Source: an unicellular cyanobacterium SU3 (lineage in GTDB: Bacteria; Cyanobacteriota; Cyanobacteriia; Cyanobacteriales; Microcystaceae). Taken from it: a stretch of DNA of 39,898 bases. Within the stretch, counting starts at the first letter, position 1; each line of letters begins with the position of its first letter. Position numbers and translations under genes: made by a program. Location: the NCBI GenBank assembly GCA_002172675.1, contig NETF01000189.1, positions 1 through 39,898 on the forward strand, read 5' to 3'. Below are positions 1-39,898 of the stretch, one piece after another. The notes below the pieces were generated by a model. The model was not told the origin of the DNA. It worked only from the letters and a program-made list of their open reading frames with translations, and searched no databases.

Positions 1-67
1 TGGCACAGTAAAAGATGTTTATATTCCCATCAATGATATTTTACCTCTCCCTTCTCCTGCTACATAA
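1..67 (+). CDS. 3' end of an unidentified gene (cut by window edge)
   Basis: Reading from base 2, an open frame of 21 codons runs to a TAA at 65-67. The peptide ends in IPINDILPLPSPAT, a plausible C-terminus. Only this tail is inside the window, so no family can be named. The next recognisable coding material is a decayed remnant about 50 bases downstream. A chance open frame of this length is possible, so confidence is low. Confidence 0.3.
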   Translation, partial: GTVKDVYIPINDILPLPSPAT

Positions 68-119
68 TTTAAACTTATGAATTTTGGTGGCGATCGCTTG
101 TCTCAAGCTGACTTTGTGA

Positions 120-431
120 TCTACTGAAATTGCTGCCTTCGACTTCGGCAATTGCTGTTACCATTGGTTTGTTGCCGATATTGCCATTTCCCTTGCGTCA
201 ATTCGCCAGAAACATAATAGAGAAGAAATTAAATCAGAGATATTGACAGGATACTCCGAAGTTAAAAAGTTACCAGATAATCACGAAAAACTTATTAACC
301 TCTTTCTGAGAACCAGAGCAATTTACGTTTATTTAGACAGGCTATATTCGTTTGGCTCAAATCCCAACTTTGAGCAGAGGAATATATTGAAACAACTCAA
401 ATCGCGAGTTCACGCCCAAGCCAATTGGTAA
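120..431 (+). pseudogene. C-terminal remnant of an APH-fold phosphotransferase
   Basis: The frame is open from just after a TGA at 117-119 to a TAA at 429-431 (about 103 codons) and has no ATG; a TTG lies at 243. Its first part reads AAFDFGNCCYHWFVADIAIS. This resembles the metal-binding IDFDDxGxxxxxxDIA segment of aminoglycoside phosphotransferase/homoserine-kinase-II-like enzymes. A helical tail follows (GYSEVKKLP...NLFLRTRAIYVYLDRL), as in that fold. The nucleotide-binding N-lobe and the HGDxxxxN catalytic loop are missing upstream in every frame I checked. I read it as the last third of a degraded gene. A short real protein starting at TTG 243 is possible but would lack all catalytic residues. 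Confidence 0.5.
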
Positions 432-513
432 GCATTAGTGTTTATCTAAAGTGAAATCCTACTTTTGACTTGGTGCTGTAGCCTCCGGCAAGGCTTACGC
501 CAACCCCTTCTAT

Positions 514-539
514 CCTAAATTTTAGACGTCTAACCCACC
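514..539 (-). repeat. Half copy of the 62-bp palindromic repeat
   Basis: On the minus strand this reads GGTGGGTTAGACGTCT and on to about 26 nt. It matches the left half of the element at 39127-39188 with about three mismatches. The right half is absent; instead the sequence runs into another repeat-like stretch (474-505, GC-rich, ending in caaggcttacgcc). It lies 11 bases beyond the RND pump stop codon and may sit in that gene's 3' UTR. Confidence 0.45.
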
Positions 540-549
540 CTAGACAATG

Positions 550-3500
550 TTAAGGTTGTGTTTGTTTTTCTTTTTCTGGGGACACTTTAACTGTTTTCTC
601 TTTCTTGTTTCCTTTTCCCTCAAAATCCTTTAATAACCCCATCAATGCAGGGATAACTGTGGGGGTTAAAAAGGTAGATAAAATTAAACCTCCTGTTAAG
701 GCAATACCTAACCCTTGATACAGTTCGGCCCCTTTTCCTGGAATAATAGCTAAAGGTAACATTCCTAAAACGCTTGTACCGGCAGACATAAAAATGGGAC
801 GCAAGCGATCGCTCACTGCATAATATAAAGAGGCATCATATTCGACTCCTTCTGCTTGCAGTTGCAACGCCCGATCTACTAATAAAATAGCGTTATTAAC
901 CACAATACCGGTCAAAATAACAAATCCTAACCCGGTTATCATATCCAAAGGTACCACCACCCCAGGAATAGCATTGGCTAAGACTAAACTTAATAAAGCC
1001 CCAGTCATTCCCATGGGAACCGTAGCCATAATTAATAGAGGATAAATAAAAGAACGATACAACGCAACCAAGAGTAAATAGGTAATAACCAAAGAAAGAG
1101 CAAAAGTTGCGGCCAACTGAAATAAAGTTTCCGCTAAAACATCGGCAGATCCCCCTAATTCTAAGCGCACACCTGGGGGTAAATTCGCCCGTAACGGCTC
1201 TAAAACTTCTTTTTCGGTTTGATCCACCAAAGCTCCCAAAGGGGCATCACTACCCACACTTACAGTTAAGGTAATAGACCGTTCTAAGTCCACATGGTTA
1301 ATTGCATCGGGTCCGGTGGTTTCGATAACTTCAGCCACATCGGATAGTTGCACTAATTGACCTTGACCATTGTACATGGCGAGTTGTCGCAGTTGATCAG
1401 GGTTGCTAACAAAGGTATCTTTGAGTTCTACACTCACGTTTAATTCCCGTTTTCCGTCCACAAACTCTGAAGCCCGTAAACCCCCTAATGCGCTTTGTAC
1501 CATCGATCCGATCTCGGACTCCGATAACCCAGACTCTGCTAAACGAACACGGTTAGGAATCACTTGTAATTCTGGCGCGCCGGTGACAAAATTAGAGCGA
1601 ACATTCTCTACACCTGGTAATTGCCTGATTTCTTGGTTAAGTTGTTGTTGTAGTTGGTTTAACTCGTCTAAGTTTTCCCCAATAATTTGTACTTCAAATT
1701 CTTTGCCTGGATCATTGAAAATAGAAGCCCGAATAGGAACCATAAACCGATACCCCGGAAACTCTAAACTCTTACTACGAAGTCGGTTAACTAAACTATC
1801 TAAGGTGTTTCCCGTTGCTTGATCAGGATGGACAAAGGCAGCAATAATACGTCTTCCTGGCCGATGAACATACAACGTTCTCATGATTTCTGGTTGTTCA
1901 CTGACGAACTTTCTCGCCGGTTCAGACTGTTCAATCGCTTCAGGAATACTGGTTCCTGGAAAGGGTTCAGCTAACCATAAAATTAGGTTGCGGTTGCCTT
2001 GGGGTAAATAGTCCGCTGGGGGTAAAATTTGCAGACTAACCACAATTAAAGCGAAGGGAATGGCTAAAATGAGTAAGCGACGTTTCACTTTACCCCTTCC
2101 TAATGACCATTTAACGGTTTCTAGTAGAAAATCTTCTAGTTTTCCTTGGCCTCTACGAAATATAACAGAAGTTTGAGCCACTTTTTTCTCGAACCAGTTA
2201 CTCCCTTGATAGTTTACTTCAGCTAACATTTGTTCTGCTTCTGTACGATTTAAAAACAGCCCAGCTAACATGGGAACCAAGGTTAAAGCGGCAAATAAGG
2301 AGAATAAAACAGAGGAAGATAACGCAATACCAATGTCAAAGAATAATTGTCCTGCTTCCCCAGTTACTAAGATAATCGGAGCAAATACTGCTACCGTGGT
2401 CAAAGTGGAAGCTAACATCGCGCCACCCACTTCCTGAGTGCCATCTATCGCAGCTTTCATGGGAGTTTTACTCTGCTGCATATGGGTAAAAATATTTTCG
2501 AGGACAACGATCGCATTATCCACTACCATTCCCACCGCAAACGCTAACCCAGCTAAACTAATAACGTTGAGGGTTCGACCTAGTAAAAAGAAGACAATAA
2601 ACACTGTGATCAAAGTGGTTGGAATGGCGATCGCAATAACCCCAACGGTTCGTAATGACCCTAAAAATAACAGTAAAATCAACGCAGCAAGGATCGCACC
2701 CATGATCAGATTACTCTGCACAAAGGAAATAGAAGCGTTAATATAGTCGTTTTCATCGTAGGTAATATCGAAGGTGATCCCTTCTCCTTCTCGATCAAAC
2801 CGTTGTTCTAAGTCGGCCAAAGCTGCTCGAATACCAGACGAAATTTCAGGTACATTGCCCCCAACTTGTCGCATAATGCCGATACCGACGGCTGGCTCAT
2901 TATTTCTCACCAATGCCCGATCTTGGATTGCCCTTCCCATACGCGCCTGGGCCACATCTCCTAAATAAACGGTTCCGGACTCATCCCGACGCAAGACAAA
3001 CCCTTCTAACTGTTTCACATCATCGATACGACTGAGAGTCCTCACCCGATATTCCCGTCTTCCCAACACCAACGGACCACCGCGAATGTCTCTATTATTG
3101 CTACGTAGGGTATTAACCACATCGCCAATGGTAAGGTTGCGATCAGCCAATGCTTTAGGATCGACGATCACCTCAACTTCCCTTTCTCGTCCCCCAGAGA
3201 TAATAAACTGTCCGACTCCTTGCACTTGACGTAAACGAGGAACGACTACATCATCCACTAAATCCCGATAATGGTATTCATCGGGGGTGTAGCCTTCTTT
3301 GGGAGTTAAAACCACCCACATCATGGGACTACTGCTACCGCTTACCACTTCGACGTTAGACTCGTCTGCTTCGGTGGGAAGGGCCTCAACTTGTTGTAAT
3401 TTATTGAGAACATCGATTAAACTGCGCTCAATCTCCGTATTCCAAGTAAATTCTACACTAATGTTACTGGTTCCGTTGCTGCTGGTACTGCTGATCTCTT

Positions 3501-3732
3501 GTATCCCTTGAACTTCTTCTAAGCGTTCTTCAATGGGACGAGTTACTAAGTCTTCGACTTCAGCCGGACTTGCACCAGGATAAGGAGTGGTAATGGTAAT
3601 TTCTGGGCGATCGCCTCCTGGTTGTAGTTCTAAGGGTAAATTAAATAGGGATAAAATGCCAAATATTGCTAATAAAGCAAACAAAACCCCTGTCCCATGT
3701 CGCCAGCGAACGGCTGTTTTAATTAAACTCAT
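550..3732 (-). CDS. RND efflux pump permease (HAE1/AcrB family)
   Basis: A 1060-residue inner-membrane proton-driven exporter of the resistance-nodulation-division superfamily, the usual length for HAE1 pumps. The N-terminus has the first membrane helix (about 13-32), then the periplasmic porter start GASPAEVEDLVTRPIEE. The TM4 proton-relay segment GMVVDNAIVVLENIF is present. The second half repeats the plan (second porter, then helices ending near residue 1035), followed by a charged Lys/Glu tail. ATG 3732 is the obvious start. It is the last gene of a minus-strand run that begins with its probable membrane fusion protein at 5634-7181, with three small enzyme/membrane genes between them. No TolC-type outer-membrane gene is nearby, so the outer channel is presumably encoded elsewhere. 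The substrate cannot be inferred. Confidence 0.93.
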   Translation of the reverse strand: MSLIKTAVRWRHGTGVLFALLAIFGILSLFNLPLELQPGGDRPEITITTPYPGASPAEVEDLVTRPIEERLEEVQGIQEISSTSSNGTSNISVEFTWNTEIERSLIDVLNKLQQVEALPTEADESNVEVVSGSSSPMMWVVLTPKEGYTPDEYHYRDLVDDVVVPRLRQVQGVGQFIISGGREREVEVIVDPKALADRNLTIGDVVNTLRSNNRDIRGGPLVLGRREYRVRTLSRIDDVKQLEGFVLRRDESGTVYLGDVAQARMGRAIQDRALVRNNEPAVGIGIMRQVGGNVPEISSGIRAALADLEQRFDREGEGITFDITYDENDYINASISFVQSNLIMGAILAALILLLFLGSLRTVGVIAIAIPTTLITVFIVFFLLGRTLNVISLAGLAFAVGMVVDNAIVVLENIFTHMQQSKTPMKAAIDGTQEVGGAMLASTLTTVAVFAPIILVTGEAGQLFFDIGIALSSSVLFSLFAALTLVPMLAGLFLNRTEAEQMLAEVNYQGSNWFEKKVAQTSVIFRRGQGKLEDFLLETVKWSLGRGKVKRRLLILAIPFALIVVSLQILPPADYLPQGNRNLILWLAEPFPGTSIPEAIEQSEPARKFVSEQPEIMRTLYVHRPGRRIIAAFVHPDQATGNTLDSLVNRLRSKSLEFPGYRFMVPIRASIFNDPGKEFEVQIIGENLDELNQLQQQLNQEIRQLPGVENVRSNFVTGAPELQVIPNRVRLAESGLSESEIGSMVQSALGGLRASEFVDGKRELNVSVELKDTFVSNPDQLRQLAMYNGQGQLVQLSDVAEVIETTGPDAINHVDLERSITLTVSVGSDAPLGALVDQTEKEVLEPLRANLPPGVRLELGGSADVLAETLFQLAATFALSLVITYLLLVALYRSFIYPLLIMATVPMGMTGALLSLVLANAIPGVVVPLDMITGLGFVILTGIVVNNAILLVDRALQLQAEGVEYDASLYYAVSDRLRPIFMSAGTSVLGMLPLAIIPGKGAELYQGLGIALTGGLILSTFLTPTVIPALMGLLKDFEGKGNKKEKTVKVSPEKEKQTQP

Positions 3733-3964
3733 TTTTTTTAGTGATAATTACTATAATCTGGAATTGATCAACTTTTTTTAATTTTTAATATTCTCTTTAA
3801 GATTGTAGCAACCTTATTGCTTTAAGTGTCCTTAATTTTGTATATATGTAGAAAGATTGTAGGCCGATGCACTGCCCACCTTACAGTAACGTCCTAACTT
3901 TATTTATTTCTAGAAGTTGATTTATTTGAGTCAAACATCTCCGATAAACCTATTGCTAAAAATT

Positions 3965-4579
3965 CTATTTTTTCATTGCAATACCCTTGTACAAATAAGC
4001 TGTTATTTTAGGTGAATTATCAGCATACTTCTCTTCTAAACTAATAATATCGAATTTTTTTTCTACTATTTGTTTAATATTACGATTTAGATGACAGCCA
4101 CCTGCGATCGCTTTTTGAATCGGTGTTAATCGATTTTGCCAGATTTGAATTGTTGGTTCATGACTCAAACCATGTTCAACAAAAAAGAATTTTCCTCCTG
4201 GTTTCAAAACTCGATGAACTTCTGCAATAGCTTGTCCCACATTGGGAATACTGCACAAAGTAAAGGTACTAACAACACTATCGAATGTGTGATCTTCCAT
4301 TGGCAGATTTTCCCCATTTAACACTCTATTATCTATAGTTATATTAGAAGATTGTATTCGTTTGCGAGCTAATTTATAAACATTAGGACTTACATCTACT
4401 GCAACCACAGTATCAATATTTTGCGGATAGTAAGGAAGATTTAAACCTGTACCAAAACCTAACTCTAAAACTTTTCCTGTAACATCAGCTAAAATTTCTT
4501 GACGATGTATAGCTAAATTTGGATCGGATAAAGACCAATCAAGAAGATAAGGAAGAATATTCTCTGTATAAAAGCCCAT
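3965..4579 (-). CDS. Class I SAM-dependent methyltransferase
   Basis: The 204-residue protein carries the Rossmann SAM-binding motif I VLELGFGTGLNLPYY at about 34-48. An acidic strand end (VVAVDVS) and the post-motif segment HRVLKPGGKFFFVEHGLS follow, typical of UbiE/METTL7-like methyltransferases. The WQNRLTPIQKAIAGGCHLNR stretch resembles the small-molecule or lipid methyltransferase branch; the substrate is unknown. No membrane segment is seen. It lies between the GNAT acetyltransferase (72-nt gap upstream) and the RND pump (232-nt gap downstream), so it may share their transcript. The larger gap to the pump leaves room for a separate promoter. Confidence 0.88.
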   Translation of the reverse strand: MGFYTENILPYLLDWSLSDPNLAIHRQEILADVTGKVLELGFGTGLNLPYYPQNIDTVVAVDVSPNVYKLARKRIQSSNITIDNRVLNGENLPMEDHTFDSVVSTFTLCSIPNVGQAIAEVHRVLKPGGKFFFVEHGLSHEPTIQIWQNRLTPIQKAIAGGCHLNRNIKQIVEKKFDIISLEEKYADNSPKITAYLYKGIAMKK

Positions 4580-4651
4580 TGTATTTTTAACTCCTATTTA
4601 TCAAATGATAAATGATAAAAAATTGTCGATTTCATAACCATTAAATAGTTA

Positions 4652-5110
4652 TTAATCAAGTAAAATTTTCTTCAAATAATAAAGGGTATGACCTTCAGGA
4701 AAGTCTTCTAGTTCTCCATAAATAGTGTAATTAAGTTTTTGATAAAATGGTAAAGCTTGAAAATCAAAAGTACATAATTTAGCCCGTTTAATGCCTTGCT
4801 TTTTAGCTTTTTCTTCAGCAAATTCTACTAAATATCGTCCGAGTCCTTGTTTTCTGTAGTTTTCCTCAATCCAAATTGTGTCAATTTGCAACCACCGACC
4901 CCAATCAATAAATGCAATTAAACCCCCGATTAATAATTGTTGTTCATTTTCTGCATAAACTTCGATAAAAGTTGTTTTATCAGTTTTTAGGCAATCGCAA
5001 TTAATTACGCTTTGGGATTGATTTTGATTAAATTCAAATAATTTTTTCTCAATAAAGACTCTCCTATTTTCGTCACTAATATTACTAATTTCTAAATTGT
5101 TGATATTCAT
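4652..5110 (-). CDS. GNAT family N-acetyltransferase
   Basis: A 152-residue acetyl-CoA-dependent acyltransferase. The coenzyme A pyrophosphate-binding motif is ENYRKQGLGRYLVEFAEEKA (about 92-111). The C-terminal FYQKLNYTIYGELEDFPEG matches motif B of GNAT enzymes, where a tyrosine follows FY.K. The target (small amine, antibiotic or protein) cannot be told. Its ATG overlaps the TGA of the upstream DoxX gene by four bases (ATGA), a strong sign of translational coupling and of one operon. Confidence 0.88.
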   Translation of the reverse strand: MNINNLEISNISDENRRVFIEKKLFEFNQNQSQSVINCDCLKTDKTTFIEVYAENEQQLLIGGLIAFIDWGRWLQIDTIWIEENYRKQGLGRYLVEFAEEKAKKQGIKRAKLCTFDFQALPFYQKLNYTIYGELEDFPEGHTLYYLKKILLD

Positions 5111-5559
5111 CTATTTTTTAACCAATGATCAATAGAAAATCTATTAAAATTTACCCCTGCTAAAAGGACAAACAAGACAATATTATAAATTAATTGACCA
5201 CTTGCTCCATCCCAATTTTGAATAATAGTAATACCATACATCAAAATAATCATGAGGATAAAAGAAGCAATTAAAGCACTTCTTGTCAAAAATCCTATCG
5301 TAATGAAAGCCCCAACAATTAACTCAACTGGTGGCACTAAACCAGCATTAATCCTTACTAAAAATTCAGGAATTCCCGAATCTTGCATGGTACTCACCAT
5401 AGAATTAATGAAGCTAGGGACATCAAAAATTCTTGTAAATCCGTGGTTAAAATAATTAACTCCGACAACAATTCTGAGTAAAGTATAAGCTGCCACAATA
5501 TCTTTAGTTCTTAAACTAACTTGAGATTTATTATTGATAGTTTGTTTACTGTCTAACAT
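5107..5559 (-). CDS. DoxX family membrane protein
   Basis: A 150-residue protein with four predicted membrane helices (about 22-40, 70-92, 93-112, 120-138) and the DoxX-family signature: LLRIVVGVNYFNHGFTRIF near the start and VELIVGAFITIGFLTR in the middle. DoxX proteins are linked to thiosulfate:quinone reductase and, more widely, to redox and thiol stress, but most are uncharacterised. It is the second gene of the minus-strand efflux run, about 75 nt after the membrane fusion protein, and overlaps the acetyltransferase start by four bases. The intergenic space ahead of it holds heptamer repeats. Confidence 0.88.
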   Translation of the reverse strand: MLDSKQTINNKSQVSLRTKDIVAAYTLLRIVVGVNYFNHGFTRIFDVPSFINSMVSTMQDSGIPEFLVRINAGLVPPVELIVGAFITIGFLTRSALIASFILMIILMYGITIIQNWDGASGQLIYNIVLFVLLAGVNFNRFSIDHWLKNR

Positions 5560-5565
5560 AATATT

Positions 5566-5626
5566 AATAGTTAATAGTTAATAGTTTATAGTTAATTATT
5601 TGAGACTGTTCTCTGTTCCCTGTTCC
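5566..5626. repeat. Two short heptanucleotide repeat tracts
   Basis: Between the fusion-protein and DoxX genes, 5566-5593 holds four near-identical 7-mers (aatagtt x3, tatagtt). 5606-5626 holds three copies of ctgttc(t/c). Two unrelated 7-base units sit within 60 bases. They match the STRR type of repeat known from cyanobacteria and could act on the spacing or folding of the operon mRNA. Confidence 0.7.
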
Positions 5627-5633
5627 CTAATAA

Positions 5634-7181
5634 CTAACTTTTAATAATGGTCACTGTCGCATCATCTTGTAACCCGTCTCCACCTTTAATAACAATAGAT
5701 TGACCTTGTTTAAGTTGGGGATGACTGATAATAACATCTTCTCCTAAATCCTCAATTAATTCGACTTCTAGTTGTTCTGCTTGATTATTATCAACGGTAA
5801 ATAATAACCATTGATCGCCCCGTCTTGTTAAGGCATCTCTCGGAACAGTAAACGTATTTTTATTAAGAATAGGTATAATTAAATCTGCTTGAATAGCCAT
5901 TCCTGGTAACAATTGTTCAGGTGGATTATCAAGGCTAACTCTAACTAATTGTCGACGAGAATTCCTATTAGCAGAAGGGATAACTGCAGTAATTTGAGTT
6001 AGTTGTTCCCAGTTGGGTAACGCTCTGGCGAATAAATTAACCTGCATTCTTTCGGTTACTTGTCCGCTTAAACTTTCAGGAACTTCTAAGAAAACATCTA
6101 AAGAGCGATCGCTGACTAAACTTAAAATCGGGTCATTCACCTCCATATAGTCCCCAGGATCGGCTTCTCTAGACTGAACGACCCCGGACACAGAAGCCCT
6201 AATATTCGTCCGTTCTAGGCGTAATTTCGCCTGTTCTACGGCAGCTTGAGCCGCATTGACTACCCCTCGTTGTGCATCAATTTCTTCTTTAGTTGGCCCG
6301 GCTTGAGCTTCTGCTAAAATGGCAGTGACCCCAAGGAGATCGCTTCTCGCATTATCGACACGGGTTTGTGCTTGAGCAATATCTTGACGGGTTGAGGTTT
6401 CTTCAGCTTTTAAAGCAGCTTCAGCCCGTAATCTTTGGTTGCGAGTTTCATCAGCCCTAGCTTCAGCTTCCACCAATGCCCTTTCTGATAAAGCTCCTTC
6501 TAAGCTTAACCCTTTAATCCGTTGTAAGTTATCTTGTGCTTCTTTTTCCAGACTTCTCGCTGCTTCAAGTTCGGCCTGACGTTGCATCATTAAATCAGGT
6601 TGCAGGGCAATTAAACGCTCTAGATTGTCCCGTGCTTCTTTTTCCCTTGCTTGGGCTGCACTTAACTCAGCCTTGCGTTGAGCAATAATTTCGGAACGGG
6701 TTCCCACTTCTAACCGTTCTAAATTGCTCTGTTCTTGCACTAATCTAGCTTGAGCCTCAGCTAAGGCAATTTTACCATCCGCGTCGTCTAAAATCGCCAC
6801 TATCATCCCTTGGGTGACTTTATCCCCTTCTTTAACTAAAATTTTCTCTACCGTTCCCGAAACTTGGGAACTAAGGGTGGCTTTTGCCCCTGCTTCAACT
6901 TGGCCCAATAATCTAATCTGTCTATTGCCTTCTCCTGAGCTTAACAGAACTGTTTCCACTGGTTTAGGAGGTGGAGTTTGAGTATTGGTTTCCGTCGTTG
7001 GTATGAATAAAGAGCTGACTATTTGCCATAAGGCGATACCTCCCCCTAAGATAACGACAGGGATTAACCATCTAGGAAATTGACTATTTTTTGTTGTATT
7101 TTGCCTATTTTCTGCTTGCTTTTCTTCAAATTCAAGCTTTGAATCTGATGATTGTTCTGAGGATAAGTCTGTAGATTTCAT
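5634..7181 (-). CDS. RND efflux membrane fusion protein (HlyD/AcrA type)
   Basis: A 515-residue periplasmic adaptor. A hydrophilic N-terminus precedes one membrane anchor (about 38-60, IPVVILGGGIALWQIVSSLF). The first lipoyl half-motif follows (SSQVSGTVEKILVKEGDKV), then a long alpha-hairpin with an internal duplication (LSAAQAREKEARDNLERL and LEAARSLEKEAQDNLQRI). The second lipoyl half is IRASVSGVVQSREADPGDYM. The beta-barrel and membrane-proximal domains close the protein (PEQLLPGMAIQADLIIP). The hairpin is longer than in typical AcrA. It is the first gene of the run and the presumed partner of the pump at 550-3732. A divergent 172-bp gap to the MBL-fold gene must contain its promoter. Confidence 0.93.
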   Translation of the reverse strand: MKSTDLSSEQSSDSKLEFEEKQAENRQNTTKNSQFPRWLIPVVILGGGIALWQIVSSLFIPTTETNTQTPPPKPVETVLLSSGEGNRQIRLLGQVEAGAKATLSSQVSGTVEKILVKEGDKVTQGMIVAILDDADGKIALAEAQARLVQEQSNLERLEVGTRSEIIAQRKAELSAAQAREKEARDNLERLIALQPDLMMQRQAELEAARSLEKEAQDNLQRIKGLSLEGALSERALVEAEARADETRNQRLRAEAALKAEETSTRQDIAQAQTRVDNARSDLLGVTAILAEAQAGPTKEEIDAQRGVVNAAQAAVEQAKLRLERTNIRASVSGVVQSREADPGDYMEVNDPILSLVSDRSLDVFLEVPESLSGQVTERMQVNLFARALPNWEQLTQITAVIPSANRNSRRQLVRVSLDNPPEQLLPGMAIQADLIIPILNKNTFTVPRDALTRRGDQWLLFTVDNNQAEQLEVELIEDLGEDVIISHPQLKQGQSIVIKGGDGLQDDATVTIIKS

Positions 7182-7353
7182 AGCCTTCGTTTAAAGTTGG
7201 GTACAATGTTTATACAATTTTAATTTATATTAATTTTTATTTACAAATTTTACCAACTCTTAACTCAAAGAATAAAGACGATTGACCTATTCCCTCTAGT
7301 GCAAAATTCTTGATAACCTAGTAGTATTATTAGCCTCTTCTGTGCAGAAGGTA

Positions 7354-8232
7354 ATGTCTAGCAACGGCGATCGCTTTGAGATCAAATTTTGGGGGGTTCG
7401 AGGTAGTATCCCCTGTCCCGGAACCGAAACCGTCCGTTATGGGGGGAATACCTCCTGTGTAGAAATGTGTGTCGGTGAGGAAAGATTGATTTTTGATGGA
7501 GGAACGGGACTAAGAATATTAGGGAAGTCTTTGTTATCAAAAATGCCGGTAACTGCTCATCTCTTTTTCACCCATTCCCATTGGGATCATATCCAAGGGT
7601 TTCCTTTTTTTGCGCCTGCGTTTATTCCTGGTAATAAGTTTCATATTTACGGTTTACCAGCACCTAATGGCGCAACCATTAAACAGCGTCTTCATGACCA
7701 AATGTTACACCCTAATTTTCCCGTTCCTCTACAAATTATGCAAGCTAATTTAAAATTTTATGATATTGAAGCCAGAGAAATCATTAATATTAATGATGTG
7801 ACGGTAGAAACCGGCAAATTAAACCATCCTGGAGAAGCTTTAGGCTATCGGGTAACTTATCAAGATTTAACGGCGGTTTATATTACAGATACAGAACACT
7901 TTCCAGATAGTTTAGATAATAATGTTCTCAATTTAGCCAGAGATGCTGAAGTATTAATTATTGATACGACCTATACTGATGAGGAATATTATGACTCAAA
8001 ATTAAGTAAAGTGGGTTGGGGTCATTCTACTTGGCAAGAAGCGGTAAAAATAGCTAAAGCTGCTAATGTTAAAAAATTAGTTTTGTTTCATCATGATCCT
8101 TCTCATAGTGATGATTTTTTGGATGATATTAAACAACAAGTTAAACAGGTTTTCTCTCATGCAATTTTAGCGAAGGAAGGATTAGTGATTGATTTAAAAC
8201 AAGAATTTTCTCAGCCTTTTTGGTTAACATAA
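7354..8232 (+). CDS. MBL-fold metallo-hydrolase
   Basis: 292 residues from ATG 7354; a GTG 12 bases upstream is also possible. I prefer the ATG because the conserved part begins immediately (FEIKFWGVRGSIPCPG). The metal-binding HxHxDH motif is THSHWDHIQG (His74, His76, Asp78, His79). Further ligands are likely in NHPGE, TDTEH and the C-terminal FHHDPSH. The opening GVRGSIP and the general plan match the RNase Z/PhnP-like branch of beta-lactamase-fold enzymes, often annotated only as metal-dependent hydrolase. The substrate is unknown. No signal peptide. It is transcribed alone and convergent with bvdR. Confidence 0.9.
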   Translation: MSSNGDRFEIKFWGVRGSIPCPGTETVRYGGNTSCVEMCVGEERLIFDGGTGLRILGKSLLSKMPVTAHLFFTHSHWDHIQGFPFFAPAFIPGNKFHIYGLPAPNGATIKQRLHDQMLHPNFPVPLQIMQANLKFYDIEAREIININDVTVETGKLNHPGEALGYRVTYQDLTAVYITDTEHFPDSLDNNVLNLARDAEVLIIDTTYTDEEYYDSKLSKVGWGHSTWQEAVKIAKAANVKKLVLFHHDPSHSDDFLDDIKQQVKQVFSHAILAKEGLVIDLKQEFSQPFWLT

Positions 8233-8293
8233 AGGATAAAAAATTCCGCCGTTTTAGATAAAAGTAAATCGTTAAAAATTAGATTAAATTATA

Positions 8294-8456
8294 GTCAGAG
8301 ATTACTCCGCCCTTCGGGTAGACTTCGTCCCTCTTCGAGTCCGCCAGTTGACGGCACTCACTACTCGGATACAAGCTCCGAGTCCGTGCCTCCTCCACTT
8401 GGGGAGACCCCAAGACCGCACTGGACTCACCGTGAGACGACGGAGTGATCTCTGAC
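8294..8456. repeat. 163-bp structured element with terminal inverted repeats
   Basis: The ends are a 16-bp inverted repeat with one mismatch: GTCAGAGATTACTCCG at 8294-8309 and its complement at 8441-8456. The interior is GC-rich compared with both flanks and packed with hairpins, such as CTTGGGGAGACCCCAAG and a CTCGGA...TCCGAG stem. It fills the space between two convergent genes and stops 6 bases past the bvdR stop codon. It contains no credible gene. It looks like a miniature non-autonomous mobile element or a structured repeat now doubling as a terminator. Confidence 0.65.
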
Positions 8457-8462
8457 CGTTGG

Positions 8463-9464
8463 TCAATCCACAGAAATTGATACGGTTTTTCTAGAAATAG
8501 CAGATTGATAAGCAGCTTCTCCAATTTTTAAAGCATATAAACTCGATTCTGGATTAATATAAAGGGATTTATCTTCAAATAAATGATCTAAAACCATTCT
8601 TGTATCTAAGGCAAATAAACCCCGACGACTTTCTAACTCAATGGGTTGGGTTTTTTCTTTTGTAATTAATTTTCCTTCTATCCCTTCAAACATAATTTTT
8701 CCTTCTTCTCCATGAATTTCAAAGGTGCGATCGCTTTCTATAAAAATATCTCCTTTACCATAAATTAAATCTACAATCAACCCATTTTCAAACAATAATT
8801 GAGCATCGCATAAACAGCCACGATAATAGTCTTTTTCTTCCCTTGGCCAATACTTTTGATGACAATTCACTGTGTTAATTTCTCCAAATAAATGAGTAAA
8901 ACGGTGAATTCTGGGCAAAGCAGCTTTAAAAGGAAACCCAAATAAATTTTCATTAAAAGTCCATCTAAGAGGAGCAGGATTTTTGCTATCGATAGTGATA
9001 TAACGTCCATAAAAGACTTTACCAATTTGGGGTAAATATTTCTGTATGGATCGGTGCATACCGCCTAAAATTTCGATGTGTTCAATGTGTAATAATTTCT
9101 CTTTTTTTTGAGCTAACTGTAATAATCCCGATGCTTCAGTATAGTCTAAAGATAAAGGATATTCGATGATAACATTTTTATTATTTTCTAAAGCAAGTTT
9201 TGTAATTTTTCCATGAAGTTGATTAACATTACAAATGACGACTAAATCTAAACTATTATCTGTGACTAAATCTTCCCAGTTATCATAAGAGGAAATATTG
9301 TAAGACTGACAAAAATCAACCACATTCTCACGAGTATATCCTGTCACACAACAAAGCTGCGATCGCTCATCTTCGATAAAAGTTTCAGCCCGTCGTTTCG
9401 CGGCGTACCCAGTGCCAACAATACCAACTTTAACAGGATGAGAAAGCCCAGAAGCAACAGACAT
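8463..9464 (-). CDS. bvdR: Biliverdin reductase
   Basis: A 333-residue Gfo/Idh/MocA-type NAD(P)H oxidoreductase that reduces biliverdin to bilirubin. The nucleotide-binding motif VKVGIVGTGYAAKRRAE lies at about 11-27. IEYPLSL replaces the usual EKP of the family, and the stretch HIEHIEILGGMHRSIQ, then NPAPLRWTF, then RIHRFTHLFG, is the pattern I recall for cyanobacterial BvdR. This separates it from sugar dehydrogenases of the same fold. ATG 9464 is preceded by an AGGATAAAG ribosome-binding site. It is monocistronic and convergent with the MBL-fold gene. Confidence 0.85.
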   Translation of the reverse strand: MSVASGLSHPVKVGIVGTGYAAKRRAETFIEDERSQLCCVTGYTRENVVDFCQSYNISSYDNWEDLVTDNSLDLVVICNVNQLHGKITKLALENNKNVIIEYPLSLDYTEASGLLQLAQKKEKLLHIEHIEILGGMHRSIQKYLPQIGKVFYGRYITIDSKNPAPLRWTFNENLFGFPFKAALPRIHRFTHLFGEINTVNCHQKYWPREEKDYYRGCLCDAQLLFENGLIVDLIYGKGDIFIESDRTFEIHGEEGKIMFEGIEGKLITKEKTQPIELESRRGLFALDTRMVLDHLFEDKSLYINPESSLYALKIGEAAYQSAISRKTVSISVD

Positions 9465-9875
9465 CTTTATCCTACCTCAATAAATATTCAACACTCCATT
9501 ATCCCACTTTATTGAGATGGAGAAATTAACCCCTAACCTATTTATCCACTTAAGTCATCAATTACTATGATAAATATAACTAATACTAATAAGTTTGGGG
9601 ATAGACTGAAAAAATTTAATGGACAGATTTCCTGTGATGCATTATCTACCCTAGGTTAGAGAGAGTAAAATATTGACAACATTCTCCACTGCAGTCTGGA
9701 CATCAATACATAAGTAAAACTTATTTTAAGTTTATTTAAGAATCTCATTACTAATGCCTTATTTACTCTGGCTCTTTTTCCTTTAGTATCAGAAATAAGC
9801 TTAATATTGAGGCTTATTTATTTAAGCTTCACTGTCAAGAACAATTGTTTTATTACCTGAAAAGAGGAAATATTC
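9465..9875. promoter_or_regulatory. Intergenic region ahead of the ferredoxin genes, with a 5'-leader hairpin
   Basis: 411 bases without a gene between the divergent bvdR and ferredoxin starts. The only clear structure is an 8-bp perfect inverted repeat, AAATAAGC at 9793-9800 and GCTTATTT at 9812-9819 with an 11-nt loop, about 57 bases before the ferredoxin ATG, so likely in its 5' leader. A TTGACA occurs at 9673, but no matching -10 box stands at normal spacing. The ferredoxin ribosome-binding site is GAGGA just before the ATG. Confidence 0.35.
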
Positions 9876-10181
9876 ATGGCAAGTTACAAGGTTACTCTAA
9901 ACATCAACGGCGAAGATGGAAAAAGTACCCAGACTATCGAAGTACCCGAAGATGAGTACATTCTTGATGTAGCAGAAGAACAAGGTCTTGACTTACCTTA
10001 TTCTTGTCGTGCTGGTGCTTGTTCTACCTGTGCCGGTAAACTTGTTAGTGGTAGCATCGATCAAAGCGATCAATCTTTCTTAGATGATGATCAAATCGAA
10101 CAAGGATTTGTTTTAACTTGTGTTGCTTATCCTACCTCTGACTGCACCATCGAAACTCACCAAGAAGAAGCATTGTACTAA
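9876..10181 (+). CDS. petF: Plant-type [2Fe-2S] ferredoxin, copy 1
   Basis: A 101-residue soluble electron carrier. The cluster ligands are Cys44, Cys49, Cys52 and Cys82 in [14 protein letters not shown] and LTCVAYP, the canonical C-x4-C-x2-C...C pattern. The acidic surface ([16 protein letters not shown] and the C-terminal THQEEALY) is typical of the photosystem I acceptor that passes electrons to FNR. Its N-terminus carries a two-residue extra stretch compared with the second copy. It is followed after 103 bases by a nearly identical gene in the same direction, with a hairpin between them. Confidence 0.95.
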
Positions 10182-10198
10182 ATCTTTTGATGAAGACA

Positions 10199-10229
10199 TT
10201 TCAGCAAAGTCTTAACAACAATGCTGAAA
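10199..10229 (+). terminator. Intercistronic hairpin between the two ferredoxin genes
   Basis: Perfect 8-bp inverted repeat, TTTCAGCA at 10199-10206 and TGCTGAAA at 10222-10229, with a 15-nt loop and no T-tract after it. It could be a weak terminator, an RNA-processing site or an mRNA-stabilising 3' end separating the two messages. Confidence 0.4.
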
Positions 10230-10284
10230 AATGCTCTGCATACAAGCAAACCAACCTATTTCATAAAGAAAAAAGGACAAAACT

Positions 10285-10584
10285 ATGGCAACTTACAAAG
10301 TTACCCTCAAAAACGAAGCAGAAGGAATTAACACCACCATCGATGTACCCGAAGATGAGTACATCCTTGATGTAGCAGAAGAACAAGGTCTTGAATTACC
10401 TTATTCTTGTCGTGCTGGTGCTTGTTCTACCTGTGCTGGTAAACTCGTTAGTGGCAGCATTGATCAAGGCGATCAATCTTTCTTAGATGATGATCAAATC
10501 GAAGCAGGATTTGTTTTAACTTGTGTTGCTTATCCGACTTCTGACTGCACTATCGAAACTCACCAAGAAGAAGCATTGTATTAA
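10285..10584 (+). CDS. petF: Plant-type [2Fe-2S] ferredoxin, copy 2
   Basis: A 99-residue ferredoxin with ligands Cys42, Cys47, Cys50 and Cys80. From [10 protein letters not shown] to the C-terminal EEALY it differs from the first copy at only a few residues, while the first 20 residues differ clearly. It has its own AAAGGA ribosome-binding site. Function should be the same as copy 1. The N-terminal difference lies away from the cluster loop, so partner choice is more likely affected than redox chemistry. It is followed directly by a strong hairpin. Confidence 0.95.
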
Positions 10585-10612
10585 ATTCAGCTATTTTTTC
10601 AAATAGCTGAAT
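10585..10612 (+). terminator. Hairpin terminator after ferredoxin copy 2
   Basis: A perfect 12-bp stem (ATTCAGCTATTT / AAATAGCTGAAT) with a 4-nt loop begins right after the stop codon. No U-run follows the stem, so it may be a processing or stability hairpin instead of a classical intrinsic terminator. Confidence 0.6.
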
Positions 10613-10668
10613 CATTCAGGGAATTATAGCAGGGGCAACAATTAGAAGTCCCTGCTTTACTGTCATGA

Positions 10669-12021
10669 TTATAGATAATTTTCTTGTATAGGGTAGGTCG
10701 AAGCAATTTTTTGTAATGTTTGATAGTTTAACTTACCTTGTTGATTTCGGGGTAATTGTTTAACTTCAATCCAACGTTTGGGTTGTTTGATAGGACTTAA
10801 TTGTTGTTTAATTGTATCTTTAATCACATTAAGCTCCCTTTTCTCGTCTTGGGGAACATAGATGGCTGTTACTACTTCTCCCCATTGTTCGTCTGCAACT
10901 CCAATAATAGCAATATCTTTGACTAAGTTAGTTTCTAAAATAATATTTTCAACTTCTTTCGGAAAGACATTTTCGCCTCCTGTAATAATTTTTTGGCTAT
11001 TTCTGCCTATAATATGTAAATAGTTGTTATGATCAAAATAGCCTAAATCATCAGTGATTAAATACTGTTTAGTTTCATAATTGGGATAATAACCAAAATA
11101 GAGAGATTTTGCTTTAATTTTAATAATGTTTTCTTGATCGATTGTAATATTACCATGGGGTAAAACTTGTCCTGTACTGTTATTTCCCTGTAGAAAATCC
11201 TCTGGTTTTAAGGTAACAATTTGTGAGGCTGTTTCTGTCATTCCATAGGTAGGAGAAAGATTAAGGTGATAGTCTCTAGCTTTTGTTAATAAAGAATTCC
11301 AGGGTGGTGCGCCTCCTAATAAAATTGTTTTAAATTGACTTAAAAATTTAGGATTTAAGTTTAATAATAATTGTAATTGAGTGGGAACTAAAGAGATGAA
11401 AAAATTTTCTAGAGTTAATGATGGTAAAATATCTTTTTTTAAGTCATTGTAAGGATAAACAATAATCTTACCTTGAGTTAAAAAAGATCGAATAAATTGC
11501 ATCAAACCGCTAACATGATGTAACGGCAATATACAAAAAGAATTAATATTTTTAGTATCAAAAAACTCAGAAAAGCCCTTGACGGATATTGATAAAGTTT
11601 CCCAAGTATGAATGGCAAAACGAATATTTCCAGATGTTCCTCCTGTGGGAATCATAATTACACTTTGGTTAGGTAATAGTAAGCTATTCTGATGCTTTTT
11701 TTTAGGACAATTTAGATTAATTCCTAAAATTAAGTGAGGTTGAATTAAGTGTAAAACTTCTTCCCATTCTCGTTTTTGCCATCTTTTATCACATAAAAAA
11801 ATATGGCAATCAGTAATGATAGTAGCAAGAAAAGCGGCTAAAAAATCAATATAATTATCATTTTTTTGAACTGTAATAATTCTAGGTTTATCAATTTTTG
11901 TTTTTAATTTTGCGAATTGTTCAATATAATTTTGCGTCAGTTGATACAAATAGTTGGTATCACAACCAATAATCCACTCTTGATTTAATCGATTTTTAAT
12001 AGTTTCTAAAATATTATTCAT
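10669..12021 (-). CDS. menE: o-Succinylbenzoate-CoA ligase
   Basis: A 450-residue adenylate-forming (ANL) enzyme that would activate o-succinylbenzoate in phylloquinone synthesis. Visible ANL motifs are the P-loop MIPTGGTSGNIRFAIHT (about 120-136), the core GMTETASQI, TDDLGYF for ribose binding, the hinge GRNSQKIITGGENVFP, and the catalytic lysine in QGKLNYQTLQ (about Lys430). The length is short for ANL enzymes but normal for MenE. The cyanobacterial setting supports the quinone role over a general acyl-CoA ligase. The gene stands alone here; no other men gene is in the window. Confidence 0.85.
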   Translation of the reverse strand: MNNILETIKNRLNQEWIIGCDTNYLYQLTQNYIEQFAKLKTKIDKPRIITVQKNDNYIDFLAAFLATIITDCHIFLCDKRWQKREWEEVLHLIQPHLILGINLNCPKKKHQNSLLLPNQSVIMIPTGGTSGNIRFAIHTWETLSISVKGFSEFFDTKNINSFCILPLHHVSGLMQFIRSFLTQGKIIVYPYNDLKKDILPSLTLENFFISLVPTQLQLLLNLNPKFLSQFKTILLGGAPPWNSLLTKARDYHLNLSPTYGMTETASQIVTLKPEDFLQGNNSTGQVLPHGNITIDQENIIKIKAKSLYFGYYPNYETKQYLITDDLGYFDHNNYLHIIGRNSQKIITGGENVFPKEVENIILETNLVKDIAIIGVADEQWGEVVTAIYVPQDEKRELNVIKDTIKQQLSPIKQPKRWIEVKQLPRNQQGKLNYQTLQKIASTYPIQENYL

Positions 12022-12301
12022 TATCGATGATGGTTTTTATATTTAGAGTTATAAAATTTACGAATTCCTCCTACACTCTACACTCTACACTCTACACTCT
12101 ACACTCTACACTCTACACTCTACACCCTATCCTTACCAATACTTTTATTATGACGCAGGTGCAAGATGTGATTTAAGGCATTAGTTTTAATAAATTAAAT
12201 TTATATATAATATTTAAAATATTTTATATACTTATCTTTACAACTCATAAGCAATTTGGTAATTTGAGTAATAGAAAGATAAGAAAAGAGGATGAATCAA
12301 G
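12022..12301. other. AT-rich intergenic stretch with a heptamer tract
   Basis: The 280-base gap between the divergent menE and Psb34-like starts. It contains the heptamer tract listed separately and then very AT-rich sequence with a TATATAAT-like -10 candidate near 12205. No open frame or RNA gene is seen. Confidence 0.4.
12071..12126. repeat. Heptanucleotide tandem repeat (CTACACT)
   Basis: Seven perfect copies of CTACACT (12071-12119), followed by an eighth with a final C (12120-12126). A perfect 7-base array 50 bases upstream of menE is likely to vary in copy number. Confidence 0.95.
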
Positions 12302-12472
12302 ATGTACACAACTCAACTTGATAACGGATTAACCAATACCTACGCTGTTGAACCTAAGTCTTACTATGCTCAATATCCAGCACCTTATCAACAACGCCGT
12401 TACTTAGTGCAAGGGATAGTCGCTACATTATTCGTCATCAGCTTAGTGGCGGTATCGGCTCTTATTAGCTAA
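12302..12472 (+). CDS. psb34: Psb34-like small membrane protein (HliP-like)
   Basis: A 56-residue protein. The ATG at 12302 follows an AAGAGGA ribosome-binding site; an earlier ATG at 12291 is out of frame and runs into a stop. The soluble N-half has the pattern YTT...G..N.YAVEPKSYYA, which I recall from the cyanobacterial photosystem II assembly factor Psb34. One membrane helix follows (about 37-55, LVQGIVATLFVISLVAVSALI). Psb34 binds the CP47 side of the reaction centre during assembly at the position used by high-light-inducible proteins. The match is by pattern memory, so the symbol is probable only. A hairpin lies downstream. Confidence 0.7.
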   Translation: MYTTQLDNGLTNTYAVEPKSYYAQYPAPYQQRRYLVQGIVATLFVISLVAVSALIS

Positions 12473-12520
12473 AAATAATCTTTTTCTAGATATAGTTCAT
12501 TGGGTTTGATAAAAACTTTA

Positions 12521-12558
12521 CCTCTATAGTTAGCTTAAGTAAAAGGCGACTATAGGGG
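12521..12558 (+). terminator. Putative hairpin terminator after the Psb34-like gene
   Basis: CCTCTATAGT (12521-12530) pairs with ACTATAGGGG (12549-12558) with one G-T pair and an 18-nt loop. TATTTTATAG follows. It lies 49 bases after the stop codon, between convergent genes. Confidence 0.4.
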
Positions 12559-12628
12559 TATTTTATAGAATAAAAAATAATCTCAAATCTAAAGAGGAAA
12601 AACGATAGATTTCAACTTAGATGAGGTT

Positions 12629-14128
12629 TTAATTTTTTAACCAATTACTATCAATATAATTAATTTTAGCATAGGGTTCTAATGCCGTTAAAATAAGATT
12701 ACCATAACTACGATAATTGACTCGATTATCTAATAAAGCGACAATTCCTTGAGATTCTCTTAACGGCATAACGGCTCTTTGAATTTCTTTTAATGCTGTT
12801 GGTAAAAGATACAATCGAAACCAATCTTTATGTTGTTTTTTATAATAATTAACTTGAGCAGAGACTAGAGGATTTTCTAAAGAAGGAATGGGCAAAGTTG
12901 CAATAATAAATAGTTTAGGAGTCGGTAATGTTGCTTGATGATTATGCCAAAATTTCCAGCCACTAATTAAAATACTGTTATGATCGACATCTGTATTTTC
13001 TACCTTTACTTGTGAGCCAAATTCTGCCGCTAAAAAGGTCGCCACTTGAGCTTTAGAAGGAACATCATCAACAATAATTGTAATGGGTTTTAAGCTTTCA
13101 TAACCCCCAAAAACCAGTTTTCTCACTTCTTCTATTAATATCCTTTGGAATTCGGGCGTATTTGGCATCGGTAAGCGATCGCGAATATATAAATTAATTA
13201 ATTCATTTTGACGATGAGGATAAAATTTTAAACATAAAATATTTTGGGTTAAACCAACAGTTTTTCGATAAGTCGGGGCGGCTTTTTGACTGTCAAGAAA
13301 TCCTCCCATTAAAACAATAGGAGACTCTTCTAAGTGAGGCGATAAAATAGAAGAAATATCTAAGGGACTGACATGAATAGAAAAGGTATTTTCTTCTCGA
13401 TTAATAGATGCCCATAAAAGTTGATTATTATTATCAAGAGATTGGGCAAAATTTTGTAACAAAGAAGATTGATTAAGAGTTGCACAAAGATGAGATAAAC
13501 TCTCTTTTTCTTCTTGATCCAGTAAACAGCATTGATAGGGACTATTAGGATGGCTAAAAATTGATTTTTTCAAGAAAAATCTAACTTCTTGAATTAAGTT
13601 ACCATAAGCAGGATACTGTTGTTGTAATTGTTGCCAATTTGTAGGAGAAATAGTTAGGGTTAAATAGTCTTTTGTCCACTCCTCTAAATAATCAGCTTGA
13701 TCAATTAAAGTAACAATATCATCAGGAAATTGACCCTTATTATCTAAGCGATCGCCTAACCAAACATCAGGAGAAACGATAGATAACCCCTTAAATTCGT
13801 CGAAATTAACTTTTTTGCCTTGAGTAATAATAGTTTTATTGGTATTTAACCATCTCTGAAGATAGGGAATATCTTGTTCGATTAATTGTTTTTGCAGGTT
13901 TAAAGGAACCACCAATAAAATCGGGCGATCGCTTAATAAACACGGCATTAAATAACTTAATCCATAACGAGAAAAAGTGCTTCCTGTTTGAATCAAAGCA
14001 GATCGATTTAAACGTAAAGCGCGAGACACTAAACGGGCCATGGTCAAATGGTGATCCCAAAGGGGTTCCCCTTGATCCCGTAAAAATTCCCGTAAGGAAA
14101 TATGAACTTCTGCTTCTAAGAGAGTCAT
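12629..14128 (-). CDS. DinG/XPD-like helicase homologue with degraded ATPase motifs
   Basis: 499 residues from ATG 14128; a GTG start at 14158 would add ten residues, but the conserved part begins with LLEAEVHISLREFLRDQG. The C-terminal half keeps DinG-family landmarks: a LPMPNTPEFQ segment like the LPFPxPxDP loop, and MPLRESQGIVALLDNR...SYG like motif VI and its surroundings (RLIRxxxDxGxxxxLDxR). The N-terminal half has SALIQTGSTFSRYGLSYLMP where Walker A (GTGKT) belongs, and LIDQADYLEEW where DEAH belongs. Neither has the residues needed for ATP hydrolysis. The frame is intact, so this looks like a maintained non-catalytic relative. It is divergent from psb28. Confidence 0.7.
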   Translation of the reverse strand: MTLLEAEVHISLREFLRDQGEPLWDHHLTMARLVSRALRLNRSALIQTGSTFSRYGLSYLMPCLLSDRPILLVVPLNLQKQLIEQDIPYLQRWLNTNKTIITQGKKVNFDEFKGLSIVSPDVWLGDRLDNKGQFPDDIVTLIDQADYLEEWTKDYLTLTISPTNWQQLQQQYPAYGNLIQEVRFFLKKSIFSHPNSPYQCCLLDQEEKESLSHLCATLNQSSLLQNFAQSLDNNNQLLWASINREENTFSIHVSPLDISSILSPHLEESPIVLMGGFLDSQKAAPTYRKTVGLTQNILCLKFYPHRQNELINLYIRDRLPMPNTPEFQRILIEEVRKLVFGGYESLKPITIIVDDVPSKAQVATFLAAEFGSQVKVENTDVDHNSILISGWKFWHNHQATLPTPKLFIIATLPIPSLENPLVSAQVNYYKKQHKDWFRLYLLPTALKEIQRAVMPLRESQGIVALLDNRVNYRSYGNLILTALEPYAKINYIDSNWLKN

Positions 14129-14238
14129 AGGCAATGATTTGACCAGAATAGATAGCACTTAGACAATGATCTCTATCATAAGGAGTTGATGAAATGATAA
14201 ATTGAGGATCATGTAAATTTAATTAAAGGATAACAAGC

Positions 14239-14574
14239 ATGGCTCAAATTCAATTTTCTCGTGGTGTTTCTGAACCGGTTGTACCTGAAGTGCGTCTAAC
14301 TCGTGCTAAAAGTGGCAACAGTGGAACCGCAACTTTTCGCTTTGAAGGTCCTACCATTCTAGATGCTGAAAGTACCGATGATATTACAGGAATGTATCTC
14401 GTAGATGAAGAAGGAGAGATCGTTACCCGTGAGGTTAAAGGAAAATTTATCAACGGAAAACCCACCTCCGTCGAAGCTATTTTAATTATGAACTCCCAAG
14501 ATGAATGGGATCGCTTTATGCGTTTTATGGAACGTTATGCACAAGAAAACGGGTTAGGCTTTTCTAAAGCTTAA
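14239..14574 (+). CDS. psb28: Photosystem II assembly protein Psb28
   Basis: A 111-residue soluble protein of the normal Psb28 length. The family pattern is clear throughout: [19 protein letters not shown] at the start, [20 protein letters not shown], and [21 protein letters not shown] at the end. Psb28 binds the cytoplasmic face of CP47/cytochrome b559 during photosystem II biogenesis. The start is preceded by AAAGGATAACAAGC. It is followed by a heptamer repeat tract and then the moaB/mog gene. Confidence 0.96.
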
Positions 14575-14583
14575 TCTATTTTT

Positions 14584-14625
14584 AGGAGTCAGGAGACAGA
14601 AGGCAGGAGTCAGAAGTCAGAAATT
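14584..14625. repeat. Degenerate heptanucleotide repeat (AGGAGTC type)
   Basis: Six 7-base units between psb28 and the moaB/mog gene: AGGAGTC, AGGAGAC, AGAAGGC, AGGAGTC, AGAAGTC, AGAAATT. A 9-base repeat (CTTCCCCTG twice) follows at about 14642-14660. Confidence 0.8.
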
Positions 14626-14694
14626 AAGATGTCTCTTTTTTGCTTCCCCTGCTTCCCCTGCTCACCTCATCATAAATTATTTTAAGTTAAATTA

Positions 14695-15195
14695 ATGTCT
14701 ATTCCCCACCACGATCGCCAAATTCTTAGTCTTGCCTGTGCTATTGTTACGGTGAGTGATACTCGTACCCCCGAAAGCGATCGCAGTGGACAACTTCTTA
14801 ACCAACGTCTGACAGAAGCAGGCCATCAAATCATTAATTACGAGATCCTCAAGGATGAACCCCAGGACATAATCTCCCATGTACAGCAATTAAAACAAGA
14901 GAATAAGATAGATGTCATAATCCTCAATGGAGGCACGGGAATCGCCCCTCGAGACACCACCTATGACGCATTAGAGGGGTTATTAGAGAAGACTTTGCCG
15001 GGGTTTGGGGAATTGTTTCGGTATTTGAGTTATCAAGAAATTGGTTCACGGGCCATGGCCTCGCGGGCGATCGCAGGGGTTTATGAAAATATTTTAATCT
15101 TTTCGTTGCCGGGATCATCGAATGCGGTTAAGTTAGCTTTAGATAAATTAATTCTCCCCGAATTGATACATTTAACCAAACAAATACGGGGTTAA
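14695..15195 (+). CDS. MoaB/Mog family molybdenum cofactor protein
   Basis: A 166-residue protein acting in molybdopterin adenylylation or a related step. The substrate-binding signature VIILNGGTGIAPRDTTYDAL (about 73-92) and the early TVSDTRTPESDRSG match MoaB/MogA. The end, FSLPGSSNAVKLALDKLILPEL, matches the C-terminal consensus. ATG 14695 is close to a TTAAGTTAAATTA leader with no clear Shine-Dalgarno. MoaB and MogA cannot be told apart by eye. The reverse transcriptase gene starts only 19 bases after its stop, so transcription may run through. Confidence 0.9.
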   Translation: MSIPHHDRQILSLACAIVTVSDTRTPESDRSGQLLNQRLTEAGHQIINYEILKDEPQDIISHVQQLKQENKIDVIILNGGTGIAPRDTTYDALEGLLEKTLPGFGELFRYLSYQEIGSRAMASRAIAGVYENILIFSLPGSSNAVKLALDKLILPELIHLTKQIRG

Positions 15196-15214
15196 GGTTG
15201 GAAATATTGAATAA

Positions 15215-16714
15215 ATGATGCTTAATATTCAAAATACTATTGACTACTTTTCTAGTGATTATCACAAAAGTTTTTTTCCTTTATCAACTAATGAAATAGT
15301 AATTAAAAATTCTGGAGAAGAATTATATAAATATATCTATGAAAAATTATTAAAAAATGATGACGCACAAGAATATAATTTTCTTCCACAAATTCGTTGC
15401 TACAGTGCTAAACATGATATGCACTTAAGAAGGACATTCAAGCTTGACCCAGTAGCTGAATTTTTTATCTATGATTTAGTCTATCGGAATAAAAAGTCTT
15501 TTAGAAAAGATTTTAATGAAAATAGAAGAAGTTTTGGTCATACCTTTAAACAAGGTAAACCTGTTTCTCTTGCCCTAGCTTATAGAGAATTTAAGAAATC
15601 GGTAACTGAAGCTAATCAAGATTATAAATATTGTCTAAAACTTGATATTTCTGCATATTTTAATAGTATATATCATCACGATCTAGTTCAATGGTTTGAA
15701 CGAATTTTACAAGAACAACAAGGATCAAAAGATCCAGAATATTTAGGGAAGTTTTTAAGACAAATTAATTCAGGAAGAAGTGTTGACTGTCTTCCTCAAG
15801 GGATACATCCATGTAAAGTAATCGGTTCTGAATTTTTAAAATTTATTGATAATTCAATGCAATTGAAGTGCGATCTTTTATTAAGATTTATGGATGATAT
15901 ATATATTTTCGCTAATAAAAATCGAGTAATCAATCATGATTTTTTATGGATTCAACAAAGGGCTGGAGAACAAGGTCTTAATATAAATAGCTCAAAAACT
16001 AAATATGGTGATCTTGGTATCATAGAAGTAAGTGGCAAAATAGAAGAAGTCAGAAAACAATTGCTCAGAATGAGAACAGAAATGATTTCAGACTACTATG
16101 AAAGTGAAGAAGAATCACATGATTTAACCTTGAGTAATGAACAAGAAGAGTATCTTTACCATCTGCTTAATAATCCTGAATTAGAAGAAGCAGATGCAGA
16201 TTTAATCCTTACTTTTATGAAAGAAAATGTAAAAGATGTACTTGAGAATATTAAAATTTTTCTCTACAAATTTCCTAATTTAATTAAAAAAATTTATTAT
16301 TATTCTACTTTTGTCGAGAATAAGTCAGATTTATTAGAGATAATTAGTGAGTTTCTTGATGAAGCTGAAATCGTAACTGAAGAGCAACTATTTTGGATAA
16401 CGAAAATTGTAGAAGATTACTTACCAACAACAGGGAAATATTCTTACTTACTTATCAAAATTTATGAACACAAAAATTCTTCAAAAATTTCTAAAAGTAA
16501 GATTTTAGAAATACCTGAAAATCGTTTTGGGATGCCTGATTTAAGATATGATCATCTCAAAGAAGGTAAAGCAGACTGGTTATCTTGGTCTTCTGCTGTT
16601 GGTTCTAGATGTCTTCCTAAAAGTCAGAGAAATTCAATTCTTAGTTATTTTGGAAATGTCTCTCCCATAAATTATTTAATAGCTGAAACTGTTAAAAAAC
16701 TTTTAAAGTTTTGA
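15215..16714 (+). CDS. Stand-alone reverse transcriptase, antiphage (UG/Abi/DRT) type
   Basis: 499 residues. Reverse-transcriptase motifs are visible: HLRRTFKLDPVAEFFIYDLV (70-89), motif A YCLKLDISAYFNSIYHHDL (139-157, catalytic Asp144), motif B CLPQGIHPCKVIGSEFL (192-208), the catalytic LLRFMDDIYIF (222-232, Asp227 and Asp228) and motif D GEQGLNINSSKTKYG (251-265). Motif B lacks the SPLL of group II intron and retron enzymes and has the ...G.....SEFL form seen in abortive-infection RTs. Residues 280-499 are mostly helical with no maturase, endonuclease or RNase H motif, consistent with the alpha-helical C-terminal domain of Abi/UG enzymes. It is AT-rich, begins 19 nt after moaB/mog with no clear ribosome-binding site (two adjacent ATGs), and faces a HicAB pair. 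The exact DRT class cannot be assigned by eye. Confidence 0.88.
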   Translation: MMLNIQNTIDYFSSDYHKSFFPLSTNEIVIKNSGEELYKYIYEKLLKNDDAQEYNFLPQIRCYSAKHDMHLRRTFKLDPVAEFFIYDLVYRNKKSFRKDFNENRRSFGHTFKQGKPVSLALAYREFKKSVTEANQDYKYCLKLDISAYFNSIYHHDLVQWFERILQEQQGSKDPEYLGKFLRQINSGRSVDCLPQGIHPCKVIGSEFLKFIDNSMQLKCDLLLRFMDDIYIFANKNRVINHDFLWIQQRAGEQGLNINSSKTKYGDLGIIEVSGKIEEVRKQLLRMRTEMISDYYESEEESHDLTLSNEQEEYLYHLLNNPELEEADADLILTFMKENVKDVLENIKIFLYKFPNLIKKIYYYSTFVENKSDLLEIISEFLDEAEIVTEEQLFWITKIVEDYLPTTGKYSYLLIKIYEHKNSSKISKSKILEIPENRFGMPDLRYDHLKEGKADWLSWSSAVGSRCLPKSQRNSILSYFGNVSPINYLIAETVKKLLKF

Positions 16715-16743
16715 ACATGTGCTGATTTTAATTTTATCATCAT

Positions 16744-16795
16744 AATTACTTTAGTATAAAATTTGATTATAATTCTATAATTAAATAAAGTAATT
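16744..16795. terminator. Nested inverted repeat between reverse transcriptase and hicB
   Basis: A perfect 10-bp outer stem, AATTACTTTA (16744-16753) and TAAAGTAATT (16786-16795), encloses a second stem in which TATAAAATT pairs with AATTCTATA with one mismatch. It lies between two convergent genes and, on the plus strand, is followed by CTCGCTTTTT. The simplest reading is a bidirectional terminator. A short structured RNA is the alternative. Confidence 0.5.
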
Positions 16796-16803
16796 CTCGC
16801 TTT

Positions 16804-17103
16804 TTACATATTTTTTACATATAGATTTTCATTAGTTAAAATTGCCTCTGATATCTCAACAGTTGTAAAAGCAATAGCATCTTGATGATCTTTATCTTTT
16901 AAAATACTTTCGAGAGTGCTAGGTGTAGGAATAACATCACCATCAGTTACCATTAAATTAATATGACCTATTAAAGCTTCTTTTGCCATCATTTTTGCTT
17001 CTTCAATACTCTCTCCGGCACTAATACAACCAGGAAAGTCATAAAATTGTACACCATAATCACTATCCTTATCTTTGTGAATCGTTGCAATATAAGTAAT
17101 CAT
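16804..17103 (-). CDS. hicB: HicB family antitoxin (pair 1)
   Basis: A 99-residue protein with the HicB partial RNase H-like fold: MITYIATIHKDKDSDYGVQF, then YDFPGCISAGESIEEAKMMA (about 21-40), then KEALIGHINLMVTDG. The C-terminal 40 residues replace the ribbon-helix-helix or HTH of longer HicB proteins, and no DNA-binding motif is obvious. It follows its toxin by 10 bases (toxin-first order, normal for hicAB) and is convergent with the reverse transcriptase. Confidence 0.88.
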   Translation of the reverse strand: MITYIATIHKDKDSDYGVQFYDFPGCISAGESIEEAKMMAKEALIGHINLMVTDGDVIPTPSTLESILKDKDHQDAIAFTTVEISEAILTNENLYVKNM

Positions 17104-17113
17104 ATTAACTCCT

Positions 17114-17302
17114 TTAACGTAGTTTAATTCCTGCTTGTTTTTCGATACTACTTAAAGTTTTGATGGGGATATCCTTTTTTGGATGAGGAACCGTAACTTT
17201 TCCTTTTTTTTCTGGGTGTTTAAAGTGGTGATGACTTCCTGTTGTACTCACTTGATACCATCCATCTGCTTTGAGTTTTTTAATAATTTCTCGACTGTTC
17301 AT
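17114..17302 (-). CDS. hicA: HicA family mRNA interferase toxin (pair 1)
   Basis: A 62-residue double-stranded-RNA-binding-fold ribonuclease. It starts with SREIIKKLKADGWYQVSTTG and has the catalytic histidine segment GSHHHFKHP (22-30), followed by KGKVTVPHPKKDIPIKTLSSIEKQAGI, a full-length match to the HicA plan. When free it would cleave translated mRNAs; HicB blocks it. Intact and paired, so it should be active. It lies between the reverse transcriptase islet and putA. Confidence 0.9.
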   Translation of the reverse strand: MNSREIIKKLKADGWYQVSTTGSHHHFKHPEKKGKVTVPHPKKDIPIKTLSSIEKQAGIKLR

Positions 17303-17348
17303 ATCATAATGAATGGTTTTTCAAGTGTTGAAAAAGAAGTATAGGTGA

Positions 17349-17365
17349 GGTGGGCAATGCCCACC
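17349..17365. repeat. Short perfect palindrome
   Basis: GGTGGGCAATGCCCACC: a 7-bp stem with an AAT loop, 7 bases downstream of the putA stop. Similar GTGGGC...GCCCAC motifs recur in cyanobacterial intergenic DNA. It may end the putA transcript. Confidence 0.6.
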
Positions 17366-17372
17366 CGACAGG

Positions 17373-20345
17373 TTACTCAGCCCCTTCTATGGGTGCAAAC
17401 CCTTGACGCTGAATATTCTCGCTAATATGACGAGGTTCGAGGAACTGTAATAAATAGTCAGGTCCTCCTGCTTTGGAACCCACACCGGACAACTTGAACC
17501 CACCAAAGGGTTGACGGGCAACGATCGCACCGGTAATAGTACGGTTAATGTACAAGTTACCCACTTCAAACTCTTTCTGGGCCTGTTCGATATGTTCGGG
17601 ACTCCGAGAATATAACCCCCCGGTTAAGGCGTAGTCGGTTCCGTTGGCGACTGCTAACGCTTCTTTAAAGCTTTTAACTCGCATCACCGCAACCACGGGG
17701 CCAAATATCTCTTCTTGAGCGATAGTATTGTCAGGTAACACATCCCCAAAGATGGTCGGACCCACATAAAAACCGTTGTCAGGGGCTTCCATTTGCAAGG
17801 CGAGGGTTGACTCTTGTTTTGCCGTTTCAATGTACTCTAAAATGCGTTTTTGTGCCGTTGCGTCGATGACGGGCCCGACTTGGGTAGAGGGTTCATCCGT
17901 TGGTCCCACATTCAGGGACTTGGTAGCGTCTACGAACCGTTCTATAAAAGCGTCGTAAACGGGTTCTAAAACGATGATACGGGAGGCTGCGGAACATTTT
18001 TGACCGGTATAACCAAACGCAGAAAAGACAGCCCCTGCAACCGCTTGATCGAGGTCTGCACTTTCGTCAACAATAATAGCGTTTTTACCACCCATCTCTG
18101 CGATCACCCGTTTCAGATGTTTTTGTCCAGGTTGTAAAATAGCAGCATCTGCATAGATGCGACATCCCACTTCCCTCGATCCGGTAAAGGCGATCAAATG
18201 TACGTCAGGATGGTTGACCATATAAGCCCCCACTTTCGACCCCTTACCAGGAACCAGTTGAAAGACTCCTTTAGGAATGCCAGCGTCGACTAATATTTCA
18301 GCAATTTTAGCAGCAATCACTGTAGAAGTTTCAGCAGGCTTTAATAAGGTACAGTTTCCTGTCACTAACGCGGCCACGGTCATTCCTGTGGCGATCGCAA
18401 AGGGAAAGTTCCAGGGAGAAATTACTAAAGCAATACCTCTGGGTTGATAATGATAACGGTTGGTTTCCCCTGCGACATCGTAGTTATAACCCTTGTCTAA
18501 CCGTTCCATTTCATCGGCATAATACCGGCAAAAGTCGATCGCTTCGGATACTTCTGCGTCTGCTTGTTGTAATATTTTACCCACTTCTAAACAGATCCAA
18601 GCGCATAACTCATGACGGCGTTCTTCCATCAAATCGCCAGCTTTACGGAGTATTCTGGCTCTTTCTATGGCTGGTGTTTTCTTCCACCTTTTAAAGGCTT
18701 CTTTTGCTGCATTTAATGCCTGTTCTGTTTGTTCAACAGAAATTAAACCAATTTGTCCCACCACTTCAGAAGATTTAGAGGGGTTAAGAGAGTCAACAAT
18801 GACATCAGTTTGCACATATTCCCCGTTAATTAAGGGTAAATAGGTTTTACCGAGACTATCTTTCACTTTTGCTAAAGCTTGCTGTGCTTTTTCCCGTAAT
18901 ACTTCTCTAGAATAATCTGTGTCAGCAGCATTAATAAAGTCTTCCTCTGTCTGTCTTGTCTTCTTCTCTTCGGAAACCACCGGGGGACTGATTAAGTCTT
19001 CGACGGGTTTTTCTTCTAAATTTTGGCGTAAGAAAGAACTATTAGCCGTATTTTCCAATAAACGACGAATCAAATACGACATCCCTGGTAATAAGTCCCC
19101 ATAAGGCGCATAAACTCGCACACGATGTCCTGTTTTAACTAACGCTTTGGCTAACTGATCCCCCATTCCATATAATACCTGCATCTCGAAGGCACGAGAG
19201 GGGACGTTTAAGGTTTCAGCGATGGCGATCGCCCTTGCTTGCGATCGCACGTTATGGGACCCGATCGCAGCGTATAAATATTGATTATTTTCCAACAATA
19301 ATTGGGTCATCTCTTCGTAATTAACATCTGTGGCTGCTTTTTGGTTATATACCGGTTGCGACCAATGATTTTGCTCAGATTTAATGGTTTCTTGATCCCA
19401 GTACGCTCCTTTTACTAATCTTACCGTGATCGGGTTGCCTCTTTCTTTAGCCCAGGCAATGAGATCGTGTAAGTCTTGTTTCGAGTCTCTTAAATAAGCT
19501 TGTAAAGTAACACCGATATCGCTACGGTGGCGAAACTCTTCTTCTAACAAGAGTTCCTTGAGGATAGATAGGGTGAGATCCTTGTAAACATATTGTTCCA
19601 TATCGAAATGGATAGCCACCCCTAACTCTTGGGCCCGATGGAGAAGGATACGAATGCGATCGCAGACTTTTGCTTTACTTCCTTCGGGATCAATAGGATC
19701 AAACTGGGAATAAAAAGCAGTTAATTTAACCGATACTTGAACCTTCGATAAGCTTTCATCTCCTGCTTGGTCAATTTGCTCGACATTTGACCATTTTTTC
19801 GACTCTGTGGCTAATTTTTCCATCAAGTCGAGGTAACTATCTAGATAAGCTTTAGCCTCGCTTTCGGTAATAACTGCTTCCCCTAATAAGTCGATGGTAA
19901 ACCCCATTTTCTCTTTTCGGAGTTTTTCGACGGTTTTGATAACTTGAGGAATTGTTTCACCGGAAATATACTTAAAAGCGAGAGTTTCTACCGCTTTTTT
20001 AATGGTGACAGCAGCTAATTGTGCCGGTGGTGAGTTAGGATCAGAGAAGTTAAGCAGTCCTTTTAAAGCACTAGGTAACTCTACAGACTCATCTCCTAAA
20101 TATTGTTGCAGATGATGAGCGATTTCTGCATTACTTTGTAGCGCGGGTAAGGTATCGATAAAATGAAATAATTGCACCCGTAAGCCAGGGTTAGCCATAG
20201 CAAACCCCAGAAGTTTATCATCCCAACGCATTTGATCGCCAATTTTAGACCATAATGAGCGTTTTTCACGGGTTTGGGCGATTAATTCTTTAGCTATTTC
20301 CTGGGTTCTTTGTTCGTAGGTTTTAGAATCTAGTTGTACTACCAA
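17373..20345 (-). CDS. putA: Bifunctional proline dehydrogenase / glutamate-semialdehyde dehydrogenase
   Basis: A 990-residue two-domain enzyme that oxidises proline to glutamate. The FAD-dependent proline dehydrogenase barrel spans about 100-460, with VRLVKGAYWDQET, SHNVRSQARAIA, FEMQVLYGMGDQL and APYGDLLPGMSYLIRRLLEN. The NAD-dependent aldehyde dehydrogenase spans about 500-975, with NFPFAIATGM, LLKPAETST, IAFTGSREVG, the general-base Glu in VIAEMGGKNA and nucleophile Cys784 in TGQKCSAASR. There is no N-terminal ribbon-helix-helix, so it is the non-DNA-binding short form and does not repress its own gene. The start is MVVQLDSK. Monocistronic. Confidence 0.96.
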   Translation of the reverse strand: MVVQLDSKTYEQRTQEIAKELIAQTREKRSLWSKIGDQMRWDDKLLGFAMANPGLRVQLFHFIDTLPALQSNAEIAHHLQQYLGDESVELPSALKGLLNFSDPNSPPAQLAAVTIKKAVETLAFKYISGETIPQVIKTVEKLRKEKMGFTIDLLGEAVITESEAKAYLDSYLDLMEKLATESKKWSNVEQIDQAGDESLSKVQVSVKLTAFYSQFDPIDPEGSKAKVCDRIRILLHRAQELGVAIHFDMEQYVYKDLTLSILKELLLEEEFRHRSDIGVTLQAYLRDSKQDLHDLIAWAKERGNPITVRLVKGAYWDQETIKSEQNHWSQPVYNQKAATDVNYEEMTQLLLENNQYLYAAIGSHNVRSQARAIAIAETLNVPSRAFEMQVLYGMGDQLAKALVKTGHRVRVYAPYGDLLPGMSYLIRRLLENTANSSFLRQNLEEKPVEDLISPPVVSEEKKTRQTEEDFINAADTDYSREVLREKAQQALAKVKDSLGKTYLPLINGEYVQTDVIVDSLNPSKSSEVVGQIGLISVEQTEQALNAAKEAFKRWKKTPAIERARILRKAGDLMEERRHELCAWICLEVGKILQQADAEVSEAIDFCRYYADEMERLDKGYNYDVAGETNRYHYQPRGIALVISPWNFPFAIATGMTVAALVTGNCTLLKPAETSTVIAAKIAEILVDAGIPKGVFQLVPGKGSKVGAYMVNHPDVHLIAFTGSREVGCRIYADAAILQPGQKHLKRVIAEMGGKNAIIVDESADLDQAVAGAVFSAFGYTGQKCSAASRIIVLEPVYDAFIERFVDATKSLNVGPTDEPSTQVGPVIDATAQKRILEYIETAKQESTLALQMEAPDNGFYVGPTIFGDVLPDNTIAQEEIFGPVVAVMRVKSFKEALAVANGTDYALTGGLYSRSPEHIEQAQKEFEVGNLYINRTITGAIVARQPFGGFKLSGVGSKAGGPDYLLQFLEPRHISENIQRQGFAPIEGAE

Positions 20346-20564
20346 GATTTAATACTCTCCTATCATAGTGTGTGAGGCGCGTAGTAATTTTTAAGGGTAA
20401 TGTTAAGTAAAAGTCTCTAATTTTACTTTCTTCTTTAATTTTACCTTAAGAGAGTACCCTTATATACGTTAAGGAGATGAGTCAATGGCGACAAGGTTTA
20501 ATTAATAAAAACATTGTTGTATTGTTATTAGAAACAAATTTAAAGAGAGATAAAAAAATAAAAT

Positions 20565-20809
20565 TTATTTTTCAAATAGTTTATGAAGTAACTCATCTCT
20601 ATTTAACTGAAAATGATTACCAATATTACGTAAAATTGCGTTTAATGTGCCAACTTTAAGGGGGTTATGAGCAGGAATTGTAATATTATGTTCTCCATTT
20701 TTTGAGTCGTTAATCGAATATGACTACCTGTTTGATGCGTCACTTCATAGCCAAATTTTTTTAGGGTTTTTACTAAATCTTGACCCGATAAGTCTCTGGG
20801 TAATTTCAT
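20565..20809 (-). pseudogene. Frameshifted HicA-like toxin (pair 2)
   Basis: From ATG 20809 the frame gives MKLPRDLSGQDLVKTLKKFG...THQTGSHIRLTTQ, a HicA/YcfA-like start with the GSH motif. It then shifts at a run of six A's on the coding strand (20698-20703) and stops early. Adding one A restores NGEHNITIPAHNPLKVGTLN and on to a TAA at 20567-20565, giving about 81 residues, the normal length. So a single-base deletion has inactivated it, or the base was missed in sequencing. Its ATG overlaps the antitoxin's TGA by ATGA, so the two genes were translationally coupled. Confidence 0.75.
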
Positions 20810-21015
20810 GAAGCAAATACCTCTTCTTGGACAATATGAAGGCGAATAATTTTAGGACGTAAATTTTCATCAGGAAAGTGACAATGAACTGCATCTTTGA
20901 CTTCTTTTTTTAATGTCTCTAAATCGTCCGCTTGAGTAATAATTGATTCTCCTAATGCTTGGGCGATATAACCGTTTTCCTCATCAGATTCAACTAAGAA
21001 AATAATTTCAGTCAT
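20806..21015 (-). CDS. HicB-like antitoxin (pair 2)
   Basis: A 69-residue protein: EIIFLVESDEENGYIAQALG (about 3-22), then ESIITQADDLETLKKEVKDAV and HCHFPDE...PKIIRLHIVQEEVFA. This is the short HicB-like family common in cyanobacteria and normally paired with a YcfA/HicA-like protein. No DNA-binding domain. The order is antitoxin first, the reverse of pair 1, with a four-base overlap into the toxin. Because the toxin frame is broken, this antitoxin may be an orphan that persists with no target, or it may neutralise toxins of related pairs. Confidence 0.75.
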   Translation of the reverse strand: MTEIIFLVESDEENGYIAQALGESIITQADDLETLKKEVKDAVHCHFPDENLRPKIIRLHIVQEEVFAS

Positions 21016-21134
21016 GATTGTTTTAATATCCTAGAAAATGTTGTAACTGTGTTAATTTCTATTCACTATTAAGTTATTTTCTCACATTTCATTAATAATT
21101 TCTACATTTGCTAATAATTTTTACATTAGAGTAA

Positions 21135-21196
21135 GGTGGGTTAGACGGCTATAATTTAGATTATAACTAAGATATAAAAATCCGTCGTAACCCACC
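21135..21196. repeat. 62-bp palindromic dispersed repeat, copy A
   Basis: The ends GGTGGGTTAGACGG and CCGTCGTAACCCACC pair with a one-base bulge; the middle is AT-rich. A second copy of exactly the same length stands at 39127-39188 and a half copy at 514-539. Confidence 0.8.
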
Positions 21197-21224
21197 AATT
21201 AATTGATTATCTCTGGTAAAATTT

Positions 21225-21250
21225 GGTGCATTACACTTCGTTAATGCACC
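21225..21250. repeat. Short palindromic repeat
   Basis: GGTGCATTA (21225-21233) and TAATGCACC (21242-21250) form a perfect 9-bp stem with an 8-nt loop. The sequence resembles a widespread cyanobacterial intergenic palindrome. It is 28 bases from copy A of the 62-bp repeat. Confidence 0.65.
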
Positions 21251-21265
21251 CTAGAATGTAATAAT

Positions 21266-21329
21266 TTAGCTGATAGCTTTTACCGTGGCAAAACCCAATA
21301 AACCACTTACAATGGCTACAATAATAGAA
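21266..21329 (-). pseudogene. Downstream fragment of a small membrane-protein gene cut by the IS
   Basis: The minus strand encodes SIIVAIVSGLLGFATVKAIS and a stop, a single hydrophobic helix with a clean end. The upstream codons come from the insertion sequence end. A candidate 5' part lies on the other side of the element at 22604-22686 on the same strand. No target-site duplication is seen, so the link between the two parts is a guess. Confidence 0.3.
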
Positions 21330-21551
21330 ACAGAAATGTTGAATGTTAGAAAAAAGCCTGGAAAAAATCTGTTAAAAATGATAAAATAAGGAAAAATATA
21401 GAAAAGCAAAATCAAAAATTTGATTGTACAAAGTTTTCCTAGAGTCATTAAATCTATCTTAAGACCTTTACCCAGAAATGATTATCCAGTTCTCAATACA
21501 TTTTCATTTGTCTCCTGCTGGTTGGAATATGTAATGGACAAAAGTGTGGTC

Positions 21552-21596
21552 ACCGCGCGTTCCCATGGCGAGGGAACCTCGCCGGGGTCGCTCGTC
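21552..21596. repeat. 45-bp in-frame palindromic insert in the transposase gene
   Basis: GC-rich insert, flanked by the triplet GTC on both sides (21549-21551 and 21594-21596), containing the perfect stem-loop GGCGAGGGAACCTCGCC (21567-21583). Removing 45 bp joins KSVV to SMQDLF, which reads as normal IS4 transposase sequence. The GTC repeat looks like a 3-bp target duplication. Confidence 0.65.
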
Positions 21597-21968
21597 AGTA
21601 TGCAGGATTTATTTAAGAGATTAAATGCTCAAGGAATAGACCTAAAAATATCTAATTTTTCTAAAGCCAGTAAAAAAAGAGATACTCAAGTATTTCTTGA
21701 CATTATTTACCAATTAAAAAGGGAACTTAGACGACAGAAAGGTGAAAGAAAAGCTCGCTCTTACTTTCCTATTGATTCAACAATTATTAGTTGAACAAGT
21801 AAACTATTATGGAGTCAAGGATATCATCAAGTAAAACTATTTTGCGGAATAGACAGTTGGACATCAGAACCAGGAGGAATAGTTATTCATTTTGGGCAAG
21901 GACATGACTATAAATATGGTCATCAAACAGTAGAGTCTATCCCAGAAAAGACTGTAGGAATAATGGAT

Positions 21969-22019
21969 AGCGGTGCGACCTCGGCGATTCGTAATCGCCT
22001 AGAGGAAGCGCACAAAGAG
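21969..22019. repeat. 51-bp in-frame palindromic insert in the transposase gene
   Basis: A 41-nt imperfect hairpin (21973-22013): GTGCG pairs with CGCAC, CCTC with GAGG, and GGCGATT with AATCGCC around a CGT loop. It adds 17 codons between MD and RGFAS of the DDE core. It is GC-rich compared with the transposase around it. Confidence 0.7.
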
Positions 22020-22603
22020 AGGGGTTTTGCATCTTGTGAAAAAATAAAGGAATTAAAAGAAAAAGAAAATAAGGCATTTGTTTTAAGAATAAAAAATAAT
22101 CTAGGTTTAGAAGTGCTAGAAAATGGCAAGAGTAAAGTGGGAAAAAATGAAAGAGAAGTAGAAATTAGAGTAGTAACATTTTGTGACTTAGAAGATAGAA
22201 CAGAATTCAGATTGGCTACTAATTTACTCTTTGATGGAGAAGAAGGAGTAAGTAATGAAGAGATAGGGGAAATATATGTACAACGATGGCAGATAGAGTT
22301 ACTTTGGAAGTTTTTAAAGATGCACTTGAAGCTAGACAGACTGATGACAAAGAATGAAAATGGCATTCCCATACAAATCTATAGTTGCTTAATTGCTTAT
22401 CTAATTTTACAACTAATAGAAATACCTCAAGAATTTGGAAAAACGATATTAGATAAACTTCGTTATCTTCAAGCTTATATGTGTCAAGAAATTAGTGATG
22501 TTCATTGGTTTAGAAAACTGATTTGGTTGAGATGAAAATTGTCTAGGATAGAGTTAGTATAATTTAATATGTAAAGTTTTTTAACGACATTCAACATTTC
22601 TGT

Positions 22604-22686
22604 CGGGGAATATATTTGTAACTTATTCACCGCACCAAAAGACCGAACAGAACTCGTTTTTCTGATAAAAATTGTTTAAGCTTCAT
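22604..22686 (-). pseudogene. 5' part of a broken small gene next to the IS
   Basis: ATG 22686 has a good AAGAGG ribosome-binding site 7 bases upstream and begins MKLKQFLSEK, but the frame stops after 19 codons. With one extra A in the A5 run it would read SEKTSSVRSFGAVNKLQIYSP up to the insertion sequence end. Joined to the helix-coding fragment at 21266-21329 it would give a protein of about 50 residues with one membrane segment. I do not recognise the family. Confidence 0.35.
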
Positions 22687-22738
22687 AATTTAACCTCTTA
22701 TCAACTAAACTTAAAGAAATAGCTTATAATATACCTTT

Positions 22739-23314
22739 CTAACTTTTGACCTCAAAAAGCTTTGATACAAACAAATCTAATTGAGGAAATTGAGAGGATC
22801 TAATTTTATCACTTCCTAAAAACTCTCCCACTTCAATGTATGTTTTATCTTTCAATTCCAAGACTAACACTGCTTTATTTTCAGGGTCAATAATCCAATA
22901 TTCAGGAATGCCACAATCTTGATATTGTATTCGTTTCGCAATATAATCTCGATGCCGTTGTAACTCCCCAGGACTCACAATTTCTACTACTAATAAAGGA
23001 GGTGGCATAAACAAACGAATGGTATTACGTTTTGCTAATAAATTAATATGTTCTTCTCTAATTATGGTAAGGTAAGGATAACGGTTTCTTGGTTCCCCTC
23101 TCACTTCTAATTCTAATCCTTGACCTCTGACTTTATCTGTACCTAATAACAGAGCAAAAATAAGCAATAATCGATTAGCGATTTGCACATTAATTCCTGA
23201 TTCTGGAGGTATCTCGATTAATTCTCCATTAAATAATTCATACCATTTATTATTATCATCTTCGTAGGATAAATAGTCCTCAAAGCTTTTGAACTTAGGT
23301 TTAGTTTCTAACAT
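22739..23314 (-). CDS. Uma2 family (DUF820) restriction-like endonuclease
   Basis: A 191-residue PD-(D/E)xK-fold protein. The family hallmarks are FEDYLSYEDDNNKWYELFNGELIE near the start, PPPLLVVEIVSPGE (about 102-115, containing the catalytic acidic residue) and the IQYQDCGIPEYWIIDPENKAV segment near 130-150. Uma2 genes are highly amplified in cyanobacteria; their function is not known, and a nuclease role is inferred from the fold only. ATG 23314 has no clear Shine-Dalgarno. It lies beside the insertion sequence, in the accessory part of the window. Confidence 0.88.
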   Translation of the reverse strand: MLETKPKFKSFEDYLSYEDDNNKWYELFNGELIEIPPESGINVQIANRLLLIFALLLGTDKVRGQGLELEVRGEPRNRYPYLTIIREEHINLLAKRNTIRLFMPPPLLVVEIVSPGELQRHRDYIAKRIQYQDCGIPEYWIIDPENKAVLVLELKDKTYIEVGEFLGSDKIRSSQFPQLDLFVSKLFEVKS

Positions 23315-23663
23315 AATGATCAGTATTTGACTACAGTTTTATTTTAATTATATTCAGCTTTAGAGTTAGTTTGACAGCTATTATTAAACTGATTACAATA
23401 AATTATATTATAATTGATTTTAAGTTGTCGTTGATAAAAGTTAGTTTTTAGCATGAGCTGGCTACCATCAGAGAAAAATTAATGAAAATAAAAGATTTTA
23501 AGCTAATAATTGGTTCAAAATAAGCATTTTTTAAGAGTTAATTCTGCTAAACTTGATAGACTAGAGAAAGCCAGTAATAATGAATGATTCATGAGCAAAT
23601 TTTGATAACTGTTCACTGGTCACTGGTAACTGTTCACTGATAGACATAAGTTAAGCATAAAAT
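23315..23663. other. Intergenic region with a heptamer tract
   Basis: 349 bases between divergent genes, AT-rich, with no open frame I would defend. The only structure is a tract of five 7-base units at 23608-23642 (ACTGTTC, ACTGGTC, ACTGGTA, ACTGTTC, ACTGATA), ending 21 bases before the start codon of the transglutaminase-like gene. Confidence 0.6.
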
Positions 23664-25343
23664 ATGATTTCTGAAACTCTTTTATCTGTCTCCCCACAAC
23701 AACAGTTTAATGGTGCAACCATTCGCCCCATTGCAGCCTCAGAAATTCATGGAATTGCTTTTTATAATAATAAATTATATGCCTTAGATAATCGCAACGG
23801 TTATCTATTAGAAGTTGATCCCACCACCCACAACACAAAAGTTCTTAATACGAATCACTGGGAAGAGTTTATCGGGGCTACAGGACTAGCGATCGCAGAT
23901 AATACACTTTGGTTTACTTCCCGTTATAGCGTTTATTATTGTAATTTAGACGATCCCGATTTCAACTGTGAACTATTTGTGCGACTTTCTGATCCTGTAA
24001 ACGGTGTCGCTATCTATAAATCAACGGTTTATATTTCCTCCCAAAAAACAGGAACCATCGCCGTTTTTAATCGAGAAAATGCCCAAGAAATTACCCGTTT
24101 ATATGCCCCAGGAATTGGGATCGAAAATATTACTATCAAAGAAGAAGAATTATGGGTAAGTGATACCCTAGAACAAAGTATTTATTGTTTAGACCGGGCA
24201 ACAGGAAAACAAAAATTTAGTTTATTAACCCCCTTTGAATGTCCCACTGGCATCAGCTTTTATCACGATCCCAACACCGATCAAGACATTTTATATGTCT
24301 CTTATGTCAATAATGAACCCTACATCCGTGATAACCCTAACGCCGATCCTAACCATGAACTCCTCTATCGCGTTGAAACCTTTATCCATCCTTTATATTT
24401 TCGCTACTATGCCGATGATCATTATGCCTTGTCTAATGGTTATCTCATAGAAATGTCTTATGTTGAAGAGTTAGCCCCCCTTGATCCCATTGAACTGAAA
24501 AATTTAGAATGGCGTATTGCCCTACCGGCCGAAACTCACCGTCAAAAAGTTCGTCAAGTCGAAGCGGTGGGTCTCCCCTTTACGGAAATAGAAGAAAATG
24601 GTCAACGGGTTGCCGTGTTTAAATTTGATACTTTAACAGAGAATACCCGTTGTATTTTTGGCTGGAAAGCGTTAATAGAAGTCTACGGGATTAAATATAA
24701 CTTAACCCCTCGTAACTGCGAAAATCTGCCAGAAATGCCTCCAGACTACGGCGATCACTATTTGGTGGATAATGATAACTTAGCAATGGATACAGAGATC
24801 ATTCAACGGGCTGCAGCCGAAGCAGTAGGACGAGAAACCAACCTCCTCAGAAAAATTTATAGTATTCGTAACTATGTTTATGATCGCCTTTCCTATGGCA
24901 TTAAACCCCATATTGATACCCCCGATATTGCCCTGAGACGGGGTGTCGGGTCCTGTGGGGAATATGTCGGGGTGTTACTGGCTTTATTCCGTTTAAATGG
25001 CATTGCTTGCCGTACCGTTGGCCGTTACAAATGTCCGGCCTCTGCCTTAATTCGTCAAATTCCTCTAAAACCCGACTATAATCATGTTTGGTTAGAGTTT
25101 TATATCCCTGGTATTGGTTGGTTGCCCATGGAATCAAACCCCGATGATATTTATGAAGGTGGCCCTTATCCCACACGGTTTTTTATGGGGTTAGCTTGGT
25201 ATCATGCAGAAATGAGTAAAGGGGTTCCTTTTGAAAGATTAATGATTGACGGAACTGTTTTAAATAAACAACAGGTTTCTATCGGGAATTTGGCTATTAA
25301 TCATGTACAGTTCACTATTTTAGATGAATGTTCCCCCTCATAA
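23664..25343 (+). CDS. Beta-propeller/transglutaminase-like protein
   Basis: A 559-residue protein. Residues 1 to about 260 are a repeating beta pattern (IHGIAFYNNKLYALDNRNGYLLEV, ATGLAIADNTLWFTSR, VNGVAIYKSTVYISSQ, IENITIKEEELWVSDT, PTGISFY...ILYVSYV), the NHL/virginiamycin-lyase type of propeller. Residues about 270-370 form a linker domain. The transglutaminase core spans about 385-500, with catalytic Cys431 in GVGSCGEYVG and His474 in YNHVWLEFY. The third position, usually Asp in GWxxxD, is Glu490 (GWLPMES). No signal peptide is seen, so it appears cytoplasmic. A cysteine protease or amidase activity is as likely as crosslinking. It ends 4 bases before the convergent dnaJ-like gene. Confidence 0.8.
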   Translation: MISETLLSVSPQQQFNGATIRPIAASEIHGIAFYNNKLYALDNRNGYLLEVDPTTHNTKVLNTNHWEEFIGATGLAIADNTLWFTSRYSVYYCNLDDPDFNCELFVRLSDPVNGVAIYKSTVYISSQKTGTIAVFNRENAQEITRLYAPGIGIENITIKEEELWVSDTLEQSIYCLDRATGKQKFSLLTPFECPTGISFYHDPNTDQDILYVSYVNNEPYIRDNPNADPNHELLYRVETFIHPLYFRYYADDHYALSNGYLIEMSYVEELAPLDPIELKNLEWRIALPAETHRQKVRQVEAVGLPFTEIEENGQRVAVFKFDTLTENTRCIFGWKALIEVYGIKYNLTPRNCENLPEMPPDYGDHYLVDNDNLAMDTEIIQRAAAEAVGRETNLLRKIYSIRNYVYDRLSYGIKPHIDTPDIALRRGVGSCGEYVGVLLALFRLNGIACRTVGRYKCPASALIRQIPLKPDYNHVWLEFYIPGIGWLPMESNPDDIYEGGPYPTRFFMGLAWYHAEMSKGVPFERLMIDGTVLNKQQVSIGNLAINHVQFTILDECSPS

Positions 25344-25347
25344 CCCC

Positions 25348-26331
25348 TTATAGACTAATGTGTTGTAAATGTTGACGGGGTTCATAAGTGCGACTATCAC
25401 GAATTTTTTCGTAATAAGTCCGTTCGATTTCACTAATATTTTGGGGTGTTTCAATGTTAATTTTCACAAATTGATCCCCTCTTCCTTTTTTCGGTGTTAC
25501 CCATCCTTTACCTTTTAACCGTAAGGACTGACCGGAACGAATTCCAGGGGGAACTTTAACCGTTACTGTACCATCAGGGGTGGGTACATCTATGGTGGTT
25601 CCTAAAACCGCTTCGTCAGGTGTGATAGGCACTTCACACACTAAGTTATCTTCTTCAAACTTAAAAAAGCTATGGGGAGTTAGTTCGACATTCAAATATA
25701 AATCTCCTCTATTTTGACTATAGGGACTACTTCCCCCTTTCCCTCGAACACGAATGCGACTGCCATTTTTTGCCCCTGGTGGGATACGCACATCAATAAT
25801 TTCATTGCCTAAATTTAGGCGTTTTTGTACCCCACGAAACGCCTCAGAAAAAGTGAGTTTTAGGCTTGCCTCTCGGTTGGGGGCTGGGGTTTGATTACCA
25901 AAACCACCACCAAAGTCATTAAAATTGCTACTATAACCCCCTCCTGGACTACTATAAGCATAACTCCTTGCCCCTGCGCCTCCTGGAGTAGAGAAGCGTC
26001 CTAATAATTCATTGATAAATTCTTCAAAATTACCATACTGACTGAAATCAAAGTTTCCCATGTCTACGTTAGCACCGCCGGCACCTGGCCAAGTGCTTTG
26101 GCCTGCTTGTTTCCAATATTGGCCAAACTGGTCATATTTTTTCCGTTTTTCGGGATCAGACAATACTTCATAAGCTTCGCTGATCTCTTTGAAACGTTCT
26201 TCAGCTTGCTTATCATCAGGGTTTCTGTCAGGATGATATTTTACCGCTAATTTGCGGAAGGCTTTTTTGATCTCGTCTGCGCTGGCACTTTTATTGATGC
26301 CTAATGTAGCATAGTAATCTTTGTAATCCAT
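25348..26331 (-). CDS. DnaJ-class co-chaperone without zinc finger (CbpA-like)
   Basis: 327 residues from ATG 26331, which has an AGGAGA site 6 bases upstream; an upstream TTG would add four residues. The J-domain is at 1-66 with the HPD motif in [10 protein letters not shown], which stimulates DnaK ATPase. A Gly/Phe/Ser-rich linker follows (about 80-150). The C-terminal substrate-binding domains I and II come next ([54 protein letters not shown]). The CxxCxGxG zinc-finger repeats of DnaJ proper are absent. It is one of several DnaJ homologues usual in cyanobacteria. Convergent with the transglutaminase-like gene. Confidence 0.93.
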
Positions 26332-26483
26332 ATCTCCTGTCAAATTATTCTTAAAAATATTGTCCTATATCTTAATGTTAATCGATAAGATAGCTCTCAG
26401 TCTCCTCTGAAAAGTAGAAAATACCGAAACATGATCCATTTTTGTTAGTCTAAATTATTAACTAATTATCAATAACTCCGAAA

Positions 26484-27350
26484 TCAACTAAGATGAGTTC
26501 GGTCGGTTAAGATTTCATAGCCAGTTGCTGTGACTAATACTGTATGTTCAAACTGTGCTGATAAGTTATTATCTACTGTTACAACCGTCCAGCGATCGCG
26601 TAAGGTTTTGGTATATTTTGACCCCTGATTAACAATCGGTTCTATGGCTAACGTCATCCCTTCTTTTAGTTTAATATTGGGAATTTCTTGGGTACGATAA
26701 TTAAAGACTGGGGGTTCTTCATGGAGGTTTTGTCCCACTCCATGACCGGTATAATCTTCTACCACAGAATAACCGTATTGTTTAACAACATCTTCAATAG
26801 CTCCTGCAATATCTAATAAATAATTTCCTGCTTTTACTTGACTAATTCCTGCATATAAAGCGTCTTCTGCTGCCCGAATTAAACGAGCAGTTTTAGAGGA
26901 AACTTTATCAACGGCAATCGTAATACAAGAATCTCCATGATATCCTTGATAATAGGCTCCTGTGTCTACTTTTAAGACATCCCCTCGGCGAATTCTTCTT
27001 TTAGCATTAGGAATACCATGAACCACTTCTTGATTAATACTGGCACAAATTGATCCAGGAAACCCATAATAACCTTTGAAACTCGGTTCGGCTCCCATTT
27101 CTCTAATTCTTTGTTCTGCATAATTATCTAAATCTCCTGTGGTCATTCCTGGTTTAACCATTGCTTGAATTTCTTTGAGAACCGTTGCCACAATTAAAGA
27201 AGATTGACGCATAATTGTGATTTCTTCAGAGGATTTTATTTGTATTCCTCGACGACTTTTTCTTGTATTCGGCAATCCAATTTGTTGAGTTTTTTTTGCT
27301 GTTTTTCGGGCGGTACTGTTAGCAGAAAAAAGATTAGTCAAAAAATTCAT
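26484..27350 (-). CDS. map: Type I methionine aminopeptidase
   Basis: A 288-residue metalloprotease that removes the initiator Met from new proteins. The five metal ligands are in [15 protein letters not shown] (two Asp), GHGVG (His), EPIVNQG (Glu) and FEHTVLV (Glu). [21 protein letters not shown] is the substrate-pocket segment with the conserved His. About 35 extra basic residues (RKTAKK, RKSRRG) precede the catalytic domain compared with the shortest bacterial forms; they may help ribosome association (inference). ATG 27350 has an AAAAG-type leader. The gene stands alone, with no rpl or secY neighbours. Confidence 0.95.
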
Positions 27351-27643
27351 CTTTTAAAATATTATCTTACAACGATTATTTTATCTTAAAACGATGAACT
27401 TCATGGCATTCATTTGACTGCAATCGCATCTATGCAATAATGACCCAATTTAAAAAGCATTCAGCACTCAGCTATATTCTTAATAACAGTGACGGCTGAT
27501 GACTGATAGATGAGAGCTAGTTAAGGACAAAATAGAATTAATCCATAATCATTATGAGTGTGATTAGAAAAATTACTAAGGATTCATTTCAAAATTGTTC
27601 AAAGCTTCTGCTAAAATCTTGATGGCTTCTATCGTTTTGAGCA
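27351..27643. other. Intergenic region between map and plsX
   Basis: About 290 bases between divergent genes. It holds degenerate 7-base repeat-like sequence at about 27490-27512 (ggctgat, gactgat, agatgag), a tract of the STRR kind. No promoter motif stands out. Confidence 0.4.
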
Positions 27644-28684
27644 ATGGCAGGAAATCGCGCAAGAATAGCAGTGGACGCTATGGGGGGAGATCATGCCCCA
27701 GATGAAATCGTCGCAGGGGCAATCCGAGCGTCTGAAGAGTTGGATATGGATATTTTATTGGTAGGCGATCGCCCGTCCATCGAAGCATCCTTACAAAATC
27801 ATCAGCCCTCTACCCATATAGAGATTGTAGACTCAGAAGGAGCGATCGAGATGCACGAAGGCATTAGCGAACTTCGGCGCAAACCCAAAGCCTCCATTAA
27901 TGTGTCTATGGATTTAGTGAAAAAAAATCGAGCAGATGCAGTGGTATCGGCTGGTCACTCTGGGGCTGCGATGGGAGCAGCAACCTTGAGATTAGGTCGT
28001 CTCAAAGGCATTGATCGTCCTGCAATTGGAACCGTTTTTCCGACCCTTTTAGCAGGAAAATCTGTAATCATTTTAGACGTGGGCGCGAATGTCGATTGTC
28101 GTCCCAAATATCTAGAACAATTTGCCCTAATGGGAACCATTTATAGTCAATATGTGATGGGAGTCAATGAGCCAAAAGTAGGATTATTGAATATTGGGGA
28201 AGAATCGAGCAAAGGGAATGATTTAGCCTTGGCGACTTACCAACTGTTAGAAAATAACAAAACTATTCCTTTTATCGGTAATGCGGAAGGCCGAGACGTG
28301 CTTTCAGGTCGTTTTGATGTGATTGTTTGCGATGGTTTTGTCGGAAATGTTTTATTAAAGTTTGCTGAAGCAGTAGGGGAAATCGTCTTACAAATTATGC
28401 GAGAAGAACTCCCTCAAGGGTGGCGAGGAGCATTAGGAACAGCTATCCTTAAACCAAACCTGAAAAAATTAAAACAACGAATTGACCACGCCGAACACGG
28501 AGGTGCTTTATTATTAGGAGTGGCTGGAATTTGTATTATTAGTCATGGTAGCTCTAACGCTCCATCTATATTTAATGCCATTCGTTTGGCAAAAGAAGCA
28601 ATCGATCATCAAGTGTTAGAGCGAATTAAAGCCTCTCAGGAAAACCCGACCCCCGATAGTATTCAAACATCGGTGGAAAAATAA
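27644..28684 (+). CDS. plsX: Phosphate acyltransferase PlsX
   Basis: A 346-residue peripheral membrane enzyme making acyl-phosphate from acyl-ACP for phospholipid synthesis. It starts with RIAVDAMGGDHAPDEIVAGA, the PlsX N-terminal signature. Further family segments are AVVSAGHSGAAMGAATLRLGR, IGTVFPT, LDVGANVDCRPKYLEQFA, LLNIGEESSKGN and FDVIVCDGFVGNVLLK. Length is normal. It is first of the plsX-fabH-fabD set; the 180-base gap to fabH could hold a second promoter. Confidence 0.96.
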   Translation: MAGNRARIAVDAMGGDHAPDEIVAGAIRASEELDMDILLVGDRPSIEASLQNHQPSTHIEIVDSEGAIEMHEGISELRRKPKASINVSMDLVKKNRADAVVSAGHSGAAMGAATLRLGRLKGIDRPAIGTVFPTLLAGKSVIILDVGANVDCRPKYLEQFALMGTIYSQYVMGVNEPKVGLLNIGEESSKGNDLALATYQLLENNKTIPFIGNAEGRDVLSGRFDVIVCDGFVGNVLLKFAEAVGEIVLQIMREELPQGWRGALGTAILKPNLKKLKQRIDHAEHGGALLLGVAGICIISHGSSNAPSIFNAIRLAKEAIDHQVLERIKASQENPTPDSIQTSVEK

Positions 28685-28866
28685 TGAGATAATAAGAAGA
28701 CTAGAGATGACGACTTTAATTAAATTTGATCGATGAGTGATGATTGGTTATCTCTTTATTGTCTCGATTGCTCAAAAAAGATCATCCAAGATAAAAACAG
28801 GTAATTGAGATTGTGATCGCTATCAACTCTGATCGATTAGTTACGAACTATTAGGGGGAAAGGTTC

Positions 28867-29862
28867 TTGAAACCAATAGGGGTAAGCATAATAGGTTGTG
28901 GTTCTGCTGCACCAAAACAGGTAGTGACCAATGACGATTTAAGTCTTTTGGTAGAAACATCTGACGAGTGGATTCGCACCCGAACAGGAATCCGTAAACG
29001 ACATTTAGCCACAGCTAACTCATCCTTGAGTGATCTCTCTGCTAAAGCAGCAAAGAGAGCGATCGCCATGGCCGGCCTCACTCCTGGGAATATAGATTTG
29101 ATTATTTTAGCGACCTCTACTGCTGATGATTTGTTTGGTAGTGCAGCCAAAGTACAACATATTCTAGAAGCGAATAATGCAGTGGCCTTTGATTTAACGG
29201 CCGCTTGTTCGGGTTTTGTTTTTGGGCTAATCACCGCAGCCCAATATATTCGCACAGGAGTTTACCACAATGTCCTAGTCATCGGTGCTGATGTTCTTTC
29301 CCGTTGGGTTGATTGGTCAGATCGGACGACCTGCGTTCTGTTTGGGGATGGTGCTGGAGCAGTGGTTTGTCAAGCAATCCCAGACACAGATCATTTATTG
29401 GGTTTTGCCATGTACAGTGACGGTAAACAACATGATGCTTTAAATCTCGGCTATCACGGCGACGATCAAGAGTTAAAAGAGGGCATAGCCATCAATCAAG
29501 GTACTTATCAGCCCATTACTATGAAAGGACGAGATGTTTATCGTTTTGCTGTAGAAAAGGTGCCAGAAGTGATAGAAAAAGCACTGTTTAACGCTCAGTT
29601 AACCACTGATGATATTGACTGGTTAATTCTACATCAAGCCAATCAAAGAATTATTGATGCTGTGGCCAAACGTCTCAAAATTCCTCCTCAGAAAGTGATT
29701 GCAAATTTAGATGAATATGGAAATACTTCAGCCGGTTCTATTCCTTTGGCTTTAGATGAAGCAGTGGGACAAGGAAAAATAAAATCAGGAGATGTTGTGG
29801 CAACGTCAGGGTTTGGCGCGGGTTTAACTTGGGGCGCAGCCATTTTTCGTTGGGGTATTTAA
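28867..29862 (+). CDS. fabH: 3-Oxoacyl-ACP synthase III (KAS III)
   Basis: A 331-residue enzyme that starts fatty acid synthesis by condensing acetyl-CoA with malonyl-ACP. The nucleophile is Cys114 in LTAACSGFVFGL; the His is in LILHQANQRIID and the Asn in DEYGNTSAGSIPLAL, completing the Cys-His-Asn triad. The start is TTG 28867, supported by the AGGGGGAAAGG purine stretch just upstream and by the conserved onset VSIIGCGSAAPKQVVTN; there is no nearer ATG. fabD follows after 35 bases. Confidence 0.96.
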   Translation: MKPIGVSIIGCGSAAPKQVVTNDDLSLLVETSDEWIRTRTGIRKRHLATANSSLSDLSAKAAKRAIAMAGLTPGNIDLIILATSTADDLFGSAAKVQHILEANNAVAFDLTAACSGFVFGLITAAQYIRTGVYHNVLVIGADVLSRWVDWSDRTTCVLFGDGAGAVVCQAIPDTDHLLGFAMYSDGKQHDALNLGYHGDDQELKEGIAINQGTYQPITMKGRDVYRFAVEKVPEVIEKALFNAQLTTDDIDWLILHQANQRIIDAVAKRLKIPPQKVIANLDEYGNTSAGSIPLALDEAVGQGKIKSGDVVATSGFGAGLTWGAAIFRWGI

Positions 29863-29897
29863 ACAAGAAAAAACCATTAATCAATAGGTTATTTATT

Positions 29898-30770
29898 ATG
29901 AAAACAGCATGGGTATTTCCAGGACAAGGATCACAAGCAGTAGGGATGGGAGTGGATTTAGCAACAACCCCTATAGGCAAAGATCGCTTTGAGGAAGCAA
30001 AGGATATATTAGGGTGGTCAGTGTTGAATAGATGTCAAGGGGATGAAACCGAATTAGCTAAAACCTTATACACTCAACCTTGTTTGTATGTGGTAGAAAG
30101 TATTTTAATCGACTTGTTAAAAGATCAAGGTCAAAAGGTCAATTTAGTGGCAGGTCATAGTTTAGGAGAATATTCTGCGTTATATGCTGCTGAAGTGTTT
30201 GAGTTTGCTACCGGTTTAAAATTAGTAAAACGTCGTGCTGAGTTGATGAGCGAGGCTGCTGGCGGTAAAATGGTGGCGTTGATGAAGTTTGATCGATCTC
30301 AATTAGAAGAAGCGATCGCAGCTATTCCTGATGTGGTTTTGGCCAACGACAACAGCGAACAACAAGTGGTTATTTCCGGAACCCCTGAGGCCGTCGATCA
30401 ACTCACCTCTCAAGTTAAGACCAAACGTGCTATCCCTTTGAAAGTATCCGGGGCTTTTCATTCTCCGATGATGGATCAAGCTGCAGCACAATTTAAACAA
30501 TTATTAGAAGAAGCTACGTTTACAGAGGCCAAAGTTCCTGTACTGTCTAATGTTGATCCCATTCCTAGCACCTCAGCAACTATCTTAAAAGAACGTTTAA
30601 CCCAACAAATGACCGGATCAGTTCGTTGGCGCGATATCATGTCAGCCTTGCCTCAACAGGAGATTACTCGTGTTTTAGAAGTCGGTCCTGGTAAAGTATT
30701 AGCTGGTTTGATTAAGCGTGCTTGTTCTCAGGTAGATGTTAGTAATGTGGGAAGTCTTAATGATTTTTAG
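29898..30770 (+). CDS. fabD: Malonyl-CoA:ACP transacylase
   Basis: 290 residues from ATG 29898; the frame is open further upstream into fabH, but the conserved start is MKTAWVFPGQGSQ. It loads malonyl units on acyl carrier protein. The catalytic Ser88 is in GHSLGEYSAL and His188 in GAFHSPMM. VLEVGPGKVLAGLIKR near the C-terminus is family-typical. It closes the plsX-fabH-fabD group. plsC is not adjacent here; a tRNA gene follows. Confidence 0.96.
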   Translation: MKTAWVFPGQGSQAVGMGVDLATTPIGKDRFEEAKDILGWSVLNRCQGDETELAKTLYTQPCLYVVESILIDLLKDQGQKVNLVAGHSLGEYSALYAAEVFEFATGLKLVKRRAELMSEAAGGKMVALMKFDRSQLEEAIAAIPDVVLANDNSEQQVVISGTPEAVDQLTSQVKTKRAIPLKVSGAFHSPMMDQAAAQFKQLLEEATFTEAKVPVLSNVDPIPSTSATILKERLTQQMTGSVRWRDIMSALPQQEITRVLEVGPGKVLAGLIKRACSQVDVSNVGSLNDF

Positions 30771-30802
30771 CCTTGAATTTTGGTACAATTAAAATGACCT
30801 GA

Positions 30803-30837
30803 GTTCGGGGTTAGGAGTTAGGAGTTCGTAGTTGGAG
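30803..30837. repeat. Heptanucleotide repeat (GTTAGGA type)
   Basis: Five 7-base units: GTTCGGG, GTTAGGA, GTTAGGA, GTTCGTA, GTTGGAG, between fabD and the tRNA gene. Confidence 0.75.
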
Positions 30838-30925
30838 CATTATTGACGAGATAGTAAGTGTTTCAGACAACAATAGAATTAGCCTTTCAGCTTATCCCAA
30901 ACTCACGTTAGAATGATATTCTTAA

Positions 30926-30999
30926 CGGGATGTAGCGCAGCTTGGTAGCGCACTTCGTTCGGGACGAAGGGGCCGCTGGTTCGAATCCAGTCATCCCGA
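30926..30999 (+). tRNA. tRNA-Pro (CGG)
   Basis: A 74-nt cloverleaf. The acceptor stem CGGGATG/CATCCCG is perfect and the D-stem is GCGC/GCGC. The anticodon stem CTTCG/CGAAG holds the loop TTCGGGA (anticodon CGG, proline), and the T-arm has TTCGAAT. No 3' CCA is encoded; ATTTTTG follows and could end transcription. Confidence 0.97.
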
Positions 31000-31065
31000 T
31001 TTTTGTTTGAAATGGAAATTATTGAAATACTATCATGAGTATTTTGAATTCCTCTAAAATGTAAG

Positions 31066-32139
31066 TTAAACTAATTCAATATGAGAATCATCTCCTACCA
31101 TAAATCTCAAAGCTTTTGGTCGTTGAGGAGCCATTTCTAGTTTAGCTCGTTGTCCAATTAAACTATCAACAATTCTTTGATGTATTTCTAAGACTTGTGC
31201 GCCTTCTAATAAGACACTATGTTCAATATCAGCATCAATTAATGTACATTGATCACCAATACTGGTATAAGGACCAATGAAACAATTTTCAATATGACAA
31301 TTTTCTCCAATCATAACCGGACCCCGAATGGTACTATTAATAATTGTCGAACTTTTTTTAATATTTACTCTACCACTTACTTTACTATCTTGATCGATAT
31401 TTCCTGCTTTATTAATGGTTAAATTCGTGTCTAATATAATACGATTTGCTTCTAATAAATCATCTTTTTTTCCTGTATCTAACCACCAACCATTTAACTG
31501 TACTGACTCAACAATTTTTTCACTATCAATTAATTCTTGAATAGCATCGGTAATTTCTAATTCTCCTCTAGCTGATGGTTGAATATTCGCAATGGCTTCA
31601 TGAATACCAGTAGAAAAGAAATATACGCCAACCAAGGCTAAATTTGAGGGGGGATTTTTAGGTTTTTCAACTAACGTTAAGACTCTTCCTTCGTTGTTAA
31701 CTTCAGCCACACCAAAAGCAGTGGGATTAGGGACAGAACGTAATAAAATTAATCCGTCCAAATGTTTATTTTTAAACTTATCTAAAAAGAGATTCAAATC
31801 ATCTTGAATTAAGTTATCCCCTAAATACATAATAAAGGGATCATTTCCTAAAAAGGGTTGAGCCACTTTGACAGCATGGGCTAACCCTAAAGGTTCATCT
31901 TGTACAATATAGGTAATATTGGCTCCCAACTGTTCCCCAGTGTCAGTTTTTCTGCGTATTTCGTCTCCTGTTTCGGGACTAATAATAATACCAATCTCGG
32001 TAATTCCTGCCTTGACAATTGACTCAATCCCATACCATAAAATAGGTTTGTTGGCAACAGGAACTAATTGTTTTGCACCCGTATAAGTCAGGGGTCTTAG
32101 TCTCGTTCCTTTTCCACCGGAAAGAATTAATGCTTTCAT
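31066..32139 (-). CDS. rfbA: Glucose-1-phosphate thymidylyltransferase, long form
   Basis: A 357-residue sugar-nucleotide synthase. The N-terminal nucleotidyltransferase has LSGGKGTRLRPLTYTGAKQL (about 6-25), DEPLGLAHAV, MYLGDNL and GELEITDAI. The C-terminal third is a left-handed beta-helix of hexapeptide repeats (SGRVNIKKSSTIINSTIRGPVMIGENCHIENCFIGPYTSIGD), the long-form type. Its neighbour 9 bases upstream is dTDP-4-dehydrorhamnose reductase, which supports a dTDP-sugar product for polysaccharide. rfbB and rfbC are not in the window. Confidence 0.9.
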   Translation of the reverse strand: MKALILSGGKGTRLRPLTYTGAKQLVPVANKPILWYGIESIVKAGITEIGIIISPETGDEIRRKTDTGEQLGANITYIVQDEPLGLAHAVKVAQPFLGNDPFIMYLGDNLIQDDLNLFLDKFKNKHLDGLILLRSVPNPTAFGVAEVNNEGRVLTLVEKPKNPPSNLALVGVYFFSTGIHEAIANIQPSARGELEITDAIQELIDSEKIVESVQLNGWWLDTGKKDDLLEANRIILDTNLTINKAGNIDQDSKVSGRVNIKKSSTIINSTIRGPVMIGENCHIENCFIGPYTSIGDQCTLIDADIEHSVLLEGAQVLEIHQRIVDSLIGQRAKLEMAPQRPKALRFMVGDDSHIELV

Positions 32140-32148
32140 AATTTTAAG

Positions 32149-33033
32149 TTAGTTGTTAGAGAGTTTCATTAACATTTCTTTAAGAGAATCACGCCAATAG
32201 GGTGCATTATATCCCAATAGTTTAGCAGTTTTTTTACCGGATAAAACTGAATAGTGAGGACGTTTAGCGGGTGTGGGATATTCTTTGGTTATGATGGGAT
32301 TAACTTGTTTAATTCTCAAAGGAAATCCGATGTTTTTTCCTTCTTCAAAAATAGCCACAGCTAGATCATACCAGCTTGCTACACCGCTATTTGTAAAATG
32401 ATAAATTTCTCTTGTTTCTGTTAAATTAAGTTGAGTTAGTATGTGGGTTATGGTGTTAGCAATATCGTAAGACCAGGTAGGACTGCCAACTTGATCACTA
32501 ACGATGCCTAGCTGTTCTTTTTGCTCACCTAAACGTAACATAGTTTTGACAAAGTTTCCTTTACCTTGAGTCCCATAAACCCAAGCTGTTCTTAAAATAA
32601 CATAGCGATCGCCATTTTTTTCGATTCCTTGTTCTCCTGCGAGTTTACTTTGTCCGTAAACCCCTAACGGATGGGTTTTATCTGTTTCTAAATAAGGTGT
32701 ATTTTTTGTTCCATCAAACACATAATCCGTAGAAATATGCAATAAGAATGCACCTATTTTTTTCGCTTCTTCTGCTATGATAGCCGGAGCAATCCCGTTA
32801 ATGGCAAAGGCTAAATCTGACTCACTTTCTGCTTTGTCGACGGCGGTATAAGCAGCAGCATTAACAATAATATCGGGTTGAATTTCTTGGATGACTTGAC
32901 GAATATTATCAGGAGAGGTTAAATCAAGTTGCTGACGGTTGGTAGCAACAATTTCTCCAATAGGGACTAAGGTTTGCTGTAAGTCTTGGCCAACTTGTCC
33001 ATCACTGCCAGTTAACAAGATTTTTGTCATCAT
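32149..33033 (-). CDS. rfbD: dTDP-4-dehydrorhamnose reductase
   Basis: A 294-residue extended short-chain dehydrogenase making dTDP-L-rhamnose. It has the NAD(P) motif KILLTGSDGQVGQDL at 4-18, NAAAYTAVDKAE, the catalytic Thr in HISTDYVFDG, the catalytic YGQSKLAGE (Tyr-x3-Lys) and the late RPHYSVL segment, all typical of RmlD. There are two adjacent Met codons at the start; either could serve. It shares a transcript with rfbA, 9 bases away. Confidence 0.93.
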   Translation of the reverse strand: MMTKILLTGSDGQVGQDLQQTLVPIGEIVATNRQQLDLTSPDNIRQVIQEIQPDIIVNAAAYTAVDKAESESDLAFAINGIAPAIIAEEAKKIGAFLLHISTDYVFDGTKNTPYLETDKTHPLGVYGQSKLAGEQGIEKNGDRYVILRTAWVYGTQGKGNFVKTMLRLGEQKEQLGIVSDQVGSPTWSYDIANTITHILTQLNLTETREIYHFTNSGVASWYDLAVAIFEEGKNIGFPLRIKQVNPIITKEYPTPAKRPHYSVLSGKKTAKLLGYNAPYWRDSLKEMLMKLSNN

Positions 33034-33094
33034 TTTTCTGGGGTGAAAAGTTATTTATGATTTTACAGGGTCAGGGTCAAAAAGTGAAGCAATA

Positions 33095-33820
33095 TTAATT
33101 AAGTTGCCAATAATGATAAGTTTGTTGATTATATTGAACAGCTATTGCCGCTAAATAATTATGATGAGGGGTTAGATAAACTAGATTATAATTGATATTA
33201 TTTGAATGAGGTAAACTAATAAATTGTCTGGGTTCATAGTTGGAAATTTTTACTTTTTCTAATCCTCCACTGATTCCTTTGCCAATAGCTTTTAAATAAG
33301 CTTCCTTGGCTGTCCAAAGTTTAAAAAATTCTCGATCTTTTTTTGCAGACGATAATAGACTAATATGTTTATACTCTTGAATAGAAAAAAACCGTTTAGC
33401 TAAATTTTCTGCTTCTGACATCGGACGAATGTACTCTATATCAACTCCAATCAAATAATGACAAGTTATGCCATAAATTGCTATATCTTCTGAATGAGAT
33501 ACATTAAATTGTAAATCAATATTATTGATTTTTTCTAATAGGTTAGGTTTTCCATAATCATTATATGTAAATTCTATCTCTTGGGGAGATATTGATAAAT
33601 AAAAACTCAGAATCTTTTTTAAACTACTTCTAGCTATAGTAAATCTTTTTCGATGTTTTTCAAAGTGAAATTTTTGGGCTTTATTCTTTTCATCCTCATT
33701 TAAAAGTTTAAAACTATTTTGAACATTGATAGATGATTGGTCTAAGTTCGTTTTCCATATATGAACTTCTTGGGGATTAATCGTTAACTTTTGGGGAGGG
33801 TTTTGCCATATTGGATTCAT
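33095..33820 (-). CDS. 4'-Phosphopantetheinyl transferase (Sfp/HetI type)
   Basis: 241 residues from ATG 33820; a TTG at 33841 would add seven. It attaches the phosphopantetheine arm to carrier proteins. Sfp-type motifs are visible: NDYGKPNL, FNVSHSEDIAIYGI, IGVDIEYIRP (Mg-binding Asp and Glu), and FFKLWTAKEAYLKAIGKGI (Glu and Lys). Cyanobacteria usually have a single Sfp-type enzyme serving both fatty-acid ACP and secondary-metabolite carriers, so it may be general. It sits in the same minus-strand run as the histidine kinase and the rfb genes. Confidence 0.92.
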   Translation of the reverse strand: MNPIWQNPPQKLTINPQEVHIWKTNLDQSSINVQNSFKLLNEDEKNKAQKFHFEKHRKRFTIARSSLKKILSFYLSISPQEIEFTYNDYGKPNLLEKINNIDLQFNVSHSEDIAIYGITCHYLIGVDIEYIRPMSEAENLAKRFFSIQEYKHISLLSSAKKDREFFKLWTAKEAYLKAIGKGISGGLEKVKISNYEPRQFISLPHSNNINYNLVYLTPHHNYLAAIAVQYNQQTYHYWQLN

Positions 33821-33849
33821 AATTGAGCAGTTAATAATCAATATTTTCT

Positions 33850-34944
33850 TTAAGCGATGCAGAGAGAAAAGCGGAAGGTACTTCCTTTTCCTATTTCGCT
33901 TTCTACTTCAATTTTCCCCCCTTGTAATTCTACCAGACGACGGGTAATTGCTAGGCCAATACCTGTACCTCCAGAATACCGTGAACGGGATTTATCGGCA
34001 CGCCAAAACCTTTCAAAGACGTATGGTAAATCTTCTGGTTTAATCCCTATTCCGGTGTCAATAATTTCGATCCAAACTTGTTTTTTTGTTGACCAAGCTT
34101 TAATGGTAATTGTTCCTGTTTCTGTATAACGAATAGCATTACCGATTAAATTAACTAATATTTGTTCTGTGCGATCGCTATCTGCTAAAACTGGAGGTAA
34201 TTCTTGAGGACAATCTAATTGAATAATTGGACCATCATCCATGATTTGATCGCTAAATCTTTCGACTAAAGATGTTAATAAAGGAATGATTTTAATAGGG
34301 TGTAAAGTAATAGAAAGATAACCCGCTTCTGCTTTAGAAAGTTCTTGCATATCATGAATTAATCTTTCTAATCTTCTGGTTTCTTTGACTAAGTTTAAAT
34401 AAAGATCGGGATTTCCTTCAACAGAACCATTAGCTAATTCTTCTAAATAACCCCTCATAACCGTTAAAGGGGTTCTTAATTCATGGGTCATATCACTAAT
34501 TAATTCTCGTCTTCTTTTTTCAACTCCTTCTAAACTATTCGCCATCATATTGAAGCTATTTCCTAATTGATCCCATTCTGGAATATCAGTTTCTGGCATT
34601 CTTTCTTCTAAATGACCTTGGGCTAATTTTTGGGTAATTTCTTTCATTTGATTAAGGGGTTTCATGGTACGACGAGAGACAACATAACTTACTCCTCCAG
34701 CAGCACTAACCCCGAAAATTACTGACCAAAATGCACTATTATTCCACGCTGTTTCAAACCCTTTTACTAAATAAGTTCTCGCTGAACGAACTGTAAAAAA
34801 TCCTTGTTTTTCTAACTTTTCTAACCGAAGAACAAACATTCTAGGAGAAGAAAATTTAGCAATACTAATAAAACTACCTAATCCTACAAACATCACCAAT
34901 AAATGGGATAAAAATAACCGTGTTCCTAAACTTAATTTAGACAT
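33850..34944 (-). CDS. Sensor histidine kinase (HAMP type)
   Basis: A 364-residue membrane kinase. TM1 is at about 9-29, a short periplasmic loop (about 30-70) follows, and TM2 at about 71-90. HAMP spans about 91-143 (MKPLNQMKEITQKLAQGHLE). The phospho-acceptor His154 is in SDMTHELRTPLTVMRGY. The N box (NLIGNAIRYTETG), G1 (DTGIGIKPEDLPYVFERF) and G2 (SGGTGIGLAI) are complete. The architecture resembles BaeS/envelope-stress kinases with a small sensor loop. No response regulator is adjacent. It starts 17 bases after the K+ channel gene, so the two are probably cotranscribed. Confidence 0.93.
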   Translation of the reverse strand: MSKLSLGTRLFLSHLLVMFVGLGSFISIAKFSSPRMFVLRLEKLEKQGFFTVRSARTYLVKGFETAWNNSAFWSVIFGVSAAGGVSYVVSRRTMKPLNQMKEITQKLAQGHLEERMPETDIPEWDQLGNSFNMMANSLEGVEKRRRELISDMTHELRTPLTVMRGYLEELANGSVEGNPDLYLNLVKETRRLERLIHDMQELSKAEAGYLSITLHPIKIIPLLTSLVERFSDQIMDDGPIIQLDCPQELPPVLADSDRTEQILVNLIGNAIRYTETGTITIKAWSTKKQVWIEIIDTGIGIKPEDLPYVFERFWRADKSRSRYSGGTGIGLAITRRLVELQGGKIEVESEIGKGSTFRFSLCIA

Positions 34945-34961
34945 TTTTTTATTTATAAAGT

Positions 34962-35612
34962 TTATTCAGATGTATAAAGACTAACCAATTTAGCAATAGC
35001 AATTGCTGGATACATTTGTCCAACTAAAGCTTCTGTATTGGCTAAAGTCATCGCAAAAGGGTTATGAGGGGTAATATCACCATAGCCTAAGGTTGTTAAC
35101 GTGGTGAAGCTAAAATAAAATAAAGAAGATTCTTCTAAATGTTCAGGGAGAGAGAAAGCATTGGGATCAAAAAATAAAACAATTTTATATAAACTAAACC
35201 AGAAAACTCCTAAAAGTAAATAAACACAAATACTCCCTCTAATAACTTGTTTATCGACTTTTTCTTCGTTGGAAATTCTAAATCCAATCGCTAAAATAAC
35301 CAGCATGATAAAAAAACTATAGGAACAATCAGATATCAAAGAACTGATTTCTGTTAAAGCATCAGAAGGTAAAACAATAATATCAGCAATAAATCCTAAA
35401 GCAGCAAACAATCTCAATAAAAAGAGCATATTTTTAGGTAAATTAAGGGTATTTAAACCTAAAAATAAAGTTATCAGAAAGAAAATACTAACCAGCCAAC
35501 CAATAAAACTATTTAAAGAGCCAAAGGGAGCCAATAAAAACAGTAAAATAAGACCAATAAAAAGTTTATTGTAGCCAGTAGCTAAAGAATAGAATCTCCA
35601 AGGAACTTTCAT
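34962..35612 (-). CDS. Ion-channel protein with K+ selectivity filter
   Basis: A 216-residue integral membrane protein with about six hydrophobic segments. The last two flank a pore loop with TTLTTLGYGDITPHNPF (filter TLGYGD at about 174-179). It has no regulatory RCK or cyclic-nucleotide domain. The region before the pore pair (about 15-110) has four further helices without the charged S4 of voltage sensors, so it looks like a six-helix, non-voltage-gated K+ channel. Followed after 17 bases by the histidine kinase. Confidence 0.88.
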   Translation of the reverse strand: MKVPWRFYSLATGYNKLFIGLILLFLLAPFGSLNSFIGWLVSIFFLITLFLGLNTLNLPKNMLFLLRLFAALGFIADIIVLPSDALTEISSLISDCSYSFFIMLVILAIGFRISNEEKVDKQVIRGSICVYLLLGVFWFSLYKIVLFFDPNAFSLPEHLEESSLFYFSFTTLTTLGYGDITPHNPFAMTLANTEALVGQMYPAIAIAKLVSLYTSE

Positions 35613-35802
35613 GATTATATTGAGCTAAATATTAACCATGATAAAACAAAAACAAAAGTTAAGAAAGCAGATAAACAAATCTCAATGAAACAAATTATGT
35701 AATTTAGTTATCAATAAGCAATATCTTTGTTAGACTAATCAGGATTATATTCAAAATCATAAGAAACTCCATTATCTGCCAGTCCTTTTATAACTCAGGA
35801 TC

Positions 35803-38800
35803 ATGTTACTGTCCTTATCCAATGCGTTTATTAAAAGACCTGTTTTAAGTACCGTTTGCACCATTGTAATTATTCTTTTGGGGACTATCTCTATGGCAGT
35901 GTTGCCTTTAGATAAATTACCAGAGATCGCCCCGAAAAAAGTGGCTGTGACGGCTAACTATATCGGGGCCGATGCTAAAACCACAGAAGACAACGTTACC
36001 ACCGTATTAGAACGGGAAATCAACGGAACTGAACAAGTAAGGTGGATCGACTCCTTTACCGATAATACTGGGAATGTTTCCATTAACGTCACTTTTCCCA
36101 CAGAAATGGACCGTAACACCGCTCAGGTACTGGTTCAAAACCGAGTCTCTCAAGCTCAATCTACTTTACCCTCGGTAGTTAACCAAGCAGGGGTGAGAAC
36201 CAACACCCAATCCCCCAGTTTAACCCTAGTCTATGGATTTTATTCCGAAAACAGGCCCGATGGTCAACCAATTTATGATAAAACCTTTATTTATAACTAT
36301 GTCGATCGCTACGTCTGGAACGAGATGAAAGGGTTGCCAGGGGTGGGATCGGTGGGTTTATTCGGGGGGGCAAATTATGCCATGAGAATATGGCTTGATC
36401 CCGATAAATTGGCCGCTAGGGGACTCACCGCTTTAGATGTTGTCGGAGTGATCAATGAGCAGAACTTTGATGTAGGGGTGGGTAGAATTGGACAACAACC
36501 CGCCCCACCTGACCAACAATTTGAATTACCTCTGCGGGTCCAAGGACGGTTTCAAACCGTTGCAGAAGCCGAGGATCTCGTGGTTAAAGTGGGGAACGAC
36601 GGCACTTTGATCCGCATTGGGGATGTGGGTTACGCAGAATTAGGGATGGAAAACTATGACACTGTGGTGAACGTCGATGGTTATAGTGGGGTTGCTTTTT
36701 TAATTTATCAGTTACCCGGTAGTAACGCCTTAGAAACCGCCGAAGCAGCCAAGGCGAAAATGGCAGAATTAGAGCCAAATTTTCCCCCCGGACTCAAAGC
36801 AGTTATCGGTTTAGATAATACCTTATTCGTTAATGCGTCTATTCAAGATTTAACCATCACTCTAATTCAAGCGATCGCCCTTGTCGTATTGGTGATCTTT
36901 GTGTTCCTCCAAGACTGGCGCACCACTATTATTCCCGGTATTGCTATTCCTGTAGCATTAGTAGGGGCCATGATCGGTTTAAATGCCTTTGGTTTTACCC
37001 TCAACCAGTTAAGTCTCTTTGCTTGTGTATTAGCCACTGGGTTAGTGGTAGATGATGGGATCGTCATTGTTGAAGCCGTTTCGAGTAAATTAGCCCAAGG
37101 AATGCGCCCCACTCAAGCAGCGATGGATGCAATGGACGAACTGTTTGGGGCAACTATTTCAACTTCTGTCGTTTTAATGGCGGTATTTATTCCCGTTTGT
37201 TTCTTTCCAGGTACCACCGGCATCGTTTATCGACAGTTTGCCCTAACCATTATCTTTGCTGTTTTATTTTCCACCTTCAACGCCTTAACCTTCTCCCCAA
37301 CCATGTCGGGCATTTTACTCGGGCCACCGGAAGAAAAACACGGGCCCTTAGCGGTCTTTTTTCGCTGGTTTAATCGAGGGTTTGATTTCATTCAACAAGG
37401 CTATCGGGGTTTTATTAATTTTCTCACCCACATCAAAATTGTCATTATGGCCTTATTTATTGGGGGGTTAGTGGCAACTGGTTGGATCTATACCACCATG
37501 CCATCCGGCTTTATTCCAGCAGAGGATCAAGGCTATTTCTTCGCTTTAACCGACGCACCACCAGGAGTATCTCTCAATTATACCCAGGAGATTGATCAGC
37601 AAATTACAGACATTATTCAAAATATGGATAATGCAGAGCAAACCCTAGATCATGTGATTAATTTAACAGGATTTTCCTTTGAAGGGAGAAATGCTAATAA
37701 GTCTCTCACCTTTATTAAATTAAAGCCCTGGGAAGAACGGCCAGGCCCGCAAAAATCGGCTTTTGGCATTATTCAAAATCTAAATCGACAGTTTGCTCAA
37801 AACATATCTGGGGCCAGAGTTTTTGCCAGCAATGCTCCTCCGGTGGATGGTTTAAGTAACTTTGACGGGTCAGAAATCTTTATTCAAGACCGTCAGTTAA
37901 AAGGTATGGATGCGTTGATAGATAATGTACAACAAGTGATGGCGGCCGCTAATCAACGGCCAGAAATTGGGCGAACCTTTACCACTTTTACCTTTAATAG
38001 TCCTTTAATCACTTTATCCATTGACAGAGAAAAGGCAAAAGCACAAAATGTTGATATTGATAGCATTTTAAGAACCTTACAAACTTATATTGGCTCTAAT
38101 TTTGTTAATCAATTTGTTTTTGAAGGTCGTCTTTATCGGGTTTATGCCCAAGCAACGGCACAAGATCGCTCTAACCCCCAAGATATCGGCCGTTTATATG
38201 TGCGATCGCGAGAAGGGGCGATGGTTCAACTGAGTAACTTAGTCAGTACCGAAACCATTACCTATCCTCCCATTCTTACCCGTTATAAAACATTTCCAGC
38301 CATTAAATTAATTGCGTCTCCGGCACCGGGTTATAGTTCTGGTCAGGTGATTAAAGCAATGGAAGAAGTGGCTAATGAGACGCTACAGCCTGGTTTTGGC
38401 TATTCCTGGACGAATACGGCGGCCGAGGAACAAAGTTCGGCAGGGGCTGCCCCTATTGTTTTTGGGTTAGCGTTTGTGATGGTATTTTTGGTGTTAGCAG
38501 CCCAATATGAAAGCTATATCGACCCCACCATCATCCTCTTAACGGTTCCGTTGGCTATTTTAGGAGCGTTGGGGATGATTTGGTTACGAGTCGCCTTTGT
38601 ACAAACTGCACCGTTTAACCCTGGTAATGGCATTTGGCCAGTGTTAAATAATAATATGTATGCTCAGGTAGCTTTAGTGATGTTAATCGGCTTAGCTGCT
38701 AAAAATGCCATCCTGATTGTAGAATTTGCTAACCAGTCTCGTGATCTTGGCATGAGTATTACTCAAGCTGCCATTAGTGCCGCTGAACAACGGTTACGTC

Positions 38801-39117
38801 CTATTTTAATGACTGCCGTTTCATCGTTGGTGGGGTTTGCCCCTTTATTAGCGGCTTCGAGTGTTGGGGCGGTGAGTCGTTGGTCTTTGGGAACGGCTAT
38901 TTTCGGGGGTTTGGCCTTAGCAACGGTGTTAAGTTTGGTGTTGGTTCCTATTCTTTATATTGTTATCAAGAACTTTGAAAAATATGTCCTCGGTGGCGAT
39001 GACGGCAACCCTCCTGGGAATGGGGGAAATGATCATGGAAACGATAATCAACCCTCTCCTATTGCACCAGAAGAAGAAAAAACCCCCGTTTATCGGGTTT
39101 CTCCTCAGAATGAATAA
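35803..39117 (+). CDS. RND efflux pump permease (HAE1/AcrB family), second
   Basis: A 1104-residue inner-membrane pump. The first helix follows FIKRPVLSTV, the porter domain begins with YIGADAKTTEDNVTT, and the TM4 proton-relay segment is ATGLVVDDGIVIVEAV with two adjacent Asp. The second half mirrors the first (TMPSGFIPAEDQGYFF, then MLIGLAAKNAILIVEF). The C-tail is a long Gly/Asn/Asp-rich, probably disordered extension (about 1060-1104). It is closer in motif detail to Gram-negative HAE1 drug pumps than the one at 550-3732. No fusion protein is adjacent. A 62-bp hairpin repeat begins 9 bases after the stop. Confidence 0.94.
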   Translation: MLLSLSNAFIKRPVLSTVCTIVIILLGTISMAVLPLDKLPEIAPKKVAVTANYIGADAKTTEDNVTTVLEREINGTEQVRWIDSFTDNTGNVSINVTFPTEMDRNTAQVLVQNRVSQAQSTLPSVVNQAGVRTNTQSPSLTLVYGFYSENRPDGQPIYDKTFIYNYVDRYVWNEMKGLPGVGSVGLFGGANYAMRIWLDPDKLAARGLTALDVVGVINEQNFDVGVGRIGQQPAPPDQQFELPLRVQGRFQTVAEAEDLVVKVGNDGTLIRIGDVGYAELGMENYDTVVNVDGYSGVAFLIYQLPGSNALETAEAAKAKMAELEPNFPPGLKAVIGLDNTLFVNASIQDLTITLIQAIALVVLVIFVFLQDWRTTIIPGIAIPVALVGAMIGLNAFGFTLNQLSLFACVLATGLVVDDGIVIVEAVSSKLAQGMRPTQAAMDAMDELFGATISTSVVLMAVFIPVCFFPGTTGIVYRQFALTIIFAVLFSTFNALTFSPTMSGILLGPPEEKHGPLAVFFRWFNRGFDFIQQGYRGFINFLTHIKIVIMALFIGGLVATGWIYTTMPSGFIPAEDQGYFFALTDAPPGVSLNYTQEIDQQITDIIQNMDNAEQTLDHVINLTGFSFEGRNANKSLTFIKLKPWEERPGPQKSAFGIIQNLNRQFAQNISGARVFASNAPPVDGLSNFDGSEIFIQDRQLKGMDALIDNVQQVMAAANQRPEIGRTFTTFTFNSPLITLSIDREKAKAQNVDIDSILRTLQTYIGSNFVNQFVFEGRLYRVYAQATAQDRSNPQDIGRLYVRSREGAMVQLSNLVSTETITYPPILTRYKTFPAIKLIASPAPGYSSGQVIKAMEEVANETLQPGFGYSWTNTAAEEQSSAGAAPIVFGLAFVMVFLVLAAQYESYIDPTIILLTVPLAILGALGMIWLRVAFVQTAPFNPGNGIWPVLNNNMYAQVALVMLIGLAAKNAILIVEFANQSRDLGMSITQAAISAAEQRLRPILMTAVSSLVGFAPLLAASSVGAVSRWSLGTAIFGGLALATVLSLVLVPILYIVIKNFEKYVLGGDDGNPPGNGGNDHGNDNQPSPIAPEEEKTPVYRVSPQNE

Positions 39118-39126
39118 TGTATGTAG

Positions 39127-39188
39127 GGTGGGTTAGACGGCTATCATTTAGGTTGTAAAAAGAATATAATAATCCGTCGTAACCCACC
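39127..39188. repeat. 62-bp palindromic dispersed repeat, copy B
   Basis: Same 62-bp length, ends and polarity as copy A at 21135-21196, with about nine differences, mostly in the loop. It begins 9 bases after the RND stop and can form a long hairpin, so it may serve as the transcription end of that gene. Confidence 0.8.
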
Positions 39189-39237
39189 ATTTTAGTCAAA
39201 ACAATCCTAATAGAAACCAACTATAAGCTAAGGAGTT

Positions 39238-39330
39238 ATGAAAATGTTTAAAAATTGGACATTTAACGATTGGATGAATCACATCTTGTTTGTGGGGACC
39301 ATTATCTTATTAATTATTTCTTTTACCTAA
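39238..39330 (+). CDS. Very small single-helix membrane peptide
   Basis: A 30-residue open frame, ATG 39238 to TAA 39330, with a strong AAGGAG site directly before it. The sequence is a short amphipathic start (MKMFKNWTFNDWMNH) followed by a hydrophobic helix (ILFVGTIILLIISFT). Family not recognised. The good ribosome-binding site and the next gene 17 bases later, also with its own site, make translation plausible. A shorter start at the second ATG (39244) is possible. Confidence 0.5.
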   Translation: MKMFKNWTFNDWMNHILFVGTIILLIISFT

Positions 39331-39347
39331 ATAGGAAGGTAATAACT

Positions 39348-39569
39348 ATGAATATTAGAAAAGTTATTTTTGCTGGAATTGTAACCGCTTTAATTGGTGC
39401 GATGTTTGGTTTGGCTGTTACTCAAATATCAGGTAGAGAAGAACGTAAAAAAATTCTACTTTTTGGAGGTGCAGCAGTTGGCTTTGCTATTGGTGCATTT
39501 CAAGAATCGGTTCAGCAACAAAAAAAATTAAGAGATGATGAATATGGAGATACTAATTCTTGGAAATAA
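39348..39569 (+). CDS. Small two-helix glycine-rich membrane protein
   Basis: 73 residues from ATG 39348, preceded by TAGGAAGG; the frame is open further up (TTG 39270), but the ribosome-binding site and the overlap with the preceding small gene favour this start. There are two glycine-rich helices (about 7-27, GIVTALIGAMFGLAVTQI, and about 37-53, LLFGGAAVGFAIGAF), a charged loop (GREERKK) and a charged tail. It resembles conserved hypothetical proteins of cyanobacteria in layout; no function known. Probably cotranscribed with the 30-residue gene ahead. Confidence 0.65.
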   Translation: MNIRKVIFAGIVTALIGAMFGLAVTQISGREERKKILLFGGAAVGFAIGAFQESVQQQKKLRDDEYGDTNSWK

Positions 39570-39641
39570 GTTATAAATTTAGAATTATTAACTGAAACAG
39601 GATAGCCAAAGCTCTTACTTAAAAATAGGAGATAATACAAG

Positions 39642-39782
39642 TTAAGGTTTAAGATTGCCTCCTCGAAGAAACCAACCAATAAAACCACTAATACTAGCAG
39701 TAACAGTAATAATTAAAAATTGTCTCCAGTTCTTGAGTTCTCCAACCTTTTCTGCTAAGTCAGGAATTTTATCAATAGACAT
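39642..39782 (-). CDS. Hypothetical small membrane protein
   Basis: A 46-residue open frame from ATG 39782: a helical N-half (SIDKIPDLAEKVGELKNWRQ) followed by one hydrophobic helix (FLIITVTASISGFIGWFL) and the tail RGGNLKP. The layout, coiled segment then helix, is like small holin- or ATPase-stalk-type peptides, but no family is claimed. The GGAG just before the ATG touches it, which is closer than usual. An overlapping upstream frame on the same strand (ending ...GLWILGDVY at about 39777) could be a coupled partner or the real gene. Confidence 0.4.
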   Translation of the reverse strand: MSIDKIPDLAEKVGELKNWRQFLIITVTASISGFIGWFLRGGNLKP

Positions 39783-39898
39783 CTCCAAGAATCCATAACC
39801 CAGTTACAGCAATGAAAACAGGCAGATTAAACTTGAAGTCAAAATTAGCCTTCAGAACGAATTAATAAGGGGTTGAAGGAATTAACTCTAATTTGGAC

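Follow-up and report, generated by a model that had tools for sequence, protein, structure and literature searches.

A stand-alone reverse transcriptase gene from a relative of Crocosphaera, almost certainly of DRT type 5 (Drt5/UG16)

An intact gene for a stand-alone reverse transcriptase

The window analyzed here, a stretch of 39,898 nucleotides from a relative of Crocosphaera, carries on its forward strand an open reading frame (ORF) for a reverse transcriptase (RT), and the question that this locus raises is whether the enzyme represents a new kind of defence RT or a member of a known family. An earlier note on this DNA had described a stand-alone RT with intact catalytic sites, left its class unresolved and considered that it could be a minimal or new type. 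The ORF (15215-16714, forward strand) encodes 499 amino acids with no internal stop in its translation; the one minus-strand frame translated over the same positions has many stops.

The catalytic residues are located where the note had placed them. Asp144 of motif A (15644-15646) and the catalytic Asp227 and Asp228 of the FMDD box (residues 225-228; 15887-15898) form a triad that is intact in the window protein and invariant in 13 of 13 Drt5 members, and in the AlphaFold2 model the FMDD box sits between strands 221-225 and 228-233. The translated motif B region also has the form reported, CLPQGIHPCKVIGSEF at residues 192-207 (15788-15835), within which L193, G196, P199, K201, I203 and G204 are invariant (13/13 Drt5 aligned).

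At E up to 1, Pfam detected in the window protein RVT_1 alone (residues 110-264; 51.9 bits, cut-off 29.6), and none of the maturase, integrase, RNase H, nitrilase, phosphohydrolase or Cas1 domains. Together with the beta strands of the model, this match delimits the RT fingers and palm to residues about 61-266 (15395-16012). The remainder, residues 267-499 (16013-16711), is predicted to be a helical domain like the one that stands in for the thumb of Abi polymerases, as judged from the AlphaFold2 helices and the Foldseek matches, so that the helical C-terminal part free of maturase, integrase and RNase H that the note had proposed stands. The linker that joins the RT to the helical domain (residues 293-304; 16091-16126) is acidic and of low confidence (pLDDT < 50), the aligned stretch at residues 285-312 having 7-16 acidic versus 0-7 basic residues among the 13 Drt5 members. 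The source genome has 13 RVT_1 matches, 12 of them above the cut-off, and drt5 is the sole match listed for the window.

Assignment to DRT type 5

The NCBIfam Drt5 model (NF041750) matches the window protein over positions 1-484 of its 484 and scores 667.4 bits, where the curated cut-off is 550 and chance would give far less, and the six other NCBIfam models listed for the protein all remain below 35 bits. PADLOC likewise ranks Drt5 first (657 bits), followed by Drt8 (94), UG20 (90) and others lower; the Drt8 and UG20 matches span nearly the whole protein length and are more than 560 bits weaker than that of Drt5. The window protein is about 88-89% identical to its sister copy, and 35-58% to the nine other members of alignment A1.

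A palm-domain tree was then calculated for 31 RTs (146 columns, LG+G4, 1000 ultrafast bootstraps), namely 13 Drt5 copies and 18 other RTs, with UG20 absent and no row named as retron or DGR. For the latter set, 38 RT ORFs were listed and 20 classified, of which 18 entered the tree (L022 and L029 were left out). The Drt5 alignment and tree excluded a broken copy (genome G167; L011/L092), two partial ones (G614, at a contig end, and G604), a second Phaeobacter match (H3) and a duplicate (L097). The support values quoted are those of the Newick file; labels displayed after re-rooting (53, 100) sat on shifted nodes. The 13 Drt5 copies, with the window RT among them, separate from the 18 other RTs with a support of 100, and their sister group is formed by Drt8 and Abi-P2/UG14 (support 71). 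Drt8 and UG20 provide the next nearest profiles, and Drt8 makes up a separate clade.

Based on these sequence comparisons, the window gene is almost certainly drt5, that is, DRT type 5 (Drt5/UG16), from a relative of Crocosphaera. The protein shares with that family its length, its stand-alone layout and a full-length match, and no tested feature differs in the cyanobacterial copy. Since both the profiles and the palm tree place it clearly within a named DRT type, a class can be assigned and the reading as a new type fails; indeed, such placement was the result that the earlier note had set against novelty, and the Drt5 score, besides exceeding its curated cut-off, leads the next PADLOC family by some 560 bits. 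The more general claim of a stand-alone, defence-type RT of the UG/Abi kind is right. Overall, the window holds an ordinary and intact drt5 gene, a member of an already known antiphage RT family and no new type. DRT type 5, equivalent to UG16, is listed among RTs reported for phage resistance (PMC7699616).

Predicted structure and fold relatives

A first structure model, built from 5 sequences, reached a pLDDT of 48.5, and its fold search returned no match at E 0.001, with weak HEAT/armadillo matches. The AlphaFold2 model used here was obtained from 7 sequences (pLDDT 66.7, pTM 0.58) and has fingers and palm followed by a helical domain at the C-terminus, residues 267-499 being helical apart from loops; the ten-residue mean pLDDT is 54-91 after residue 300, with values below 50 in 267-304. 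The top Foldseek matches, which span nearly the full protein (457-557 columns), were AbiA (3.5e-10), DRT6 (8.8e-9), Abi-P2 (1.9e-8) and DRT4/UG15 (2.9e-7 to 4.0e-6). The ncRNA-using DRT9 appeared at 1.9e-6, between two UG15 chains and ahead of AbiK (6.1e-6), and the lower matches comprised group II RT domains, a DGR RT and AbiK. TM-scores by query length were 0.42-0.48 to AbiA and Abi-P2, with an rmsd of 9-14 A, and a viral fold library returned RTs and polymerases in general. Among solved chains, DRT6 came nearest in the sequence-profile search (32 bits), so that no Drt5 structure showed up in the PDB copy searched.

The model, of moderate confidence, predicts the two-lobed, Abi-type architecture of class 1 UG RTs, with an RT followed by a helical domain and no thumb. 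AbiA, Abi-P2, AbiK, DRT4 and DRT6 have the same combination of RT and helical domain and are the best structural matches, at 13-15% identity. We take AbiA, Abi-P2, DRT4 and DRT6 to be class 1 UG RTs. AbiK is placed in the same class in the literature. The nitrilase or phosphohydrolase domain that characterizes class 3 UG RTs was not detected by Pfam, which gave RVT_1 only.

Proposed mechanism and candidate priming residue

By analogy with AbiA, Abi-P2, DRT4 and DRT6, we consider it likely that drt5 is a one-gene antiphage system making protein-primed, template-free DNA. As in its relatives, Drt5 would oligomerize and would start synthesis from a hydroxyl side chain of its own; dNTPs would be added without a nucleic-acid template, in a channel between the palm and the helical domain, resulting in single-stranded DNA joined to protein. 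Upon phage infection this DNA would accumulate or be unmasked, and either phage replication or the cell would be blocked. Two proteins called DRT5S and DRT5L need to be distinguished here. Once purified, both showed template-free, protein-primed synthesis, and they are filed in class 3, that of the nitrilase/phosphohydrolase RTs (PMC13275509). Given that class 3 placement, and given that UG1 and UG5 are nitrilase fusions (PMC8934634), DRT5S and DRT5L are probably the small and large UG5 proteins and not Drt5/UG16. They share with the window protein a name and the template-free, protein-primed label but belong to class 3, and they were not counted as direct evidence; were they Drt5/UG16 after all, direct support for the template-free mechanism would follow.

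Class 1 UG RTs are described as an RT plus HEAT-like repeats, those studied making untemplated DNA (PMC13174585, PMC12489045). For AbiK and Abi-P2, template-free synthesis starts from a Tyr of the N-terminal loop, and a helical domain replaces the thumb (PMC9508834). Across the 13 Drt5 members, six hydroxyl residues are invariant (T74, Y86, Y148, Y153, S189 and Y478), the first five within the RT domain. Tyr478 (16646-16648), alone among the tyrosines outside the RT domain in being invariant (13/13 Drt5) and located 21 residues from the C-terminus, is our best guess for the primer on grounds of conservation alone; its invariance may equally be structural, and DRT1 is reported to prime from a Ser in a stretch absent from its resolved structure (PMC13275509). 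Unlike AbiK, with its priming Tyr in the N-terminal loop, Drt5 has no invariant Tyr there, Tyr63 occurring in 11 of the 13 copies.

It is also conceivable, if rather unlikely, that Drt5 makes a protein-templated, patterned product as DRT3b does, instead of random DNA. In DRT3b, which groups with class 1, a conserved Tyr (Y666) serves as the primer (PMC13174585), and Drt5 for its part keeps Tyr478; however, the similarity of the window protein to the NCBIfam Drt3b model is very weak (15.9 bits). The more elaborate version, in which Drt5 would prime from its near-C-terminal Tyr478 in the manner of DRT3b Y666, yield a protein-patterned product and spread as a bare ORF needing neither RNA nor partner, seems to us slightly less probable again. 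Template-free synthesis is the reading that we prefer, bearing in mind that two 2026 reviews call the DRT5 mechanism not established or unresolved (PMC13213688, PMC13314766), and that no paper devoted to Drt5/UG16 was found in the literature searched. With DRT5 being one of the DRT types so described, the window copy has a modest value: the cyanobacterial copies offer a comparative argument that Drt5 can do without a cis-encoded RNA and without a partner protein, and they supply a short list of residues to mutate.

A bare ORF beside putA

In the window, drt5 lies between mogA and hicBA, and the homology edges obtained with blastn and inspected in a junction printout delimit a transferred block. 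On the left (15210-15217), mogA-side homology, which reaches 15217 against genome G395, stops where Drt5 homology starts; on the right (16697-16708), Drt5 homology stops where hicB-side homology to genomes without Drt5 (G398, G400 and G401) starts, at 16697. The block common to the window and G396, a genome of the window's own genus, is 15210-16708 (91% DNA) and comprises the ORF only, the flanks being unrelated except for putA. From the positions of these three homology edges, it follows that the foreign segment is close to a bare ORF. The gap between mogA and drt5 is 19 bases, and hicBA (16804-17302; Pfam HicB-like and HicA) adjoins drt5 on the other side. The Drt5 stop of G396 is immediately next to a putA terminator-like hairpin, with no hicBA between Drt5 and putA.

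These edges bear on whether Drt5, like DRT2, DRT9 or DRT3a, could copy an ncRNA encoded close by, which we regard as distinctly improbable. Such a template would be in keeping with the DRT9 match among the Foldseek results and with a 3' stem at 16715-16803 that is more stable than its shuffles (z -2.95). Nevertheless, this stem falls in the sequence, from 16697 onward, that is common to genomes having the hicB-side DNA and no Drt5, the 5' gap is as short as stated, and Abi-type enzymes rank first among the structural matches of the predicted model. In addition, Rfam, run at gathering thresholds over the whole window, matched only a distant tRNA-Pro and nothing near drt5, so a flanking ncRNA was rejected as a candidate; with the block shared with G396 limited to the ORF, the conserved ncRNA of class 2 UG RTs was not found either. 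A trans-encoded or ORF-internal RNA may still serve Drt5. The promoter scan gave 14 promoters, about the number expected (12.9).

A decaying, non-functional copy would be a very improbable explanation for the window gene. Some cyanobacterial Drt5 copies are broken or partial (G167 and G604), and as stop codons interrupt the G167 copy (L092, 4213-5693), the family does also decay in cyanobacteria; moreover, the last 18 bases of the window ORF, stop included, fall within the hicB-side sequence. However, the window gene is intact and keeps its catalytic triad, and the comparison with its 88%-identical homologue in G396 (dN 0.056, dS 0.227, dN/dS about 0.25) indicates that drt5 is under purifying selection. 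For the same pair of genomes, dS is 0.58 for putA and 0.23 for Drt5, and this lower value suggests, from one gene pair, that Drt5 was probably exchanged after the species split. The GC content of Drt5 is 28% (17% at third positions), lower than that of the window (37%) and of putA and mogA (44%). As far as these sequences tell, drt5 is probably a one-gene system exchanged among cyanobacteria.

The slot beside putA (15196-17372 in the window; L080-L088) varies within the genus. The putA flank is present in 9 of 9 genomes, the window's own included; with a psb28-mogA query, the psb28 end was found in all nine and mogA in four (window, G395, G398 and G399). Three genomes have mogA and putA close together on one contig (window, G395 and G399), and G398 has mogA on another contig, followed by other genes. 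Next to putA, G395 has an HTH_17 gene together with small ORFs; G401 has an AAA_21 ATPase and an ORF that resembles DUF4276 but scores under the Pfam cut-off; G398, G399 and G400 have hicB and other ORFs; G397 has a 475-aa ORF; in G402, a 508-aa ORF precedes part of hicB; and the window and G396 have Drt5, with hicBA in the former and without it in the latter. That drt5 and the neighbouring hicBA make up one system is therefore scarcely tenable, because Drt5 occurs without hicBA beside it in G396 and hicB occurs in G398, G399 and G400, where Drt5 was not found; HicBA was rejected as a partner on the first of these grounds.

Repeats in 13500-18500 were short or imperfect pairs, none of them taken as element ends. 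The neighbourhood 13500-20500 matched 10 of 72,556 plasmid records, each over at most 5% of the query, with hicBA or dehydrogenase genes as the named features under the matches and three matches without any. Elsewhere in the window, at 20642-21015 and 21963-22535, there is a second HicA-like gene (half of the HicA model) with a DDE_Tnp_1 transposase remnant nearby, and a tandem pair of very similar ferredoxin-like ORFs, noticed by eye, occupies 9876-10181 and 10285-10584.

Neighbours and distribution of Drt5

Among Drt5 loci in general, the neighbours differ (ORF lists, mostly without profile search), and the gene is single, without a conserved partner. The exceptions are putA, which adjoins both copies of the window's genus, and a HerA-type gene that precedes the two Roseobacter copies. 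In the Roseovarius plasmid (L055; 331-3627) the gene directly before Drt5 has HerA domains by Pfam; the matching upstream ORF in Phaeobacter (L054; 4573-9455) has no Pfam match, though its DNA is 89% alike. By eye, the ORF lists of the other loci revealed no HerA-type ATPase gene directly before Drt5, and a conserved ATPase partner was rejected, as this gene was seen only at Roseobacter loci. The earlier note had seen no flanking ncRNA, second RT gene or nitrilase partner, and Rfam, the RVT_1 listing and Pfam agree with it; the lack of partner genes fits Drt5, given that neighbours vary between its loci.

The pairs L090/L091 (79% DNA) and L095/L053 (65%) share, at the sensitivity used, DNA of the ORF only, which is weaker ORF-only evidence in that their non-coding DNA may have diverged beyond detection. 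In the Roseobacter pair (L054/L055), the common block exceeds the ORF: upstream it takes in the HerA-type gene, and downstream it covers 115 bases beyond the stop. As side observations, a SIR2 gene lies near Drt5 in the Phaeobacter plasmid (L054); in Pseudoalteromonas luteoviolacea (L040; 2568-9482), Drt5 follows a TniQ-Cas8/5-Cas7-Cas6-like operon and a CRISPR array which, by eye, have the look of a CRISPR-associated transposon; and in other cyanobacteria, apparently ordinary chromosomal genes flank Drt5 (by eye).

Of the genomes sampled, 2 of 386 in the phylum and 5 of 388 in the order exceeded the Drt5 cut-off; in the order sample, 8 of 388 reached E 1e-60, partial and broken copies included. 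In the phylum of Pseudoalteromonas, the single genome over the cut-off (1/398) is the one used as the sampling centre. Drt5 was present in 4 of 72,556 plasmid records and in none of 50,697 phage records. A scan of genome contigs gave four Drt5 loci, in Crocosphaera sp. MO_202.B2 (88% aa), Pseudoalteromonas luteoviolacea (57%), a deltaproteobacterium (47%) and Asticcacaulis (41%); the Crocosphaera locus has the same coordinates as the G396 copy, which suggests that both come from one assembly. Of five scans of viral contigs with Drt5 queries, one yielded two IMG/VR contigs carrying Drt5 (L095 and L096), another recovered one of these two and three gave no locus, and the scan of viral contigs with the Drt8 alignment gave no locus. 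An AAA_15/AAA_21 ATPase gene lies about 3 kb from Drt5 in L096.

Finally, an identity as a group II intron, retron, DGR or CRISPR-associated RT, to which the common RVT_1 domain and weak scores for the NCBIfam group II intron (TIGR04416; 34.3 bits) and retron St85 (34 bits) models might point, has a practically negligible probability, since both scores are far under their cut-offs (300 and 235), the window RT falls outside the group II and RT-Cas1 rows of the palm tree, which has no named retron or DGR rows, and maturase and Cas1 domains are lacking; the full-length Drt5 match speaks decisively against it. In that tree, Drt5, Drt8, Abi-P2 and UG14 separate from nine RTs (three group II, two RT-Cas1 and four other) with a support of 93. 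RT-Cas1 fusion proteins were observed in other cyanobacterial genomes (L025 and L038).
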